The notes beneath the pieces were generated by a model. The model made no database searches. It was not told the DNA's origin and was given only the letters and a program-made list of their open reading frames with translations. From positions 558,001 through 622,000 of the forward strand of contig NC_011891.1 of the NCBI RefSeq assembly GCF_000022145.1: a DNA stretch of 64,000 bases, read 5' to 3'. This DNA comes from Anaeromyxobacter dehalogenans 2CP-1. GTDB taxonomy: Bacteria > Myxococcota > Myxococcia > Myxococcales > Anaeromyxobacteraceae. Each line of letters opens with the position of its first letter. The stretch's first letter is position 1. The translations under genes were made by a program, and so were the position numbers. Positions 1 through 64,000 of the stretch are shown here, one piece after another.

Positions 1-173
1 ACCCGAAGCTCGTCGAGATGCTCCGCGCCGCGTTCCTCGCGCTCGATCCCGCGAAGCCCGAGGACAAGGCCATCCTCGACCTGCAGCGCGCCAGCCGCTT
101 CATCCCCACCTCGCCCGACGCGTACAAGAACATCGAGCAGGCCGCGAAGTCGGCGGGGCTCATCAAGGACTGA
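1..173 (+). CDS. C-terminal end of PhnD-type phosphate/phosphonate ABC transporter substrate-binding protein (partial)
   Basis: Only the last 56 codons are in the window, read in the frame of codons starting at position 3 and closed by TGA at 171-173. The peptide contains LALDPAKPEDKAILD followed by ASRFIPTSPDAYKNIEQAAK. This 'ALDP..P....IL......RF.P....Y..I' ending is typical of periplasmic PhnD-family binding proteins for phosphate, phosphite or phosphonate, where it forms the last helices of the bilobed fold. The family call comes from the tail alone, so substrate and start cannot be judged. No permease or ATPase genes follow, so any transporter partners would lie upstream of the window. 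Confidence 0.6.
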   Translation, partial: PKLVEMLRAAFLALDPAKPEDKAILDLQRASRFIPTSPDAYKNIEQAAKSAGLIKD

Positions 174-228
174 GGTCGGGCGGCCCGTGCGCGCGGCGCG
201 GTCCTCGGGCCCGGCGCGTGCCCGGACT

Positions 229-708
229 TCATCCGCGACCCGGCGGCGACGAGATTGGGTCCGTGCCCAGCGCGCGAAGGCACGCTCGATACTCCTCGCC
301 GCAACGCTCCTCGGCAGGCTTCCCGGCGTAGACGTCGCGCGGCACACGATGGCCCGGATGCTCGGCCTCGTACCTTGCGTGGAGCTCGCAGCTGCATGCC
401 AAGTACGCGATCGTTGCTGCCAGGAACGCTTGCTCCTGACGTGAATGCGGAGCGCCGATGAACATGAGCGCTGGGCGCGCGCCCAGCTTGACCGTGGTCC
501 GCGTCCCCTCAACGATCGTGCCCACGTGCCGCGTGACGGTGTGCCAGGCGGGAAGACCCTCATCGCGAAGCAGGCGCAGCGCCTTCACCACCGCACCCCT
601 GAACTCCGGACTCCCGTACACCTCGACGCGGCCCACGCGCTCGATCCCACGCCGGACTGCACGTATGACATCCAAGGCGCCGATCATAGAGTGCAGCGGA
701 TTGACCAT
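229..708 (-). CDS. Hypothetical protein, 159 aa
   Basis: I do not recognise this protein. The ATG at 708 has a good ribosome site (GAGAGG, 8 nt upstream). The N-terminal half looks like a compact alpha/beta fold with a conserved-looking GSPEFRGAVVKALRLLRDEG stretch; the C-terminal half has an Ala-rich helix with a CSC pair and a second Cys pair near residues 137-145, ending in a charged tail. There is no signal peptide or membrane segment. Codon use is a little less GC-extreme than the metabolic genes further right, and it sits next to a transposase and repeats, so it may be accessory. It faces away from the PhnD gene. Confidence 0.55.
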   Translation of the reverse strand: MVNPLHSMIGALDVIRAVRRGIERVGRVEVYGSPEFRGAVVKALRLLRDEGLPAWHTVTRHVGTIVEGTRTTVKLGARPALMFIGAPHSRQEQAFLAATIAYLACSCELHARYEAEHPGHRVPRDVYAGKPAEERCGEEYRACLRALGTDPISSPPGRG

Positions 709-1150
709 CCCGTCGTCCTCTCAGGTAAGCGTGCGGATGCCGGGTACGTTCGTGAGACACATCAACTGCTGCCGCGAGTGCGCGCGTTCCCGTCGTTTTC
801 CGCTCTCCAGCCGGCCCTGCACTGATCGTATGACACGGACGGACCACGGAGGTCCTGGACGCTGAACGTGAGTACCGCCGGGATGGCGCTCAACGCGATG
901 CGAAGCTCCCAGGAGAGGCGCGTCCAGAACATGCACGAGGTACGAGGTAATGGGGTAATGGTGCCGGAGTCCGCGTAGCAAACCAAGGGCGAGCAAGGGT
1001 GCCGGAGTTCGCGCGACCACGTGACCGCGTGTGAATCGGCGGAAGTGGTACGCGCCGCGACCGCAGGTCCGTCCTGCGGACGGATGGACGCGAGGTTCGC
1101 GAGGAGTTCGGCGGTCGATCGTTGGTATCGGACTTGCGTGAAGGCCCAGG
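709..1150. other. 442-bp stretch without a supported gene
   Basis: Reading frames here look like shadows: no ribosome site, no recognisable motif, and Arg/Ser/Pro-rich composition. The stretch is less GC-rich than its surroundings. It holds two inverted copies of the core found in the array at 3078-3981 (see the entry at 960-1009), and it ends at the start of the transposase gene. Confidence 0.5.
960..1009 (-). repeat. Two copies of the GGTGCCGGAGT repeat core upstream of the transposase
   Basis: GGTGCCGGAGTC lies at 960-971 and GGTGCCGGAGTT at 998-1009. These are the reverse complement of the core GACTCCGGCACC that recurs 13 times at 3078-3981. The first is followed by CGC and the second by CGCG. 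Both lie within 200 bp upstream of the Y1 transposase gene. REP-like sequences flanking the RAYT that mobilises them is the known arrangement for RAYT/REP systems; applying it here is inference. Confidence 0.6.
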
Positions 1151-1819
1151 ATGGCCCGCGTCCCCAGGTTCGCGCTCGTCGAGCGCGATTCGTCAAATCA
1201 CTGCACCTGGCGGGCGCACGATCTCGAGTTCGTCTTCGAGGAGCCGGGCGCGCGCGACGAGTTCCTGGAACTCCTGGGTCGGTACAAGGAGCGCTACGGC
1301 GTCGAGATCCGGTCGTACTGCCTGATGGGCACCCACCCGCACGTCACCTGCACGTGCCGCCAGGAGCAGGCGCAGTTCAGCCGCTTCTGGCAGGTCGTGA
1401 ACGGGCAGTTCGCGCGCTGGTACAACAAGGTGAGGAACCGACGCGGTCAGGTCGTGATGGAGCGGATGCGCACGCCACGCATCCAGGAGGGCGGCGCGCA
1501 TCAGCTCACCGTGATGCGGTACGGCGACCTGAACCCGGTGCGCGCCGGGCTCGTGAAGAGTCCAAAGGACTGGAAGTGGTCGAGCTACCGGCACTATGCG
1601 TTCGGCGAGCCGAACCCACTCATCACCGACGCGCCGGAGTACCTTGCGCTCGGGAAGACGGCTCCGGAGCGCCGAAAGGCTTACCAGACGCTGTTCGCGT
1701 TGCCGTTATCCGAGTCGCTTCGCACGCGGCGCGTAGAGCTCGTCAGCTTCCCTTTCGTCGGCGACGCGAGCTGGGTGAGGCGCCGACTCGAGCTCGCAGG
1801 GCTTTCGCCACCGGACTGA
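1151..1819 (+). CDS. RAYT-type Y1 (HUH) transposase, IS200-like fold
   Basis: The 222-aa protein matches the REP-associated tyrosine transposase layout: an N-terminal strand (SSNHCTWRAHDLEFVF), the metal-binding segment SYCLMGTHPHV, and the helix RYGDLNPVRAGLV followed by WSSYRHYA, which carries the likely catalytic Tyr (Y1) and the NPVRA signature. The HUH pair appears as H-P-H, with Pro in the middle position. Length fits a domestic single-copy RAYT rather than an insertion sequence with paired ends; no terminal inverted repeats or target duplications were found around it. Inverted repeat-core copies sit just upstream and a direct array starts 1.3 kb downstream. The frame is intact, so the enzyme could be active. 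Confidence 0.85.
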   Translation: MARVPRFALVERDSSNHCTWRAHDLEFVFEEPGARDEFLELLGRYKERYGVEIRSYCLMGTHPHVTCTCRQEQAQFSRFWQVVNGQFARWYNKVRNRRGQVVMERMRTPRIQEGGAHQLTVMRYGDLNPVRAGLVKSPKDWKWSSYRHYAFGEPNPLITDAPEYLALGKTAPERRKAYQTLFALPLSESLRTRRVELVSFPFVGDASWVRRRLELAGLSPPD

Positions 1820-1921
1820 CGTCGCGACGCGGGGCCGGGCGCCGCACGCGTGAGGTTCCACGAAACGTGGAACCCGGGCACCGCTGTCGGTTCGCTCCCG
1901 TCATCCGCCACGCGACGCGCA

Positions 1922-2278
1922 TCATCCCCTCAGCTCTAGATAGAGGCCCGCGGCGAACACGGCGAAGCCCGCCAGCGCGAGGACGGCCCCGAACGCGGCC
2001 GACCAGGCCGCCGACCAGCGGATCATGCCAGCCCAGCTCCTCGCGTCGCGAGGTACCCATGCCGTGTGGGGCGGCACTCCGCGTGCCTCCAGGTTGCGCC
2101 GCCGCTCCTCGGTCGTGTCGACGGGATCACGAAATGCGCGCACACTGGTCCGGAATACAGCGACGCCAATGGCGGCGACGACGCCGCCGAGGAGCACGAG
2201 CTTCCCCGCCTGCTGCTCCAACGTCACGTTCCGCCTCGCGCGCTCGACATGTCTCGTCTCTTCGTGGATCCGCGGCAC
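1922..2278 (-). CDS. Small two-helix membrane protein, hypothetical
   Basis: 118 aa from a GTG at 2278, without a strong ribosome site. Two hydrophobic spans are visible, around residues 27-44 and 88-112, joined by a charged loop rich in Arg and Glu, with a basic N-terminus. The product is probably a small inner-membrane protein with both ends in the cytoplasm. No family is recognised. It converges on the transposase gene and its start region is shared with the leader of the permease at 2481. An upstream alternative start cannot be excluded. Confidence 0.5.
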   Translation of the reverse strand: MPRIHEETRHVERARRNVTLEQQAGKLVLLGGVVAAIGVAVFRTSVRAFRDPVDTTEERRRNLEARGVPPHTAWVPRDARSWAGMIRWSAAWSAAFGAVLALAGFAVFAAGLYLELRG

Positions 2279-2480
2279 CGCCGCCGGGGAGACGCCATCA
2301 TACGCCGAGTGCAGAGGCTCTCGCCGTGAGCCGGCTGCGGCAGGGATGCGCCGAGACGATGGAATAGCCAGCGCCTATCAACTAGCTGGGAACGATGTAT
2401 TGGTGGCCATCCTCACCCCCGCGCATCCTCCATGTGTCCCCGCGGGCCCGACGGCCTGTGTGGACGAGCGGAGGAACCCG

Positions 2481-3080
2481 ATGACCGTCGCCCTCACCGC
2501 CGCAGGCTTCGGCGCGCTGCACGCCGTCTCCGGCCCCGACCACCTACTCAGCCTGGCGCCGCTCTCGCTGGGGCAAGGGCGCCGGGCCTGGCGCATCGGA
2601 TTGCAGTGGGGACTCGGGCACGCCGCCGGCACGGCCTTTGCCGCGGCGGTGCTGCTCGCGGTCCTGTCCGGCGCCGGGCTGCACGTGGTGGACGCCTGGG
2701 CCGAACGCGCGGCCGGCCTGGCGCTCGTGGCGATGGGCGCGGCGAACCTCGTGGCGCTCCACCGCGGGCGAGGGATGGCAGCGGGCGGGACGCGTGGGGG
2801 ACGCCGGGCGGTCTTCTCGGTCGGCCTCGTGCACGGGGTCACCGGCGCGGCCGCGCTGCTGCTGCTCCTCCCCGCCGCGCAAGCGGGCGCGCCGGTGAAG
2901 GCGCTCGCCCTGGCCGGGTTCGTCGCGGGCAGCACGGCCGCCATGGTCGCGGTTACCGCGGCTATCGCCGCGCTCTCCGCGGCGGCCGCGCCCCGGCTCG
3001 CGCTCGCCACCCGGCGACTCCCGGCGCTCGCCTCCGCCGTCTCGGTGGCGGTCGGGATCGCCTGGACGATCGCGGGCTGA
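2481..3080 (+). CDS. NicO/UreH-like nickel/cobalt permease family membrane protein
   Basis: 199 aa starting at an ATG preceded by GGAGGAA at ideal distance. About six hydrophobic spans are visible. The first carries HAVSGPDHL and is followed by GLGHAAGT; the fourth begins with GLVHGVTGAAAL. Conserved His/Asp residues in the first helices are the hallmark of the NicO/UreH group of nickel and cobalt transporters. Specificity cannot be read from sequence, but nickel is plausible given the hydrogenase and LarA genes nearby. The TGA stop (3078-3080) is also the first three bases of the first unit of the repeat array. The 3' half of the gene (from 2732) is duplicated downstream. Confidence 0.75.
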   Translation: MTVALTAAGFGALHAVSGPDHLLSLAPLSLGQGRRAWRIGLQWGLGHAAGTAFAAAVLLAVLSGAGLHVVDAWAERAAGLALVAMGAANLVALHRGRGMAAGGTRGGRRAVFSVGLVHGVTGAAALLLLLPAAQAGAPVKALALAGFVAGSTAAMVAVTAAIAALSAAAAPRLALATRRLPALASAVSVAVGIAWTIAG

Positions 3081-3340
3081 CTCCGGCACCTAGGCGCACC
3101 ATCGGTTTGCGGTGCCGTAGGCGGCCTGACTCCGGCACCGTCATCCCGCGGGCGCTGACTCCGGCACCCTCGGCTCCATCGGCCCGCGGCCGCGGCTGAC
3201 TCCGGCACCATCGGCACGGCTGACTTCGGCACCATCGGCATCGCCATCGGCCATCGGGCTGACTCCGGCTCCATCGGCTCGCGGCACCATCGCATCGGCC
3301 ATCGGCGCTCCGCTCCGGCTGACTCCGGCACCATCGCCAC

Positions 3341-3692
3341 GATGGGCGCGGCGAACCTGGTGGCGCTCCGCCGCGGGAGGACCGTGGCCGCGGGACTCGC
3401 CGCGAGCGGCGCGCGCCGGGCGGTGTTCTCGGTGGGCCTGGTGCACGGGATCACAGGCGCTGCCGCGCTGCTGCTCCTCCTCCCGGCGGCGCACGCGAGC
3501 GCGCCGGTGAAGGCGCTCGCCCTCGCCGGCTTCGCCGCGGGCAGCACGGCCGCCATGGCCGCGCTCACCGCGGGCATCGCCGCGCTCTCCGCCGCGGCCG
3601 CGCCCCGGCTCGCGCTCGCCACCTGGCGGCTCCCCGCGCTCGCCTCGGCCGCCTCGGTGGCTGTCGGAATCGGCTGGGCGGTCGCGGCCTGA
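3341..3692 (+). pseudogene. Duplicated 3' half of the NicO-like permease gene (truncated copy)
   Basis: Bases 3341-3692 repeat the permease gene from 2732 to its stop: both begin GATGGGCGCGGCGAACCT and encode MGAANLVAL, GLVHG(V/I)TGAAAL, PVKALALAGF and PALAS(A)VSVAVGI-type segments through to the stop. The copy keeps an open frame of 116 codons from an internal ATG but lacks the first 84 codons, which include the HAVSGPDHL and GHAAGT metal-binding helices, and it has no ribosome site. It has diverged by scattered substitutions, mostly conservative, so the duplication is not brand new. A functional half-transporter cannot be ruled out, but a broken paralogue is likelier. Confidence 0.8.
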
Positions 3693-3710
3693 CTCCGGCA
3701 CCGTCGGCCG

Positions 3711-3826
3711 CTCCGCCGCGGCCGCGCCCCGGCTCGCGCTCGCCACCTGGCGGCTCCCCGCGCTCGCCTCGGCCGCCTCGGTGGCTGTCGGAATCGGCTG
3801 GGCGGTCGCGGCCTGACTCCGGCACC
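3711..3826 (+). repeat. Third, exact partial copy of the permease 3' end
   Basis: Bases 3711-3826 are identical to 3587-3702, an offset of 124 nt. The copy spans the last 34 codons of the truncated permease fragment plus its stop and the attached TGACTCCGGCACC unit. Exact identity shows that this step is recent, or is held by gene conversion. The unit ends inside a motif copy at both ends, as expected if recombination or slippage between motif copies created it. Confidence 0.9.
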
Positions 3827-3981
3827 ATCGGCGCGCTCCTCGGCCGTCAGCTGACTCCGGCACCGTCGGCCGGCCTGACTCCGGCACCGTCGGCCGCCGG
3901 CACCGCCCGCTCCTCGGCCGTCAGCTGACTCCGGCACCGTCGGCCCCGTCGGCCCGGCAGCGCGGTCGTGACTCCGGCACC

Positions 3982-4299
3982 GTCGGCCGCCGTCGGCCGA
4001 ACCTGTGAACGCGGCAGCGCCGCGCGCGCCGGCCGAACGGGCGCCGCGGGTTCGCCGACAGTGACGACCCCGGCGACCAGCCAGCCGGCCGAGCGGGCGT
4101 TCTCGACCGCACCGGTCGGTCTTTGACGCGGCGAGGCAAAAGGGCCGCTCCCTCTTGCTCCGGCGCGCCGACCTTGTCACACTTCTGCTCCTTTTTTCCT
4201 GGGCGGGGTCCGCGCAGCGCGCTGCTCGATCCGAGCGCGCTGCGGCGGTTCCGCGCAGGGCCGCAGTCGACGCCAGCCACCTCCTGGAGGTCCGTGCCC
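3982..4299. other. Leader region of the carboxylase operon
   Basis: About 320 bp between the repeat array and the carboxylase start. I see no gene. It contains a pyrimidine-rich run (CTCCTTTTTTCC near 4190) and a TTGACG at 4124, but no convincing -10 element at the right distance, so the promoter is not assigned. Confidence 0.4.
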
Positions 4300-6024
4300 G
4301 TGACCACGAAGGCGATCATCCCGACCCTGACGAACCCGCTCGATCCGCCCGAGAAGGTGGAGTTCACCATCCCCGGCGAGATCGCCAGGGCCACCGGCGG
4401 CTACGAGGAGGCCATGAAGGAGGGCTGGGAGCTCATCCAGCGTCCCATCCGCTCGGTCCCGGTCGATCAGATCGAGAAGCAGCACATCAAGAAGCGCATG
4501 ACGGTGTGGGAGCGGATCCGCGTCCTCTCGGACAAGGAGCCGATGGTCCTGTACCAGAACTGGGGCAAGAACCTCGACGGCGCCTCGCTCGTCACCGCCG
4601 TCCTGAACATCGGCGGCCGCGACGTCGCGGTGTACGGGCACGACTTCACCGTCCGCGCCGGCTCGATGGACGCGACCAACGGCTCGAAGCTGGCGCGCCT
4701 GTTCCGCATGGCCGGCGAGAAGGGGATCCCGCTCATCGGCATGAACGACTCGGCCGGCGCCTACGTGCCGGCGGGCGTGGGCGGCCTCGACGGCTACGCC
4801 GAGGCGTTCACCGCGCTGCGCCGGATCAGCGGCGTGGTCCCGTCGATCATGTGCATGTTCGGCTTCAACGCCGGCGGCGGCTCCTACCTGCCGCGCCAGG
4901 GCAGCTTCGTGATCCAGCCTGCCGACACGTTCTTCGGCCTCACCGGCCCGGGCGTGGTGAAGTCGGTGCTGGGCGAGGAGATCTCGCCGGAGGACCTGGG
5001 CGGTCCCAAGGTGCACGGCGCCTCGGGCGTGGCCGACCTCACCGTCATCGACGAGCTCGCCGCGCTCCGCCAGGCGGTGCGCCTGCTGAACTACGTCCCG
5101 GACAACAACCGGACGATGGCGCCGTTCCAGGAGACGAGCGACCCGCTCGATCGCAAGACCTGGGAGATCAACACGCTGCTGAAGAAGGCGTTCAACTCGC
5201 CGACGGGCTTCAACACGCCGTTCGACGTGTCGATCATCATCCAGCAGGTCTGCGACTACGGTGACTTCTTCGAGATCCAGCCGGAGCGCGCGCGCGAGGT
5301 GGTCACCGCGTTCGGCCGCCTGGGCGGCCACGTGGTCGGCTTCGTCGCGAACAACAGCGCCATCGGCTCCGGCCAGATCGACTGCGACACCGCGCTGAAG
5401 ATCGCGAGGTTCGTGCGCTTCTGCAACGTCTACAACATCCCCATCATCTTCATGGAGGACACCACCGGCTTCCTCCCCGGGCGCGAGCAGGAGGCGCGCG
5501 GCATCGTGCAGGCCGGCCGCTCCATGCTCGACGCGATCGTGGACGTCCGCACGCCGCGCATCCTGCTCATCCTGCGCAACGCGTTCGGCGGCGCCTACGC
5601 CTCGTACAACAACTACCCGACCGGCGCCGACGTGGTGCTGGCGCTCCCCACCACGCGGCTCGCGGTGATGGGGCCGGCCGGCAAGGAGTTCGTCTACAAG
5701 GACGAGCTCCGCAAGATGCGCAGCGCCGCCGCCGAGCGCGCCAAGAAGGGCGCGCAGCAGCGCGTGGCCGCGGGCATGGAGGGCGAGGCCGCCCGCAAGG
5801 ACGCCGAGAAGGAGGCGGCCGAGTGGCTCAAGGGCGAGGAGGCCGCGCTGGGCCGCCGCTACGAGAAGGAGCTGATGAACCCGAAGGAAGGCCTGGCGCT
5901 CGGGTCGATCTCGTCGCTGGTCATGCCGACCGACCTCCGCAAGGTGCTCGGCCAGAACCTGCACTTCCTGCTCCGCCACTACACGCCGTCGCCGATGAGC
6001 GGCCCGCAGCGCGAGTTCCACTAG
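4300..6024 (+). CDS. Acyl-CoA carboxylase, carboxyltransferase (beta) subunit
   Basis: 574 aa from GTG 4300 (GGAGG 9 nt upstream; a GTG at 4294 in the same frame is too close to that site). It carries both crotonase-fold halves of the carboxyltransferase family. The N-half has [22 protein letters not shown] and [17 protein letters not shown]. The C-half has [17 protein letters not shown] and [14 protein letters not shown], the acyl-CoA and carboxybiotin pockets. A helical, charged insertion (residues about 470-525) precedes the last strand. It moves CO2 from carboxybiotin to an acyl-CoA, and the biotin carboxylase/carrier partner follows 40 nt downstream. Propionyl-, acetyl- or another acyl-CoA is possible; the related glutaconyl-CoA decarboxylase alpha subunit is less likely beside a biotin carboxylase. 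Confidence 0.85.
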
Positions 6025-6064
6025 GCCCCGCGCACCGGACCCGAGACCCGGAGAACCGAACGAC

Positions 6065-9043
6065 ATGGCTTCCAACGTCGACCACTACCGGAACAACCCG
6101 CTCATCCACCGCGACCGCCGCCTGGGCAGCTCGCCCTCGGCCTGGGTGCGCTCCTTCGCCTGCGAGGACCTGAAGCCGCTCATCGTGTGCCGCGGCCCCA
6201 TCCGCAAGGAGGCGATGGACGTCTTCGCCGAGATGGGCATCACGCACGTCGGCATCCTGCTCTCCGAGAAGGACTCGATCGTCTACGCCAACGCGCTCGC
6301 CCCCGAGCTGCGCCAGCTCGCGAACCACGACCGCGTCCACCGCGTGCCGGATTACACCGGCGCCACGAAGGAGGAGCGCGTCGAGCGGATGAACCAGATC
6401 GTCCAGATCGCGCTCGACAACGGGTACGACTCCATCTTCGCCGGTTACGGCTTCATGGCCGAGGACGAGGAGTTCGTCGCCACCGTCGAGCGGGCCGGCC
6501 TGAAGTTCATCGGCCCGAACTCGACCACGCAGGCGCGCGCCGGCAAGAAGGACGAGGCGAAGCGCACCGCGCTGGAGGTGAAGGTCAGCGTCACGCCGGG
6601 CGTGAACGACGTGGCGGCCCGCACGCTGCTCGCGAAGCACAGGACCCGCAAGCAGCTCCTCGCGCTGGTGGAGGCGGAGGGCCTCGCCTGCGACGCGAAG
6701 GTGCTGGCGGACGAGAAGGTGGAGCTCCCGGTGCTCGCCGAGCACGTGCTCCAGGCGTCCTACGCCAGGGGGCTCGACCTCTTCACCATCGACGAGCTGG
6801 GCGCGCAGGTCCAGGTCGAGGTGGCGGAGATGTTCCGGAAGTACCCGCGCAGCCGCGTGCGCCTGAAGGCCATCGGCGGCGGCGGCGGCAAGGGCCAGCG
6901 CATCCTGGGCGCCTCGCTGCTCACCGCGAAGGCCGCCGACGAGAAGGCCGTCGCGGCGGCCGCGGCCGAAGCGCCCGCGATGGTGCGCGAGGTGCTGAGC
7001 GAGGTGAAGGCCACCGGCGTCGGCGACAACAAGAACGTCCTCATCGAGCTGAACATCGAGCAGACGCGGCACAACGAGATCCAGCTCCTCGGCAACGGGG
7101 AGTGGTGCGTCTCGCTGGGCGGCCGCGACTGCTCGCTGCAGATGCACGAGCAGAAGCTGCTCGAGGTCTCCGTCACGCAGGAGGCGCTCGCCGCCACCAT
7201 CGCGCGCGCCGCCAACAACGGGAAGACCGCCCGCGCCAAGGCGCTGGCGGTGGACCTCGAGATCCTGAAGCGGATGGAGGACGACGCCGCGCGCTTCGGC
7301 CAGGCGGTGGGGCTCGACTCCGCCTCCACCTTCGAGTGCATCGTCGATCGCGACCGCTACTACTTCATGGAGGTCAACACCCGGATCCAGGTGGAGCACC
7401 GGGTCTCCGAGCTCTGCTACTCGCTCGAGTTCGCGAACCCCGACGACCCGAGCGACACGTTCGTGGTCGAGTCGCTGGTCGAGGCCATGGCGCTGCTGGC
7501 GCGCCACAAGAAGCGCCTGCCCAAGCCCCGCCGCATCCCGCGCTTCGGCGCGGCGGTGGAGGCCCGCCTCAACGCCACCGACGCCTCGCTGTCGCCGCAC
7601 GCGGGCGGCGTGATCCGCTACTGGTCGAAGCCCATCGAGGGCGAGATCCGGGACGACCAGGGCATCAGCATGCCCAACCCCGACACCCGCATGTTCATGC
7701 GGTACAAGGTGGCCGGCGCGTACGACTCGAACATCGCGCTGCTGCTCACCAAGGGCGACCGGCGGCTGGAGAGCTACAAGCACATGGCGCGCGTGCTGGC
7801 GCGCATGGAGCTGCGCGGCACCACGCTCGCCACCAACATGGAGTTCCACTACGGCCTGGTGAACTGGTTCCTGGGCCAGAGCGTGAACGCCAAGCCGACC
7901 ACGCGCTTCGTGGTGCCCTACCTCACGCTGGTGGGCATGCTGAAGGACGAGGCGAACAAGCTCGACACCGCCTACGCCTTCGCCGAGATGAAGAAGCACT
8001 ACGCGAAGCTGATGGCGACCGAGAACCCGGGCGACGCGGCCGCGCAGAAGGCCATGACGGACGTGCTCGACCGCAAGGTGACGCTGCTCACCCGCGTGAT
8101 CGACCGCTTCCTCGACGACCCGCACCTGTTCGCCGGCTGGCTGAGCATGAACCGCCGCCACTACCGGATCGAGAACGGGAAGCTGCTCTGGATCCGGAAC
8201 CCGCTGGGCGTGCTCAACGACGCCTACGCCTACCTGAACATGGCGTTCCACCCGCGGCGGCCCGCGTCGCAGGTGATGTGGGAGCACGACCACGAGCTGC
8301 TGACGAAGTCGCTGCGCTTCTACGTGGCGCTGCGCGAGCGCTTCGGCCTGAAGCGCGAGGAGTACTACAAGCTCAACGAGATCCTGCAGAAGGAGGAGCC
8401 GCAGGACGGCTTCGACGCCGAGACCTGGACGAGGATCCGCTCCGCCCACCTCGGCTACGAGGCGGGCAACGAGCTGCTCGGCCTGCTGTTCATGGTGGCG
8501 GAGTCGGTGCGCTTCTTCGACTTCAAGGTGGAGGACGACCTCGAGGTCACGATTCCCGAGCACCTGCACGATCCCGAACTGCAGGCGCGCATGAAGAAGG
8601 TGCTGTGCCCGCCGCCGGCCACCAAGGCGGACGAGCTGGTGGCGCCGTTCGGCGGCATGTTCTACCGGCAGGAGGCGCCGGGGCGGCCGCCGTTCGTCGA
8701 GGAGGGCCAGCACTTCGAGAAGGGGCAGCCGCTCTACATCATCGAGGTGATGAAGATGTTCAACACGGTGCGCGCGCCGTTCTCCGGGACCATCGAGAAG
8801 GTCCTGATGCAGGGCGCGGACGGCACCGTGGTGCAGAAGGGTCAGCCGCTCTTCAAGATCACGCCGGACGAGAAGTTCGTCCCGGTGGACCCGAAGGCGG
8901 TCGAGCGCGAGCGGCGCACCCGCACCCAGAAGCACCTCGAGGGTGTGCTGATGACGTTCGCCGAGAAGTTCACCACCGTCGAGCCCGTCCGGTTCGAGGA
9001 GCCGGAGGAGGAGGTGGCCTGGGCCGGGGTAGAGGCGGTCTAG
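6065..9043 (+). CDS. Biotin carboxylase plus biotin carrier fusion subunit of acyl-CoA carboxylase
   Basis: 992 aa. The N-terminal biotin carboxylase domain has the ATP-grasp glycine loop KAIGGGGGKG near residue 268 and the catalytic EVNTRIQVEHRVSE near 440. It ends in a biotinyl domain with EVMKM (target Lys about 897) followed by a charged tail. It is unusual in carrying roughly 75 extra residues between the first subdomain (ending near KKDEAKR, residue 165) and the glycine loop, and a long linker (about 530-850) between carboxylase and carrier regions. It carboxylates biotin with ATP and bicarbonate for the transferase encoded just upstream. The two genes form an operon ending at the hairpin at 9069. 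Confidence 0.85.
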   Translation: MASNVDHYRNNPLIHRDRRLGSSPSAWVRSFACEDLKPLIVCRGPIRKEAMDVFAEMGITHVGILLSEKDSIVYANALAPELRQLANHDRVHRVPDYTGATKEERVERMNQIVQIALDNGYDSIFAGYGFMAEDEEFVATVERAGLKFIGPNSTTQARAGKKDEAKRTALEVKVSVTPGVNDVAARTLLAKHRTRKQLLALVEAEGLACDAKVLADEKVELPVLAEHVLQASYARGLDLFTIDELGAQVQVEVAEMFRKYPRSRVRLKAIGGGGGKGQRILGASLLTAKAADEKAVAAAAAEAPAMVREVLSEVKATGVGDNKNVLIELNIEQTRHNEIQLLGNGEWCVSLGGRDCSLQMHEQKLLEVSVTQEALAATIARAANNGKTARAKALAVDLEILKRMEDDAARFGQAVGLDSASTFECIVDRDRYYFMEVNTRIQVEHRVSELCYSLEFANPDDPSDTFVVESLVEAMALLARHKKRLPKPRRIPRFGAAVEARLNATDASLSPHAGGVIRYWSKPIEGEIRDDQGISMPNPDTRMFMRYKVAGAYDSNIALLLTKGDRRLESYKHMARVLARMELRGTTLATNMEFHYGLVNWFLGQSVNAKPTTRFVVPYLTLVGMLKDEANKLDTAYAFAEMKKHYAKLMATENPGDAAAQKAMTDVLDRKVTLLTRVIDRFLDDPHLFAGWLSMNRRHYRIENGKLLWIRNPLGVLNDAYAYLNMAFHPRRPASQVMWEHDHELLTKSLRFYVALRERFGLKREEYYKLNEILQKEEPQDGFDAETWTRIRSAHLGYEAGNELLGLLFMVAESVRFFDFKVEDDLEVTIPEHLHDPELQARMKKVLCPPPATKADELVAPFGGMFYRQEAPGRPPFVEEGQHFEKGQPLYIIEVMKMFNTVRAPFSGTIEKVLMQGADGTVVQKGQPLFKITPDEKFVPVDPKAVERERRTRTQKHLEGVLMTFAEKFTTVEPVRFEEPEEEVAWAGVEAV

Positions 9044-9068
9044 CGTCCCAGCCCACGCCGTGATCCCG

Positions 9069-9098
9069 GGGACCCCGCCTCGCCAGAGGCGGGGTCCC
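9069..9098. terminator. Strong hairpin between convergent carboxylase and DoxX-like genes
   Basis: GGGACCCCGCCTC and its perfect complement form a 13-bp stem with a GCCA loop. No T-run follows on either strand, so this is a hairpin-type terminator or 3'-end stabiliser rather than a textbook intrinsic terminator. Its position between convergent stops supports the role. Confidence 0.6.
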
Positions 9099-9119
9099 GC
9101 CGTCTCCGCCTCCCGATCC

Positions 9120-9587
9120 TCAGGGCCGGGTCGCCGCCGGGTGCGCCGCCGTCGCCTGCGGCTCGACCGCCGTCGCACGCCGCGCCCGCACCGGCTCGTG
9201 GACCGCCGCCAGGCGCGCCAGCGCGAACGCGGCCACCGCCATCACCGCGTCGCGCGCGGCCACGTCCAGGAACGCGCCGCTCGCGATGAGGTTGAGCGCG
9301 ATGGCGGCGAGCCAGGCCATTGCGATCCAGCCGAACGTGCGCGCCCGCCCGGACAGGATGCCGACGCCCACGATCACCTCGATGACGCCGGCCGCGCGCA
9401 TGAACGCCGCCGGGCTCACCGGCAGCAGCCGCACCGCGAGCGGGCTGAGGTAGCCCGCCCAGTCGGCGAGCAGGTTGGTGAACTTGTCCAGCCCGGCCAC
9501 GATCGGCACCACGCCGAGCGCGATCCGGAGCGCCCAGTACGCGGGAGCCGTCCGGTGAATCTCGTCCCTGTCGGTCCTGTCGGTCAT
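9120..9587 (-). CDS. DoxX-like inner-membrane protein
   Basis: 155 aa from ATG 9587, chosen because AGGAGGT sits just upstream; longer readings extend across the divergent promoter. Four hydrophobic spans are visible. The first contains ALRIALGVVPIVAGLDKFTNL, the G..F...G.DKF pattern of the DoxX/DoxD superfamily, and later helices have GVIEVIVGVGIL. These proteins act in the membrane in redox or thiol-stress settings; the exact role is unknown. It is divergently transcribed from the ECF sigma factor, with both starts facing one symmetric regulatory region, so it is probably a target of that sigma factor. The C-terminal tail is Ala/Arg-rich and poorly conserved in appearance. Confidence 0.75.
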   Translation of the reverse strand: MTDRTDRDEIHRTAPAYWALRIALGVVPIVAGLDKFTNLLADWAGYLSPLAVRLLPVSPAAFMRAAGVIEVIVGVGILSGRARTFGWIAMAWLAAIALNLIASGAFLDVAARDAVMAVAAFALARLAAVHEPVRARRATAVEPQATAAHPAATRP

Positions 9588-9604
9588 GTGAACCTCCTGC
9601 CCCA

Positions 9605-9663
9605 TCGATGCGGCGGGCGGCGGCGGCGTTACGGCGGTAACGATCCGGCCGCCGGTGCATCGG
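9605..9663. promoter_or_regulatory. Symmetric divergent promoter region, GTAACG-N15/16-CATCG
   Basis: On the + strand GTAACG (9637-9642) is followed after 15 nt by CATCGG (9658-9663). On the - strand GTAACG (9632-9627) is followed after 16 nt by CATCGA (9610-9605). The two GTAAC boxes are the arms of one perfect dyad, GTTAC-GGCG-GTAAC, at 9628-9641. An AAC-containing -35 and about 16-nt spacing fit ECF-type promoters, so the sigma factor may drive both itself and the DoxX-like gene. A 5-4-5 dyad could also bind a CRP/FNR-family regulator. Confidence 0.5.
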
Positions 9664-9687
9664 ATGGACGAGGGGACTGGAGGCTCC

Positions 9688-10374
9688 ATGGCCGTGCAGG
9701 CAGGCAGGACCCGCGTCGTGCCCACGCTGGCGCCCGCGGACGACGAGGTGGTGGCGCGGGTGCTCGAAGGGGACGTGGCGCTCTTCGAGGTGCTCATGCG
9801 CCGGCACAACCCGCGGCTGTACCGGGCGATCCGCTCGGTGCTGCGCGACGAGGCCGAGGTGGAGGACGCGATGCAGCAGGCGTACCTCCAGGCGTATGCA
9901 CACCTGGGCGACTTCCAGGGGCAGGCGGCGTTCTCGACCTGGCTGGTGCGCATCGGCGTGAACGAGGCGCTCATGCGCCTGCGCGGGCGCGGGCGGCTGG
10001 TGCTCGCGGCAGAGCCGCCCGAGGGCGGCAGGGTCGGCGAGGAGGAGCACGTGGCGGATCCGAGCCCCGAGGACCAGGCGGCGACGCACGAGGCACGGGC
10101 GCTGCTCGAGCAGGCGGTGGACCGGCTGCCGCTGCACCTGCGGACCGTGTACGTGCTCCGCGAGATCGAGCAGCTCTCCACCGCCGAGGTGGCGGCCGCG
10201 CTCGAGCTGGGCGAGGAGGCGGTGAAGGTGCGCCTCCACCGCGCCCGCCTCGCGCTCCGCGAGCTCATCGCCGCGCGCGTCGGCCAGAGCGCGCCCAAGG
10301 CGTTCGGGTTCCTCGCGCCGCGCTGCGACCGCGTGGTCGCGGCGGTGCTCGCGGCCATCCCGGCGCGCCGTTGA
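9688..10374 (+). CDS. ECF-type sigma-70 family RNA polymerase sigma factor
   Basis: 228 aa from ATG 9688 with GGAGG 7 nt upstream. Region 2 spans about residues 20-95 (FEVLMRRHNPRLYRAIRSVLRDEAEVEDAMQQAYLQAYAHL, then FSTWLVRIGVNEALMRLR). Region 4 spans about 145-200 (LLEQAVDRLPLHLRTVYVLREIEQLSTAEVAAALELGEEAVKVRLHRARLALRE), the -35-binding helix-turn-helix. There is no zinc-finger anti-sigma gene next door and no C-terminal SnoaL-like extension, so control is not evident. It faces a DoxX-like gene across a symmetric promoter, and a blue-copper lipoprotein gene converges from the right; a redox or oxidative-stress regulon is a reasonable inference. Confidence 0.9.
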   Translation: MAVQAGRTRVVPTLAPADDEVVARVLEGDVALFEVLMRRHNPRLYRAIRSVLRDEAEVEDAMQQAYLQAYAHLGDFQGQAAFSTWLVRIGVNEALMRLRGRGRLVLAAEPPEGGRVGEEEHVADPSPEDQAATHEARALLEQAVDRLPLHLRTVYVLREIEQLSTAEVAAALELGEEAVKVRLHRARLALRELIAARVGQSAPKAFGFLAPRCDRVVAAVLAAIPARR

Positions 10375-10393
10375 ACGTCCGCGACACCGGGCC

Positions 10394-10425
10394 GTCCGCT
10401 CGCCCTACGACCTGGGCGAGCGGAC
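10394..10425. terminator. Hairpin between the sigma-factor and cupredoxin genes
   Basis: GTCCGCTCGCCC pairs perfectly (12 bp) with GGGCGAGCGGAC around an 8-nt loop. On the + strand it is followed by GACCGTGTTT, a weak T-run. It lies between convergent stops and could serve both. Confidence 0.6.
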
Positions 10426-10437
10426 GACCGTGTTTCC

Positions 10438-10941
10438 TCAGTAGCCGCCGCCCCCACCTCCGCCGCCACCACCGCCGCCGCCGCCGGTCCCGGGGCGAGC
10501 GGGCGGTGGAGCGGGCTGGGCCGCCGGATCGATGGTGATGCTGCCGTTCGGCGTCGCCATGCCGCCCAGGTGCGTCGAGCAGTAGTAGGGGATGACCGTC
10601 CCCTGCGCGGCCGTCGCGGGGATGCTGAACGTGTGCACGCCGTTGAACGCGCCGGTGTCGAACGCGATGCCGCTCACCTCGCCCGGCGTGTACGCCCCCG
10701 GCGTCGCCTCGCTCGTCACGGAGTGCGCCATCGAGTCGTCGTTGATGACGGTGACCGTCGCGCCCGCCGGCACCTTCAGATCGAGCGGGTTGAAGCGCAT
10801 GCCCGAGATCTGGATGTAGTAGCCGGCCGCCGTCGGGCGCGTGCTGGACGCGCTCCCGCTGTCGCTCGAGCCGCCGCACGCCGCCACGCCGGCGGCCGCC
10901 AGCGCGGCCGCTCCCAGCCTCCACGTCTTCCAGCTCATCAT
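10438..10941 (-). CDS. Blue-copper (plastocyanin-like) lipoprotein with poly-glycine tail
   Basis: 167 aa. The N-terminus has a lipoprotein signal with lipobox AGVAAC (lipidated Cys near residue 22). A single cupredoxin domain follows: the first His in DDSMAHSV, then the C-x-x-H-x(3)-M cluster in YYCSTHLGGM. These are the four type-1 copper ligands His, Cys, His and Met. The tail after the domain is Pro-rich and ends in an uninterrupted run of about 14 glycines and a Tyr, an odd feature made of GGC/GGT/GGA/GGG codons. AGGTG upstream serves the first of two tandem ATGs. Probably an envelope-anchored electron carrier; its partner is unknown. Confidence 0.85.
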   Translation of the reverse strand: MMSWKTWRLGAAALAAAGVAACGGSSDSGSASSTRPTAAGYYIQISGMRFNPLDLKVPAGATVTVINDDSMAHSVTSEATPGAYTPGEVSGIAFDTGAFNGVHTFSIPATAAQGTVIPYYCSTHLGGMATPNGSITIDPAAQPAPPPARPGTGGGGGGGGGGGGGGY

Positions 10942-11069
10942 GGCTCACCTCCGCTGCCGGGCCGCGCGGGACGCGCTGCCGTGTCGCTCGCAGCATTCGA
11001 TGACCAGGACACCCGGACGTTTCGCCGTGGCGCGCGGGCGCCCCGTCCGGCATCCGTCCCCGGTGGGCT

Positions 11070-13739
11070 TCACGCGGACGGGGTGGCGCGGCGGACGGCG
11101 AGCTTCGCGAGCTCCAGCACGGGCAGCACCGTGAGGGCCGCGCCGGTCACCAGCAGCCAGTCCGCCGCCGGGAGCGCGTAGGTGCCGAAGGCGGCCCGCA
11201 GCGGCGGCAGGTAGACGACCAGGAGCAGGAGGGCAAGCTCCCAGGCGACGGCGAGGTCGAGCCAGCGGTTCGCGAACGGCCGGCGCAGCACCGAGTGGCG
11301 CTCGGAGCGGAACGCGAACGCCTTCGCGAACTGCACCAGCACGAGCGACATGAAGCACATGGTCATGGCCTCGGCGTCGCCGCGACCCGAGGCGCGCGCC
11401 CAGGCGAACAGGCCCAGGTTGACGGCCGTGGACCAGGCGCCCCCGGTGGCGATGAGCGCCACCACCGGCCGCGTGAAGATCCCCGCCCGCGGATCCCGCG
11501 GCGGCTGCCGCATCAGGTCGGCGTCGGGCGGGTCGACCGCCAGCGCCAGCGCCGGGAGGCCGTCGGTGGCCAGGTTCACGTACAGGATCTGCACCGCCGT
11601 CAGCGGCAGCGGCAGGCCGAGCAGGGTGGCGGCGGCCATGAGCCCGATCTCGCCCACGTTCGAGGAGAGCAGGTACATGAGGTACTTCTTCACGTTCGCG
11701 AAGATGGCGCGGCCCTCCTCCACCGCGCCGACGATGGAGGCGAAGTTGTCGTCGGTGAGCGTCATCGCCGCCGCCTCGCGGGTGACGTCGGTGCCGGTGA
11801 TGCCCATGGCCACGCCGATGTCCGCCTTCTTGAGCGCCGGCGCGTCGTTCACGCCGTCGCCGGTCATGGCCACCACCTCGCCGCGCGACTGCAGCGCGGT
11901 GACGATGCGCAGCTTGTCGGCGGGCGAGACCCGCGCGTAGACCTCGAGCGCCTGCACCCGCCCGGCCAGCTCCGCGTCGGAGAGGCGCGCCAGCTCGGGC
12001 CCGGTCACCACCGCGCCGGTGCGCAGGAGGCCCAGCTCCGCCGCGATGGCGCGGGCCGTGACCGGGTGGTCGCCGGTGATCATCACCACGCGCACGCCCG
12101 CCGCCGCGCACCGCTCCAGCGCCGCGCGCGCCTCCGGGCGCGGCGGGTCGATCATGCCGACCAGCCCGAGCAGCGTCAGGTCGCGGTCGGACTCGGCCAG
12201 CGAGACGCCCTCCCGGCGTGCCACCGCCAGCACGCGCAGCGCCCGCTCCGCCATGCCGCGCACCACCTCGAGCAGCGCCGCGCGGCCGGCCTCGTCGAGC
12301 GGTCGCTCGCCCTCGCCGCTCGCCACCCGGGCGCAGGCGGGGAGGAGCACCTCCGGCGCGCCCTTCACGAACGCCAGCGGCCCGCGCTCGGTGCGGTGCA
12401 GCGTGGTCATCCGCTTCAGCTCGGAGGTGAAGGGGATCTCGCCGACCCGCGGCGCGCGCGCGTCCAGCTCGGCGCGATCGAGGCCGGCCTTGAGCGCCGC
12501 CACGACCAGCGCCGCCTCGGTCGGATCCCCCGACACCGTCAGCTCGCCGGAGGGGGTGCGCTCCACCTTCGCATCCGAGGCGAGCACGGCGCCGGCGAGC
12601 AGCGCGAGCAGGGCGGGCGGCGAGTCCACCGGCGCGCCGTCGTGGCGGAAGTCGCCGTCGACGCGGTAGCCGGACCCCGTCACCTCCAGCGTGCGCCCGT
12701 CCACGTGCAGCGCGCGGACGGTCATCTCGTCGCGGGTGAGCGTGCCGGTCTTGTCCGAGCAGATCACCGTGGTGGAGCCCAGCGTCTCCGCCGCCGCCAG
12801 CCGGCGCACGAGCGCGTTCCGGCGCGCCAGCCGCTGCACCCCCAGCGCGAGCGCGATGGTGACCACCGCCGGCAGCGCCTCCGGCACCACCGCCACCGCC
12901 AGCGCGATGGCGAACACGACCATCTCGAGGAACGGCTGGCCGCGCAGCAGCCCCAGTCCGGCGAGCAGCACCACCACCACGCCGGCCGCGCGCGCGAGCT
13001 GCGCCCCCACCCGGTCCAGCTCGAGCTGCAGCGGGGTGCGCGCCGGCTTCACCTCGGCCAGCATGCGGGCGATGGCGCCCAGCTCCGTGCTCGCGCCCGT
13101 GGCCACCACCACCGCGCGGCCGCGTCCGTAGGTCGCGGCGGTGCCGCCGAACAGCATGTCGGTCCGGTCGCCGACCGGGATCGGGCCGGCGGGGAGCGGC
13201 CCGGCCACCTTCGGCACCGGCACCGACTCGCCGGTGAGCGCCGCCTCGTCGGCCTGCAGGTTGACGGCCTCGATCACCCGGGCGTCGGCCGGGATCCGGT
13301 CGCCGGCGTGCACGAGCAGGAGATCACCGGGCACCAGCTCGCGCGCCGGCACCCGGCGCTCGGCGCCGCCACGGATCACCGTCGCGTGCGGCGCGGCCAT
13401 CTGCCGGAGCGCGGCGAGCGCGTTCTCGGCCCGGTGCTCCTGCACGAACCCGAGCACCACCGTGAACGCCAGGATCGCGCCGATGGTGAGCGCCTCGAGA
13501 TCGTGGCCGAGGAACAGCGACAGCGCGATCGCCACCATCAGGATGACGACCAGCACGTTCTCGAACTGCGCCGCGAGCAGCGCGATCCAGGGCGCCCGGC
13601 GGGCGCGCGCCAGCTCGTTGGGGCCGTGCTCGGCGAGGCGGCGGGCCGCCTCGGCGGGAGCGAGGCCATCCGGCCCCGAGCCGAGCCGAGCGCGGGCGTC
13701 GTCGGCGGACAGCGCGTGCCACTCCGGGACGTTCGCCAT
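11070..13739 (-). CDS. P2-type Ca2+-transporting P-type ATPase
   Basis: 889 aa from ATG 13739 (MANVPEWHAL). All P-type landmarks are present in order: an N-terminal cation-ATPase domain, TGES actuator loop, the M4 motif VPEALPAVV, phosphorylation site DKTGTLT, KGAPE nucleotide-binding motif, MITGDHPVTA and GDGVNDAPAL. The M5/M6 pair SNVGEIG...NLATDGLPALAL matches SERCA-like pumps, with the Asn/Glu and Asn-x-x-Thr-Asp ligand pattern for calcium. It should export Ca2+ from the cytoplasm using ATP; Mn2+ transport is known in relatives. It is divergent from larA and lies upstream of the cupredoxin gene on the same strand, with a 128-nt gap. Confidence 0.9.
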   Translation of the reverse strand: MANVPEWHALSADDARARLGSGPDGLAPAEAARRLAEHGPNELARARRAPWIALLAAQFENVLVVILMVAIALSLFLGHDLEALTIGAILAFTVVLGFVQEHRAENALAALRQMAAPHATVIRGGAERRVPARELVPGDLLLVHAGDRIPADARVIEAVNLQADEAALTGESVPVPKVAGPLPAGPIPVGDRTDMLFGGTAATYGRGRAVVVATGASTELGAIARMLAEVKPARTPLQLELDRVGAQLARAAGVVVVLLAGLGLLRGQPFLEMVVFAIALAVAVVPEALPAVVTIALALGVQRLARRNALVRRLAAAETLGSTTVICSDKTGTLTRDEMTVRALHVDGRTLEVTGSGYRVDGDFRHDGAPVDSPPALLALLAGAVLASDAKVERTPSGELTVSGDPTEAALVVAALKAGLDRAELDARAPRVGEIPFTSELKRMTTLHRTERGPLAFVKGAPEVLLPACARVASGEGERPLDEAGRAALLEVVRGMAERALRVLAVARREGVSLAESDRDLTLLGLVGMIDPPRPEARAALERCAAAGVRVVMITGDHPVTARAIAAELGLLRTGAVVTGPELARLSDAELAGRVQALEVYARVSPADKLRIVTALQSRGEVVAMTGDGVNDAPALKKADIGVAMGITGTDVTREAAAMTLTDDNFASIVGAVEEGRAIFANVKKYLMYLLSSNVGEIGLMAAATLLGLPLPLTAVQILYVNLATDGLPALALAVDPPDADLMRQPPRDPRAGIFTRPVVALIATGGAWSTAVNLGLFAWARASGRGDAEAMTMCFMSLVLVQFAKAFAFRSERHSVLRRPFANRWLDLAVAWELALLLLVVYLPPLRAAFGTYALPAADWLLVTGAALTVLPVLELAKLAVRRATPSA

Positions 13740-13841
13740 CGGGTCCCCGGCTCCCTGGGTGAGCGCGCCCAGTGTACGGCGCGAGCGCCGGGCCGCGCGC
13801 CGGAATCCGGGCCGGTGCGGCGGCGCGCCGCGCGGGTGCGG

Positions 13842-13853
13842 TAGGATGGGCGC
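13842..13853 (+). promoter_or_regulatory. -10-like element placing larA on a leaderless or near-leaderless transcript
   Basis: TAGGAT at 13842-13847 is followed by 6 nt and then the ATG at 13854, which puts the predicted transcript start on the start codon. There is no ribosome site. No -35 consensus is evident. The same spacing of a TA-rich hexamer and start codon recurs before other genes in the window. Confidence 0.4.
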
Positions 13854-15041
13854 ATGAGCGCGTCCGCCCCCGTCCTGCTCGGCTACGGCACCCGCCCGCT
13901 CCCGTTCCCCTCCGGCGTGCCGGCGCGCGTGCTCGCGGCCCCGCCCGCGCCGGCGGTGGCCGACCTGCCCGCGGCGCTGGACGCGGCGCTCGCGCACCCG
14001 GAGGGCGCCCGGCCGCTGCAGGAGGTGGCCGGCCCGCGCACGCGCGTGCTGGTGATCGTGAGCGACGCGTCGCGCGACGAGCCGCGCGCCGAGCTCTTCG
14101 CGGCGGTGCGGCGCGCGCTCGCGGTGGTGCCCGACGACCACCTCACCGTCGGCGTCGCGAACGGCACGCACGGGCCCGGGCCGCTCGCGGCGCTCGGGCT
14201 GCCGGAGGACGTGTTCCGGCGGCACCGCGTGGTGAACCACGACGCGCGCGACGAGGCGTCGATGGTGGAGATGGGCCGCACCAGCCGCGGCACTCGCCTG
14301 CGGGTGAACCGGTGCGTGGCGGAGAGCGACCTCGTCGTCACCACCGGCCGCGTGAAGCCGCACTACTTCGCCGGCTGGGGCGGCGGCGCGAAGGGGATCT
14401 TCCCCGGGCTCGGGCACGACGACGACATCCGCCAGAACCACAAGCTGAAGGCCGACCCCGCCTCCAGCCTGGGCCGCGCCGACGGCAACCCGTGCCGCGA
14501 GGACCTGGAGGAGGCGATCCGGCGGCTCGGGCGCGACACGTACATGCTGAACGTGGTCGAGGCCGGCGGGGTGGTGCTGGGCGCGGTGGCGGGCGACGTG
14601 GTCTACGCGCACCGCGCCGGCGTGCGCATGGCGCGGCCGTGGTGCGAGGTCGCCGCCGAGCCCGCCGACGTGGTGGTGGTCTCGGCGCCGCTGCCGGTCT
14701 CCGGCAGCCTGTACCAGGCCTCGAAGCTGGTCCCGCCGGCGGGGATGCTGCTGCGGGAGGGCGGAGTGGTGATCGTCTGCGCAGAGTGCCCCGGCGGCGT
14801 CGGGCCGCTCAGGACGGTCAACGAGGGCATCTTCCAGCTCGGCGTCCGCCGCTTCCTGCCCGAGCGCTACGCGCTCCTCCTCGTCTCGGGCATGCCCGAG
14901 ACCACCGTCCGCGAGACCTACGCCACGTTCGCGCCCTCGCTGGACGCGGCGCTCGCGAGCGCGCGGGAAATCGTCGGCAAGGCCGAGCCGGACGTCCTCG
15001 TCCTTCCGGACGCCGGCGATCTCGTCCCGCGGCGGCGCTGA
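13854..15041 (+). CDS. larA: LarA-family nickel-pincer racemase/epimerase homologue
   Basis: 395 aa, full length for the family. The residues that hold the nickel-pincer nucleotide in lactate racemase are all present at nearly the same numbers: His106 in NGTHGPG, His170 and Lys180 in GRVKPHYFAGWGGGAKGIFPG, and His196 in RQNHKL. The N-terminal domain contains VLVIVSDASRDEPR. These enzymes racemise or epimerise alpha-hydroxy acids, and substrates vary widely. The cofactor makers larB, larC and larE are not in this window, so the gene stands alone here between a Ca ATPase (divergent) and an aminotransferase (34 nt downstream). Whether it acts on lactate cannot be told from sequence. Confidence 0.85.
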   Translation: MSASAPVLLGYGTRPLPFPSGVPARVLAAPPAPAVADLPAALDAALAHPEGARPLQEVAGPRTRVLVIVSDASRDEPRAELFAAVRRALAVVPDDHLTVGVANGTHGPGPLAALGLPEDVFRRHRVVNHDARDEASMVEMGRTSRGTRLRVNRCVAESDLVVTTGRVKPHYFAGWGGGAKGIFPGLGHDDDIRQNHKLKADPASSLGRADGNPCREDLEEAIRRLGRDTYMLNVVEAGGVVLGAVAGDVVYAHRAGVRMARPWCEVAAEPADVVVVSAPLPVSGSLYQASKLVPPAGMLLREGGVVIVCAECPGGVGPLRTVNEGIFQLGVRRFLPERYALLLVSGMPETTVRETYATFAPSLDAALASAREIVGKAEPDVLVLPDAGDLVPRRR

Positions 15042-15075
15042 TCGCCTCGCGGGCGCGTGGTAATCTCGCGCTCCC

Positions 15076-16374
<1,299 letters not shown>

Positions 16375-16395
16375 GCCGCCGGCCGTCGCCGGCCG

Positions 16396-17250
16396 CTAGT
16401 GCCGGTGCCCGTGATCGTGGCCGTGGCCGTGATCGTGGCCGTGGCCGTGATCGTGGGTGTGCTCGGCGGCGTGGGTGTGCTCGGCGGCGTGGTCGTCCGC
16501 GTGCGTGTGATCGTGCCCGTGCCCGTGCTCGTGCGTGTGCGACCGCGCGTGCGCTGGCCTCAGGATGGGCCGCCGCAGCTCCTCCAGCCACGCGATCCAG
16601 CGGTCCATGCCCTCGCCCGTGCGAGCGGACAGCTCGATCACCTTCGCGGTCGGCATGACGTGCGCGATGGCGTCGCGGAGCTTCGGGAGATCCACGTCGA
16701 GGTGGGGGACGAGGTCCACCTTGCTGACCAGCACCAGGTCCGCCGCCTTGAACATCACCGGGTACTTGAGCGGCTTGTCCTCGCCCTCGGTGACCGAGAG
16801 CACCACCACGTTCGCCGCCTGGCCCAGGTCGTAGATGGCCGGGCACACCAGGTTGCCGACGTTCTCGATGAAGAAGACGTCGGTGTCGCGCCAGGGGAAG
16901 TCGTGCAGGCTGCGGTGCACGAGCTCGGCGTCGAGGTGGCACGCCTGGCCGGTGGTGATCGCCTTCGACGGGATGCCCGCCTTCTCGAGCCGGCGCGCGT
17001 CGTTGTCGGTGGCGAGGTCGGCGGACACCGCGCCGAGCTTCCAGCCCTTCGACGCCGCGGCCTTCGCGGTCGCCTCGAGCACGCCGGTCTTTCCGGCGCC
17101 GGGCGAGCCCATGATGTTGAGCGCCAGGACGCCGGCCTCGAGGAAGTGCTCCCGGTTGTGGCGGGCGGCGCGATCGTTGCCGGCCAGGATCTTCTCGTGC
17201 AGCTCCACCGGGACGAGCTCGGGGTCACCGCAGCCGCAGGTCGTGCACAT
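16396..17250 (-). CDS. hypB: Hydrogenase/urease nickel-insertion GTPase HypB with C-terminal His tail
   Basis: 284 aa. The extreme N-terminus MCTTCGCG carries the CxxCGC high-affinity metal site. The SIMIBI GTPase follows: P-loop GSPGAGKTG, switch region with TTGQACHLD, ENVGNLVCP and SKVDL. The last ~50 residues contain more than 20 histidines in HGHDH and AEHTH repeats; in many HypB proteins such a stretch lies between the N-terminal Cys motif and the GTPase, so its C-terminal place here is unusual. It loads Ni2+ into the hydrogenase large subunit with HypA. Its ATG overlaps the hypA stop (TGATG), so the pair is translationally coupled. It is the last gene of the leftward hyp operon. Confidence 0.95.
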   Translation of the reverse strand: MCTTCGCGDPELVPVELHEKILAGNDRAARHNREHFLEAGVLALNIMGSPGAGKTGVLEATAKAAASKGWKLGAVSADLATDNDARRLEKAGIPSKAITTGQACHLDAELVHRSLHDFPWRDTDVFFIENVGNLVCPAIYDLGQAANVVVLSVTEGEDKPLKYPVMFKAADLVLVSKVDLVPHLDVDLPKLRDAIAHVMPTAKVIELSARTGEGMDRWIAWLEELRRPILRPAHARSHTHEHGHGHDHTHADDHAAEHTHAAEHTHDHGHGHDHGHGHDHGHRH

Positions 17251-17594
17251 CAGGGCACCTCCATGTCGATGCTGTCGAGGGTGAGCGCGTCCGAGCCCTC
17301 GTCGAGCCGGGCCGGGACGTCGCAGGTCGGGCAGCGCAGGACCGCGCCGCGCGCGATGGGGGCGCGGCAGGCCGGGCAGGACCAGCGCGCCTCCAGGCGC
17401 TTCAGGGTGAGCGGGGTGTCTGCGCACAGGCTGCCGGCGCGGAACGTCTCGTAGGCGGTGCGGAACAGCTCCGGGTCCACGCCGGAGAGCTCGCCCACGC
17501 TCACGGTGAGCCCGCGGATCGCGAGCGCCTCGCGCCGCCGCGCCTCCTGCTCCACGCGCCGGACCAGCGCCTCCACCAGGGAATACTCGTGCAT
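17250..17594 (-). CDS. hypA: Hydrogenase nickel-incorporation protein HypA
   Basis: 114 aa, the normal family length. It starts MHEYSLVEAL, where the N-terminal Met-His-Glu forms the nickel site, and has two zinc-binding pairs, CPAC and CPTC, around residues 73-91. It delivers nickel to the hydrogenase active site together with HypB. An AGG-type ribosome site precedes the ATG. It follows hypE by 14 nt and overlaps hypB by one base. Confidence 0.95.
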   Translation of the reverse strand: MHEYSLVEALVRRVEQEARRREALAIRGLTVSVGELSGVDPELFRTAYETFRAGSLCADTPLTLKRLEARWSCPACRAPIARGAVLRCPTCDVPARLDEGSDALTLDSIDMEVP

Positions 17595-17608
17595 GCGGCT
17601 CGACCTGC

Positions 17609-18634
17609 CTAGCAGATGCGCGGCAGGAGCTCCCCCTCGGGCTCGGCCAGCATCCGCCTGCCGAAGCCGGTGTCGAGGATCACCGCGCCGGGCCGCTCGG
17701 CGATGGCCCGCGCGAACACGGTGGCGCGCGCGCCGAGCGGGTGGGCCCGCAGCGCCGCCAGCACCTTGTCGGCCGAGCGGGCTCGCACGCCGATCACCGC
17801 CTTGCCCTCGTTCGCGACGAGCAGCGGGTCGATGCCGATCATCTCGCCGGCGGCGCGCACCTCGTCGTTCACCGGCAGCGACGGCTCGTCCACCACGATG
17901 CCGACGCCGCCCTTCGCCGCCATCTCGTGCAGCACGCCCGCCACGCCGCCGCGGGTCGGGTCCTTCATCGCGACCACGTCCTCACCGCCGGCGGCGAGCG
18001 CCGCGCGCACCAGGCCGTTGATGGGCGCGACGTCGGAGCGGAGGTCGCCCTCGAGGCGCAGATCGTGCCGGCGCGCCATCACGGCCATGCCGTGGTCGCC
18101 GATCGAGCCGGTGACGACGAGCAGGTCGCCGGCGCGCAGCCCGGCGTCCGAGACCACCCGGTCCGCCAGCGCCACGCCGGTGGTGTTGAGCAGGAGGCCG
18201 TCCACCTGGCCCTTGCCCATCACCTTGGTGTCGCCGGTGACGAACGGCGCGCCGGCCTCCTTCGCCGTCTCGCGCATCGAGGCCACCACCCGCTCCAGGT
18301 CGGCGCGCGGGAAGCCCTCCTCGATGATCACCGCGCAGGTGAGCCCCACCGGCTCGGTGGCGCCCATCATGGCGAGGTCGTTCACCGTGCCCGAGACGCT
18401 GATCCGGCCGATGTCGCCGCCCGGGAAGAAGATGGGGTGCACCACGTGAGAGTCGGTGGTGATCACCAGCCAGCGGTCGCCCACGCGGATGGCCGCGCCG
18501 TCGTCCAGCGCCGAGAGGCCGATGCCGTCCACCGGCGAGGCCAGCGAGAGGAACACGTCCTCGATGAGCTGGCGCATGGCGCGCCCGCCGGAGCCGTGCT
18601 TCAGGCCGATCTTCTGCTGCACCTTCGTGTCCAT
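17609..18634 (-). CDS. hypE: Hydrogenase maturation factor HypE (carbamoyl dehydratase)
   Basis: 341 aa. It begins LKHGSGGRAM, as in PurM-like HypE proteins, has GDTKVMGKGQVDG (ATP-binding region) and KDPTRGGVAGVLHE, and ends in the canonical PRIC. The terminal Cys accepts carbamoyl from HypF and is dehydrated by ATP to the thiocyanate that supplies the active-site cyanide ligands. The gene sits 16 nt after hypD and 14 nt before hypA in the same operon. Confidence 0.95.
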   Translation of the reverse strand: MDTKVQQKIGLKHGSGGRAMRQLIEDVFLSLASPVDGIGLSALDDGAAIRVGDRWLVITTDSHVVHPIFFPGGDIGRISVSGTVNDLAMMGATEPVGLTCAVIIEEGFPRADLERVVASMRETAKEAGAPFVTGDTKVMGKGQVDGLLLNTTGVALADRVVSDAGLRAGDLLVVTGSIGDHGMAVMARRHDLRLEGDLRSDVAPINGLVRAALAAGGEDVVAMKDPTRGGVAGVLHEMAAKGGVGIVVDEPSLPVNDEVRAAGEMIGIDPLLVANEGKAVIGVRARSADKVLAALRAHPLGARATVFARAIAERPGAVILDTGFGRRMLAEPEGELLPRIC

Positions 18635-18650
18635 GGGTCTCCGCGCCTTC

Positions 18651-19787
18651 CTAGCCGACCTTGCGCAGATCGGGCACGCCGCCGTACGTGTGCCAGATCC
18701 GGCACTGCCCCTCCGACGACACCATGCACGCCCCCACCGGCGACTCGGGGACGCAGGTGGTGCCGAACAGCGCGCAGTGCTCCGGGGTGGCGAGGCCGAG
18801 CATGATCCGGCCGCAGAGGCACCCCTTCGCCTCCTCCTCCGCCGCCGCGTCGCGCACGCCCGCCGTGTCGATGCGGAAGCGCTTGCGGGCGTCGAGCGAG
18901 GCGAGCTCCGGCACCAGCTCGAGGTTGCCGCCCGGGACCTCGGCGATGCCGCGCCAGCGGCCGGTCACGGTCCGGAACGCCCGCCACAGCGAGCGCTGCG
19001 CCGGGAGGTTGCCCTCCTTCGTCACGCAGCGCGGGTAGACGTTCGCCACCTCGGGCCGACCCTCGCGGATGAGCTCGGTGAGCTTCACCAGCGCCGCCAG
19101 GATGTCGAGCGGCTCGAACCCGGCCACCACCACCGGCGCGCCGGTGCGGGCCGCGAACGGCTCGAAGATGGCCCAGCCGGTGATGATCGCGGCGTGCCCG
19201 GCCGCGATGTAGCCCTCGATGTGCGTCTCCTTCGAGGCGGCCACGATCTCCATCGCCGCCGGGACGTACTTGTGGACCGAGAGGATGGAGAAGTTCGGGG
19301 GCGGGGACGCGAGCGCCACCGCCGCGGTGGCCACCGCGGTGGTCTCGAAGCCGCTCGCCAGGAACACCACCTGCTCGTCGGGGTGCGCATGGGCGAGCTC
19401 GACCGCCTGCGAGATCGAGTACACCACCTCGACCTTGCCGCCGTCGGCCTGCGCGTCGGCGAGCGAGCGCGCGGTGCCGGGGAGCCGGAGCATGTCACCG
19501 TACGTGCACACGCGCACGCCCTGCATCGCCAGCGCGACCGCCTCGTCCACCTCGGGGCCGTCGGTGACGCAGACCGGGCAGCCCGGGCCCATGATGAGCT
19601 CCAGGCCGGGCGGGAGCACCGCGCGCAGGCCGAAGCGGGCGATGGCCTGCTCGTGGCTGCCGCACACGTGCATCACCGACACCTCGCGGCCGATGGCGTC
19701 CATGTTGTGGCGGAGCGCCTCGGCGAGCGCGCGGGCGCGGGCCGGATCGCGGAACTTGAGCTGCCGGAAGAGATCCTCGTTCGACAT
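18651..19787 (-). CDS. hypD: Hydrogenase Fe(CN)2CO scaffold protein HypD
   Basis: 378 aa with the family's conserved Cys pattern: VMHVCGSHE near residue 41, GPGCPVC near 70, and a C-terminal cluster including CxCGRIMLG and FGTTCVPESPVGACMVSSEG, which binds the [4Fe-4S] cluster. HypD works with HypC to assemble the iron centre with CN and CO ligands before transfer to the large subunit. GGAGG precedes the ATG at a normal distance. It starts 12 nt after the hypC stop. Confidence 0.95.
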   Translation of the reverse strand: MSNEDLFRQLKFRDPARARALAEALRHNMDAIGREVSVMHVCGSHEQAIARFGLRAVLPPGLELIMGPGCPVCVTDGPEVDEAVALAMQGVRVCTYGDMLRLPGTARSLADAQADGGKVEVVYSISQAVELAHAHPDEQVVFLASGFETTAVATAAVALASPPPNFSILSVHKYVPAAMEIVAASKETHIEGYIAAGHAAIITGWAIFEPFAARTGAPVVVAGFEPLDILAALVKLTELIREGRPEVANVYPRCVTKEGNLPAQRSLWRAFRTVTGRWRGIAEVPGGNLELVPELASLDARKRFRIDTAGVRDAAAEEEAKGCLCGRIMLGLATPEHCALFGTTCVPESPVGACMVSSEGQCRIWHTYGGVPDLRKVG

Positions 19788-19799
19788 CGCGGGGCCTCC

Positions 19800-20087
19800 C
19801 TACTTCTGGTCCTTCCCGGCGGCCATCTCGCCCCGGACGTCGGCGGCCATGAGGTCCTCCTTCGCGCCGGAGACCTCCAGGATCTGGTCGAACAGCGCCA
19901 GCGTCTCCTGGACCTCCTCCGGCGGGATGCGCCGGATGGCGAAGCCCACGTGGTTGAGCACGTAGTCGCCGACCTGCACCGGCTCGTCCACGATGTCGAG
20001 GCGGAGCGACTTGCGCACGCCGAAGAAGTCCACCGTGGCGTCGAGCCCGTCGATGGCGATGACCTTCCCTGGAACCCCGAGGCACAT
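19800..20087 (-). CDS. hypC: Hydrogenase assembly chaperone HypC
   Basis: 95 aa beginning MCLGVPGKV, with the essential Cys2 that binds the iron precursor and the large subunit, and the OB-fold continuation VQVGDYVLNHVGFAI. The C-terminal 20 residues are a charged tail beyond the usual HypC length of about 75-90. It lies 27 nt downstream of hypF and 12 nt upstream of hypD, the common F-C-D-E order. Confidence 0.95.
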   Translation of the reverse strand: MCLGVPGKVIAIDGLDATVDFFGVRKSLRLDIVDEPVQVGDYVLNHVGFAIRRIPPEEVQETLALFDQILEVSGAKEDLMAADVRGEMAAGKDQK

Positions 20088-20114
20088 GTCTTCCGTCTCC
20101 TCCAGCGGCCGGCG

Positions 20115-22436
20115 CTAGGCGCGGGCCACCGCGTCGGCGACCACCGCCTGGCCGAGCGCGATCCCGCCGTCGCCGGGCGGCACCTCGCCGTGCTGGTATA
20201 CCGCGAACTCCCCGTCCAGCCGCGCGCGGATCGCCTCCGCGAGCCGCGCGTTCTGGAAGCAGCCGCCGGTCAGCACCACCGGCAGCTTCCCCGTCCGGCG
20301 CGCCGCGCGCCGGACCTGCTCGGCGCCGGCCGCGGCGAGCGCCGCGTGGAACCGGGCCGACATCTCCCCCGCCGGCCGGGCCGCGAGGACGTCCGCGGCG
20401 AGCGCACGCCAGAGCGGGCGCAGGTCGAGCGCCTCCACCGGCCCGGACGCGTCGAGGTCGAACGGGTAGGGCGCCGCCTCGTGGCCGTGCGCGGCCGCGT
20501 CGAGCGCGAGCGCCACCTGGCCCTCGAAGCGCGCCGAAGGGCGGCAGAGCGCCAGCGCGCCCGCGGCGTCGAAGGCGCGGCCGGCGCCGTGCGCGGGCGG
20601 CGCGTTCAGGCCGGTGGCCAGCATGCGGCGGACGACCTCCAGCTCCCGCGCCGGCACCCCCGCGAACAGGGGGAGCCGGTCGAGCGGCGCGTCCTCGCCG
20701 AACGCGTCGAGCAGCGCGGCGAGCGCGATGCGCCAGGGATCGCGGATGGCGCGGTCGCCGCCCGCGAGTGGCACCGGCCGGAAGGTCGCGAGCCGGTCGA
20801 ACCGCGCCGCCTCGGCGAGCAGCAGCTCCCCGCCCCAGGACGCGCCGTCGGTCCCGAGCCCGGTGCCGTCCCAGCACAGCGCCAGCGCCGGGCCCTCGAG
20901 CCCGTGCTCGGCCATGCAGGCGGCCGCGTGCGCGTGGTGGTGCTGGACCTCGACGAGCGGGAGCGCCAGCGCCCCGGCGCGCTCGCGGGCCCAGCGCGTG
21001 GAGAGGTAGAGCGGGTGGAGGTCGCAGGCGAGCAGCTCGGGGCGGAAGGCGAGGAACGTCTCCAGCCGCGCCACCGCCGCCTCGAACGCGCCGTAGGTCT
21101 CGAGGCCGTCGAGGTCTCCCACGTGCGGGCCGAGGGTGGCCTCGTCCCCGCGCGCCAGGCAGCAGGCGTTCTTGAGCTGCGCGCCCGCCGCCAGCACCGG
21201 GCGGGCGAAGCGCCGGGCGGTGCGCACCGGGCGCGGCACGAACCCGCGGCTGCGGCGCATGACCATGGGCCGCCCCGCCACCACCCGCGCCACCGAGTCG
21301 TCGCAGCGCGACGCGATGGCCCGGTCGTGCACCAGGAACAGGTCGGCGATGCCGGCGAGCCGCGCCAGCGCCTCGCCGTCCTCGAAGGCGATGGGCTCGT
21401 CGGAGAGGTTCGCGCTCGTCATCACCAGCGGCACGCCCGCGTCGGCGAGCAGGAGATGGTGGAGCGGCGCGTACGCGAGCATGAGGCCGACGATCGGGCT
21501 GCCCGGCGCGATCTCGGCGGCGAGCGCCGCGTCCGGGCGCCGCCGGCACAGCACGATGGGGCGCTCGGGAGACGTGAGCAGCGCCGCCTCCGCCGGCGAG
21601 ACCTCGGCGAGCGCCCGCGCGGCGTCGAGGTCGGCCACCATCACCGCGAGCGGCTTCTCCTCGCGCCGCTTCCGCTCGCGCAGCGTCCGGACCGCGGCGG
21701 GCGCGCTCGCGTCGCACGCGAGGTGGTACCCGCCGAGCCCCTTCACCGCGGCGATCCCGCCCGCCCGCAGCAGGTCGGCGCAGTCGCGGATCGGGTCGGC
21801 CGAGGGTCGTGGCGCGCCGGCGGCGTCGCGCAGCGCGACGCGCGGGCCGCAGGCGGGGCAGGCGTTCGGCTGCGCGTGGAAGCGCCGGTCGAGCGGGTCG
21901 CCGTACTCGCGCGCGCAGGCGGGGCACATCCGGAAGCCGGCCATGGTGGTGGCGGGCCGGTCGTAAGGGACGTCGAGCGCGATGGTGAAGCGCGGGCCGC
22001 AGGCGGTGCAGTTCGTGAACGGGTAGCGGTGGCGGCGATCGGCGGGGTCGCCGAGCTCGCGCAGGCACTCGGGGCAGGTGGCGAGATCCGGCGGGATGGC
22101 GACCCGGCGCTCGGCCGACCTGCCGCTCTCGACGATCTCGAAGCGCGGCGCCGGCTCGGCGGGGATCACCTCGGCGCGCAGCGCTGCGATCGAGGCTGCG
22201 GGCGGGCGGTCGCTCACCAGGCGGGCCTGGAACGCGTCGAGCGCGGCGGGCGAGCCGAACGCCTCGATGGTCACGCCGGCGGCGTCGTTCCGGACGCGGC
22301 CGGTCACGCCGGTCTGGTGCGCGAGCCGGTAGACGAACGGACGGAAGCCGACGCCCTGCACCGTGCCGCTCACGGCGATGCGTCGCCCTTCGGCGGAGAG
22401 GTCCGGCCCGCCGTCTGTGGTCCGCTGCGTGGTCAT
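20115..22436 (-). CDS. hypF: Carbamoyltransferase HypF
   Basis: 773 aa with all four regions in order: acylphosphatase-like domain (VSGTVQGVGFRPFVYRLA, about 19-110), two zinc motifs (CPECLRELGDP...CTACGPRFT and CPACAREYGDP...CPACGPR, about 120-200), a YrdC-like domain (KGLGGYHLACDA and onwards), and a Kae1-like C-terminal domain (VQHHHAHAAACMAEH and LTGGCFQNARLA). It makes carbamoyl-adenylate from carbamoyl phosphate and passes it to the HypE tail. No ribosome site is seen before ATG 22436. A 144-nt gap separates it from the protease gene, room for a promoter, but none is clear. Confidence 0.95.
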   Translation of the reverse strand: MTTQRTTDGGPDLSAEGRRIAVSGTVQGVGFRPFVYRLAHQTGVTGRVRNDAAGVTIEAFGSPAALDAFQARLVSDRPPAASIAALRAEVIPAEPAPRFEIVESGRSAERRVAIPPDLATCPECLRELGDPADRRHRYPFTNCTACGPRFTIALDVPYDRPATTMAGFRMCPACAREYGDPLDRRFHAQPNACPACGPRVALRDAAGAPRPSADPIRDCADLLRAGGIAAVKGLGGYHLACDASAPAAVRTLRERKRREEKPLAVMVADLDAARALAEVSPAEAALLTSPERPIVLCRRRPDAALAAEIAPGSPIVGLMLAYAPLHHLLLADAGVPLVMTSANLSDEPIAFEDGEALARLAGIADLFLVHDRAIASRCDDSVARVVAGRPMVMRRSRGFVPRPVRTARRFARPVLAAGAQLKNACCLARGDEATLGPHVGDLDGLETYGAFEAAVARLETFLAFRPELLACDLHPLYLSTRWARERAGALALPLVEVQHHHAHAAACMAEHGLEGPALALCWDGTGLGTDGASWGGELLLAEAARFDRLATFRPVPLAGGDRAIRDPWRIALAALLDAFGEDAPLDRLPLFAGVPARELEVVRRMLATGLNAPPAHGAGRAFDAAGALALCRPSARFEGQVALALDAAAHGHEAAPYPFDLDASGPVEALDLRPLWRALAADVLAARPAGEMSARFHAALAAAGAEQVRRAARRTGKLPVVLTGGCFQNARLAEAIRARLDGEFAVYQHGEVPPGDGGIALGQAVVADAVARA

Positions 22437-22580
22437 GCGGCGCGGCGCGTGCGCCTCGGCCTTCCGTGCTGGGGCGGCGCGAGCTTACCGCCGCGCGTTT
22501 CGCCGCCGCAACGCGCGGCGGCCACCCGGTCGATCAACGTCCGCTTGCCCGTCGCGCATTCCCTGCGGGCGGGCCCGGCG

Positions 22581-23108
22581 CTAGCCGGCGCGGCCCTTCT
22601 CCCACCACAGGTCCGGCTCGGCGGGTGGGTCGCGGGGTCGCGGCGCGACGCCCAGCGCCCGGAGCTCGGAGAGCACCTGCTCGACCGCCGCCGGCACCGC
22701 CGCCTGCACCGCCGGGGAGAGCGCGCAGCCGAGATCGGTCCGCTCCGCCACCACGCCCACCAGGCGCACCGTGGCCGGGCACACGCCCATGAACTCCGCG
22801 TTCATCACCGCCTCGCGCAGCCCGGGCTCGTGGGGGCTCACGGCCAGCACCGGCGAGCGCTTCACCAGGTCCTCGCGCGAGTAGGTCCGCAGCTCGCCCG
22901 GCGCGGCGCGCGCCTTCACCGCGTCCACCAGGACGGCCGCGTCGAGGCCCGCGAAGTAGGCGGTGAGGTCGAGGCCGGGCGTGCCGGCGTCCACCACCTC
23001 GACGCCGGGCAGCTCCCAGCCCGCCTCCAGCACCTTCACCACGTATGGCCCGACGGCGTCGTCGCCGGTGAGCACGTTGCCGATGCCGAACACCGCGATG
23101 CGCGCCAC
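22581..23108 (-). CDS. hybD: Hydrogenase maturation endopeptidase (HyaD/HybD/HupD family)
   Basis: 175 aa from a GTG with GGAGGAGG upstream. The M52 family pattern is visible: GIGNVLTGDDAVGPYVVK near the N-terminus with the first nickel-sensing acidic residue, a second in DAGTPGLDLT, and the third metal-binding residue, a His, in SPHEPGLREAVMNAEF. It removes the C-terminal extension of the large subunit after nickel insertion. It follows hybC by 96 nt, but an intrinsic terminator lies between them, so expression may rely on read-through or on its own promoter. Confidence 0.92.
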   Translation of the reverse strand: MARIAVFGIGNVLTGDDAVGPYVVKVLEAGWELPGVEVVDAGTPGLDLTAYFAGLDAAVLVDAVKARAAPGELRTYSREDLVKRSPVLAVSPHEPGLREAVMNAEFMGVCPATVRLVGVVAERTDLGCALSPAVQAAVPAAVEQVLSELRALGVAPRPRDPPAEPDLWWEKGRAG

Positions 23109-23140
23109 CCCGGGCCTCCTCCCCGCGCGGCGGGGCCTCC

Positions 23141-23181
23141 GAAAAGACCGATCCCGTCCTCGGCGGTCGAGGACGGGATCG
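23141..23181 (-). terminator. Intrinsic terminator after hybC
   Basis: On the leftward strand a 14-bp perfect stem (CGATCCCGTCCTCG with its complement, 23149-23162 and 23168-23181) with a 5-nt loop is followed by GTCTTTTC. This stem plus short T-run separates the structural hydrogenase genes from the maturation genes, and would let the cell make more enzyme subunits than maturation proteins. Confidence 0.75.
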
Positions 23182-23204
23182 GGTGTACCACTCGACGCAG
23201 GAAG

Positions 23205-24938
23205 CTACAGCACCTTCACCCGCGAGATCTCCTCACCCTCCGCGTCCACGGTGTGGATCGCGCAGGCGAGGCATGGGTCGAACGAGTGGATCGTGCGGAG
23301 CGCCTCGAGCGGCAGCTTCGGATCGGCGATGGGGTTGCCGACGAGCGACTTCTCGTAGGGGCCGAGGGCGCCGCTCGCGTCGCGGGGCCCGGCGTTCCAG
23401 GTCGAGGGCACGACGGCCTGGTAGTTCTTCAGCTTCATGCCCTTCTTGTCGGCCTCGATCACGCACCAGTGCGAGAGCGTGCCGCGCGGCGCCTCGTGGA
23501 AGCCGACGCCCTTGTAGATGCCGGGCTTCAGGTTCGCCATCGGGTCCACCCAGATGCGCGTGTCGCCCTTGCCGATGTTCTCGACCAGGAGCTTCCACTG
23601 CTTCTGGGCCATCTCGGCCATCATGGCCGCGCGGATGGCGCGCGCCGCGTGGCGGCCGAGCGTGGAGTGGAGGTGGGCCGGGGTGAGGTCGATCTTGTGG
23701 ACCGCCTTCACCGCGCCGATGGCCGCGGTGGCCCACCGGGTGGTGGGCTCGTGGCCGGAGGCGAGGCCCACCAGCACGCAGGCGAGCGGCCCGACCTGCA
23801 CCGCCTTGCCCTCGAGCCGCGGCGCCTTCACCCAGGTGTAGCGGTCGGGCGCCGGCGTCTCGTGCTTCCACTCACCGGCGAACTTCGGCTTGTCGTCCTC
23901 CTCCCACGGCCCCTTGGCCCACGCGCCGTCGTAGTGGGCGTGCGCGATCGACTCCGTCACGTTCTGCTTCAGGTAGTCGTCGTTCCAGCTCGTGATCTTG
24001 TGCGCGACCTCGAGCTTGCCGTTCCAGAGCACGCCGCCCGGGATGTCGAACTTCGACATCTTCTCGTCCAGCGGGAGCTCGGGCACCGAGAGGTAGTTCG
24101 TCACCCCCGCGCCGTACTTGAACCAGTCCGGGTAGAAGCCGCCGATGGCGGCCACGTCGGGCAGGTAGCACTGCTGGATGAAGGTGGCGACCTCGTCGAT
24201 GAGGGTCTTCACCTGGTACAGCTTCTCCATGTTCAGCGCGGCCGGGCTGTCCAGGTTGATGGCGTTGGCGACGCCGCCCACCGCCAGGTTCTGGATGTTC
24301 GGCGTCTTCGAGCCGAGGATCGCCACCGCCATGTTGGCCTTGCGCTGGATCTCCAGCGCCTGGAGGTAGTGCGCGACCGCGAGCAGGTTCACCTCCGGCG
24401 AGAGCTTCATCGCCGGGTGGCCCCAGTAGCCGTTGGTGAAGATGCCCATCTGGCCGGCCTTCACGAAGCCCTCGAGGCGCGCCTTCACCGCCGCGAGCTC
24501 GTGCTTCGAGTTGCCCGGCCAGCTGGAGATCGACTCGGCGAGCTGCGCCGCCTTCACCGGGTCGGCCTTCAGGGCGCTGGTCACGTCCACCCAGTCCAGC
24601 GCGGACAGCTGGTAGAAGTGCACGATGTGGTCGTGCAGCGTGTGCGCCGTGACGATGAGGTTGCGGATGAGCTGCGCGTTCAGCGGGATCTCGAGGCCGA
24701 GCGCGTTCTCGACGCTGCGCACCGAGGCGATCGCGTGCACGGTGGTGCACACGCCGCAGATGCGCTGCGTGAAGATCCAGGCGTCGCGGGGATCGCGGCC
24801 CTGGAGGATGGTCTCGATGCCGCGCCACATGGTGCCCGAGGACCAGGCGTTCTTGACCGCGCCGCCGTCGACCTCGACGTCGATGCGGAGGTGACCCTCG
24901 ATGCGCGTGACCGGGTCGATGGTGATGAGCTTGCTCAT
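23205..24938 (-). CDS. hybC: Group 1 NiFe hydrogenase large subunit (HybC type)
   Basis: 577 aa. The N-terminal active-site motif is RICGVC (Cys61, Cys64) and the C-terminal one is DPCLACAIH (Cys556, Cys559), followed by a 15-residue extension TVDAEGEEISRVKVL that the protease removes after the His. PVTRIEGH at the start and the length fit membrane-bound uptake hydrogenases. It holds the Ni-Fe(CN)2CO centre and oxidises H2 in the periplasm, exported with the Tat-signal small subunit. It lies 11 nt after hybB. All four nickel-ligating cysteines are intact, so the enzyme should be functional. Confidence 0.97.
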   Translation of the reverse strand: MSKLITIDPVTRIEGHLRIDVEVDGGAVKNAWSSGTMWRGIETILQGRDPRDAWIFTQRICGVCTTVHAIASVRSVENALGLEIPLNAQLIRNLIVTAHTLHDHIVHFYQLSALDWVDVTSALKADPVKAAQLAESISSWPGNSKHELAAVKARLEGFVKAGQMGIFTNGYWGHPAMKLSPEVNLLAVAHYLQALEIQRKANMAVAILGSKTPNIQNLAVGGVANAINLDSPAALNMEKLYQVKTLIDEVATFIQQCYLPDVAAIGGFYPDWFKYGAGVTNYLSVPELPLDEKMSKFDIPGGVLWNGKLEVAHKITSWNDDYLKQNVTESIAHAHYDGAWAKGPWEEDDKPKFAGEWKHETPAPDRYTWVKAPRLEGKAVQVGPLACVLVGLASGHEPTTRWATAAIGAVKAVHKIDLTPAHLHSTLGRHAARAIRAAMMAEMAQKQWKLLVENIGKGDTRIWVDPMANLKPGIYKGVGFHEAPRGTLSHWCVIEADKKGMKLKNYQAVVPSTWNAGPRDASGALGPYEKSLVGNPIADPKLPLEALRTIHSFDPCLACAIHTVDAEGEEISRVKVL

Positions 24939-24949
24939 TTAGGCACCCC

Positions 24950-26197
24950 TCAGTGGCCGGAAGCGGCCCGGACCTCGCCGCGGCCGATCGTGGACTTCTT
25001 CCCCTGGTCGACGACGACGACGGGGAACAGGCGGGAGATGAAGATGAAGATGGCCATGCCGACCGCGGCCATGCCGACGGTGACGACGGTCTCGCCGAGC
25101 GACGGGAAGTAGTCCCAGCCCGCGGCGATGGACTTGCCGTCGGCGGTCCAGCCGGCCGGCCGGTACATGGTCATGTACGTGTCGGCGCGGTAGACGGCGC
25201 CGGCGAGCAGGGCCAGGAGCGCGGCGCCGAACAGCTTGCCGCGGTTCCGCTGCACGCCGGGCATGACGAACATGACCGCCGGCGCGATGAACAGGGCCAT
25301 CTCCACCACGAACAGGAAGGTGGCGAAGTCGGCGCCGAGGAAGCGGAGCTTGCCGTTCAGGACGACGTCGCCGAGCCGGAGCACCACGTACAGCAGCAGG
25401 AACCCCGCGTTCACCTTGGACATGCTGGCGAACAGGGCCTGGTCCTGCTTCGCGTTCCAGTTGAGCCGCAGGATGTTCACCAGCACCACCACCGCGCCGT
25501 AGCCCATGGACAGGCAGGAGACGAGGAAGAGGGTGGGGAGCAGCGCGGTGTGCCAGAGCGGGTGGAGCTTCGGGCCGGCGATGAGGTACAGGCCGCCCAG
25601 CGAGCTCTGGTGCATGGTGGGGAGCAGGATGGCGAGCGCGATGATGTAGGGCATCGCCTTCGCCATGCGCGCGCCCCACTTCTTCCCGACCGCGGACCAC
25701 CGGGGCGACTTGCTCTGGGCGGCGCCGTCGAAGACCGCCGGCAGCACCTCGATCCAGAGGACCATCACGTACATCATCACGCAGACGGCGACCTCGAGGA
25801 GCGCGGAGCTGAGGTTCCACCACGGGACGATGGGCAGCGTGACCGCGTTCCAGTAGCGGCCCAGCGCGATCATGATCGAGCTGCCGCCCAGGGTGTACGC
25901 GATGGCGCCGAGCAGCACCGCCGGCCGCACCAGGCCGTGGTACTGGCCCTTGTTGAGCAGGTAGCAGAGGAGCCCGACGCCGTAGGCGCCGGCGCCGATG
26001 CCGGTGAAGACGACGACGTTGATCGGCTCCCAGATGCCCCAGGTGAAGCCGTCGGTCATGTTGGAGACCGCGCCGACGCCCATCACGAAGCGGTACGCCA
26101 TCACCACGGCGGAGACGCCGAAGACGGCGAGCAGGATCTTCATGAGGGGGTCGAGCATCTTCCCCCCGATGGCCTGCGGGTGGTCGTGGCCGCTCAT
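24950..26197 (-). CDS. hybB: HybB/NrfD-like integral membrane subunit of the hydrogenase
   Basis: 415 aa from ATG 26197, which overlaps the hybA stop by 4 nt (ATGA). About ten hydrophobic helices are visible, with the family pieces FTWGIWEPINVVVFTGIGAGAYG and SSALLEVAVCVMMYVMVLWIEVLP. HybB passes electrons from the Fe-S subunit to menaquinone in the membrane and can couple this to proton movement. No heme-binding motif is evident, unlike the HyaC-type cytochrome b of group 1d enzymes, so the electron route is the HybA-HybB one. Confidence 0.93.
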   Translation of the reverse strand: MSGHDHPQAIGGKMLDPLMKILLAVFGVSAVVMAYRFVMGVGAVSNMTDGFTWGIWEPINVVVFTGIGAGAYGVGLLCYLLNKGQYHGLVRPAVLLGAIAYTLGGSSIMIALGRYWNAVTLPIVPWWNLSSALLEVAVCVMMYVMVLWIEVLPAVFDGAAQSKSPRWSAVGKKWGARMAKAMPYIIALAILLPTMHQSSLGGLYLIAGPKLHPLWHTALLPTLFLVSCLSMGYGAVVVLVNILRLNWNAKQDQALFASMSKVNAGFLLLYVVLRLGDVVLNGKLRFLGADFATFLFVVEMALFIAPAVMFVMPGVQRNRGKLFGAALLALLAGAVYRADTYMTMYRPAGWTADGKSIAAGWDYFPSLGETVVTVGMAAVGMAIFIFISRLFPVVVVDQGKKSTIGRGEVRAASGH

Positions 26198-27147
26198 CGC
26201 TTGCCCTCCTCGCCGTGCTCGGCGGCCTTTTCCTTCTTCTTGTTGCGGTTGATGACGAAGGCCATCGCCGCGTACAGCGCGACCGGCGTCACGCCGTGCA
26301 GGTACGGCGCGTGCGAGACGCTCTCCGAGAACTCGGCCTGCGAGCGCTCGGGGAGGTCGGGCAGGCCGAGGTCGTGGAACTGGACCCCGGCCGCGGCGAG
26401 GTACAGCACCTGCGTGCCGCCGCCGTCGTGCTCGCCGTAGACGTGCGGGTTGTAGCGCTGCGGGTCGGCGGCGACGCGCCGCTTCGCCTCGGCGAGCAGG
26501 TCCTTGCGGTAGCCGAAGACGACCGCCTCGCGCGGGCAGACCTCGCAGCAGGCGGGGTTCGCGACCGCGTACGGGCCGGTCTTCTGCTCGTCGCGCCGGT
26601 GCCGGCACAGCTCGCACTTCACGATGGCCGGGAACGCCTCGAACCACTCGAACTTGGGGACGTTGAAGGCGCAGCCGATCTGGCAGTAGCGGCAGCCGAC
26701 GCAGGTCCACTTGTCCCAGAGGACGATGCCGGTGCCCTTCTTCTCGCCCTTGAAGTCGCGCTTCCCCTCGCCCTCCTTGTGCAGCGCGCCCAGCATGCAG
26801 ACGGACACGCAGGAGGGATCGACGCAGTGCATGCACTGCTGCTTCATGTAGTGCTGCACGTCGCCGGCGGGGAACGCCTTGATGACGTTCTTGGTGGTGC
26901 TGTTGAGGTCGTTCGGCGCGTCGTAGACGCCGCCGTTCGCCTCCACCTTGTCCTCGGGGAGCTTGTTCGAGGCCTTGCAGGCGCTCTGGCAGGCGCGGCA
27001 GCCCACGCAGAGCGTCGAGTCGAACAGCATGCCCACCGCGTCGGGGAGCGGCTCGATCTCGTGCCGGGCCTCCGCCGTGGCCGGGATGGCGACGGCGGCT
27101 CCCGCGGCGACCGCTCCCTTGAGCAGGTCTCGTCGAGAGATGGTCAT
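26194..27147 (-). CDS. hybA: HybA-like periplasmic four-cluster ferredoxin subunit
   Basis: 317 aa from ATG 27147 with AGGAG upstream. It opens with the Tat signal SRRDLLKG and a hydrophobic stretch. Four ferredoxin-type Cys clusters follow: CVGCRACQSACK (residue ~48), CMHCVDPSCVSVC (~105), CVGCRYCQIGC (~150) and CELCRHRR plus CCEVCP (~180-200). A C-terminal hydrophobic helix (GVTPVALYAAMAFVI, ~285-300) probably anchors it. It relays electrons from the small subunit to HybB. It is 5 nt after hybO and overlaps hybB. Confidence 0.93.
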   Translation of the reverse strand: MTISRRDLLKGAVAAGAAVAIPATAEARHEIEPLPDAVGMLFDSTLCVGCRACQSACKASNKLPEDKVEANGGVYDAPNDLNSTTKNVIKAFPAGDVQHYMKQQCMHCVDPSCVSVCMLGALHKEGEGKRDFKGEKKGTGIVLWDKWTCVGCRYCQIGCAFNVPKFEWFEAFPAIVKCELCRHRRDEQKTGPYAVANPACCEVCPREAVVFGYRKDLLAEAKRRVAADPQRYNPHVYGEHDGGGTQVLYLAAAGVQFHDLGLPDLPERSQAEFSESVSHAPYLHGVTPVALYAAMAFVINRNKKKEKAAEHGEEGKR

Positions 27148-27152
27148 CGCCG

Positions 27153-28277
27153 CTACTCCTTCCCGTCTGCGTCGTCGGCGGCGGCCATCTTCCGGGAGGC
27201 CACCACGCCCGCGCCGACCAGGGCGCCGATCACCGCGCCGCCCAGGCCGACCGCGACCGGGCTGCCGCCCACCACCCCGTGCTCGGGGTGGATGGCCGGG
27301 TAGGCCATCGGGGCGGTGGGGTGCTCGATGGGCAGGTTCTGGTTGATGGGCACGTTGAAGACGATGCCCTGCTCGGTGCAGCCGACGCACGGGTGGCCGA
27401 TGCCGATGGGCCACGCGCCCGGCACCTCGCAGAACGAGAGCAGCGAGCAGTTCGCGTGCGTCTGCGGTCCCTTGCAGCCGATCTTGTAGAGGCACCACCC
27501 GTTGCGGTGGCCCTCGTCGCCGTAGGCCTGCGCGAAGCGGCCGGCGTCGAAGTGCGGGCGCCGCGGGCAGTCCTCGTGGATCACGCGGCCGTACGCGAAC
27601 GCCGGGCGGCCCTTCTCGTCCAGCTTGGGCAGCGTCCCGAACGTCGCGAACTGCAGCACGGTGCCGAGCAGGTTGTACGGGTTCGCCGGGCAGCCGGGCA
27701 GCGTCACCACCGGCTTCTTGATCCCCTTCTCCTTCAGGATCTCCGGGGCGCCCACCGCCTGCGTCGGGTTCGGCGCCGCGGAGGGCACGCCGCCCCAGCT
27801 CGAGCAGGAGCCGATGCAGATCACCGCCGCGGCCTTCTCGGCGCACTCGACCAGCGAGTCCACCGCGGTCTTGCCACCGACCATGCAGTAGATGCCGTCG
27901 TCCTTCTTCGGGATCGCGCCCTCGACCACGAGCACGTAGCCGCCCGCCTTCTTCGCGGTCTCGAGCGCCGCCTCGATCTGCTTGCCCGCCGCGGCGAACA
28001 AGGTCTCGTGGTAGTCGACCGAGACGAGGTCGAGGATCAGCGCGCCGACGTCCGGGTGGCTGGTCCGCAGGAGCGACTCGGTGCAGCCGGTGCACTCCTG
28101 GAAGTGGAGCCAGACGACCGACGGCTTCTTCTTGCCGACGTTCTCCGCCATCTTCTCGCCGGCCCATGCGGGCAGGCCGACGGCGGCGGCAGCGACGCTG
28201 CACACCTTGATGAAGTCACGGCGAGAGACGCCCTTGGTCTCCGGGCCGCTGATCATCTGGGAGCCGATATTGTCCAT
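27153..28277 (-). CDS. hybO: NiFe hydrogenase small subunit with Tat signal and C-terminal anchor
   Basis: 374 aa from ATG 28277 (GGAGG 5 nt upstream). The Tat motif SRRDFIK lies at residues 18-24. Proximal-cluster cysteines are in ECTGCTESLLR and GSCSSWGG/GCPANPYN; the medial and distal clusters use CPRRPHFD, NGWCLYKIGCKG, CSLLSFCEVPGAWPIG and HPCVGCTEQG. A hydrophobic helix near residues 345-362 anchors the C-terminus. It transfers electrons from the NiFe site to HybA. It is the first gene of the hybOABC operon, and the upstream 470 bp must hold the main promoter. The gene order and anchors point to the Hyb (1c-like) group. Confidence 0.95.
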   Translation of the reverse strand: MDNIGSQMISGPETKGVSRRDFIKVCSVAAAAVGLPAWAGEKMAENVGKKKPSVVWLHFQECTGCTESLLRTSHPDVGALILDLVSVDYHETLFAAAGKQIEAALETAKKAGGYVLVVEGAIPKKDDGIYCMVGGKTAVDSLVECAEKAAAVICIGSCSSWGGVPSAAPNPTQAVGAPEILKEKGIKKPVVTLPGCPANPYNLLGTVLQFATFGTLPKLDEKGRPAFAYGRVIHEDCPRRPHFDAGRFAQAYGDEGHRNGWCLYKIGCKGPQTHANCSLLSFCEVPGAWPIGIGHPCVGCTEQGIVFNVPINQNLPIEHPTAPMAYPAIHPEHGVVGGSPVAVGLGGAVIGALVGAGVVASRKMAAADDADGKE

Positions 28278-28745
28278 TCCGTCCTCCGGGTGCGCGCGAG
28301 ACTAGCGCCCCGGATTGGAATTGCAACGCGGCAAAATTGCGGAAGGAAACGGGATTCCCGGCGGCGCACGATTTGCGGAGGGGCCGGTGGGACGAATGAC
28401 CGCAGGCGCGCCAGCGCGCACCGAGCGGACGCGTCCAGAATTGACAGGCGTCAACGCCGACCCGGACAGAAGCGCACGGAGCCCCCGAAAAATGGCATTT
28501 CTGGACTCCGCGACGCAACATTGACCTGTCCGGTCGGGTACAAAATTTGCGCGCGCTCCGGGATCGAAAAAAATCCGGCCTCGCCCGCGCGGCCGAGCGG
28601 ATCCGGGGCGCAGAACCCGATCCACGCGCACGGAGCGTGCGGGACCGCGCGGGGAGCCCGCAAGGCGTGAATTGACCATCCGTGAGTGTTGACCGCGCCA
28701 ATCCAGGCGGCGCGGGAAATGTCCGGGGCGCCGCGCGCGCCGCGG
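28278..28745 (-). promoter_or_regulatory. 468-bp upstream region of the hydrogenase operon with TTGAC-N4-GTCAA dyad
   Basis: No gene is visible. The region is AT-richer than its surroundings, with runs such as CAAAATT and GAAAAAA. A perfect dyad, TTGAC-AGGC-GTCAA, lies at 28441-28454, about 165 bp before the hybO start; the 5-4-5 layout is that of FNR/CRP-family sites (FNR itself uses TTGAT-N4-ATCAA). Further TTGAC half-motifs occur at 28521, 28672 and 28689. I searched for a sigma-54 GG-N10-GC element on the leftward strand and found none that convinces. Confidence 0.5.
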
Positions 28746-29234
28746 TCAGCCGGCGCGCGCGCCGCGGCCGTTCCGGCGTGCGGCGGCGGGCTGGGCGGGC
28801 GCACCGGCCAGCTCGGCCAGGTTGTCGATGAGCTTGCGCAGCCCGGAGCGCAGCGCCTCCACCTCGGCGGGCTCCATGCCGCGGAGCGACTCGGCGTGGT
28901 AGCGCGCGGCGTCCTCGGCCACCCGGCGCGCCAGCGGCTCGCCCTTCTCGCTGAGGAACAGCCGCGCACGGCGGCGATCGGCGCGGTCCGGCCGCGCCTC
29001 GACCAGCTTGCGCTTCGCCAGCTCGCTCACCAGGCGCGAGCCGGCCGGCGGGTCGAGCAGCATCGCCGCGGCGAGCTCCCCGGGCGCGAGGCCGGGCTGG
29101 TGCAGGAGCCAGTACAGCGCCCAGAACTGCTGCACGGTCAGGCGGTGGCGCCCGGCGCGCGGGCCGACCACGTCGCGGATGCCGTGGCGCGCCAGGAGGA
29201 CGAGCAGGCCGATGCTGGGCTCCGGGAGCGCCAC
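28746..29234 (-). CDS. MarR-family transcriptional regulator
   Basis: About 162 aa from a GTG at 29234; no ribosome site is evident, so the start is uncertain. The winged helix-turn-helix is clear: LTVQQFWALYWLLHQPGLAPGELAAAMLLDPPAGSRLVSELAKRKLVEARPDRADRR, including the DRR wing typical of MarR proteins. Flanking helices would form the dimer interface. It points toward the hydrogenase operon 468 bp downstream and is divergent from the peptidase gene. It may control either or both; the ligand is unknown. Confidence 0.8.
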   Translation of the reverse strand: MALPEPSIGLLVLLARHGIRDVVGPRAGRHRLTVQQFWALYWLLHQPGLAPGELAAAMLLDPPAGSRLVSELAKRKLVEARPDRADRRRARLFLSEKGEPLARRVAEDAARYHAESLRGMEPAEVEALRSGLRKLIDNLAELAGAPAQPAAARRNGRGARAG

Positions 29235-29364
29235 GCGATCAGTAAAGGCCGGGCCGCGCGGGGAGGTCAAGGCGACCGACCGCGACCTCACCGGGGCGAC
29301 CGCCCGCCGGCCCGCCCGGCGCCCCGGCGCCGGTGTAGAACATGGGCCTCCCGGAGGAGCCCTC

Positions 29365-31062
29365 ATGAACGCCGTCCGCAACCTCTCCACCTCGCTGCTC
29401 GCCTCGATCGCGGCCCTGGCCGCAGCGGTGCCGGGCGCGTCGCGCGCCGCCGAGGCCGCGCCGCCCGGCGTCGCCGCGCTCCGCCGCGCCGAGGCCCGCT
29501 TCGCGCCGGTGGACCTGAAGGTGGATCTCTCGAAGCTGCCCGCGTCCGAGCGCACCGCCCTCGCGAAGCTGGTCGAGGCGGGCCGGATCATGGACGCGCT
29601 GTTCCTGCGGCAGGTGTGGGCCGGCAACGAGGCGCTCCTGCTGCGGCTCGTCGACGATCGCAGCCCGCTCGGCGAGGCGCGGCTCCGCCTGTTCCTGCGC
29701 AACAAGGGGCCGTGGGACCGGCTCGAGGAGGACCGCGCGTTCCTGCCCGGCGTCCCGGAGAAGCCGCAGCAGGCGAACTTCTACCCTGCGGGCGCCGGCA
29801 AGGACGAGGTGGAGCGCTGGGCGGCCGGGCTCGCGCCGGAGGAGAAGGACCGGGCCATGGGGTTCTTCACCACGGTCCGCCGCGACGCGGCGGGCAAGCT
29901 CGTGGCGGTGCCCTACAGCCTCGAGTACCAGGGCGAGCTGGCGCGGGCGGCGGCGCTGCTGCGCGAGGCCGCCGCGGCGACCCAGGACGCCGGGCTGCGC
30001 ACGTTCCTCGAGGCGCGCGCGGCCGCGTTCGTCGGCAACGCCTACCGCGACTCCGACGTGGCCTGGATGCGCCTCGACTCGGCCGTGGAGCCGACCATCG
30101 GGCCGTACGAGGTCTACGAGGACGGCTGGTTCAACGCCAAGGCGGCGTTCGAGGCGTTCATCGGGGTGCGGGACGAGGCCGAGACCGCGAAGGTGGCCCG
30201 CTTCGCCGCCGAGCTCCAGGGCATCGAGGACGCGCTGCCCATCGACGCGGCGTTCAAGAACCCGAAGATCGGCGCGCTCGCGCCCATCCGCGTCGTCAAC
30301 GAGGTCTACGCCGGCGGCGACGCCGCGAAGGGCGTGCAGACCGCGGCCTACAACCTCCCCAACGACGAGTGGGTCACCCGGACCATGGGGTCGAAGCGGG
30401 TGATGCTGAAGAACGTGCAGGAGGCGAAGTTCCAGAAGGTGCTGCTGCCGGTCGCGCGCCGGCTGCTCTCGCCCGCCGACCGCGCCCACGTCGCGTTCGA
30501 CCCGTTCTTCACGCACATCCTCATGCACGAGCTGGTGCACGGGCTCGGCCCGCACCACGCGAAGGTGAACGGTGAGGAGGTCACGGTCCGCGCCGCGCTG
30601 GCCGACACCTACAGCGCGCTCGAGGAGGCGAAGGCCGACGTGGCCGGGCTGTTCGCGCTGGAGAAGCTGCTCGACGACGGCAAGCTCGACCGGCGCATGC
30701 GCGCCACGCTCTACCCCACGTTCCTGTGCGGCGCGTTCCGCTCGATCCGCTTCGGCCTGAACGAGGCCCACGGCAAGGGCATGGCCATCCAGCTCAACTG
30801 GCTGCTCGACCACGGGGCGATCGTGGCGCGCAAGGACGGGACGTTCGCGGTGGACGCCGCGAAGATGCGCGACGCCGTCGCCGGGCTCACCCGCGAGATC
30901 ATGACCATCCAGGCGAGGGGCGACCGCGCCGGCGCGAAGGCGATGCTGGAGAAGCTGGGCGTGGTGCGGCCCGAGGTGGCGCGCGCGCTCGCGCGGATCG
31001 AGGACCTGCCGGTGGACATCGCGCCCCGGTTCGTCACCGCCGACGCGCTCACCGCGCGCTGA
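29365..31062 (+). CDS. Exported M49-like zinc metallopeptidase
   Basis: 565 aa from ATG 29365 with GGAGGAG upstream. The N-terminus has an Ala-rich signal peptide ending near SRAAEA. The zinc motif is HELVHGLGPHH (His388 and His392), and EEAKAD (from Glu420) supplies the third ligand region, as in the HExxxH/EExxxD set of the dipeptidyl-peptidase III clan. A PNDEWVTRTMGSKRVMLKN segment precedes it. Relatives are often named nudix-associated or DPP III-like and are poorly characterised. The secreted location and bacterial origin suggest peptide scavenging; this is inference. It is divergent from the MarR gene, which may regulate it. Confidence 0.75.
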   Translation: MNAVRNLSTSLLASIAALAAAVPGASRAAEAAPPGVAALRRAEARFAPVDLKVDLSKLPASERTALAKLVEAGRIMDALFLRQVWAGNEALLLRLVDDRSPLGEARLRLFLRNKGPWDRLEEDRAFLPGVPEKPQQANFYPAGAGKDEVERWAAGLAPEEKDRAMGFFTTVRRDAAGKLVAVPYSLEYQGELARAAALLREAAAATQDAGLRTFLEARAAAFVGNAYRDSDVAWMRLDSAVEPTIGPYEVYEDGWFNAKAAFEAFIGVRDEAETAKVARFAAELQGIEDALPIDAAFKNPKIGALAPIRVVNEVYAGGDAAKGVQTAAYNLPNDEWVTRTMGSKRVMLKNVQEAKFQKVLLPVARRLLSPADRAHVAFDPFFTHILMHELVHGLGPHHAKVNGEEVTVRAALADTYSALEEAKADVAGLFALEKLLDDGKLDRRMRATLYPTFLCGAFRSIRFGLNEAHGKGMAIQLNWLLDHGAIVARKDGTFAVDAAKMRDAVAGLTREIMTIQARGDRAGAKAMLEKLGVVRPEVARALARIEDLPVDIAPRFVTADALTAR

Positions 31063-31101
31063 TCCCGGCAACGGGCCGCGCGGCGGCGCCGCGCCCGCGG
31101 G

Positions 31102-31188
31102 GACCTCGTGCGAGCCCGCGAAGGCGGGCGCACGAGGTCGACGGAACCCGCGCAGCAAGGTGCCCCGCGGAGCGTCGCTCCGCGGGGC
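31102..31188. terminator. Two strong hairpins between convergent genes
   Basis: Hairpin one: GACCTCGTGCG (31102-31112) pairs with CGCACGAGGTC (31129-31139), and an inner GCCCGC/GCGGGC stem extends it. Hairpin two: GCCCCGCGGAGCG (31162-31174) pairs with its complement (31176-31188). Neither is followed by a T-run. They sit between the peptidase and TonB receptor stops and likely terminate both strands. Confidence 0.55.
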
Positions 31189-31202
31189 GGGGCGCAGCCC
31201 CG

Positions 31203-33311
31203 TCAGAACGTCCACTGCGCGTTCGCGTACAGCGTCCGCCCCGGCTCCGGCACCTTCACGCCGGCGGCGAACGGGTCCCGCAGGTACGACAGGTGCTCGG
31301 CGTACGTCTTGTCGAGCAGGTTGCGCACGCCCACGAACGCCTTCACGCCGCGCCACCCGGCGCCGGCGCGCAGGTTCGTGATGAACCACGCGGCGGTGGG
31401 CCGCTCGCCGAGCGCCGGGTCCACGCGGTCCTGCCGCGCCGCCCACTGCTCCTCCGCCTCGGCGAAGAAGCGGCCGTCGTCCCACCGGAGCGACGCGCTC
31501 GCGCGGAGCGGCGGCACCTCGGCGAGCGGCGTCCCGGCGGTGTCGTTGCGGGCCCACACGTACGCGACCGCCGCGCCGGCGTGGAGCCGCAGCGGCAGCG
31601 CCAGCCGCGCCGAGGCCTCGCCGCCCACCCGGCGCGCGCTGACGCCGGCGTAGGTCCTGGCCGTCGCGCCGCTCGCGAGCGCGAGCGGGACGAGCGTGAT
31701 CTCGTCCTCGACCCAGGCGTGGAACACCTGCGCCTTCGCGAGCAGCCGGTCGGCGGTGAAGCGCAGCCCCGCGTCCAGCTCGTCGCTGCGCGTGGGGCGG
31801 AGCGACGGGTCGCCCACCCAGGCCGGCTTCCCCATCAGCCCCGCGAGCGCCATGTAGCGCTCCTGCGGATCCGGCAGGCGCGTGCCGTGCCCGTAGCCGG
31901 CGAACACCGTGAGGCCGCGCGCCGCGTCCCAGTCGAGCTGGACGTTGCCGGCGAAGAGCAGGTCGGTGCGCGAGCGCTCCGGCGTGGTGTCGGGCCGCCA
32001 GGTGGCGTAGAAGTCGCGGCGGTCCACGCCGGCGTAGGACTCCGCCACGTCGAGCCGCGCGCCGGCGGTGGCGCGCACCGACGGCGCGAGCGCGTGGCGC
32101 AGCTCGGCGTAGGCGCCGCCGGTGGTCTGGGTGACGTCGGGGATCGACGCCTCCCCCACGTACGGCTGGCCGGGCATGGCGCGCCGCACGCGGATGGTCT
32201 CGTTGTCCCAGTTGCGGACGACGAGGTCGGCCCCGATCCTCGCCTCGACCGCCGCGTCGGCGCCGCCCAGGCCGGCCTCGAGCTTCGCGCCCAGCGTGCG
32301 CGTGCGCGCCTCGGTGCGCATCGACCAGGCCTCGGCCAGGCCGCCGGCGCAGGCGGCCGGATCGGCCGCGGAGCTGCAGCGGTCGCGATCGTCCATGTCG
32401 TGCGCCACCCGGGTCCAGTAGAGCTGCGCCCGCGCCGACGCGAGCGGCCCGAGCGCGCCGGCGCGCCAGGTCGCGTTCACCCGGTCGGTGTCGTCGCGGA
32501 TGCCGTCCATGAGCAGGTACGGGTACAGGACGTCGTCCGCCTCCTGGCGCGTGTAGGCGACCTCGAGCTGCTGCCCCTCCGCCGGCGTCAGGCCCACCTT
32601 GGCCCAGCCGCTCCGGACGTCGTACGCGGTCTGGTGATCCGACGTGTCCCGGTAGCGGCCGGTGCTCGTCGCCGGGATCACCTCGGTGATGTTCCGCCCG
32701 TCGCCGGCGAGGTACGGGTCGCTTCGCTTGAACGCGCCGCCCAGCAGCAGCGAGGCGCGGCCGCCGCCGTAGGACGCGACGGCGCTGCTCTCCATCGCGC
32801 CGGACGAGCCCGCGCCCAGGTTCACCTCCGCGCCGGGCCCCGGACGCGCGCCGCGGGTGCGCACGTCCACCACGCCCCCGAGCCCGCCCGGCTGGCTCAC
32901 GTCGAACGGTCCGCGCCGCACCTCCACGCCGTCCACCTCGGCCCAGTCGAGGTGAAACGCCGGCGGGTCCATGCGCGACGGGCAGGCGCCGTGCGTGCGC
33001 GTGCCGTCCACCAGCACGTTCACGTCGTCGCGCTTCAGGCCGCGCAGCACCACGTCGCTGGCGATGCCCGCCTTGCGGACCTTGCCGAGGCCGAGCGTCT
33101 GCTCCAGTGCCTCGCCCAGGTCCCGGGCCGGCGTCTCGCGCACCTCGCGGACCTCCAGCCCGTCGGCGCGCGGCTCGCGCCGCGACTTCACCACGATCTC
33201 CTCCAGCAGCACCTCGGTCCGCGGCTCCGCCGCGGGCTCCTCCGCCGCGCCGGGCGCGGGGAGGAGCGTCAGCGCGGCCACGAGCCGCGCGAGCTTCCAG
33301 TTCCTGGACAT
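31203..33311 (-). CDS. TonB-dependent outer-membrane receptor, OprC/NosA copper-receptor type
   Basis: 702 aa from ATG 33311 with GGAGG 5 nt upstream, and a signal peptide ending near PGAAEE. A plug domain (about 35-155) with VVLRGLKRDDVNVLVDGTRTHG is followed by a 22-strand barrel closing in YANAQWTF. The plug has HGACPSRMDPP with Cys110-x3-Met114, the C-x3-M copper ligand pair known from OprC, and a barrel loop holds AHDMDD (His304-x-Met306), matching the H-x-M partner pair. The typical DPP after the Met is also kept. Copper uptake is therefore a better guess than siderophore uptake. A Cys/His-rich gene lies just upstream on the same strand. Confidence 0.8.
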   Translation of the reverse strand: MSRNWKLARLVAALTLLPAPGAAEEPAAEPRTEVLLEEIVVKSRREPRADGLEVREVRETPARDLGEALEQTLGLGKVRKAGIASDVVLRGLKRDDVNVLVDGTRTHGACPSRMDPPAFHLDWAEVDGVEVRRGPFDVSQPGGLGGVVDVRTRGARPGPGAEVNLGAGSSGAMESSAVASYGGGRASLLLGGAFKRSDPYLAGDGRNITEVIPATSTGRYRDTSDHQTAYDVRSGWAKVGLTPAEGQQLEVAYTRQEADDVLYPYLLMDGIRDDTDRVNATWRAGALGPLASARAQLYWTRVAHDMDDRDRCSSAADPAACAGGLAEAWSMRTEARTRTLGAKLEAGLGGADAAVEARIGADLVVRNWDNETIRVRRAMPGQPYVGEASIPDVTQTTGGAYAELRHALAPSVRATAGARLDVAESYAGVDRRDFYATWRPDTTPERSRTDLLFAGNVQLDWDAARGLTVFAGYGHGTRLPDPQERYMALAGLMGKPAWVGDPSLRPTRSDELDAGLRFTADRLLAKAQVFHAWVEDEITLVPLALASGATARTYAGVSARRVGGEASARLALPLRLHAGAAVAYVWARNDTAGTPLAEVPPLRASASLRWDDGRFFAEAEEQWAARQDRVDPALGERPTAAWFITNLRAGAGWRGVKAFVGVRNLLDKTYAEHLSYLRDPFAAGVKVPEPGRTLYANAQWTF

Positions 33312-33415
33312 CGGTCCTCCGGACAGACGGGTACACGTCCGCCGCGCGCACGCCGGCTCGCGCCGGCGGCCGCGGCCGCAGGTTCACGGTTCGTGATGGT
33401 GCGGGGCGCGCCCGA

Positions 33416-33904
33416 TCAGAGCGCGCGCACGGCGGACGGCCTGGGCGGCGGCACGGCGGGGCGCGGCGCCCGCTCCGGCGCCGTCGCGGCCGGGGCCGCG
33501 GGCGTGGTGCGCCACTCCGCCAGCGCGAGCGCCGGCCGGGCCGGGACGGCGAACGGATCCAGCGCGCCGGGGGCGGCCAGGCCGCCCTCCGGGTCGCCGC
33601 AGGTCGGCAGGAGGCCGGGCAGGGCCGCGCGCCGCGCCCGCGCCTCCTCCTGCGCCGCCGCGCGGCGGGCCGCGTCGCGGTGGCAGGGGGGCAGGTCCTC
33701 GGGCCGCGCCGCCTTCCGCGCCCGGCGCGCCTGGGCGTTGCAGACCGCGCAGGCGCAGAGGTGATCCTCGCCGTGGGACCGGCACGAGCACCGGTGCGGC
33801 CCGGACACGGGCCCGGCCGGCAGCAGGCGCACGCCGCCGGAGAGCGCCAGCGCGAGCAGCGCGGCGGCGACGCGGGCGGCGGGGCGGCCGGCGACGGCGA
33901 GCAT
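33416..33904 (-). CDS. Cys/His-rich exported protein upstream of the copper-type receptor
   Basis: 162 aa from ATG 33904. A hydrophobic N-terminal segment (residues ~8-30) is a signal or anchor. It is followed by a dense metal-ligand patch, HRCSCRSHGEDHLCACAVC, then a helix rich in Arg/Ala, another Cys-His pair (PPCHRD), a single Cys (TCGDP), and a Pro/Ala-rich tail. No family is recognised. The patch has five Cys and three His within about 19 residues, enough for copper or zinc. The gene lies 104 nt upstream of the OprC-like receptor in the same direction, so a periplasmic metal chaperone or sensor role is plausible inference. Confidence 0.65.
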   Translation of the reverse strand: MLAVAGRPAARVAAALLALALSGGVRLLPAGPVSGPHRCSCRSHGEDHLCACAVCNAQARRARKAARPEDLPPCHRDAARRAAAQEEARARRAALPGLLPTCGDPEGGLAAPGALDPFAVPARPALALAEWRTTPAAPAATAPERAPRPAVPPPRPSAVRAL

Positions 33905-34011
33905 GGACAGGCCACTCTCGCGGCCCGTGCGGCCGGACGCAAGGTCCGTGGTTGCCGCGCGACGATGCGCCCCCGCCCGGGACGGAGTTCACGAACAGTG
34001 TGACGCGCCGG

Positions 34012-37000
34012 CTAGGCGGGCCGCTCGCCCGCCGCCGGCGCCTTCGGGGCGGGCGGCGCCGGCTTCTTCCGCGCCGGCGCCTTCTTCCCCGGCTTCGCGC
34101 CGTCGGGCGTGGCGGGCGCGGGTGGCGGCGCGGCCGACGGCGCGGGCGCGGGCGCGGGCCCGGCGGGCTTCACGACCGGCGCGGCCGCCGGCGCGGGGCC
34201 CGCCGGCACCGGCTGCGCCGGGGCGCCCGGGACGGCGGGGGCCGGGCCGAGCAGCGCCAGCCGGCGCTGCGCGAGCGCGTGCGGGGCGGTGGGATCCAGC
34301 GGATCCGGCGCCACCCGCGCGTAGGCGGCCCGCGCCGCCTCGGGCACGCCCCAGGCCTCGGCGATCCGGCCGAACACGAACCAGTCGGCCGGCTCGAGCG
34401 CGTCGCCGCTCACGTCGAGCGACCGCAGGAACACCTCGCGGGCCTCCGCCGGCTGGCCGCTCGCGGCGTAGATGGCCGCGAGCGTGTTGAGCGAGGGGTG
34501 GTTCTGGCCGCGCTCGCCCTCGACCGCGCGGCGCGCCCAGTCCAGCGCGTCCTTGCCCGGCGTGGCGCGGAACAGCTCCAGCCACGCGGCGTTGTTGAGC
34601 ACGAGCGGGCTCGCCTTGCCGGCGTCGATGAGCCGGCGGAACGCCTTCGCCGCCTCGTCCACCTTCCCGGCCCCGAGCCGCAGGTTCCCGAGCAGCCCCA
34701 GCACCTCGGGATCGTCGGGCAGGCGCTGCAGCACGCCGGCGGCGAGGGCCTCCAGGTCGGCGGGGCGCTTCAGGTCGGCGAGCGCCACCGCCCCGAGCGC
34801 GAACGCCTCGCGCGAGGCCGGGTCGTCCTGGAGCAGCTCGCGCGCGACGCGGAGCTGGTCCTCGCGCTTGCCGGCGGCGCGGTACGCCTGCGCCAGCGCG
34901 AACCCGAGCGCCCGGCGCTCGGCGGGATCGGCCGCCTGCGCGCGCGCCTCGGAGAGCGTGGGCAGCGTCCGCCCGGCCTCGTCGGCCCAGGCCAGCACCG
35001 CGGCGGCGGCGCGGCGCACCTCGGGCGCGCCGGCCTCCGCGCCCGGGCGCCACAGCCGCGCCAGCACGCCGGCCGGGGTGGACGGATCCGACTCCGCGCC
35101 GGGGAGCGTCTCGCGCGCCCAGTCCAGCCAGCGGCGCGCGCCGGCGAGGTCTCCCGCGCCGGCCAGCCGGAGCGCCTCCGCGCCGAGGATGGGCCAGGCG
35201 GTGTCGGTGGCGAGCACCTTCGGCTCCTTGCCGTCCCGCACCACGAACACGGCCGACCGTCCGTCACCCGGCGTGAACGGGAACTGGACCCGGACGCGGA
35301 CCGCCGCGCGGGGATCGCCGTCCTCGAGCATCTCCACCCGCGAGAGCACCAGGTCGAGCAGCACGTCCGGCGGGATGCCCTGCTCGTGCAGCGAGCGGCG
35401 CGCGCCGGCCACCGGCCCGCCCAGCCCCTGGTCGGCGATCCGCGCCAGCTCCGGCCCGAGGCGCGCGCGGGCCACCATGCCCGGCAGCTCCTTGCCCGGC
35501 TCCGGGGAGCGGAGGGCCACCACGAACAGGCGCTTCACCAGCCGGGCCGCCTCGCTGCCCTGCGGCGCGAGCGACTCCCAGGGCTTCAGCCCCAGGAACA
35601 GGTCGGCCTGCTGCCGGATCTCGGCCGCGTTCGGCGCCCCCTGCGCCGCCGCGCCCGCGAGCGCCGCGGCGGCCGCGTAGCTGCGGCGCCCCACCATCAG
35701 GCGGGCGGCGTCGCGGAGCGCGTCGCGGCGCCCCTCGCCCATGCCGCGCGCCTCGTCCTCGGCGGCGGGCGCGCCGCGCTGCATGGCCACCGCGGCGAGG
35801 AGCAGCGCGTCGCGCTCGCGCCCCCGCGGAACGTCGCGCGCGAGCTTCTCGGCGTCCGCGTCGCGGCCGGCGTCGAACAGCGTGCGCAGGTAGGGGCCGT
35901 CGAAGGCCTGCTCGTGCAGGTCGGAGCGGATGGCCTCGAACTCCTCGATGGCCTCCCCGATGGTCGCCGCGGGCGCGCCGTTCGCCTCGCGCGCGAGCAG
36001 CTCGGCGAGCGCGGCCCGACCGCCGGCGTGATCCGGGTCGAGGTCCTTCGCCTTGCGGTAGGCGGCGAGCGCGCCGGCGCGGTCGTGCCCCGGCCCCTGG
36101 TAGCGGCCCACCGCGTCGTGCTGCAGGATCCACCCCAGGATGCGGTGCGCCCAGGCGCTGTCCGGCTCGAGCGCGATGGCCTGGCGGACCTCGGCGGCGG
36201 CCTGCTCGGAGAACCCGAGCCGGACCAGCGCGGCGGCGAGCTGGACGTGGTGGAGCGCCTCCTTCGGATGGAGCGCCGCGAGGCGCCGCATCTCCGCGAG
36301 CGCCTCGGGCACCTTGCCCGCCGCGAGGAGGGCGGCGGCGGTGCGGTCGAGCGCGACCACCGGCGAGCCGCCGCGCACCACCTCGCGGGCGCGCTTGCCG
36401 AGCCGGGCCGCGTCCGCCGCGGAGAGGCGGCGGCCGCCGGTGTCGAGCCGGAAGGTGGCCGTCACGGTGCCGTCCGGCTCGAGCGCGTACGCCTGCGAGT
36501 AGGTGGCCGGGCCGAAGCGCTCGGTGGTGCTCGCCGGCAGGGGGCGGGGCTGGAAGCCGTCCGGCGCGTGGATCCGGTAGGTCACCTCCCACTGGTAGGG
36601 CACCACCAGGAGCAGGTCGGCGGTGCGCTTCGCCGGCGCCGCGGCGTGGCCCTCGGGATCGCCGGTGAGGAAGCCCGGCAGCGCGTCGAACACCTGGTCG
36701 GGCGTGACGGGCAGCGCGGCCTCGTCGTCGGCGGTGCGCACCGCGTCGGTCTCCTTCGCGTCCACCACCAGGCGCAGCGGGGCCGACGGATCGTCGAGGC
36801 CCTCGGTGGTGGCGGAGAGGACCTCGGCGGCGCGGAGCACCTCCTTCGCGTAGTGCTCGGCCACCTCGTCGCGCCGCTCCGGCGGGATCCGCTCCCGGAA
36901 CGCGCGCTCGCTGGCGGCGAGCGCGCCCACCAGCTCGCGCGTCTCGCGGATCCGGCCGCGCCCGCTCTCCGCCATGAACAGCTCGCGCACGATGCGCACC

Positions 37001-38307
37001 CGGTTGTCGGCCGCGGCGCGCTCCGGCGTCCGGACCAGCTCGCGCCCGCCGGGCGTCACCAGCGCCAGCCGCCCCTCCACCGCGGGCGGCAGCACGCCGG
37101 GCGGCGTGTACGGGTCGGTCGCGTCCACCCAGATGGCCGGCGAGCCCTCGACCCGCACCACCACGTGGTCGAACTGCGAGATGCCGGGCAGCTCGGGGTT
37201 CACCTCGTGCCAGTCGGTGCGCACCAGCGCCAGGCGCGCGTCGTGGCCGGCGGCCCGCAGCAGGCCCGCGACCAGGAGCGACAGGTCCTTGCAGTCGCCG
37301 TAGCGCCGCTTCAGCACCTCGGTGGGCGTGGCCGGCACCAGCGCCGCCTCGCCCAGCTCGAGCCCGGTGTAGCGCACGCTGCGGTGGACCCAGGCCACCA
37401 CGCGGCGCACCGCCTCGGCGCGATCCGGCGCCTTGCCCTCGCCGAGCGCCTCGCGCGCGGCCGCGGCGAGGTCGCTGCCCGCGAGCTGGCGCTCCCAGGT
37501 GGCCGCGTAGCGCGCCGACACGTCGGCCCAGGACCGGCCCCAGCCGAACGCCAGGTAGGGCGCGGGCGGCGTGTCGCGCGGCGCGCCCGGCTCGACCGCG
37601 GTCCAGCCCGGCACGTCGCGGCGGTCGATCACCAGGCGGCGCTCGCCGCGGTCCTTCGTCTCCTTGGGCGCGGCGTCGATCCCGCGCACCACCCAGCGCA
37701 GCGGGAGCCCGGCGGGCGCGGCCACCTCCACGCGGATCCGCCGCGCCGGCAGCGCCTGCGCCAGGAAGAAGCGCGTGCTCGTGCCGCCGTCGAACGCGGG
37801 CGCGGTGTCGCGGACCACGATCAGCTCCTCGACCAGCGAGCCGGCCCGCACCGCCGGCAGCGGCCCGGCCACCGCGCGCCGGTCGGAGTACATGAGATCG
37901 GCGCGGTCGGCGACGCCTTGCTCGGTGAGCGTGGACGGGTCGAGCTCGTGCACCTCGCCCTGCGCGGTGATCACGCGGGCCCGCAGCTCCGGGCGCGCCT
38001 GCTGCCAGGGCGCGTAGGACCGCTCCACCCGCGACCAGCTCCGCGCCGCCTCGGCGGTCAGCAGCCGGAACACCAGCCGGTGCTCGAGCGTGAGCGCGCC
38101 GCGCGCGTCGTAGCGGAACCGGCCCTCCTCGAGCAGCACGTCCACCCCGGCCGCCTTCGGCGGCGCGAGCGCCTGGGCGGCGGCGAGCATCGCCTTCGGG
38201 TCGGCGGAGAACGGCGCGCCCTCCCACGGCGCGTCGGCGGCGCCGGCGCGAGCGGCGAGGAGGGACAGGCTCGCGGCGGCGAGCGCGGGGAGGACACGGA
38301 GGTTCAT
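34012..38307 (-). CDS. Exported DUF3857/transglutaminase-like protein with long TPR-type C-terminal region
   Basis: 1431 aa with a signal peptide (MNLRVLPALAAASLSLLAARAGA). Residues ~60-250 are a DUF3857-type beta region. A transglutaminase-like domain follows with Cys339 in RYGDCKDLS, His in QFDHVVV (~381) and Asp in WVDATD (~395), a complete catalytic triad. From about 650 to 1370 the protein is helical with repeated TPR-like units (for example AEMRRLAALHPKEALHHVQLAAALVRLGFSEQAAAEVRQAIAL). It ends in a low-complexity Pro/Ala/Lys tail. Myxobacteria and Bacteroidetes have many such periplasmic proteins with unknown substrates; cross-linking or peptide cleavage is possible. Confidence 0.85.
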   Translation of the reverse strand: MNLRVLPALAAASLSLLAARAGAADAPWEGAPFSADPKAMLAAAQALAPPKAAGVDVLLEEGRFRYDARGALTLEHRLVFRLLTAEAARSWSRVERSYAPWQQARPELRARVITAQGEVHELDPSTLTEQGVADRADLMYSDRRAVAGPLPAVRAGSLVEELIVVRDTAPAFDGGTSTRFFLAQALPARRIRVEVAAPAGLPLRWVVRGIDAAPKETKDRGERRLVIDRRDVPGWTAVEPGAPRDTPPAPYLAFGWGRSWADVSARYAATWERQLAGSDLAAAAREALGEGKAPDRAEAVRRVVAWVHRSVRYTGLELGEAALVPATPTEVLKRRYGDCKDLSLLVAGLLRAAGHDARLALVRTDWHEVNPELPGISQFDHVVVRVEGSPAIWVDATDPYTPPGVLPPAVEGRLALVTPGGRELVRTPERAAADNRVRIVRELFMAESGRGRIRETRELVGALAASERAFRERIPPERRDEVAEHYAKEVLRAAEVLSATTEGLDDPSAPLRLVVDAKETDAVRTADDEAALPVTPDQVFDALPGFLTGDPEGHAAAPAKRTADLLLVVPYQWEVTYRIHAPDGFQPRPLPASTTERFGPATYSQAYALEPDGTVTATFRLDTGGRRLSAADAARLGKRAREVVRGGSPVVALDRTAAALLAAGKVPEALAEMRRLAALHPKEALHHVQLAAALVRLGFSEQAAAEVRQAIALEPDSAWAHRILGWILQHDAVGRYQGPGHDRAGALAAYRKAKDLDPDHAGGRAALAELLAREANGAPAATIGEAIEEFEAIRSDLHEQAFDGPYLRTLFDAGRDADAEKLARDVPRGRERDALLLAAVAMQRGAPAAEDEARGMGEGRRDALRDAARLMVGRRSYAAAAALAGAAAQGAPNAAEIRQQADLFLGLKPWESLAPQGSEAARLVKRLFVVALRSPEPGKELPGMVARARLGPELARIADQGLGGPVAGARRSLHEQGIPPDVLLDLVLSRVEMLEDGDPRAAVRVRVQFPFTPGDGRSAVFVVRDGKEPKVLATDTAWPILGAEALRLAGAGDLAGARRWLDWARETLPGAESDPSTPAGVLARLWRPGAEAGAPEVRRAAAAVLAWADEAGRTLPTLSEARAQAADPAERRALGFALAQAYRAAGKREDQLRVARELLQDDPASREAFALGAVALADLKRPADLEALAAGVLQRLPDDPEVLGLLGNLRLGAGKVDEAAKAFRRLIDAGKASPLVLNNAAWLELFRATPGKDALDWARRAVEGERGQNHPSLNTLAAIYAASGQPAEAREVFLRSLDVSGDALEPADWFVFGRIAEAWGVPEAARAAYARVAPDPLDPTAPHALAQRRLALLGPAPAVPGAPAQPVPAGPAPAAAPVVKPAGPAPAPAPSAAPPPAPATPDGAKPGKKAPARKKPAPPAPKAPAAGERPA

Positions 38308-38407
38308 GTGGGACGCACCGGAGCTGGGGATCCCCTCATTGTGGAGGAGAGCCGCCCGGCACGCCAGCGCGCCGCGCGGCGCGCGCGAGCACGGCGGGCG
38401 CGGGCCG

Positions 38408-39109
38408 TCAGTCGCCGGCGGGCGAGAGCACGAACTCGCGGACCACCGCGAGCCCCTGCAGCGTCGCGGCCAGCCTGGAGAAGTTGCGCGCGTCGGAGGT
38501 GCGGACGGTCATCCGGTACTCCACGCAGCGCCCCTCGTCGGTGAGCCGCCAGGACATCGAGCTCACCTTGCAGCCGTGGCGGGCGAGGAGCTCGCGCACC
38601 GCCTCCTCGCCGAGCGCCTCGTCGCGGTGGAAGCGCAGGCGGTGCGCGGCGTACTGGTGCGCCGGCAGCCGCGCCTCGATCAGCCGGAACCCCGAGAGCA
38701 CGCCCAGCGTCAGCACGGTCGCGGCGAGCGCCGGGAAGTACATGCCGCTGCCCACCATCACGCCGATCGCGGAGGTGATCCAGATGGACGCGGCGGTGGT
38801 GAGGCCGCGGACGGTGATCCCCTCCTTGAAGATCACGCCGGCGCCGAGGAAGCCGATGCCGGTCATGATCCCCTGCGCCATGCGCGTCGGGTCGAGCCGC
38901 ACCGACTCCGCGGAGGGGAACCACCGCTGCTGGTACAGCGTCAGCAGCATGAGGAGGCTGGAGGCCAGGCACACGAGCGCGTGCGTCCGGAAGCCCGCCG
39001 GGCGGCCGTGGTACGAGCGCTCGATGCCGATCGCGCCGCCCACCACCAGCGCGACGCACAGGTGCGCCAGGATGCGGAGGTCCTCGGCGTCGACGATCGC
39101 GGGCGGCAC
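38408..39109 (-). CDS. MgtC/SapB-family membrane protein
   Basis: 233 aa from a GTG at 39109. The N-terminal membrane region has about five helices with the MgtC/SapB hallmarks ALVVGGAIGIERSYHGRPAGFRTHALVCLASSL and MTGIGFLGAGVIFKEG followed by LTTAASIWITSAIG. The soluble C-terminal domain (~150-230) is ACT-like. MgtC proteins help growth at low magnesium and modulate ATP synthase or phosphate homeostasis; they do not transport Mg2+ themselves as far as known. The neighbouring gene encodes a divalent-cation transporter family protein, giving an ion-homeostasis pair. Confidence 0.88.
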   Translation of the reverse strand: MPPAIVDAEDLRILAHLCVALVVGGAIGIERSYHGRPAGFRTHALVCLASSLLMLLTLYQQRWFPSAESVRLDPTRMAQGIMTGIGFLGAGVIFKEGITVRGLTTAASIWITSAIGVMVGSGMYFPALAATVLTLGVLSGFRLIEARLPAHQYAAHRLRFHRDEALGEEAVRELLARHGCKVSSMSWRLTDEGRCVEYRMTVRTSDARNFSRLAATLQGLAVVREFVLSPAGD

Positions 39110-39193
39110 GTCAGAAGGTTCGCCCCTCGGGCGGCCGGGCGCAAGCTCGCGACCCGGCCCTGCCTCGCGACGGCGGCGCGATCCCGCGGTGGA

Positions 39194-39757
39194 TCAGCCG
39201 GCGATCGCCGCCCAGGCCGAGATGAGGCCGAACAGGAAGAACAGGCCGGCCGCCGCCCAGCGGATGCGCGCCGAGGACACGCGCGCCGCGAGCTTCTCGC
39301 CCAGGAACACCGCCAGCCCGTCCGCCGCGAGCATGCCGAGCGTCGTGCCCATGGTGACCCGGATCACGTCGCCGTAGCGGGCGGCGAGCGCCACGGTGGC
39401 GAGCTGCGTCTTGTCCCCCATCTCGGCGAGGAAGAACAGGACGGTGGTGGTGAGGAACGCGCCGAAGCGCTCCGGCCCCTTCGACGCCTCGAGCGAGTCC
39501 GGGCGCAGCGTCCACAGGCCGAACAGCAGGAACGTGAGCGCGAGCACGCCGGCCAGCATGCGCGCGGGCACGTTCGCCGAGATCCAGGCGCCGAGCGACG
39601 AGGCCAAGCCGTGGTTGGCGAGCGTCGCCACCAGGATGCCCGCCATGATGGGCCAGGGCTTCCGGAAGCGGGTGGCGAGCGAGAACGCGAGGAGCTGGGT
39701 CTTGTCGCCCATCTCGCTCGCGGCGACGAGCAGGAACGATCCGAGGATGGATTCCAT
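39194..39757 (-). CDS. TMEM165/GDT1 (UPF0016) family Mn2+/Ca2+ transporter
   Basis: 187 aa from ATG 39757. Six helices are arranged as two related halves, each with the signature E-x-G-D-K-T-Q: SEMGDKTQLLAFSLATR at the N-terminus and AEMGDKTQLATVALAARYGD in the middle. The acidic residues form the ion path. Bacterial members export manganese (MneA/MntX type). An in-frame upstream Met would add a short basic extension, but the family begins at MESILGSFLLVAASEMG. The well-known Mn riboswitch found before some relatives was looked for and not seen. Confidence 0.9.
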   Translation of the reverse strand: MESILGSFLLVAASEMGDKTQLLAFSLATRFRKPWPIMAGILVATLANHGLASSLGAWISANVPARMLAGVLALTFLLFGLWTLRPDSLEASKGPERFGAFLTTTVLFFLAEMGDKTQLATVALAARYGDVIRVTMGTTLGMLAADGLAVFLGEKLAARVSSARIRWAAAGLFFLFGLISAWAAIAG

Positions 39758-39782
39758 GGTGGGCCGCAGGGCGGGGAGCGCA

Positions 39783-39811
39783 CGGATACCGGACCGGCGC
39801 GGGCGGGTCAA
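39783..39811 (-). promoter_or_regulatory. Candidate sigma-70 promoter of the UPF0016 transporter gene
   Basis: On the leftward strand TTGACC (39811-39806) is separated by 17 nt from TATCCG (39788-39783). The -35 matches five of six consensus bases at the right spacing; the -10 is weak. The start codon lies 26 nt further on, leaving a short leader. Confidence 0.4.
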
Positions 39812-39854
39812 AGCCTATCGCCGGTGGCTGGCGCCGCGCGCGCGGGGATGCTAG

Positions 39855-41408
39855 ATGCGGGGCTCCGCCGTGCCCGCACGCCGTGTCCTGATCGCCGCCG
39901 CCTGCCTGGCGCTCTCCTGGCCGCAGCCCCACGACGCCGCGGACCCGCGGTCGCCTCCACCCGCCGCCGAGGACGAGGTCGCCGCCGCGTCGGCGCCGGC
40001 CGCGCCGCTGCGCGCGGTGGCGCCGGACGCGCCCGCCGCCACGGCGGCGACGCTGCCGGCCTCGGTGCTGCCGCCGCCCGCGCTCTCGCCGCGCCCCTCG
40101 CCGCACCCGCTCCCGCCCGGCGCGAACGTGTTCCTCCCGGCGGCGGAGTCGGCCGCGGTCACGCTGGCGATGATGGGCTGGAACCGCTGGGTGGGCGAGG
40201 CGCCCTGGGCCGACATCACCGGCGACTCGATCGGCCGCAACCTCCGCAGCGCCTGGGTGCTCGACGACGACCAGTTCTGGATCAACCAGTTCGGCCATCC
40301 GTACCAGGGCATGTGGTCGATGACCGCGGCGCGCAGCGCCGGCCTCGGCTTCTGGGGCTCGACGCCGTACACCATCGCCTCCAGCCTGGTCTGGGAGATC
40401 GCCGGCGAGACCGAGCCGCCCTCCATCAACGACCAGATCACGACGCCCATCGGCGGCATCGTGCTCGGCGAGGTGCTGTTCCGCCTCGCGGGCATCCTGC
40501 GCGGCGACGGCAGGAACCCCTGGCGCGAGCTCGGGGCCGGCCTGCTCGCGCCCATGGACGCGCTCAACCACGGGCTGCTCCACGACGGCCACGACGAGCT
40601 GGACGAGCCGCGCGCGTGGACGCTCTCGGCCGGCCCGGTGGCCGCGCGGCTGGCGTGGGACGCGGCGGGGCCGCCGCCGGGCTGGGAGACCTCGCCCGAG
40701 GTGGCGTTCCGGATGGTGCACGGGCTCGCGTGGCATCCGGCCTTCCGCTTCGAGCGGCCGTTCGACCACTTCGAGCTGGAGGCGGCGTACGCGGGCCGCT
40801 CCAACCCCGACGCGACCCTCATCCTGCGCGGCCTGCTGGCGGGCGCGACCTACGGCGACCCGGCCGGCTGGCGCGGCGTCTACGGGCTGTACGGGAGCTT
40901 CGACCTGGACACGCCGGGCGTGTTCCGCGTCTCCACCAGCGCGCTCGGCCTCGGCACCTCGGGCGGCCGCCTCCTCGCGCACGACGTGCGGGTCGAGGGC
41001 ACCGCGATCGTGTCCGGGATCCTCATCGGCGGCGGCGGGCAGGTGGCGCGCGACGCCGAGGGCAAGGGGCGGGACTACCGGCTCGGCCCGGGAGGCCAGT
41101 CGGTGCTGGAGCTGCAGCTCACCGCCGCGGAGCGCGCCACGGTGCGGCTGGGCCTGCGCCACTACCTGCTCTTCGGCGCCGGGACCATCGGCGGCGACGA
41201 GCTGATCGGCGCGGGCGACGCGGCGGTGGTGGTGCGGATCGCCGGCGAGCACGGGGTCGGCATCGAGGGCACGCTCCACACCCGCACCCTCTGGCCCGAG
41301 ACGGGGGGCCGCGAGGCGTTCACCGGGCGCAGCGTGCGCGTCTTCTGGGAGATGAACGGCTTCCACGCGCCGCCCGAGCCGCTCGACCCGGCGCTGCTGA
41401 CCCAGTGA
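39855..41408 (+). CDS. DUF3943-type exported protein
   Basis: 517 aa. The N-terminus is a signal peptide (VLIAAACLALSWPQP) followed by an Ala/Pro-rich linker to about residue 85. The core contains WVLDDDQFWINQFGHPYQG and the segment SSLVWEIAGETEPPSINDQITTPIGGIVLGEVLFR, which fit the DUF3943 family. Later parts alternate short hydrophobic strands with GGGGQVARDAEGKGRDYRLG-type turns and end in aromatic strands, suggesting an outer-membrane or periplasmic beta fold. Function is unknown. The ATG at 39855 is weakly supported; a GTG 15 nt later is possible. Confidence 0.75.
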   Translation: MRGSAVPARRVLIAAACLALSWPQPHDAADPRSPPPAAEDEVAAASAPAAPLRAVAPDAPAATAATLPASVLPPPALSPRPSPHPLPPGANVFLPAAESAAVTLAMMGWNRWVGEAPWADITGDSIGRNLRSAWVLDDDQFWINQFGHPYQGMWSMTAARSAGLGFWGSTPYTIASSLVWEIAGETEPPSINDQITTPIGGIVLGEVLFRLAGILRGDGRNPWRELGAGLLAPMDALNHGLLHDGHDELDEPRAWTLSAGPVAARLAWDAAGPPPGWETSPEVAFRMVHGLAWHPAFRFERPFDHFELEAAYAGRSNPDATLILRGLLAGATYGDPAGWRGVYGLYGSFDLDTPGVFRVSTSALGLGTSGGRLLAHDVRVEGTAIVSGILIGGGGQVARDAEGKGRDYRLGPGGQSVLELQLTAAERATVRLGLRHYLLFGAGTIGGDELIGAGDAAVVVRIAGEHGVGIEGTLHTRTLWPETGGREAFTGRSVRVFWEMNGFHAPPEPLDPALLTQ

Positions 41409-41588
41409 CCCGGGGCCGCCCGGACGGTCCCTGGGCGGTCGCGACCGTCGGGAATCCGTGGGGCCTGCACCGACCGGCGGGTGCGCGGTGGGCGCGGACC
41501 AGGAAACCCGCGGATCACCCGGGGGTTGCGGCTGGCAGCCCCCTTGCTACATCGACGGGTGACCCCCACGTCCTCCGGAGCCCGCGAA

Positions 41589-42419
41589 GTGCCCAGCCAG
41601 CCCATCATCGCCCGACAGGCCCCCGAGGCCCCCGCCGCCGCGCCGGCGAAGCGCCGCTCCATGCTGCCGCACGAGCACGGCGCCTGGGGCCAGCTCGCCA
41701 TGCCGCTCCTCACCGCGCTCGCCATCGCCCGGCCCGGCGCCGCCGCCTGGCTGCTCACCGCCGCGGTGGTGCTCGCGTTCGTGGCGCACGAGCCGCTGCT
41801 GATCGTGCTCGGGCAGCGGGGCCGCCGCGCCGTCGCCGAGGACGGGGCGCGCGCCCGCCGCTGGCTCGCCGCGCTCGGCGCGCTGACCGCCGCCACCGGG
41901 CTCGCCGGCATCGCGCTCGCGCCGCCCGCCGCGCGGCTCGCGCTGCTGCTCCCGGCGGCGCTCGCGGTGGTGGTGGGCGTGCTGGTCTGGCGCCGGCTCG
42001 AGAAGACGGTCGCCGGCGAGATCACGGTGGCCGCCGCGCTCGCCTCCGCCGGCTACGCGGTGGCGCTCGCCGCCGGCGCCGAGCACCCCGCCGCGCTCGC
42101 CGCGCTGCTCGCCTGGATCCTCGCGTTCGGGGCCGCCACGCTCGCGGTGCAGGTGATCCTGGTGCGCGTCCGGTCGAAGGGCGCGGCCGACCCGGGCCGC
42201 CGCCACGCGGTGCTGGCGGGCCTGCTCGCGGTCGCGGCCGTGGCGCTCAGCGCGGCGGGCCTGCCCGGCGCGCTCGCGCTCGCCACGCTCCCCACCGCGC
42301 TCTTCTCCATCGTGGTGTGCCTGGTGCGCGTCTCGCCGAAGCGGCTGCGCGAGCTGGGCTGGGCGCTGGTGGGCTCGTCGGCGGTGACGCTCGTCATCCT
42401 GGTGGTCGGCCTCCGCTGA
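41589..42419 (+). CDS. YwiC-like integral membrane protein
   Basis: 276 aa from the GTG at 41589, which has CGGAG 8 nt upstream; a GTG at 41559 lies 5 nt after a TACATC and could be a leaderless alternative. The family signature MLPHEHGAWGQLAMPLL appears after a short Ala/Pro-rich lead, followed by about eight hydrophobic helices. YwiC-like proteins occur near anaerobic-respiration genes in Bacillus, but no activity is established. It is followed by a nuclease-like gene 32 nt downstream. Confidence 0.8.
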   Translation: MPSQPIIARQAPEAPAAAPAKRRSMLPHEHGAWGQLAMPLLTALAIARPGAAAWLLTAAVVLAFVAHEPLLIVLGQRGRRAVAEDGARARRWLAALGALTAATGLAGIALAPPAARLALLLPAALAVVVGVLVWRRLEKTVAGEITVAAALASAGYAVALAAGAEHPAALAALLAWILAFGAATLAVQVILVRVRSKGAADPGRRHAVLAGLLAVAAVALSAAGLPGALALATLPTALFSIVVCLVRVSPKRLRELGWALVGSSAVTLVILVVGLR

Positions 42420-42451
42420 CGCGTGTCCGCCCGCCGTGCGATCCTGGCGGC

Positions 42452-43213
42452 GTGATCCGGTCCCGACCGCCGCTCCTCGCGCTCTGCTGCCTCGCCCTGG
42501 CGCTCGCCGCCCCGTCGGAGGCCCGCGCCCGCCGCGGCCGCTCCGCGCGCGCGGCCGAGGGGCGGGTGGTGCTCGACGGCGAGGCGGCCGCGGTGCGCTG
42601 GACCGACGGCGACACCTTCCGGCTCCTCACCGGCCCGCGGGCGGGCCAGCGCGCGCGGCTCGCCGGCGTGAACACGCTCGAGACCTACGGCCCCGTCCAC
42701 CGCTGGGGCGGCTGGCGGCCCGAGGCGCTGCTCGCCGTGGCGCGCGCCGCCGGGCCGCGCGCGGCCGCCGGGACCTGGGACTGCCGCAGCGTGCGCGGGC
42801 GCGGCGGGCGCGATCGCTACGGGCGGCTGCTGGTGGACTGCCCCGGGCTGTCGCGCGCGCTGGTGCGCGAGGGGCTCGCGACGGTGTTCGCGATGGACGG
42901 GCCCGCCGATCCCGCGCTGCTCGCTGCGCAGCAGGAGGCGCAGCGCGCCGGCGCCGGCATGTGGGCGGAGGGCGTGCCGGACGTGATCGTCTCGAGCGCG
43001 CACTCGGCCGGCGAGGCCGGGCTGGGGCGGCGCGGCGCGTACGACCGGCTCGTCGACGTGCGCACCGGCGCCGCCACGGCGCGGCCGCACGCGCGGACGT
43101 ACCGCGCCTGCGAGGAGGTGTGCGCGGGGGAGGGCGGCGGGCGTTCGTGCCTGGTCTACGTCCCGTACGAGCGCCGCTTCCGCGATCGCCCGCGCTGCCT
43201 GGGCGGCCGGTAG
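42452..43213 (+). CDS. Exported staphylococcal-nuclease-like (thermonuclease) protein
   Basis: 253 aa from GTG 42452. A signal peptide (LLALCCLALALAAPSEA) leads to an OB-fold nuclease-like domain: DGDTFRLLTGPRAGQRARLAGVNTLETYGP holds the Asp pair and the first catalytic Arg region, and GRGGRDRYGRLLVDC plus REGLATVF follow as in TNase proteins. A Cys-containing C-terminal part (CEEVCAGEGGGRSCLVY, RCLGG) is extra. The usual E-x-x-R catalytic pair is not clearly intact, so nuclease activity is uncertain. It likely acts outside the cytoplasm. Confidence 0.75.
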   Translation: MIRSRPPLLALCCLALALAAPSEARARRGRSARAAEGRVVLDGEAAAVRWTDGDTFRLLTGPRAGQRARLAGVNTLETYGPVHRWGGWRPEALLAVARAAGPRAAAGTWDCRSVRGRGGRDRYGRLLVDCPGLSRALVREGLATVFAMDGPADPALLAAQQEAQRAGAGMWAEGVPDVIVSSAHSAGEAGLGRRGAYDRLVDVRTGAATARPHARTYRACEEVCAGEGGGRSCLVYVPYERRFRDRPRCLGGR

Positions 43214-43282
43214 TCGGGCCCGCGGCGCCGGCGGGCGTCACGCTCCGCTCACTGGCGTCACCCACCGTGTAGCTGCCCTGCG

Positions 43283-43335
43283 CCCGCCAGGCTCGCTCGT
43301 TCGGGCCTACCCGGATAGGCCTTGCCTCTGGCGGG
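43283..43335. other. Nested inverted repeat between the nuclease and hemerythrin genes
   Basis: CCCGCCAG (43283-43290) pairs with CTGGCGGG (43328-43335), and inside it GGCCTA (43304-43309) pairs with TAGGCC (43316-43321). It could end the nuclease transcript or be a structured leader of the hemerythrin gene 54 nt downstream. No known riboswitch consensus was recognised. Confidence 0.4.
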
Positions 43336-43388
43336 TACGGATGGAAGGACTGTGGCGAGGCGCCCGACCGGGCGCCGGGAGCCCGGAC

Positions 43389-43820
43389 ATGATCGAAGCG
43401 CACGCCTGGAACGAGAAGCTCGACCTCGGCCACGAGGCCATGGATCACGAGCACCACCTGCAGATCGCGCTCGTCACCGCGCTGACCGAGGCCATCGAGC
43501 AGGCGCGTCCCTGGATGGCCCGGCAGCTCTCGGCCCAGCTCCTCTCGTACAGCGGCATCCACTTCGGCAGCGAGGAGATGCTCATGCAGGCGAGCGCGTT
43601 CGTCGGGCTCCCCGACCACGCGTCGGAGCACCGCACCCTCCTCGAGGCGATGCGCGAGATCCAGGGGGCGCTGGAGCGCGGTGAGGACGACCTCGCGCTC
43701 GCGTTCGCGGTGGAGCTCCGCGCCGGCCTGGCCGGCCACATGGCGGGCTCCGACCGCCGCCTCGCCGATCACGTCCGCCCCGTGCAGCCGGCAGGCGCCG
43801 TGGTGATCCCCATCCGCTGA
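43389..43820 (+). CDS. Bacteriohemerythrin-like O2-binding protein
   Basis: 143 aa from ATG 43389 (GGGAG 7 nt upstream). All non-heme diiron ligands of hemerythrins appear: His in MDHEHH, HFGSE (H-x3-E), HASEH (H-x3-H) and HMAGSD (H-x4-D). It is a single soluble four-helix domain with no fused receptor. Such proteins bind O2 and may deliver or scavenge it in microaerobic cells, which suits an organism with an oxygen-sensitive hydrogenase. It stands alone between a nuclease gene and the convergent nickel transporter operon. Confidence 0.9.
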   Translation: MIEAHAWNEKLDLGHEAMDHEHHLQIALVTALTEAIEQARPWMARQLSAQLLSYSGIHFGSEEMLMQASAFVGLPDHASEHRTLLEAMREIQGALERGEDDLALAFAVELRAGLAGHMAGSDRRLADHVRPVQPAGAVVIPIR

Positions 43821-43823
43821 TCC

Positions 43824-43843
43824 CCGCGGGCGCGCGCCCGCGG
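43824..43843. terminator. Palindrome between convergent hemerythrin and nikO genes
   Basis: A perfect 20-nt palindrome with arms CCGCGGGCGC and GCGCCCGCGG ends directly at the nikO stop codon and lies 4 nt after the hemerythrin stop. There is no T-run. It is the right place for a shared terminator. Confidence 0.5.
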
Positions 43844-44632
43844 CTACTCGGTGTCGTGCACGTGGAAGTGCGCGTGCACCTCCACGCCGTGCGCGTGGAC
43901 GTGCCGGTGCGCGAGCCCGCTCTCCACCAGGGCCCGCTCGTCGCCGAGCAGCGCGGCGGTGGGGCCGTCGAACAGGACGCCGGGGCGATCCGGCCCGAGC
44001 AGCACCGCCCGCGTGCCCAGCTCCTCCGCCAGCGTCAGGTGGTGCGTGGAGGTGACCACGGTCACCCGCTCCAGCCCGGCCAGGAAGTCCACCAGCCGCC
44101 CCGCGCTCGCGGGATCCAGGCCGGCGGTGGGCTCGTCGAGCAGCAGCACCTTCGGTCCGACCGCCATGAGCGCCGCCATCGCCACCCGCTTCTTCTCGCC
44201 GCCGGACAGCTCGAACGGCGGCCGCTCCAGCAGCGCGGTGAGCTCGAACGCGCCCGCCCAGCGGGCCACCCGCGCCTCGACCTCCGGCTCCGCGACGCCG
44301 AGCTGCCGCGGCCCGAACGCGATCTCGTCGGCGACCGACGGGTTGAACAGCATCGCGTCCACGTTCTGGAACAGGAGCGCCACCTCGCCGCGGAAGGCGC
44401 GCCGGAACGCCGCCCCGGCGAGCGCGGGAGCGTCGAGCGCGCGCCCGCGCCAGCGCACCGCGCCCTCCTGCGGGAACGCGAGCCCGTCCATGAGCTTCAG
44501 CAGCGTGGTCTTGCCGCAGCCGTTCACGCCGAGCAGCACCACCCGCTCGCCCGCGGCCACCGAGAACCGGAGCTCGCGCAGCACCGGCCGCCCGCGCAGC
44601 TCCATCCGCCCGACGTCCACCTCGAATTCCAC
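43844..44632 (-). CDS. nikO: Nickel/cobalt ECF-type ABC transporter ATPase (NikO/CbiO)
   Basis: 262 aa. ABC motifs in order: Walker A GVNGCGKTTL, Q-loop LLFQNVDAMLF, signature LSGGEKKRVA, Walker B VLLLDEP, H-loop STHH. The last 20 residues are His-rich (HRHVHAHGVEVHAHFHVHD), a plausible metal-storage or sensing tail. It powers the NikM/NikQ permease to import Ni2+ (or Co2+). Only 2 nt separate it from nikQ. With NikR next door and no cobalamin riboswitch seen, nickel is the likelier substrate. Confidence 0.92.
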   Translation of the reverse strand: MEFEVDVGRMELRGRPVLRELRFSVAAGERVVLLGVNGCGKTTLLKLMDGLAFPQEGAVRWRGRALDAPALAGAAFRRAFRGEVALLFQNVDAMLFNPSVADEIAFGPRQLGVAEPEVEARVARWAGAFELTALLERPPFELSGGEKKRVAMAALMAVGPKVLLLDEPTAGLDPASAGRLVDFLAGLERVTVVTSTHHLTLAEELGTRAVLLGPDRPGVLFDGPTAALLGDERALVESGLAHRHVHAHGVEVHAHFHVHDTE

Positions 44633-44634
44633 GG

Positions 44635-45201
44635 CTAGAACCCCCGGGACCGCATGGCGTCGGACACCTCGCGCGCGTTCCGGACCGCGAGCACCAGCAG
44701 CGCGGCGGTGATGCCGCTCGCGTTCCGCACCACGTCGAGCGGCCCGGGGCGGCGCGGCAGGCGGCTGCGCAGGCCGTCGGCGGACTCGGTGGCGAGCAGC
44801 CGGAGCGCGTGGATCTGCGCGAGCGCGATCACCACGAGCCGAGTGGCCGCCGGCCAGGGCGCGAGCGCGCGGAGCAGGTTCACGCGCGCGAGCACCGAGA
44901 ACGCCAGGAAGGCGAGCAGGAGCGTGCGCGCGGTGAGCGCGAGGAACGGCGCGATCGGCGGCGCGGCCGGCGCGCCGAGGCGGAGGAAGGCCCAGGACAG
45001 CGCGGACATGCCGAGCGTCACCGGCAGCACCAGCCGCGCCACCCGCGCCAGCGCGCGGGGCAGGCCGCGCCGGAACGCGACCGCGGCCGCGAGCGCCGCC
45101 AGGCCCAGGGTGCGCAGGTCGGTCACCGCCGAGAGCGCGAACGCGGCGGCGAGCCAGCCGGCCAGCAGGAGCCGCTCGCGGCGCGGGTCAGGCGGCGCCA
45201 C
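44635..45201 (-). CDS. nikQ: NikQ/CbiQ transmembrane component
   Basis: 188 aa with about five hydrophobic helices, and near the C-terminus the coupling-helix region ESADGLRSRLP and SDAMRSRGF, the Ala-Arg-Gly-type motifs by which CbiQ-family proteins contact the ATPase. It is somewhat shorter than average for the family. It overlaps the end of nikM by 14 nt, which suggests translational coupling. Confidence 0.88.
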   Translation of the reverse strand: MAPPDPRRERLLLAGWLAAAFALSAVTDLRTLGLAALAAAVAFRRGLPRALARVARLVLPVTLGMSALSWAFLRLGAPAAPPIAPFLALTARTLLLAFLAFSVLARVNLLRALAPWPAATRLVVIALAQIHALRLLATESADGLRSRLPRRPGPLDVVRNASGITAALLVLAVRNAREVSDAMRSRGF

Positions 45202-45820
45202 GGAGATCCGCCCTCCGGAGGAGCGCCAGCGCGAGCAGCGTGTACAGCCCCTCCACCGGCCCGGTCACCGCCAGGCTGGGCGCGAGCAGCGCCGCCCCGG
45301 ACACCGCGAACGGCACCGGGAAGTACTCCGGCGCGATCCGGTGCTGGAGCCCGAGCACGAGCGCGACCGCCGCGGCCGCCACCTGCATCGAGACCCACGC
45401 GCCGAGGAACGCCGCGGCGCGTGCGGCCCGGCGCCGCAGCAGCCGGTGCACGGCCCAGCCGGCGAGCGGGCCGAGCAGGCCCATGGCGAGCGCGTTCACC
45501 GCCAGCACCGTGACGCCGCCCGCCCCGAAGAACAGCGCCTGCAGCAAGAGCACCAGCGACTGGCACAGGAACGCGAGCAGCGGGTCGTAGAGGAGCGCGA
45601 GCAGCGTCACGCCCACGAGGTGCGTGGAGGTGCCGCCCGGCACCGGGATGGCGAGGGTCTGCACCACGAACGCGAGCGCGGTCAGCGCGCCCACCACCGG
45701 CAGCGCGTCGGCGGCGTCGCGCCCGAGGTGGCGGCGGGCGGCCAGCGCCCACAGCGGCGCCGCGGCCGCGTAGGCCGGCAGCGTGATGGCGGGCGAGAGG
45801 AAGCCGTCCGGGACGTGCAC
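45188..45820 (-). CDS. nikM: NikM/CbiM nickel-binding membrane component
   Basis: 210 aa beginning MHVPDGFLSP. The N-terminal Met-His forms part of the square-planar nickel site in NikM, and His67 in GGTSTHLVG matches the second essential His (His67 in the structurally known NikM2). About six helices follow. No fused CbiN/NikN segment is seen; the separate small subunit is replaced by the next gene upstream. The protein selects Ni2+ or Co2+ at the outer face. Confidence 0.92.
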   Translation of the reverse strand: MHVPDGFLSPAITLPAYAAAAPLWALAARRHLGRDAADALPVVGALTALAFVVQTLAIPVPGGTSTHLVGVTLLALLYDPLLAFLCQSLVLLLQALFFGAGGVTVLAVNALAMGLLGPLAGWAVHRLLRRRAARAAAFLGAWVSMQVAAAAVALVLGLQHRIAPEYFPVPFAVSGAALLAPSLAVTGPVEGLYTLLALALLRRADLRGAA

Positions 45821-45848
45821 CGCTAGCCTCCCTGGCCGGCACGCCGGC

Positions 45849-46289
45849 TCACCGGCGGACGCCCCGGCGTCGCTGGACCAGGAACAGCGCCGCGAAGATC
45901 GCCGCGACGACCGCCGCCCCGAGCAGCGGGCGCAGCACGAAGCCCGCGCCCGGCCCGGAGGGCGCGCCGGCGGCGGGTCCGCCCGGTGCGATCTGCACGG
46001 TGGTGTCGAGCCCGTGCCCGCCCGGATCGACCACCTTCACGCGCCAGGCGCCGGGCACGTCGGGCACGAAGGCGATCCAGCCGGCGCGATCGGTGCGCCC
46101 GGCCTGCCAGGGCGCTCGCGCGTCGGACGGGGACCAGAGCTCGTACGCACGATCCGCGAGCGGCTCGCCGTCGGACTCGTACACCCGCAGCCCGGCCGCG
46201 TGCCCGGGCACGAGCTCGTGCAGGACCTCGTGGCCGCGGGCGGCGGCGGGGGCGAGCAGGACGGACAGCAGCATGAGCGCGGCTCGCAT
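45849..46289 (-). CDS. nikL: NikL-like exported accessory component of the nickel transporter
   Basis: 146 aa from ATG 46289 (GGGAG upstream). A signal peptide (MRAALMLLSVLLAPAAARG) is followed directly by HEVLHELVPGH, so the mature protein would begin with a His, as in other extracytoplasmic NikK/NikL-type components. The middle is an Ig-like/carboxypeptidase-regulatory-like domain (DRAGWIAFVPDVPGAWRVKVVDPGGH) and a C-terminal transmembrane helix (~118-138) anchors it. It is first in the nikL-M-Q-O operon, 28 nt before nikM. Assignment is by layout and features rather than strong identity. Confidence 0.75.
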   Translation of the reverse strand: MRAALMLLSVLLAPAAARGHEVLHELVPGHAAGLRVYESDGEPLADRAYELWSPSDARAPWQAGRTDRAGWIAFVPDVPGAWRVKVVDPGGHGLDTTVQIAPGGPAAGAPSGPGAGFVLRPLLGAAVVAAIFAALFLVQRRRGVRR

Positions 46290-46330
46290 CGGCGAGGCTC
46301 CCGGCGCCGGACGCCGGGGGGCGCGGGCGC

Positions 46331-46357
46331 GTAGCACGATTCCGAGGGGCGTGATAC
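46331..46357. promoter_or_regulatory. Candidate NikR operator between nikL and nikR
   Basis: GTAGCAC (46331-46337) and GTGATAC (46351-46357) form a dyad with one mismatch across a 13-nt spacer, 27 nt overall. NikR sites known from other groups are long dyads of the same size (GTATGA-N16-TCATAC in enterics; 7-13/14-7 sites reported for delta-proteobacteria). It lies 41 nt upstream of the nikL start. Confidence 0.5.
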
Positions 46358-46416
46358 TGGAGTCCCGCGGCCGGGTCAACCGGACGGGACGACGCAGGCA
46401 GCGCGCGGCGGGCCCT

Positions 46417-46836
46417 TCAGCCGAGGTCGTGCCCGGCGGTGGCCGGCACGAGCTTGCCGTACTTCACGCCCCTGGTCGCGACCAGGCTCTCGCCCATCGC
46501 GACCACGTCCTTGCCCCGCCCGCGGAGCACCAGCACCTCGAGGCAGTTGTGCGGGTCCATGTGGACGTGCAGGGCCGAGACCACCGCCCGGTGGTTCTCG
46601 TGCTGGATGTGCGCGAGCTTCTGCGCCAGGCTGGACGAGTCGTGGTCGTAGACCAGCGTCACCACCGCCACGCGCTCCTCGCGCCCCGAGGACTCGGTGA
46701 ACGCGCGCTGCACCAGCGCGTCGCGGATGAGATCGCGGATCGCCTCCGAGCGGTTGACGTAGCCCTTCTCGGCGATGAGCTTGTCGAACTGCTCGAGCAG
46801 CCCGTCCTCGAGCGAGATCCCGATGCGCTCCAGCAT
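46417..46836 (-). CDS. nikR: Nickel-responsive ribbon-helix-helix repressor NikR
   Basis: 139 aa from ATG 46836 with GGAGG 5 nt upstream. The N-terminal ribbon-helix-helix is RIGISLEDGLLEQFDKLIAEKGYVNRSEAIRDLIRDAL. The ACT-like C-terminal domain has every high-affinity nickel ligand at the E. coli spacing: His79, His90, His92 and Cys98 (HVHMDPHNC). Nickel-bound NikR represses nickel import. It is encoded just upstream of the nikLMQO operon in the same direction with a dyad between them, so control of that operon is very likely; the hydrogenase operon could be a second target. Confidence 0.95.
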   Translation of the reverse strand: MLERIGISLEDGLLEQFDKLIAEKGYVNRSEAIRDLIRDALVQRAFTESSGREERVAVVTLVYDHDSSSLAQKLAHIQHENHRAVVSALHVHMDPHNCLEVLVLRGRGKDVVAMGESLVATRGVKYGKLVPATAGHDLG

Positions 46837-46937
46837 GTGGCCTCCGTGCGCGCCGACGCTACCGGAGGGCGGCCCCGCCCACAACTGCGCCGCGCCGGGG
46901 CGGGCCGCGGGCGTCGGGCCGTGTTACCTCCCAGGCC

Positions 46938-47795
46938 ATGACGTCGCCCGCTCGCCCCCCGCTCCGGCTCGCCGTCGTCGGCCACGTCGAGCACGTCACC
47001 ATCGGCCGCGTGGCGGCGGTGCCGCGCGCCGGCGAGATCGCGCACCTCGAGGCGCCGCGCTGGTTCCCGGGCGGCGGGGGCGGGGTCGCGTTCTGGCAGC
47101 TCGCCCGCTCGCCGGCCGAGGTGCTGCTGTACACCGCGCTCGGCGACGACGAGGCCGGCGCGCAGGTGGAGCGGGCGCTCGGCGCGGCCGGCGCGCGCGT
47201 GCGCGTGCACGCGGCGCGCCGCGCCGAGCCGCACACCCGCGACCTCGTCCTGCTCACGCCCGACGGCGAGCGGACCATCGTGGTGGTCGGCGAGCCGCTC
47301 CACCCGCGCGCCGACGACCCGCTGCCCTGGGGCGCGCTGGCCGGCTGCGACGCCGCGTACTTCACCGCGCAGGATCCCGCCGCGCTCCGCGCCGCCCGCG
47401 CGGCGCGCCTGCTGGTGGTCACCGCCCGCCGCCGCGAGGCGTTGGCCCGGTCCGGCGTGGCGGCCGACGTGGTGGTGGGGAGCCGCCTCGACGCGCGCGA
47501 GGTGAGCGCGCGCGCCGACTACCCGATGCCGCCGGCCGCGCTGGTGCTCACCGAGGGCGCGGCCGGTGGCATCATCGAGACCGCCGCCGGGGTGGAGCGC
47601 TTCCCGGCGCCGCCCTCGCCCGAGGCCGTCGGCGGCGCCTACGGCGCGGGCGACAGCTTCGCCGGCGCGCTCGTGTTCTTCCTCGCGGCCGGGCTGCCGC
47701 TCCGCGACGCCTGCGCGGCGGCGGGCCGTCACGGGGCGGCGGTGCTGCGCGCGGTGGACCCGCGCGACGGCCAGCTCCCGCTGGAGGCGCCGTGA
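46938..47795 (+). CDS. PfkB-family carbohydrate/nucleoside kinase
   Basis: 285 aa. It starts VVGHVEHVTIGRVAAVP and has a Gly-rich substrate lid (FPGGGGGVAFWQLARS) and the PfkB signature near the C-terminus, GGAYGAGDSFAGALVFFLAAG, in which Asp of GAGDS is the catalytic base. Ribokinase-like proteins phosphorylate sugars, nucleosides or related alcohols; this substrate is not predictable. TACCTC lies 7 nt before the ATG, so the transcript may be nearly leaderless. Its last four bases overlap the next gene's GTG start. Confidence 0.85.
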   Translation: MTSPARPPLRLAVVGHVEHVTIGRVAAVPRAGEIAHLEAPRWFPGGGGGVAFWQLARSPAEVLLYTALGDDEAGAQVERALGAAGARVRVHAARRAEPHTRDLVLLTPDGERTIVVVGEPLHPRADDPLPWGALAGCDAAYFTAQDPAALRAARAARLLVVTARRREALARSGVAADVVVGSRLDAREVSARADYPMPPAALVLTEGAAGGIIETAAGVERFPAPPSPEAVGGAYGAGDSFAGALVFFLAAGLPLRDACAAAGRHGAAVLRAVDPRDGQLPLEAP

Positions 47796-48400
47796 GCGGC
47801 GCACGGCGGCTGCGACCGCTCGTCCTGTTCGCGCCGGGCGCGGGCGCGCCGTCCACCTCGGCGTGGATGGAGCGCTGGGCCGGACACCTCTCCGCCCTCG
47901 GCGAGGTGGGCCGCTTCGACTACCCCTACCGGCTCGCCGGCCGCCGCTCCCCGGACCGGCTGCCGGTGCTGCTCGAGGCGCACCGGGCCGCGCTCCGGAC
48001 GCTGCGCGGGCGCTCGCGCCGACCGGTGGTGCTGGCGGGGAAGTCGATGGGCTCGCGCGTCGGCTGCCACCTCGCGCTCGAGGAGGAGGTCGCGGCCCTG
48101 GTGTGCCTCGGCTACCCGCTGCGCGGCGCCTCGGGCGCGCTGCGCGACGAGGTGCTGCTGGCGCTCCGCGCGCCCGTCCTGTTCGTGCAGGGGACCCGCG
48201 ATCCGCTCTGCCCGCTCGACGCGCTCGAGGGCGTCCGCCGGCGCATGCGCGCGCCGAGCGCGCTGCACGTGGTGGAGGACGGGAACCACTCGCTCGAGGC
48301 GGGCGTGCGCGCGCTCCGGGCCCGCGGCACTACGCAGGCGGAGGTCGAGGCCCGCGCCCTGGAGGCGGTGCGCGCCTTCCTGGCCGACGCCGTCCGCTGA
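47792..48400 (+). CDS. Alpha/beta-hydrolase, KANL3/Tex30-like
   Basis: 202 aa from GTG 47792, overlapping the kinase stop (GTGA). The triad elements are visible: nucleophile elbow GKSMGSR (Ser), GTRDPLCP (Asp) and DGNHSLE (His), with an oxyanion stretch VLFAPGAGAPS near the start. These small hydrolases have dienelactone-hydrolase-like folds and unknown substrates. Co-translation with the PfkB kinase suggests a shared pathway. Confidence 0.8.
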   Translation: MSGARRLRPLVLFAPGAGAPSTSAWMERWAGHLSALGEVGRFDYPYRLAGRRSPDRLPVLLEAHRAALRTLRGRSRRPVVLAGKSMGSRVGCHLALEEEVAALVCLGYPLRGASGALRDEVLLALRAPVLFVQGTRDPLCPLDALEGVRRRMRAPSALHVVEDGNHSLEAGVRALRARGTTQAEVEARALEAVRAFLADAVR

Positions 48401-48410
48401 ACGAGGGCGC

Positions 48411-48448
48411 TGTACCGGCCCGTACGCGCGGGCGTACCATCCGGTACA
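48411..48448. promoter_or_regulatory. 38-nt nested perfect dyad, probable enhancer site of the sigma-54 operon
   Basis: The outer arms are TGTACCGG (48411-48418) and CCGGTACA (48441-48448); the inner arms are GTACGC (48422-48427) and GCGTAC (48432-48437). Spacers of 3 nt on each side and a 4-nt centre make it fully symmetric, with four GTAC cores. Its centre is about 87 bp upstream of the start expected from the sigma-54 element at 48492, a typical distance for an NtrC-type enhancer. It could also fold as a terminator hairpin for the kinase-hydrolase operon. Confidence 0.65.
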
Positions 48449-48491
48449 CCGGGGGGCGCTCCGGGCGGCGCAACCCCGCGAGATCCGGTGC

Positions 48492-48506
48492 GGCACGCGG
48501 GTTGCT
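48492..48506 (+). promoter_or_regulatory. Sigma-54 (-24/-12) promoter
   Basis: GGCACG-CGGG-TTGCT matches the -24/-12 consensus (TGGCACG-N4-TTGCW) at every base except the leading T, with the invariant GG and GC ten bases apart (48492-48493 and 48504-48505). Transcription should start near 48516, leaving a leader of about 35 nt to the ATG at 48551. A sigma-54 activator is encoded at the end of the same gene run. Confidence 0.75.
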
Positions 48507-48550
48507 CTGGGATCAGGTCGAGCCGCATGTCGCGGCGCAGTGAGGACACC

Positions 48551-49273
48551 ATGAAGCGATGGATCATCGGAGCCGCAGCGGCGCTGCTCGCCTCCGGCGC
48601 CGCCCGCGCGCAGACCACCCCGACCACCGACTCGGTCCAGCAGCAGGATCACGATCGCCTGCACGACGGCACCGGCACCGGCGACCAGCTCCGCCAGCAC
48701 GACCGCCTCCACGACGGCAGCGGGATCGGCGACCAGGTCCGGCAGATGGCGAAGGACCCGGCGCACCAGGCCGATCCCACCGCCATGGGCGACCAGGTCC
48801 GTGAGATGGCGCAGGATCGCGACCGGCTGCACGACGGAACGGGCACGGGCACCGGCGACCAGACCCGCGCGCGGATGCATGACCAGGCGCGCGCCCAGAT
48901 GCACGAGGCGATGATGCAGCACGCGCCGGTGGGCGCCGCCCACCCCGAGCTGCCCGGCCAGGCGATGCAGGGCATGGCCCAGCGCAGCGCGGCCGAGGCG
49001 CGCGAGGCGCAGGCCACCCGCGCGGCCGAGCGGCACGCGCTCCGGCACCAGGCGGGCCAGGCCGCGACGCAGCGGCCGGAGGGTGCGCAGGGGCACCACG
49101 GCACCGGCCACGGGGAGGGCATGAACGGCGCGGGCGAGTGCGGCGAGGCCGCTGGCGCGCACCACCTGATGGAAATGCACGGCGGCACCATGGGCGGTCA
49201 CGGCGGGACCGGCGGCATGGACGGCGGGTCCGGCACCGGCGGCGGCATGGGCGACCACGGCGGGATGCGCTGA
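48551..49273 (+). CDS. Exported His/Met-rich repeat protein, first gene of the sigma-54 operon
   Basis: 240 aa from ATG 48551 (GAGG upstream). A signal peptide ends at SGAARA near residue 20. Residues ~30-110 hold three copies of a unit like DRLHDGTGTGDQ, spaced by QVR(Q/E)MA helices. Then comes a helical stretch rich in Met, His, Gln and Arg (ARMHDQARAQMHEAMMQH), and a C-terminal Gly/His/Met tail (HHLMEMHGGTMGGHGG) with one Cys before it. The protein is hydrophilic and looks disordered with metal ligands throughout. No family is recognised. By position it is the analogue of ZraP/Spy-type periplasmic proteins in metal or envelope-stress systems, but there is no sequence match. Confidence 0.7.
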   Translation: MKRWIIGAAAALLASGAARAQTTPTTDSVQQQDHDRLHDGTGTGDQLRQHDRLHDGSGIGDQVRQMAKDPAHQADPTAMGDQVREMAQDRDRLHDGTGTGTGDQTRARMHDQARAQMHEAMMQHAPVGAAHPELPGQAMQGMAQRSAAEAREAQATRAAERHALRHQAGQAATQRPEGAQGHHGTGHGEGMNGAGECGEAAGAHHLMEMHGGTMGGHGGTGGMDGGSGTGGGMGDHGGMR

Positions 49274-49284
49274 GCGGTGCGGCC

Positions 49285-49893
49285 GTGAGCACGCACGCCC
49301 TGATCCTCCTCGGAGTCGCGCTCGCGGCCGGCGCGGACGCCGGCGAGCACCTGCTCGCCGGCGCACGCCATTTCCGCGAGGGGCGCTACACCGAGGCGCT
49401 GGTGGAGTTCCGGGTCGCCGAGCGGATGGGCGATCCGGACGCGCGGCCGTACGCCGGCGCGACGCTGGTCAAGCTGGGCCGTCCCGAGGAGGCGCTCGAG
49501 GCGTTCGGGACGGGCGCGGCCGCGGGCGGCGACGCGCTCATCGCCTACTACCAGGCGCTCGCGTGCTACGACGCGCGCCTGTACCTCTGCGCCGACGCGC
49601 TGCTCGCGGGCGTCGGGGAGCGCTCCGGGCCGCGGGTCGCCGCCGAGGCGGCGCGGCTCCGCGCCGACATCGCCCGGACGCTGCGCGCGGAGCCCTCCAC
49701 CGCCGCGGTGGACTTCTACCTGGCGCGGTGCCAGGCGCTCGGCGGCGAGCGGCGCCCCGCCGCCGCGGCCGCGTTCTGCCGCGAGGCCGCGGGGCTCTCC
49801 GCCCGGCGGCGCGACGGCTACCGCCGCGACGACGCGCGCAAGCTGCTCGCCGGGCTCACCGCCCGCGCCGAGGCGGCGGAGGCACGCCCGTGA
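49285..49893 (+). CDS. TPR-like exported protein
   Basis: 202 aa from GTG 49285, 11 nt after the previous stop. A short hydrophobic leader (HALILLGVALAAGADA) precedes TPR-type helices: GARHFREGRYTEALVEFRVAERMGD, YAGATLVKLGRPEEALEAFGTGAAAG, and a third pair with two Cys. The GR-x-EEALEAF spacing is typical of tetratricopeptides, a protein-binding scaffold. Its last four bases overlap the next gene (GTGA). Function unknown; the context suggests an envelope complex with the downstream TPR/barrel protein. Confidence 0.7.
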   Translation: MSTHALILLGVALAAGADAGEHLLAGARHFREGRYTEALVEFRVAERMGDPDARPYAGATLVKLGRPEEALEAFGTGAAAGGDALIAYYQALACYDARLYLCADALLAGVGERSGPRVAAEAARLRADIARTLRAEPSTAAVDFYLARCQALGGERRPAAAAAFCREAAGLSARRRDGYRRDDARKLLAGLTARAEAAEARP

Positions 49894-51294
49894 TCGCCGC
49901 CCTCCTGCTCGCCGCGGCCGCCGCGGCCACCTCGCCCTGCGCGCCGGTCGCCGCGGCCGCTGCGCCGGACGCGTCCGCCGCCGCCGAGTACCGCGCCGTG
50001 GCGGAGGCGGGCGCTCGGCGCCGGTGACCGCGGCACCGCCGCCGCCGCGTTCCGGGCGGCGGCCGAGCGCGACCCCGCCGACGCGCGCTCGCGCGCCGCG
50101 CTCGCGAAGCTGTGCGCGGCGGGGCCGGCCGGCCCGGATCCGTTCGAGGAGGGGCTGCGGCTGCTCGACGCCGGCGAGACGCGCCAGGCCGCCGACGCGT
50201 TCGCCGCGGCGCGCGCCGCCGGGGCAGGGGAGTCCGCCGCGCTGCTGGAGGGCATCTGCCGGTACGATCTGGGCGAGGACGACGCGGCGCGGCCGCTGCT
50301 CCGCGAGGCGGAGCGGGTGCCGGCGCACCGCGAGCTGGCCCGGCTCTACCTCGGCCTCGTCGCGCTCCGCGCGGGCCAGGGCGCCGAGGCGGCCTCGCTG
50401 TTCGACGCCGCCACCGCCAACCCGGCCCTGGCGCGCATGGCCACCGACCTGTCGCGCCTCGCCAGCCGCGACGGCCGGCTGGTGCTGTCGGCCTGGGCCG
50501 AGAGCGGCTGGGACTCCAACGTGACGCTGGCGTCGCCCGGCTCCGCGGGCAGCGGCGACGCGGACGGCATCTGGGCCGTCGGCGCGACCGGGCTGTGGCG
50601 GCCGCGCGGCGCGGTGGGCCCATACCTCCGGGCCGGCGGCGCCGCGCACGAGCAGTTCCAGCTCGGCGCCTACGACCTCGCCGCGCTCGACGGCGCGGCC
50701 GGCTGGCAGGCGCGCGCCGGCGCGGCCTCGCTGCTCGCCGAGTACGCCTACGGCTACCGCACGCTGGCGGGCGATCGCTACCTCTCCGCGCACCGGCTGC
50801 TCGCGTCGGCCGGCCTGCCGCTCGGCCGGGCGGTGCTCTCCGGGACCGCGTTCGTGCGCCTCGAGTCGTACTCGGGCGCGTACGATCCGTTCTCCGGCGT
50901 GCTCACCCGCGGCGAGGTGAAGCTGGCCTTCCCGGTCGGCCTGGCCTGGCTCGGCCTCGCCTACGGCGCCGGCCGCGACGCGGCCGACGTCGGCTACCTG
51001 TCCTGGGTGGAGCACGGTCCCCGCGCCGAGCTGCGCCTGCCGCTCGGCGCGCGCGCCCGCCTCGCCGGCGAGGTCGGCGCCTCCTTCCGCACGTACGACG
51101 CGGCGGACCCGGTGCTGCTCGACACGCGGCGCGACACCTACCTCGACGCGGCGCTGCTCGGCGAGCTCGACCTGGGCCGCCGGCTCACCGCGCGCCTGGG
51201 CCTGCAGGCCCGCCGCGCGCTCTCCAGCATCCCGTCGCTCGAGTACGACAAGCTCGTGCCCACCGTCGGCTTGCAGTGGACGGCGGGGTATTGA
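49890..51294 (+). pseudogene. TPR plus outer-membrane beta-barrel protein, interrupted by a +1 frameshift at about 50010
   Basis: From GTG 49890 the frame gives a signal peptide (VIAALLLAAAAAATS) and runs into TGA at 50025. Dropping one G of the GGG at 50009-50011 restores a continuous frame to 51294: AEAALGAGDRGTAAAAFRAAAERD, TPR-like helices (GLRLLDAGETRQAADAFAAARAAG, HRELARLYLGLVALRAGQGAEAASLF), then from about residue 195 alternating amphipathic strands (LSAWAESGWDSNVTLAS ... LVPTVGLQWTAGY) ending in an aromatic residue as outer-membrane barrels do. Restored length is about 467 aa. The intact downstream frame shows no decay, so a sequencing error, a very recent mutation or recoding are all possible. 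It overlaps the kinase start by 1 nt. Confidence 0.7.
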
Positions 51295-52538
51295 TGGGCC
51301 GCGCGCTCGCGCCGCTGCTCGCCGGCCTGCTCGGACTGGCCGGCGCGCTCGGCGCGACGCTCGCGCTCCACCGCGCCGCCTCCGCGGCGCTGGATCGCGT
51401 GCTCGAGGAGCGGCTCGCCGGCGCGGGCGCCACCGCCGCCGAGCTGCTCGGGCGGGCCGGCGCGGATCCGGCCGCGCTCCGCGCGGTGATGGCCGCGAAC
51501 GGGCTGGAGGGGGCGTACCTCGTCGATCGCGACCTCCGCGTGCTGGCCGACGCCACCGGCGCGGCCGGCGGGCGCGCCGATCTGCTCCGGGCGGACCCGG
51601 CGCGGGTGGCGCGCGCGCTGCGCGGCGAGCCCTCGGTGGCGTTCGCCTACGCGGTCGGGGACCTCCCGGTCGCGACCGGCTACTTCCCGGTGCGCGGGCC
51701 GGACGGCGCGCCGGTGGCCGCGCTGGCGCTCGAGGCGGGGCAGGGCTTCGCGGCCGCGCGCGCCGGGCTGCGGCGGGCGCTGTGGACGGGGGTGGCGCTC
51801 TCGGCGCTGGCCGCGCTGGCGCTGGCGCTCGGGGCGGCCGGCTTCGCGCGGGCGGAGCGGCGCTCGGCGCGGGCCGCGGCGCGGGCCGCCCGCGGCGAGG
51901 CGCTCGCGACGATGGCCGCCATGGTCGCGCACGAGATCCGCAACCCGCTCGGCGTCATCCGCGGCGCGGCCGAGCTGGTCCGCGCGCGCTCCGGGGCCGC
52001 GCTCGCGCCGCGCGACCAGGAGGCGCTCGCCGACGTGCTCGGCGAGGTGGAGCGGCTGCGCCGCCTCACCGAGGACTTCCTGGACCTGGCGCGCGACCCG
52101 GCCATCGCCGCCGAGCCGGCCGACCTCGCCGAGCTCGCCGCGGAGGCGGCGCGCGCGCTGGGCCGCGCCCACCCGTCGGTCGAGGTGGCGCTCTCGGTGC
52201 CGCCGCTCCGGGTGCGCGCCGACGCGGCGCGGGTGCGCCAGGTGCTCGCGAACCTGCTCGAGAACGCGGCGCTGGCCGGGGCGCGCCGGGTCGCGGTCAC
52301 CGCCGGCCCGGCCGGCCCGATGGCGCGGCTGGAGGTGCGCGACGACGGGCCGGGCGTGGACGCGGCGGTGCGCGCACGCCTGTTCGAGCCGTTCGCGAGC
52401 GGCCGCGCCCGCGGCGCCGGCCTGGGGCTCGCCATCTCCCGGCGCATCGCCGAGCGGCACGGCGGCGCGCTCGAGCTCGCCGACCCGGGCCCGCCCGGCG
52501 CGGCGTTCGCGCTCACCCTGCCGCTCGAGCCCGGATAG
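51294..52538 (+). CDS. Membrane sensor histidine kinase of the sigma-54 operon
   Basis: 414 aa from ATG 51294. Helix one spans ~5-26, a periplasmic domain ~27-162, and helix two ~163-183. The periplasmic part contains GLEGAYLVDRDLRVLAD and FPVRGPDGAPVAALALE, resembling a Cache/PAS-like sensor fold. A phospho-acceptor follows at His213 in MVAHEIRNPLG. The ATPase boxes are LANLLENAALAGA (N), RDDGPGVD (G1) and GAGLGLAIS (G2). No HAMP or cytoplasmic PAS is seen, the simple layout of ZraS-type kinases. The phosphate partner is the regulator encoded 9 nt downstream. The signal is unknown; the metal-ligand-rich first gene hints at a metal or envelope cue. Confidence 0.88.
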   Translation: MGRALAPLLAGLLGLAGALGATLALHRAASAALDRVLEERLAGAGATAAELLGRAGADPAALRAVMAANGLEGAYLVDRDLRVLADATGAAGGRADLLRADPARVARALRGEPSVAFAYAVGDLPVATGYFPVRGPDGAPVAALALEAGQGFAAARAGLRRALWTGVALSALAALALALGAAGFARAERRSARAAARAARGEALATMAAMVAHEIRNPLGVIRGAAELVRARSGAALAPRDQEALADVLGEVERLRRLTEDFLDLARDPAIAAEPADLAELAAEAARALGRAHPSVEVALSVPPLRVRADAARVRQVLANLLENAALAGARRVAVTAGPAGPMARLEVRDDGPGVDAAVRARLFEPFASGRARGAGLGLAISRRIAERHGGALELADPGPPGAAFALTLPLEPG

Positions 52539-52547
52539 GATCGCCGC

Positions 52548-53879
<1,332 letters not shown>

Positions 53880-53882
53880 GGG

Positions 53883-54007
53883 CCCTTCGACTCCGCCCCG
53901 CTCACCCCGACCCTTCGACTCCGGCGAGCCTGCGGCTCGCTCGCTCATCCCGAGCGTAGCGCGGCCCCTGGGGCCGCGCGGAGTCGAGGGACGCTCAGGG
54001 TGAGCGG
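53883..54007. repeat. Long nested inverted repeat after the sigma-54 operon
   Basis: Outer arms CCGCTCACCC (53898-53907) and GGGTGAGCGG (53998-54007) are perfect complements. Inside, CCCTTCGACTCCG (53911-53923, with a direct copy at 53883-53895) faces CGGAGTCGAGGG (53979-53990), and GCGCGGCCCC/GGGGCCGCGC forms the centre around 53969. Elements of this kind (CTTCGACTCC...GGAGTCGAAGG) are dispersed in many high-GC genomes. Here it separates convergent genes and can act as a bidirectional terminator. Confidence 0.75.
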
Positions 54008-54029
54008 GTGCCGCGGCGTCGAGGGAGCG

Positions 54030-55202
54030 CTACCCGCCGCTCGCGGCCGCCGGCTTGGCGCCGAGCAGCGTGGCGAGGTCGCCGGGGTAGACCTTGCCCC
54101 CGTACACGTAGCTCGGGGTCCCGCGCACGCCGGCCTGGATGGCGCTCTCGATGTCGTCGGCGAGGCGCTTCTCGGTCTCGGGCGAGGAGAGGCAGGCCTC
54201 GAAGCGCGGCAGGTCGAGCCCGATCCGCCGGGCCAGCTCCCGCACCGGCGCCTTCTCCGCCTGGTTGCGGAACAAGGCGTCGTCCATCTGCTCGAACCGG
54301 CCCTGCGCCTCGGCGCAGATGGCCGCGCGGGCGAGATCGCAGGCGCCCACGTGGAAGGGCCGGATGAGCTTCGGGTTGCAGGTGTCGTCGAGCGGGAAGT
54401 GGCGCCGCACCACCTTCACGTCGGGCCGGGACGCCAGGATGGGCTTGTTGGCCTCGTGGCTCCTGGCGCAGAACGGGCACTCGTAGTCGCTGTACTCGTA
54501 CAGCACGATCGAGCCGGGCGGGCCCAGGCTCGCGGCCGGCGCGGCGGCGGGCGCGCCCGCCGGGGCGGGTGGCGGACCGGCGTAGCGGGCCAGCAGCCCG
54601 CCCGAGGCGGCCAGGAGCGCGAGCGCGGCCGTCGCCGACGCGAGCGGGCGCGCGCGCAGCGTGGCCACGTCGGACCGGAGCGCGGCCGCGGGGCCGCCGG
54701 CGCGCCGCGCCAGGGCGAACGAGCAGCCGGCGAGCGCGAACGACACCAGCCACGAGCCCGCGCACACGATGCACAGCGAGCCGATCACCAGCTCGGAGAT
54801 CGCCGCCAGGAACACGGCCCCGGCCGCCATGAACGCCGACGCGGCGAACAGGAGCCCGGCCGGCCATCCGGCGTCCCCGCGCGGCCGCCGGAGCGCCGAG
54901 AGCGCGAGCGCGGCGACGACCAGGTACGCCAGGAGGCCCCACGCCGCGAGGGGCACCCCGAGCAGCGACGACCAGGCGCTCAGGGCGACCTTGTCGCAGT
55001 TCACGCGCTCGGAGATGGCGCAGAAGCTGGACGCGCCGCCGGCGTGGGCGCGGCCGTGGAGCAGGGTCAGCTCGGCGGCGAGGCCGGCGCCGGCCAGCGC
55101 CAGGACGAGGATGGCGAGCGCGAGCGCGCGCGAGCGGGCGGGGAGCCCCCCGCGATCGGGCTGCTTGCCCCTGGAGGTGTCGGGAACGTGGGATGCGGGC
55201 AC
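54030..55202 (-). CDS. VKOR-DsbA fusion: vitamin K epoxide reductase domain plus thioredoxin-like oxidase
   Basis: 390 aa from GTG 55202 (weak ribosome site). The N-terminal membrane part has about five helices with the VKOR pairs: CAISERVNCDKV with loop cysteines and CIVC as the quinone-proximal CxxC. The C-terminal periplasmic domain is DsbA-like, with YSDYECPFCARSHEANKP (CPFC active site), DDTCNPKL and the cis-Pro loop VRGTPSYVYGG. The fusion lets quinone reoxidise the thioredoxin domain to make disulfides in exported proteins. It could serve the exported Cys-containing proteins encoded nearby. It is convergent with the response-regulator gene. Confidence 0.92.
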   Translation of the reverse strand: MPASHVPDTSRGKQPDRGGLPARSRALALAILVLALAGAGLAAELTLLHGRAHAGGASSFCAISERVNCDKVALSAWSSLLGVPLAAWGLLAYLVVAALALSALRRPRGDAGWPAGLLFAASAFMAAGAVFLAAISELVIGSLCIVCAGSWLVSFALAGCSFALARRAGGPAAALRSDVATLRARPLASATAALALLAASGGLLARYAGPPPAPAGAPAAAPAASLGPPGSIVLYEYSDYECPFCARSHEANKPILASRPDVKVVRRHFPLDDTCNPKLIRPFHVGACDLARAAICAEAQGRFEQMDDALFRNQAEKAPVRELARRIGLDLPRFEACLSSPETEKRLADDIESAIQAGVRGTPSYVYGGKVYPGDLATLLGAKPAAASGG

Positions 55203-55258
55203 GGGGGGATGGTAACCGGAAGTCGCCCGGGCGTCCTGCCTCGCGATGCCCCCCGCCG

Positions 55259-56410
55259 TCAGGCGGGGGACTCGAGCGGAAGGCGGAGCGAGAACCGGGC
55301 CCCCTTGCCGCTCGCGCTCTCGACCGCGATGTCGCCGCCGTGCGCGTTCAGGATCTGCCGCGCGGTCCACAGGCCGACGCCGAGCCCGGGGTAGTGCGCC
55401 ACCGGCGCGGCGCGCTCGAACCGCTCGAACACGCGCGACTGGTCCTCCGGCGCGATGCCCGGCCCCCGGTCCTCGATGACGACCAGCGCGCGGCGGTCGT
55501 CGCGGCTGGCGGTGACCTCGATCGGCGAGCGCCCGCCGTACTTCACCGCGTTCCCGAGCACCGCGGCGATCGCATCGGCCACCCGGCGGCGGTCCCACCG
55601 GCCGGGGATCGGCCCGGGGGCGTGCACGCTCAGCGCGGTCCCCTTGCGCCGGACGTCCGGCTCGAAGCGCGCCGCCACCTCCTGCACCAGCTCGGACAGG
55701 TCGAACGGGGCCGGCTCGAGCTGCAGGGCGCCGCGCGACATCTCGGCGAGGTCGAGGAGCCCGCTCACGAGCTCGCCCAGCCGCGCCACGTGGCGCTGGA
55801 GCTGGTGGAGCCGCTCCACCTGCTGCCCGGTGACCGGCTGCCCCTCGTGCGTCTGCCGGGCGAGCGACTGCGCCACGAGCTGCACGCAGGTGAGCGGGGT
55901 GCGCAGCTCGTGCGACGCGACCGCCAGGAAGTCGTCGCGCGACCGCACCGCCTCGCGGGCCTCGGCCAGGTTCCGCCGCGCCTCCTCCCCGCGCCGGCGC
56001 TCGGTCAGGTCGCGCGTGATCTTCGCGAACCCGCGGAGCGCGCCGTCCGGGCCGCGGAGCGCGGTGACCACCACGCTCGCGAAGAACCGCGTGCCGTCGC
56101 GGCGCACCCGCCAGCCCTCGTCCTCGCTGGAGCCCTGCTCGGCCGCCTCGCGCAGCTCCGCGGCCGGCTTGCCCCGGCGCACGTCCTCGGGCGTGAAGAA
56201 CACCGCGAAGTGCCGCCCCACGATCTCGTGCGCCGGGTAGCCCTTGATCCGCTCCGCGCCCGGGTTCCACGAGAGCACGTGGCCCGACGGATCCAGCATG
56301 AAGATCGCGTACTCCTTCACGCTGTCCACCAGCAGGCGGAGGAGCTGCTCCTGCTCCTGCAGGTGTCCCGGGCCGGCCGGGTGCGGGCGGTGATCGCTGG
56401 GGTCGCTCAT
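55259..56410 (-). CDS. PAS-domain sensor histidine kinase (soluble)
   Basis: 383 aa from ATG 56410. A PAS domain (about 22-140) contains SVKEYAIFMLDPSGHVLSWNPGAERIKGYPAHEIVGRHFAVFF and a PAC-type TRFFASVVVTALRGPDGALRGFAKITRDLTERR. HisKA follows with the acceptor in LAVASHELRTPLT, then N (VLGNAVKYGG), G1 (IEDRGPGIAPED) and G2 (PGLGVGLWTARQI) boxes. There is no membrane segment, so it senses something in the cytoplasm. No response regulator is adjacent, making it an orphan kinase, which is common in myxobacteria. It lies divergent from the FAD oxidoreductase gene. Confidence 0.92.
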   Translation of the reverse strand: MSDPSDHRPHPAGPGHLQEQEQLLRLLVDSVKEYAIFMLDPSGHVLSWNPGAERIKGYPAHEIVGRHFAVFFTPEDVRRGKPAAELREAAEQGSSEDEGWRVRRDGTRFFASVVVTALRGPDGALRGFAKITRDLTERRRGEEARRNLAEAREAVRSRDDFLAVASHELRTPLTCVQLVAQSLARQTHEGQPVTGQQVERLHQLQRHVARLGELVSGLLDLAEMSRGALQLEPAPFDLSELVQEVAARFEPDVRRKGTALSVHAPGPIPGRWDRRRVADAIAAVLGNAVKYGGRSPIEVTASRDDRRALVVIEDRGPGIAPEDQSRVFERFERAAPVAHYPGLGVGLWTARQILNAHGGDIAVESASGKGARFSLRLPLESPA

Positions 56411-56665
56411 CGTCTCGAGGCACGAGGTGCACCGCGCCAGCGCGAACGCTCGCGCGCACCCGACGGGGGGAATCTTGCCTCGGCGCGCGGCTGGCGCCGC
56501 GGCAGTTCGACGCCCGCCCCAACAGGTCCCGCGGCGTGGGACGCGCGGCGACGTGCGGACGCCCGGCCGGTCCCCCGCGTCGCGATCGCACGACCCGTCC
56601 GGCGAAACGCCGCGCCCGATCCGTGGCGCGAACCGGGGCCCCGCGCGCGGGCTACACTCCCGCTC

Positions 56666-57694
56666 ATGGCGGGGACCGAGGGATCGCCGGTGGTGATCGT
56701 CGGGGCCGGCGTGGCCGGGCTCTCCTGCGCGAGGGCGCTCGCGGAGGGCGGCCGGCGCGCGCTGGTGCTGGACCGGGCGCACGGTGTGGGCGGCCGCTGC
56801 GCCACGCGCGCGCTGGAAGGCCAGCCGGTGGACTACGGCGCGGTGTTCCTGCACGGGCGCGACCCGGCGTTCCTGGCCGCGCTCGACGCGGTGCCCGCGA
56901 CGCGGCTCGACTGGCCCGCCGACGTGCACGGCAGCGGCCCGCCGTGCCAGCCGGAGGCGTTCTCGCCGGGTGAAGTCCGCCGCGCGTTCGCCGAGGGCGT
57001 GAACGCGTTCCCGCGCCACCTGGCGGAGGGGCTGGAGCTGCGCCTGCAGCGCAAGGTGGTCGGGCTCGTGCCCGGCGACGGCACCGTGGCGCTCCGGCTC
57101 GACGACGGCTCGTTCCTGGAGGCCGAGACCGCGGTGCTGGCGCTCGCCGCGGAGCAGGCCGACGAGCTGCTCGCCACCGTGCTGCCGGCGCCGCCCGCCG
57201 TGGCCGCCGCCCGGGCGCTGCTCGCGACCGCCTCGAGCCACTGCGCGCTCGCGCTGCTCGCCGTGTACGGGCCCGCCGCGCCGCGCCCGCCCTGGCACGT
57301 GAGCTACCCGGAGACCTCGCGCATCGTCCAGCTCGTCTCGCACGAGTCGAGCAAGCGCCCCGGCTCGCCGCTGCTCGTGCTCACCTACCAGGCCCACCCG
57401 GCCTGGTCGCGCCAGCACCTCGACGATCCGGACTGGCCGCGCCGCGTGCTCGACGAGGCGGCGCGCCTCCTCGGCCCGTGGGCCGCGGACCCGCGCACCG
57501 CGCACCCGCACCGCTGGCGCTGGGCCCGCACCGATCTCGCCGCGGAGCTGGCGCGGCCGCTGCTGCTGGCGCTGCCGGGCGGCGCGCGGCTGGGCGTGGC
57601 GGGCGATCGCTTCGCCCCGGGCGGCGGCATCGAGGCGGCGTGGCGCTCGGGCCGCGCGCTGGCGGGACGGGTCCTCGCGGGGGAGGGGGCATGA
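56666..57694 (+). CDS. FAD-dependent amine oxidoreductase (renalase-like)
   Basis: 342 aa from ATG 56666; TACACT lies 7 nt before it, suggesting a near-leaderless transcript. It begins VVIVGAGVAGLSCARALAEGG (Rossmann GxGxxG), then VLDRAHGVGGRCATR (FAD motif RxxxGGRxxT-like), and ends GVAGDRFAPGGGIEAAWRSGRALAGRVL, the C-terminal FAD-contact motif of the amine oxidase clan. Bacterial renalase-like enzymes oxidise dihydronicotinamide isomers. It overlaps ribA by 4 nt, which suits a flavoprotein encoded with a flavin-synthesis gene. Confidence 0.82.
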   Translation: MAGTEGSPVVIVGAGVAGLSCARALAEGGRRALVLDRAHGVGGRCATRALEGQPVDYGAVFLHGRDPAFLAALDAVPATRLDWPADVHGSGPPCQPEAFSPGEVRRAFAEGVNAFPRHLAEGLELRLQRKVVGLVPGDGTVALRLDDGSFLEAETAVLALAAEQADELLATVLPAPPAVAAARALLATASSHCALALLAVYGPAAPRPPWHVSYPETSRIVQLVSHESSKRPGSPLLVLTYQAHPAWSRQHLDDPDWPRRVLDEAARLLGPWAADPRTAHPHRWRWARTDLAAELARPLLLALPGGARLGVAGDRFAPGGGIEAAWRSGRALAGRVLAGEGA

Positions 57695-58437
57695 CCGGCG
57701 GCGGCGACGCGCTGGCGCAGCTCGTGCTGCGCGATCGGGATCACGAGTGCGAGGGCTTCGGGCCGGGCCGCGTCTGCGTCCGCGTCGTCGCGGTGGCGCG
57801 CCTCCCGACGCGCGCCGGCCCGTTCCGGATCGTCGCGTTCTGGAACAACCGCGACGCAAAGGAGCACGTGGCGCTGGTGCACGGCGACGTGGTGGGCGCG
57901 GCGGACGTGCCGGTGCGCCTCCACTCGGAGTGCCTGACCGGCGACGTGATGGGCTCGCTCCGCTGCGACTGCCGCGACCAGCTCACCGAGGGGCTCGCCG
58001 CGATCCAGCGCGAGGGGCGCGGGGTGCTGCTGTACCTGCGGCAGGAGGGGCGCGGGATCGGCCTCATCAACAAGATCCGCGCGTACGCGCTGCAGGAGCA
58101 GGGGCTCGACACGGTCGAGGCGAACCTCGCGCTCGGCTTCCGCGACGACGAGCGCGACTACGCCGTGGCGGCCCACATGATCCACGGCCTGGAGCTCCGC
58201 TCCATCCGCCTCATCACCAACAACCCGGAGAAGATCCGGCAGCTCACCGCGTACCGGGTCGACGTGAGCGGGCGCATCCCGCACGTGATCCCGCCGGGCG
58301 AGCACAACCGCTTCTACCTGGAGACGAAGGCGCGGCGGTCCGGGCACCTGATCGACCTCGCGGCGCTCGAGCCGCGCTCCGAGCAGGCCGACCCGGTGGT
58401 GGTCGCGCCGGCGCCCGGCACGCCCGGCGGGGAGTGA
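57691..58437 (+). CDS. ribA: GTP cyclohydrolase II
   Basis: 248 aa from ATG 57691 (GGGAGGG upstream; start overlaps the previous stop). The zinc motif is CLTGDVMGSLRCDC, followed by the catalytic stretch LYLRQEGRGIGLINKIRAYALQEQGLDTVEANLALGF and NNPEKIRQL. It opens the ring of GTP in the first step of riboflavin synthesis. It stands alone without the fused DHBP synthase (RibB), and no other riboflavin genes are near. Some stand-alone paralogues serve secondary pathways, so duplication of a main ribA elsewhere is possible. Confidence 0.9.
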   Translation: MTGGGDALAQLVLRDRDHECEGFGPGRVCVRVVAVARLPTRAGPFRIVAFWNNRDAKEHVALVHGDVVGAADVPVRLHSECLTGDVMGSLRCDCRDQLTEGLAAIQREGRGVLLYLRQEGRGIGLINKIRAYALQEQGLDTVEANLALGFRDDERDYAVAAHMIHGLELRSIRLITNNPEKIRQLTAYRVDVSGRIPHVIPPGEHNRFYLETKARRSGHLIDLAALEPRSEQADPVVVAPAPGTPGGE

Positions 58438-58557
58438 TCGTCCGGTCCCGTGGCGGCCGACCGCTCCGCCCCGGCACGCGGCCCGCGGGAGGCGGGCGCC
58501 GCGCGGGGCGCACGCCGGCGGGTCGCTCGCCGGGGCGTGGCTGCTTACATCGACGGG

Positions 58558-59715
58558 ATGCGTCCCGCCCGCCCGGCCCTCGCGCCGCTCCTGCTGCTGC
58601 TCGCCTGCGGCGCCGCCTCCGCCCGACGGCCGGCCCCCGGCTGCACGATGGTGGAGGAGGGCTTCGGCCCGGCGGGCGCGATCCCGATCCGCGTCGAGCG
58701 GGTGGCGAGCGGCCTGGAGGTGCCGTGGGGGCTCGCCTTCCTCCCCGGCGGCGACGTGCTGGTGACCGAGCGGCCCGGGCGCGTGCGCCTCATCCGCCAC
58801 GGTCAGCTCCAGCCGGAGCCGGTGGCCACGGTCGCGATCGCGCCCGGCGGGGAGGGCGGGCTGCTCGGCATCGCGGCCGATCCGCGCTTCGCCGAGAACC
58901 GGCGCTTCTACCTGTACGCCACGGTCGAGGCGGGCGGCGCGCCGGTGAACCAGGTGTCGCGCTGGACGCTCTCGGCGGACGGCCGCGCGGCGACGCGCGA
59001 GAAGGTGCTCCTCGACGGCATCCCCGCGGCCCGGTACCACGACGGCGGGCGCATCCGCTTCGGGCCCGACGGCATGCTGTACGTCGGCACCGGCGACGGC
59101 GGCCACCCCGATCGCGCCCGCGACCCGGCGAGCCCGAGCGGCAAGCTCCTGCGCGTCACGCCCGACGGCGCGCCCGCGCCCGGCAACCCGCGGCCGGACA
59201 GCCCGGTGCTCCTCTCCGGCGTCCGCAACCTGGAGGCGTTCGACTGGCTCGACGCCGGCACGCTGATCCTGGCGGACCACGGGCCGAGCGGGGAGCGCTC
59301 GCGCACCGGCCAGGACGAGGTGACGGTGGCGCGCGCGGGGGACGACCTGGGCTGGCCGGCGGTGTCCGGGTGCGACGCCGAGCCGGGCACGGTCGCGCCG
59401 ATCCTCTCGTTCCGCAGGGCCGCGCCGCCGGGCGGCGGGAGCGTGTACCGCGGGTCGGCGGTGCCGCAGTGGAGGGGGAGCTTCCTGTTCGGGACGCTCG
59501 GCTCGCGCCACCTGCACCGGGTGGTGCTGGACGGGCGCGGCGGGCTGCGCGCGCACGAGGTCTACCTCGCCGGCGATCCGCCCTCGGGGCTGGGCCGCGT
59601 CCGCGAGGTCGTGGAGGGCCCGGACGGCGCGCTCTGGGTCACCACCAGCAACTGCGACGGCCGGGGGACCTGCCCGGCGGAGCGGGACCTGGTGGTGCGG
59701 CTGGTGGGCGGTTGA
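58558..59715 (+). CDS. Exported PQQ-dependent sugar (aldose) dehydrogenase-like protein
   Basis: 385 aa from ATG 58558; TACATC lies 6 nt before the ATG, giving a leaderless promoter. A signal peptide with LLLLLACG, which could also be a lipobox, is followed by the six-bladed propeller of soluble glucose/sorbosone dehydrogenases: GLEVPWGLAFLPGGDVLVTERPGRVRLI, GGEGGLLGIAADPRF, the catalytic-His loop RYHDGGRIRFGPDGMLYVGTGDGGH, and GVRNLEAFDW. It oxidises aldoses in the periplasm if PQQ is available; PQQ synthesis genes are not in this window. Confidence 0.85.
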   Translation: MRPARPALAPLLLLLACGAASARRPAPGCTMVEEGFGPAGAIPIRVERVASGLEVPWGLAFLPGGDVLVTERPGRVRLIRHGQLQPEPVATVAIAPGGEGGLLGIAADPRFAENRRFYLYATVEAGGAPVNQVSRWTLSADGRAATREKVLLDGIPAARYHDGGRIRFGPDGMLYVGTGDGGHPDRARDPASPSGKLLRVTPDGAPAPGNPRPDSPVLLSGVRNLEAFDWLDAGTLILADHGPSGERSRTGQDEVTVARAGDDLGWPAVSGCDAEPGTVAPILSFRRAAPPGGGSVYRGSAVPQWRGSFLFGTLGSRHLHRVVLDGRGGLRAHEVYLAGDPPSGLGRVREVVEGPDGALWVTTSNCDGRGTCPAERDLVVRLVGG

Positions 59716-60015
59716 TCTTCTCGGCGCGCGCGGCTACATCAGAGGGACCGTGCACGCGCCCGTCCACACCTCCCGGCGCCCCTGCCTCGCCCCGCCCCGG
59801 CGGCTCGCGAGCGGGCGCCCGTGCGCCCACGGCACGGCCTTCCTCGGCCAGGGCGCCTCGATCTCCTCGCGCTAGAGCGCAGGACCGAGGCGCGCCCCAC
59901 CCGCACCGAAGCACCGCAGGACCGCCCGCTCGTCGCGCCGCCGCTCGAGGCCGCGCGCGGGCATTCACCGCTGGACACGCCCGGGCCAGGCCCGGACCGA
60001 GCGACTGGAGGAACC
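59716..60015. other. 300-bp stretch between dehydrogenase and Rnk-like genes
   Basis: No supported gene. It contains TACATC at 59735 followed 9 nt later by a GTG opening a 41-codon frame (59750-59875, product Arg/Pro/His-rich), which could be a small leaderless gene but has no other support. The rest is GC-rich with small inverted repeats, and the last 15 nt carry the GGAGG ribosome site of the next gene. Confidence 0.3.
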
Positions 60016-60432
60016 ATGAGCCGCGACCGCATCTACGTCAGCGAGACCGATCACGAGCGCCTGCGGGCGCTGGTGGAGCAGCACCAGGAGGGCCGCGACG
60101 CGGCCGCGGCGGAGCGGCTCGACGCCGAGCTCGACCGCGCCGTGCGCGTGCCGGACGGCCAGGTGCCGCCGGACGTCGTCGCCATGAACTCGCGCGTGGT
60201 CTACGAGGACGGCGCGACCGGCCGCCTGCGCGAGGTCACGCTCGTCTACCCGACCGCCGCGGACCTGCGGGAGGGCCGGCTGTCGGTGCTCGCGCCGGTG
60301 GGCGCGGCGCTGCTCGGGCTGTCCACCGGCCAGTCCATCTCCTGGACGCTGCCGGACGGGCGCGAGGTCGAGCTGCGCGTGCGCTCGGTGCAGCAGCCCC
60401 CGGCCGCCCCGGCCGCGAGCGCGGCGGTGTGA
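60016..60432 (+). CDS. rnk: Rnk-like GreA/GreB-family RNA polymerase-binding protein
   Basis: 138 aa from ATG 60016 with GGAGG. A short N-terminal helical hairpin (SETDHERLRALVEQHQEGRD...ERLDAELDRA) leads to the GreA/GreB C-terminal domain: VVAMNSRVVYEDGATGRLREVTLVYP, LSVLAPVGAALLGLSTGQSISWTLPDGREVELRV. Rnk binds RNA polymerase like Gre factors but its coiled coil is too short to reach the catalytic centre. The name regulator of nucleoside diphosphate kinase is historical. Confidence 0.9.
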   Translation: MSRDRIYVSETDHERLRALVEQHQEGRDAAAAERLDAELDRAVRVPDGQVPPDVVAMNSRVVYEDGATGRLREVTLVYPTAADLREGRLSVLAPVGAALLGLSTGQSISWTLPDGREVELRVRSVQQPPAAPAASAAV

Positions 60433-60447
60433 GCCCGCCGCGTCCGC

Positions 60448-61671
60448 TCAGCCGGCCTGCCCCGGGCCGGCCGGGGGCGGCGCGGCGGCCAGCGCCGGCC
60501 CGGGCTCCGGCTCCGTCACCTCGAGGTGGACCTCGTCGAAGCTCGCGGTCGCGCCCAGCGTCAGCGCCGGGAGCATGGTGTTGAGGAGCGCGTACGGGAT
60601 GATCCCTCCGACCAGCCAGGGCGGGACGCCCTCGAAGCGCTCGATCACGATCTCGGCCAGCACCAGCGAGAACACGAGCGTGGGCACGAGCGCCGTCGCC
60701 ACCCGCCGCGCCTGGCCCAGGTGCTCGCGGAGCGCGAGCTTCCGGTGCACCGCCACCAGGCCCACGCGCAGCGGGATCATGGCGGCCAGGTAGACGACGC
60801 CGGTGGCCAGGGAGGACAGGGTGAGCAGCTCCGGGTGCAGGTGCGCGCCGGCGCTGAAGAAGTAGAACGGCGCGAAGAACGACGCGAACACCTCGACCGC
60901 GTGCAGCAGGCGGTCGGACGAGAACGCGGGGAGCCGCTCGCGGAAGCGGCGCGCCGCCACGCCGACCAGGAACGCGCCCACCAGGTAGTACACGCCCAGC
61001 TTGCGGGTGGCGAACGCCGCCATCACCGCCAGCATCACCAGGAACGCGAACTCGGAGCGCGGCGCCCAGGGCGCGATCGCCACCGCGAACGCGCGCATCA
61101 CCAGGGGGATGAGCACCACCACCGCGAGCAGCGCCGCGCTGGCGCCGGCGAAGCGCGCCGCCGAGGTGGACTGGAGCACCGCGAACAGCACCGCCAGCGC
61201 GAGCAGCTCGGTGGCGACCGCCTTGGTGCGCGTCCAGAAGCGCTGGTCGGCGTCGAGGCCGAAGGACTGCAGCGAGTCGAGGATGAAGCCGGTCGAGGGC
61301 GTCACCAGCGCGAGCGCGACCAGCGTGGCCGGCCGCCAGTCCACGCCGGTGGCTGCGGCGATGGCCCAGGCCACGCCCGCGAGCAGGAGCGCCTGGATGA
61401 CGAGGTGCTGCGCGACCAGCGCGGCGCCGCGGCGGAGGTCCTTCGCGTCCACGTCCAGCCCGGCGAACAGGAACAGCCCGGTGATGCCCAGCGTGGCGAG
61501 CAGCGCCAGGGTGGGATCGCCGGTGAAGAGGCCGGCGCGGGCCGCCGCCAGCCCGAGCAGGAGGCTGGTGATGGCGCCGGGGATCCGGAAGCGCTGCAGC
61601 GCCTTGGGGATGACGAACAGCGCGAACAGCAGGGCGATGTAGGCGAGCTCGGAGGACACGGTCCGCAACAT
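60448..61671 (-). CDS. CPA2-type cation/proton antiporter (KefB/NapA-like)
   Basis: 407 aa from ATG 61671; a TTG 24 nt upstream in frame is an alternative, and neither has a clear ribosome site. About twelve helices are visible. The typical unwound-helix segments are PGAITSLLLGLAAAR near the start and GLFLFAGLDVDAKDLRRG in the third helix pair. The ion-binding position in ALVTPSTGFILDSL carries Thr-Pro-Ser rather than an Asp pair. There is no C-terminal TrkA-N/KTN domain, so control by NAD or glutathione adducts is not expected. It probably exchanges Na+ or K+ for H+. Confidence 0.85.
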   Translation of the reverse strand: MLRTVSSELAYIALLFALFVIPKALQRFRIPGAITSLLLGLAAARAGLFTGDPTLALLATLGITGLFLFAGLDVDAKDLRRGAALVAQHLVIQALLLAGVAWAIAAATGVDWRPATLVALALVTPSTGFILDSLQSFGLDADQRFWTRTKAVATELLALAVLFAVLQSTSAARFAGASAALLAVVVLIPLVMRAFAVAIAPWAPRSEFAFLVMLAVMAAFATRKLGVYYLVGAFLVGVAARRFRERLPAFSSDRLLHAVEVFASFFAPFYFFSAGAHLHPELLTLSSLATGVVYLAAMIPLRVGLVAVHRKLALREHLGQARRVATALVPTLVFSLVLAEIVIERFEGVPPWLVGGIIPYALLNTMLPALTLGATASFDEVHLEVTEPEPGPALAAAPPPAGPGQAG

Positions 61672-61720
61672 CGCAGCAGGCCGCCCGGCGGGCAACCCGC
61701 GATCGCGCGACGCCGGGGCG

Positions 61721-62065
61721 TCAGGCGTGCTCGGTGAGGAGCGCGTCCAGGCGCTGCACGAACTGGCCGCGCGAGATCACCTCGTCCACCCCGGCCGCGC
61801 GGGCGGCGCCCGCCAGCTCGACCTCCACGTGGCCGAGGAAGCCGATGATCCGGACCGGCAGCCCGGCCGCGCGGGTGGCCCGCACCTCGTCGAGCACGCC
61901 GGGCTCGGAGAGGTCCGCGAGGATCGTGCCCTGGCCCAGGTCGCGCGCGGCCTCGGACAGGCGGCCACCGCGCGGGGCGAAGCGGAGGGCGACGCCGAGC
62001 CGCTCGCCGGCGGCGTGGATCTTGGAGCGGAAGACGAGGTCGCGGACGGAGACGAGGAGGGGCAT
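61721..62065 (-). CDS. Pseudo-receiver (CheY-like) stand-alone domain
   Basis: 114 aa from ATG 62065. Alternating strand/helix pattern: MPLLVSVRDLVF, ALRFAPRG, TILADLSEPG, VRIIGFLGHVEVELAGAARAAGVDEVISRGQFVQRL. Strand 3 ends in ADLSEPG, where an Asp lies near the phospho-site, but the N-terminal acidic pair is missing and the Lys of strand 5 is replaced by Arg in ISRGQF. It therefore looks like a degenerate receiver that does not follow normal phosphorylation chemistry. It is 49 nt downstream of the antiporter start on the upstream side; no partner is evident. Confidence 0.6.
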   Translation of the reverse strand: MPLLVSVRDLVFRSKIHAAGERLGVALRFAPRGGRLSEAARDLGQGTILADLSEPGVLDEVRATRAAGLPVRIIGFLGHVEVELAGAARAAGVDEVISRGQFVQRLDALLTEHA

Positions 62066-62122
62066 GGGGGCGGATGTACCGGCGCGGGCGCGTCGGCGCC
62101 GCGCCCGGCGGGGCGCTGCGCG

Positions 62123-62629
62123 CTATCGAGGCTTCGGGATCCCGGCCTCGATGCGCGCCGCCTCCTGCGGCGCCAGCAGGCGGGCCAGCTCCAGCTCCAG
62201 GTCCACGTCGCGGGAGGGCTTCCCGCGGCCGTGCTCGGTCTGGTCCTCGACCAGCCGGGTCAGCCGCACCTGCACGCCCCCCTCGCCCGGCGAGGCCTCG
62301 GCGTGCACGCGGGTCTGGTCCTTCCGCCACCCGGTGTCGAGCTTGCGCCGTCCGGCCTTGTCGATCTCGGTGGGGCGGGCGGGCGTGAACAGGTTCACCA
62401 CCAGCCCCTGGATCCCCTCGCGCGGATCCTCCTCGTCGGCGAGCGGGAACTCGTTCTGCATGAGCAGCCGGCGCACGTCGCCCCAGATCTCCTCCGCCGG
62501 CTGCGGGTACCGGAGCCGGTCGAGCTCGGCCTCCAGGTACCGGGTGCGCGCGCGCTGGGCGGCCACGGAGGCGCAGCCGGACAGCGTGAGGGCGAGCGCG
62601 GCGGTGGCGATCCAGGCGGTGCGGTTCAT
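62123..62629 (-). CDS. Hypothetical lipoprotein
   Basis: 168 aa. Signal with lipobox LSGC (Cys19). The mature part starts with a helical, Arg/Glu-rich stretch (RARTRYLEAELDRLRYPQPAEEIWGDVRRLL), then a mixed alpha/beta domain with TPARPTEIDKAGRRKLDTGWR. It ends in a charged helix. GAGGAG precedes the ATG, which overlaps the terC stop by 4 nt, so the two are co-translated. No family recognised. Confidence 0.75.
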   Translation of the reverse strand: MNRTAWIATAALALTLSGCASVAAQRARTRYLEAELDRLRYPQPAEEIWGDVRRLLMQNEFPLADEEDPREGIQGLVVNLFTPARPTEIDKAGRRKLDTGWRKDQTRVHAEASPGEGGVQVRLTRLVEDQTEHGRGKPSRDVDLELELARLLAPQEAARIEAGIPKPR

Positions 62630-63612
62630 CGGCTCTCCTCGGGTCGAGACGGCCCGAGGACTCTACCTGATGCGGGAGCGGCGCGGTGGCCGCGCGCGCG
62701 GTCGCGCCAGGCGCCCAGCAGGACCGGTGCGACGAGCAGCGCGGCGACGATCGCGAGCGACAGGGCGGGCGGGACCTTCACCCAGTCCATCGCCAGCATC
62801 TTCACGCCCACGTACACCAGCACCGCCGAGAGCCCGGTCTTCAGCCCGGAGAAGCGCTCCACCATGCCGGCCAGCAGGAAGAACATCGAGCGCAGGCCGA
62901 GGATGGCGAAGATGTTCGAGGTGAACACGATGAACGGGTCGAGCGTCACCGCGAAGATCGCGGGGATGGAGTCCACCGCGAAGATGACGTCGGAGATCTC
63001 CACCAGCACCAGCGCGAGCAGGAGCGGCGTGGCGACGCGCCGGCCGTTCTCGATCGTGAGGAAGTGGGCCCCGCGCAGCTCGTGGGTGGAGGGGATGACC
63101 CGCCGCACCAGCCGCATCAGCCGGCCGCCGGTGGGATCGGGCGCCTCGTTGCGGCCGAGGAACAGCTTCACGCCGGTCGCGACCAGCAGCGCGCCGAACA
63201 GGTAGATGGTCCAGTGGAAGCGGGCCAGCAGGGCGGTGCCGGCGAAGATCATCCCGGCGCGCAGGACGAGCGCGGAGAGGATGCCCCAGAACAGCACCCG
63301 GTGCTGGTAGAGCGGCGGCACGCCCAGCGCCGAGAAGATGATGACGAAGACGAAGATGTTGTCGACGGCGAGCGACTTCTCGATGAGGTAGCCGGTGAGG
63401 AACTCGAGGCCGCGGTCTGCCCCGAACTGCCACCACACCAGCGCGTTGAAGGTGAGCGCCAGCGCCACCCACACCACGCTCCAGCCGAGCGCCTCGCGCA
63501 CGCGGATGACGTGCGCCTTCCGATGGAACACGCCCAGGTCGAGCGCCAGCATCAGCGCGACGAAGGCGAGGAAGCCGATCCACAGGGCGGGTGAGCCGAT
63601 CGATTCGACCAA
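62626..63612 (-). CDS. TerC/Alx-family integral membrane protein
   Basis: 328 aa from TTG 63612, chosen because GGAGG lies exactly 6 nt upstream and no ATG or GTG fits better. About nine helices. Family marks: LALDLGVFHRKAHVIRVREAL, EKSLAVDNIFVFVIIFSALGVP with the acidic residues of the ion path, and LALVLVEISDVIFAVDSIPAIFAVTLDPFIVFTSNIFAILGLRSMFFLL. Alx/TerC proteins handle manganese, and many are implicated in loading metals onto exported enzymes. The C-terminal tail is Arg-rich. It is followed by a lipoprotein gene. The Mn riboswitch found before E. coli alx was not recognised here. Confidence 0.9.
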   Translation of the reverse strand: MVESIGSPALWIGFLAFVALMLALDLGVFHRKAHVIRVREALGWSVVWVALALTFNALVWWQFGADRGLEFLTGYLIEKSLAVDNIFVFVIIFSALGVPPLYQHRVLFWGILSALVLRAGMIFAGTALLARFHWTIYLFGALLVATGVKLFLGRNEAPDPTGGRLMRLVRRVIPSTHELRGAHFLTIENGRRVATPLLLALVLVEISDVIFAVDSIPAIFAVTLDPFIVFTSNIFAILGLRSMFFLLAGMVERFSGLKTGLSAVLVYVGVKMLAMDWVKVPPALSLAIVAALLVAPVLLGAWRDRARGHRAAPASGRVLGPSRPEESR

Positions 63613-63781
63613 GACGTACCTCCGAGAGCGTTCCCGGCGGATCTACGGTCCCGGCCATCCCTTAGACCATGACAAAATGACGCGTCGGAGCATTCAGAAA
63701 ACCTGCGTCCGGGTGCGCGCAGACCGGGGCGGGCGCGGCCGCAGGAACGCCAGGTCGCGCGCGATGCGCTATGACGGCAGC

Positions 63782-64000
63782 ATGACCTCGCTCCGCCGTG
63801 CCGCCCGCTGGTGCCTCCCCGCCCTCGCGCTCGCCGCTGCGCCGGCCGTGCGCGCCCAGGGCGAGCCGGCCGCCGACGCGCCGTTCCCCCTCACGCTGGA
63901 CGTGGGCGAGGTGAAGCCGCTCTGTCCGACCGGCACGGTGCAGTGCCCGCCCCGCGCGATCCTCTGCGACGATCCGAAGGTGGCGGTGGGCGCGGACTCG
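63782..64000 (+). CDS. Exported hypothetical protein (partial, 5' end)
   Basis: The first 73 codons are in the window from ATG 63782; an in-frame ATG at 63764 is an alternative. A clear signal peptide (RRAARWCLPALALAAAPAVRAQG) is followed by FPLTLDVGEVKPLCPTGTVQCPPRAILCDDPKV, with three cysteines that may pair in the periplasm. No family is recognised from this part. It is divergent from terC across a 169-nt gap that is AT-richer than average and likely holds both promoters. Confidence 0.65.
   Translation, partial: MTSLRRAARWCLPALALAAAPAVRAQGEPAADAPFPLTLDVGEVKPLCPTGTVQCPPRAILCDDPKVAVGADS

Follow-up and report, generated by a model that had tools for sequence, protein, structure and literature searches.

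The array of TGACTCCGGCACC motifs beside a tyrosine transposase gene of Anaeromyxobacter dehalogenans 2CP-1 probably belongs to a set of terminal-repeat arrays at the locus of a RAYT-type Y1 transposase, and probably grew by nicking at a fixed distance 3' of a conserved core and by duplications whose right end is fixed and whose left end is random. The array lies in a stretch of 64,000 nucleotides, hereafter the window, that covers positions 558,001-622,000 of the genome's single contig (5,029,329 bp).

Organization of the array

Between 3078 and 3981 the plus strand of the window carries 13 copies of TGACTCCGGCACC, 11 exact and two with one mismatch (TGACTTCGGCACC at 3221 and TGACTCCGGCTCC at 3260), a number and an irregular spacing that the original prediction had given correctly; the spacing ranges from 24 to 370 bp. 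At up to 2 mismatches the window holds 20 matches, against 3.4 expected and a maximum of 8 in 100 shuffles. The array spans 3078-3997, and behind each of its cores comes a ~7-nt tail (CATCGGC, CGTCGGC or a variant of these) that gives way to differing filler. Core 1 (3078-3090) overlaps the stop codon of a HupE/UreJ-like permease gene (2481-3080, plus strand; Pfam HupE_UreJ_2, E=6e-5, just under gathering), and cores 2 to 6 follow at 3127-3139, 3156-3168, 3197-3209, 3221-3233 and 3260-3272, the last two being the one-mismatch copies. At core 7 (3320-3332, tail to 3338) the array is joined by a duplicated 3' fragment of the permease together with core 8 (3340-3702, plus strand; ~360 bp, 86% identical to 2731-3090), whose left junction falls 7-8 nt past the CAC of core 7. 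A second, later duplication of the permease 3' end (3709-3826, plus strand), which is recent, copies the end of the first fragment as a unit of ~124 bp with core 9, and its left junction falls 7-9 nt past the CAC of core 8. Cores 10 to 13 are at 3852-3864, 3876-3888, 3926-3938 and 3969-3981, all on the plus strand. Upstream of the transposase gene two outward cores occupy the minus strand, GGACTCCGGCACC at 960-972 and GAACTCCGGCACC at 998-1010, both missed by the original prediction; the former is found at the same place in relative genome G001, which we take to be A. dehalogenans strain 2CP-C, and is degenerate in Anaeromyxobacter sp. PSR-1 (G006).

The permease TGA (3078-3080) forms the first three bases of core 1, an overlap shared by PSR-1 and also by 2CP-C, where the core has decayed, and the TGAs at 3690 and 3814 end the two duplicated permease fragments. 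These coincidences had been read as anchoring of the array at stop codons. The three themselves hold, the latter two because the duplicated pieces bring the permease stop along with the motif, but none of the other ten cores lies on the stop of an annotated-looking gene. A stop codon as anchor is peculiar to this one locus: the other arrays lie off stops, and the core of other lineages has no TGA. As a general rule stop-codon anchoring is ruled out by the arrays that are not on stops, and we regard the overlap as incidental.

Divergence from 2CP-C peaks locally around the array, with 84% identity at 1922-3234 (permease), 93% at 3711-6996 and 96% in the leftmost 187 bp of the window. Elsewhere in the window, at 16405-16540, are GC-rich 18-bp tandem repeats, GTGGCCGTGATCGTGGCC and CGTGGGTGTGCTCGGCGG, which have no relation to the core.

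The transposase

The gene between the two sets of outward cores (1151-1819, plus strand) encodes a 222-residue protein with H62-P-H64 and Y124 (YGDLNP). It matches NCBIfam REP_Tyr_transpos with E=3.4e-14, below that model's curated cut-off, and Pfam Y1_Tnp just above gathering, and its profile match to E. coli TnpAREP (PDB 4er8) has E=5e-4. The AlphaFold2 model (pLDDT 88), helical in its C-terminal part, finds 4er8 as its best Foldseek match (E=1.7e-6), followed by the IS200, IS608 and ISDra2 transposases. Across an alignment of 23 homologues H62, H64, Y124, N128 and P129 are invariant; all 23 match NF047646, for which the window's protein scores under the curated cut-off (52.9 vs 80 bits). 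The HUH histidines, the single tyrosine and the predicted Y1 fold identify the window gene as a Y1/HUH transposase of the RAYT/TnpAREP branch. Strain orthologues show dN/dS of 0.09-0.12, that is, strong purifying selection. The W/Q pair that serves the classical TnpAREP near GTAG (PMC6006769) is not conserved among the 23 homologues. The only other close copy of the transposase in the genome is at 1,225,098 (84% identity).

Distribution of cores and transposases

Genome-wide there are 23 exact copies of the 13-mer, all of them within three arrays: at 549.3 kb (minus strand), 9.5 kb upstream of the window transposase; at 561.1 kb (plus strand), the array described above, just downstream of that gene; and at 1224.8 kb (minus strand), 126 bp from the second transposase copy. 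Absence of the motif elsewhere in the genome had been proposed as the mark of a purely local slippage event, an outcome that did not occur. Searching 2CP-1 for two neighboring CTCCGGCACC cores added only two places, 553.7 kb with an array and 558.96 kb with a pair directly upstream of the window transposase, and every paired core is within ~10 kb of one of the two transposase copies.

The same co-occurrence with the transposase is seen among relatives. Pairs of CTCCGGCACC number 20 in 2CP-1, 8 in 2CP-C, 10 in PSR-1 and 2 in A. oryzae Red232 (G002), with one in the 66% complete G007 and none in four near-complete Anaeromyxobacter genomes without a close transposase homologue (G003, G004, G005 and G008). 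In 2CP-C and PSR-1, which have the transposase, arrays occupy the same places as in 2CP-1 with different spacers, and copy number and tail vary between these close strains. Both pairs in A. oryzae are within 6 kb of its transposase homologue (56%). Overall, a homologue was found in 20 of 195 Myxococcota genomes, and the more distant ones are flanked by outward arrays of variant cores (GTCCGGCAC, CTCCGGCACC, GTCCGTCAC, TGCCCGGCAC). Outside Anaeromyxobacter, ten transposase-bearing genomes contain 70 pairs of GTCCGGCAC vs 1 in five genomes without the gene; as a control, the reversed pattern gives 5 pairs over all 24 genomes.

Orientation follows the same gene. Cores point outward on both sides, those upstream of the transposase lying on the strand opposite to it and those downstream on its own strand, around both copies in three strains and around many homologues; at 18 loci 148 copies of CCGGCACC face outward and 28 inward. 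Genome G047 also contains several arrays far from any detected transposase. Four contigs of G039 (C1, C8, C9 and C13; L129, L130, L132 and L131, respectively) start or stop within copies of the transposase gene, which suggests that the whole element recently multiplied in that genome. In the 2CP-1 genome, three copies of GTCCGGCAC with an 18-bp period at C1:518869-518913, ~40 kb from the transposase, are possibly a coding repeat.

A host gene also carries a core. The trehalose-phosphate synthase/phosphatase gene beside the 549-kb array ends in ...GVPESRAFLRGLL in all three strains, and GTGCCGGAGTCA within it is a reverse-strand core, in frame in the coding end (VPES; C1:549122-549134, L001:9122-9134). 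In species that lack the transposase this protein ends differently, with a C-terminus colinear with, for example, DVRAARAFL. The array may have been seeded by a chance core in the gene, or it may have written the core into it.

Fixed and ragged edges of the repeat unit

While the core is common within a transposase lineage, the tail differs from locus to locus: CATCGGC/CGTCGGC in the window, CCCGGCC at 549 kb, CAGGTCC at 1225 kb, and GCCTCCC, TCTGCCC, CGAGGCC and others in arrays elsewhere. Tails at one place can also differ between strains, and the arrays therefore turn over in place. Over 45 arrays, mean within-array identity 3' of the core is 0.71-0.94 at positions +1 to +7, 0.52 at +8, 0.37 at +9 and ~0.3 beyond. 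The unit thus has a sharp 3' edge ~7 nt after ...CCGGCAC, where position +7 is C in 37 of the 45 arrays, and on its left side identity fades gradually. Of 115 pairs of adjacent copies, 62 agree for 7-9 nt to the right of the core and 16 for that length to the left; counted per array, the right extension is found in 17 of 38 and the left in 1 of 38 (p=2e-5), orthologous arrays among those counted being not fully independent observations. Other edges than 7-9 nt occur in some arrays, namely array B of 2CP-1 and in A. oryzae.

Left ends, by contrast, are placed hundreds of bases upstream, inside the core or at its last bases. Left ends inside the core yield variants such as CTCCGGCAC after a C-ending tail, and those at its last bases yield tail-only repeats. 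Long duplications rejoin at +7 to +9 past the core, as in the window (~610 and 124 bp) and in G052, where the 150-bp duplicated piece extends into the transposase gene itself. The earlier suggestion of growth centered on a short sequence is in the main supported. The permease junctions in the window can be placed only within 1-2 nt because some of this duplicated sequence is old (86% identity). In G047, two almost identical copies of the transposase match up to the core and differ right past it. The tail may derive from the target or from the element, and its conservation could instead be a product of selection. We found no empty site, and the 546-562 kb region has no syntenic counterpart in Anaeromyxobacter genomes that lack the transposase; the permease, too, is absent from those genomes.

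A fixed edge is also seen around independent, only distantly related enzymes. These genomes encode further Y1 transposases at other places, with 27-30% identity to that of the window, and they are accompanied by outward arrays of GGTCGGGG (L007, L030, L013 and L032, distant Y1 transposases in Anaeromyxobacter), the core in full copies being ATTACTCTGGGTCGGGG. Their units close after a 4-nt tail (CCCC, CCTC, CCTT, TTCT or TCCT), and over seven arrays identity by position runs 0.90, 0.85, 0.90 and 1.00 before dropping to 0.24, placing the edge at +4/+5. Therefore a fixed edge belongs to more than one transposase lineage, at a distance specific to each. Y1 loci L018, L031, L020 and L014 have still other outward cores. 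Mixed edges are seen at other distant Y1 loci.

Proposed mechanism and alternatives

When HUH enzymes cleave single-stranded DNA, the products are a 3'-OH and a 5'-phosphotyrosine; for E. coli TnpAREP the cut falls after a C that adjoins the target (PMC8266576). From the position of the array edge in genome sequence, we infer a link to the site at which the enzyme cuts. The transposase would recognize the core in single-stranded DNA and cut ~7 nt 3' of it, usually after C, generating the 3'-OH and the 5'-phosphotyrosine. A strand that ends at the nick and starts at an arbitrary upstream point, either a released single-stranded piece or a re-copied 3' end, would then be rejoined there, so that a variable left part, the core and its 7-nt tail are inserted behind an existing tail. 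Repeated rounds would give irregularly spaced arrays in which the core stays constant and every locus has a tail of its own. A piece of a neighboring gene would sometimes be copied along, as may have happened twice to the permease here.

The array could also be the product of ordinary replication slippage and recombination in GC-rich DNA, a chance repeat having expanded locally with the transposase as bystander: tandem duplications of 24 to ~610 bp exist, and the tail-only micro-repeats resemble slippage. We consider this unlikely, and already disfavored, because one core recurs at unlinked loci and across several species, only in company with the transposase, is oriented outward, and has a fixed 3' edge beside a ragged 5' edge. 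A different reading takes the arrays as remains left passively while the transposase element repeatedly inserted, excised and decayed, that is, as solo ends that piled up rather than being made by a duplication reaction at the end. The homology between transposase copies is indeed bounded by the core, some arrays have no adjoining transposase, and the contig breaks of G039 within near-identical copies suggest that the element moves; but the units of an array have one locus-specific tail in common, which independent insertions would not yield, and gene fragments duplicated within an array rejoin at the same point, making such an origin quite improbable.

The original prediction had also raised a REP-like element, and this survives insofar as the motif has family members elsewhere in the genome and is tied to a REP-associated tyrosine transposase. 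Its stricter form, classical REP/BIME palindromic hairpins spread by the adjoining RAYT-family protein, is very improbable. Although a stem is possible in some single units, folding across the core yields no hairpin better than in controls with permuted flanks (-9.94 kcal/mol with the core's own flanks vs -9.76 with flanks swapped between arrays, 63 of 300 permutations being as low) that would correspond to the imperfect palindrome of 20-40 nt. The GTAG/GTGG foot is absent from core and flanks, and the W/Q residues that read GTAG are missing from the protein. Nor are the repeats dispersed or of high copy number, the 23 exact copies being confined to three clusters of this genome. Least probable of all is a selected regulatory element tied to stop codons, such as a terminator or a hairpin at mRNA ends: core 1 overlaps the stop of the permease in two strains, and in a third the core there has decayed, but the remaining arrays are found either upstream of the transposase or past a gene end without touching its stop, and copy number and tail vary among close strains.

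Fixed-distance nicking past the core thus stands as our preferred reading for the array. Whether it extends to RAYT-type transposases in general we can propose only tentatively: they may possess a second activity, a fixed-distance nick past their own terminal core that drives tandem duplications with fixed right and random left ends, building transposase-centered arrays with a lineage-specific core and a locus-private tail and at times duplicating parts of adjacent host genes, and at least two Y1 lineages far from each other would do so, with cuts at +7 and +4. The way in which RAYTs multiply their repeats and the reason that hosts retain RAYT genes have long been open questions. The sharp fixed-distance edge in dozens of arrays would be a natural cut-site footprint, legible from genomes alone, that yields a concrete biochemical prediction, and it would give a transposase a route to duplicate pieces of adjacent genes. 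In the literature searched we found no description of fixed-edge RAYT arrays.

Comparison with known systems

A CRISPR array had been discounted at the outset, correctly: the spacing is irregular, the spacers repeat the tail and no cas-like ORF was noticed near the window array. Closer comparison is with REPtrons, the TnpAREP/RAYT genes flanked by REPs in E. coli, Pseudomonas and Stenotrophomonas (PMC2817692, PMC8266576). As in REPtrons, a single-copy-type Y1/HUH transposase under purifying selection has short inverted repeats on either side, which are found at other places as well and lie between genes. Unlike REPs, the repeats here lack palindrome and GTAG, are few and massed near the transposase, and consist of a conserved core and a locus-specific tail with a fixed 3' edge.

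The fold and catalytic residues are shared with IS200/IS605 transposases (IS608, ISDra2), as would be, judging here from sequence, cleavage at a fixed place by a recognized end. In that family the ends are two same-strand hairpins, whereas here they are outward copies of one core, the tail sequence is free and arrays form.

TIRtrons, or TIRYTs, are RAYT-like genes between non-REP terminal inverted repeats (De Nocera et al. 2013, PMC3733652), and they correspond largely to subclass 2.1 of Quentin et al. 2018 (PMC6006769). The present locus has the same arrangement, a RAYT-like gene between inverted non-REP repeats, and TIRtron repeat families at times occur in dimers or clusters; the GGGG-rich cores at distant Anaeromyxobacter Y1 loci likewise recall GGGGWSAS. 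It differs in its fixed-3'-edge units and its GTCCGGCAC/CTCCGGCACC core family, neither of which appears in the descriptions consulted, and in a transposase with HPH rather than NHxH and with the tyrosine motif YGDLNP. These arrays appear to work like a RAYT/REP system, yet they are not palindromic dispersed REPs; given the outcome of the palindrome, GTAG-foot and dispersal tests and the fit to TIRtrons, we therefore name the feature a RAYT-linked terminal-core array.
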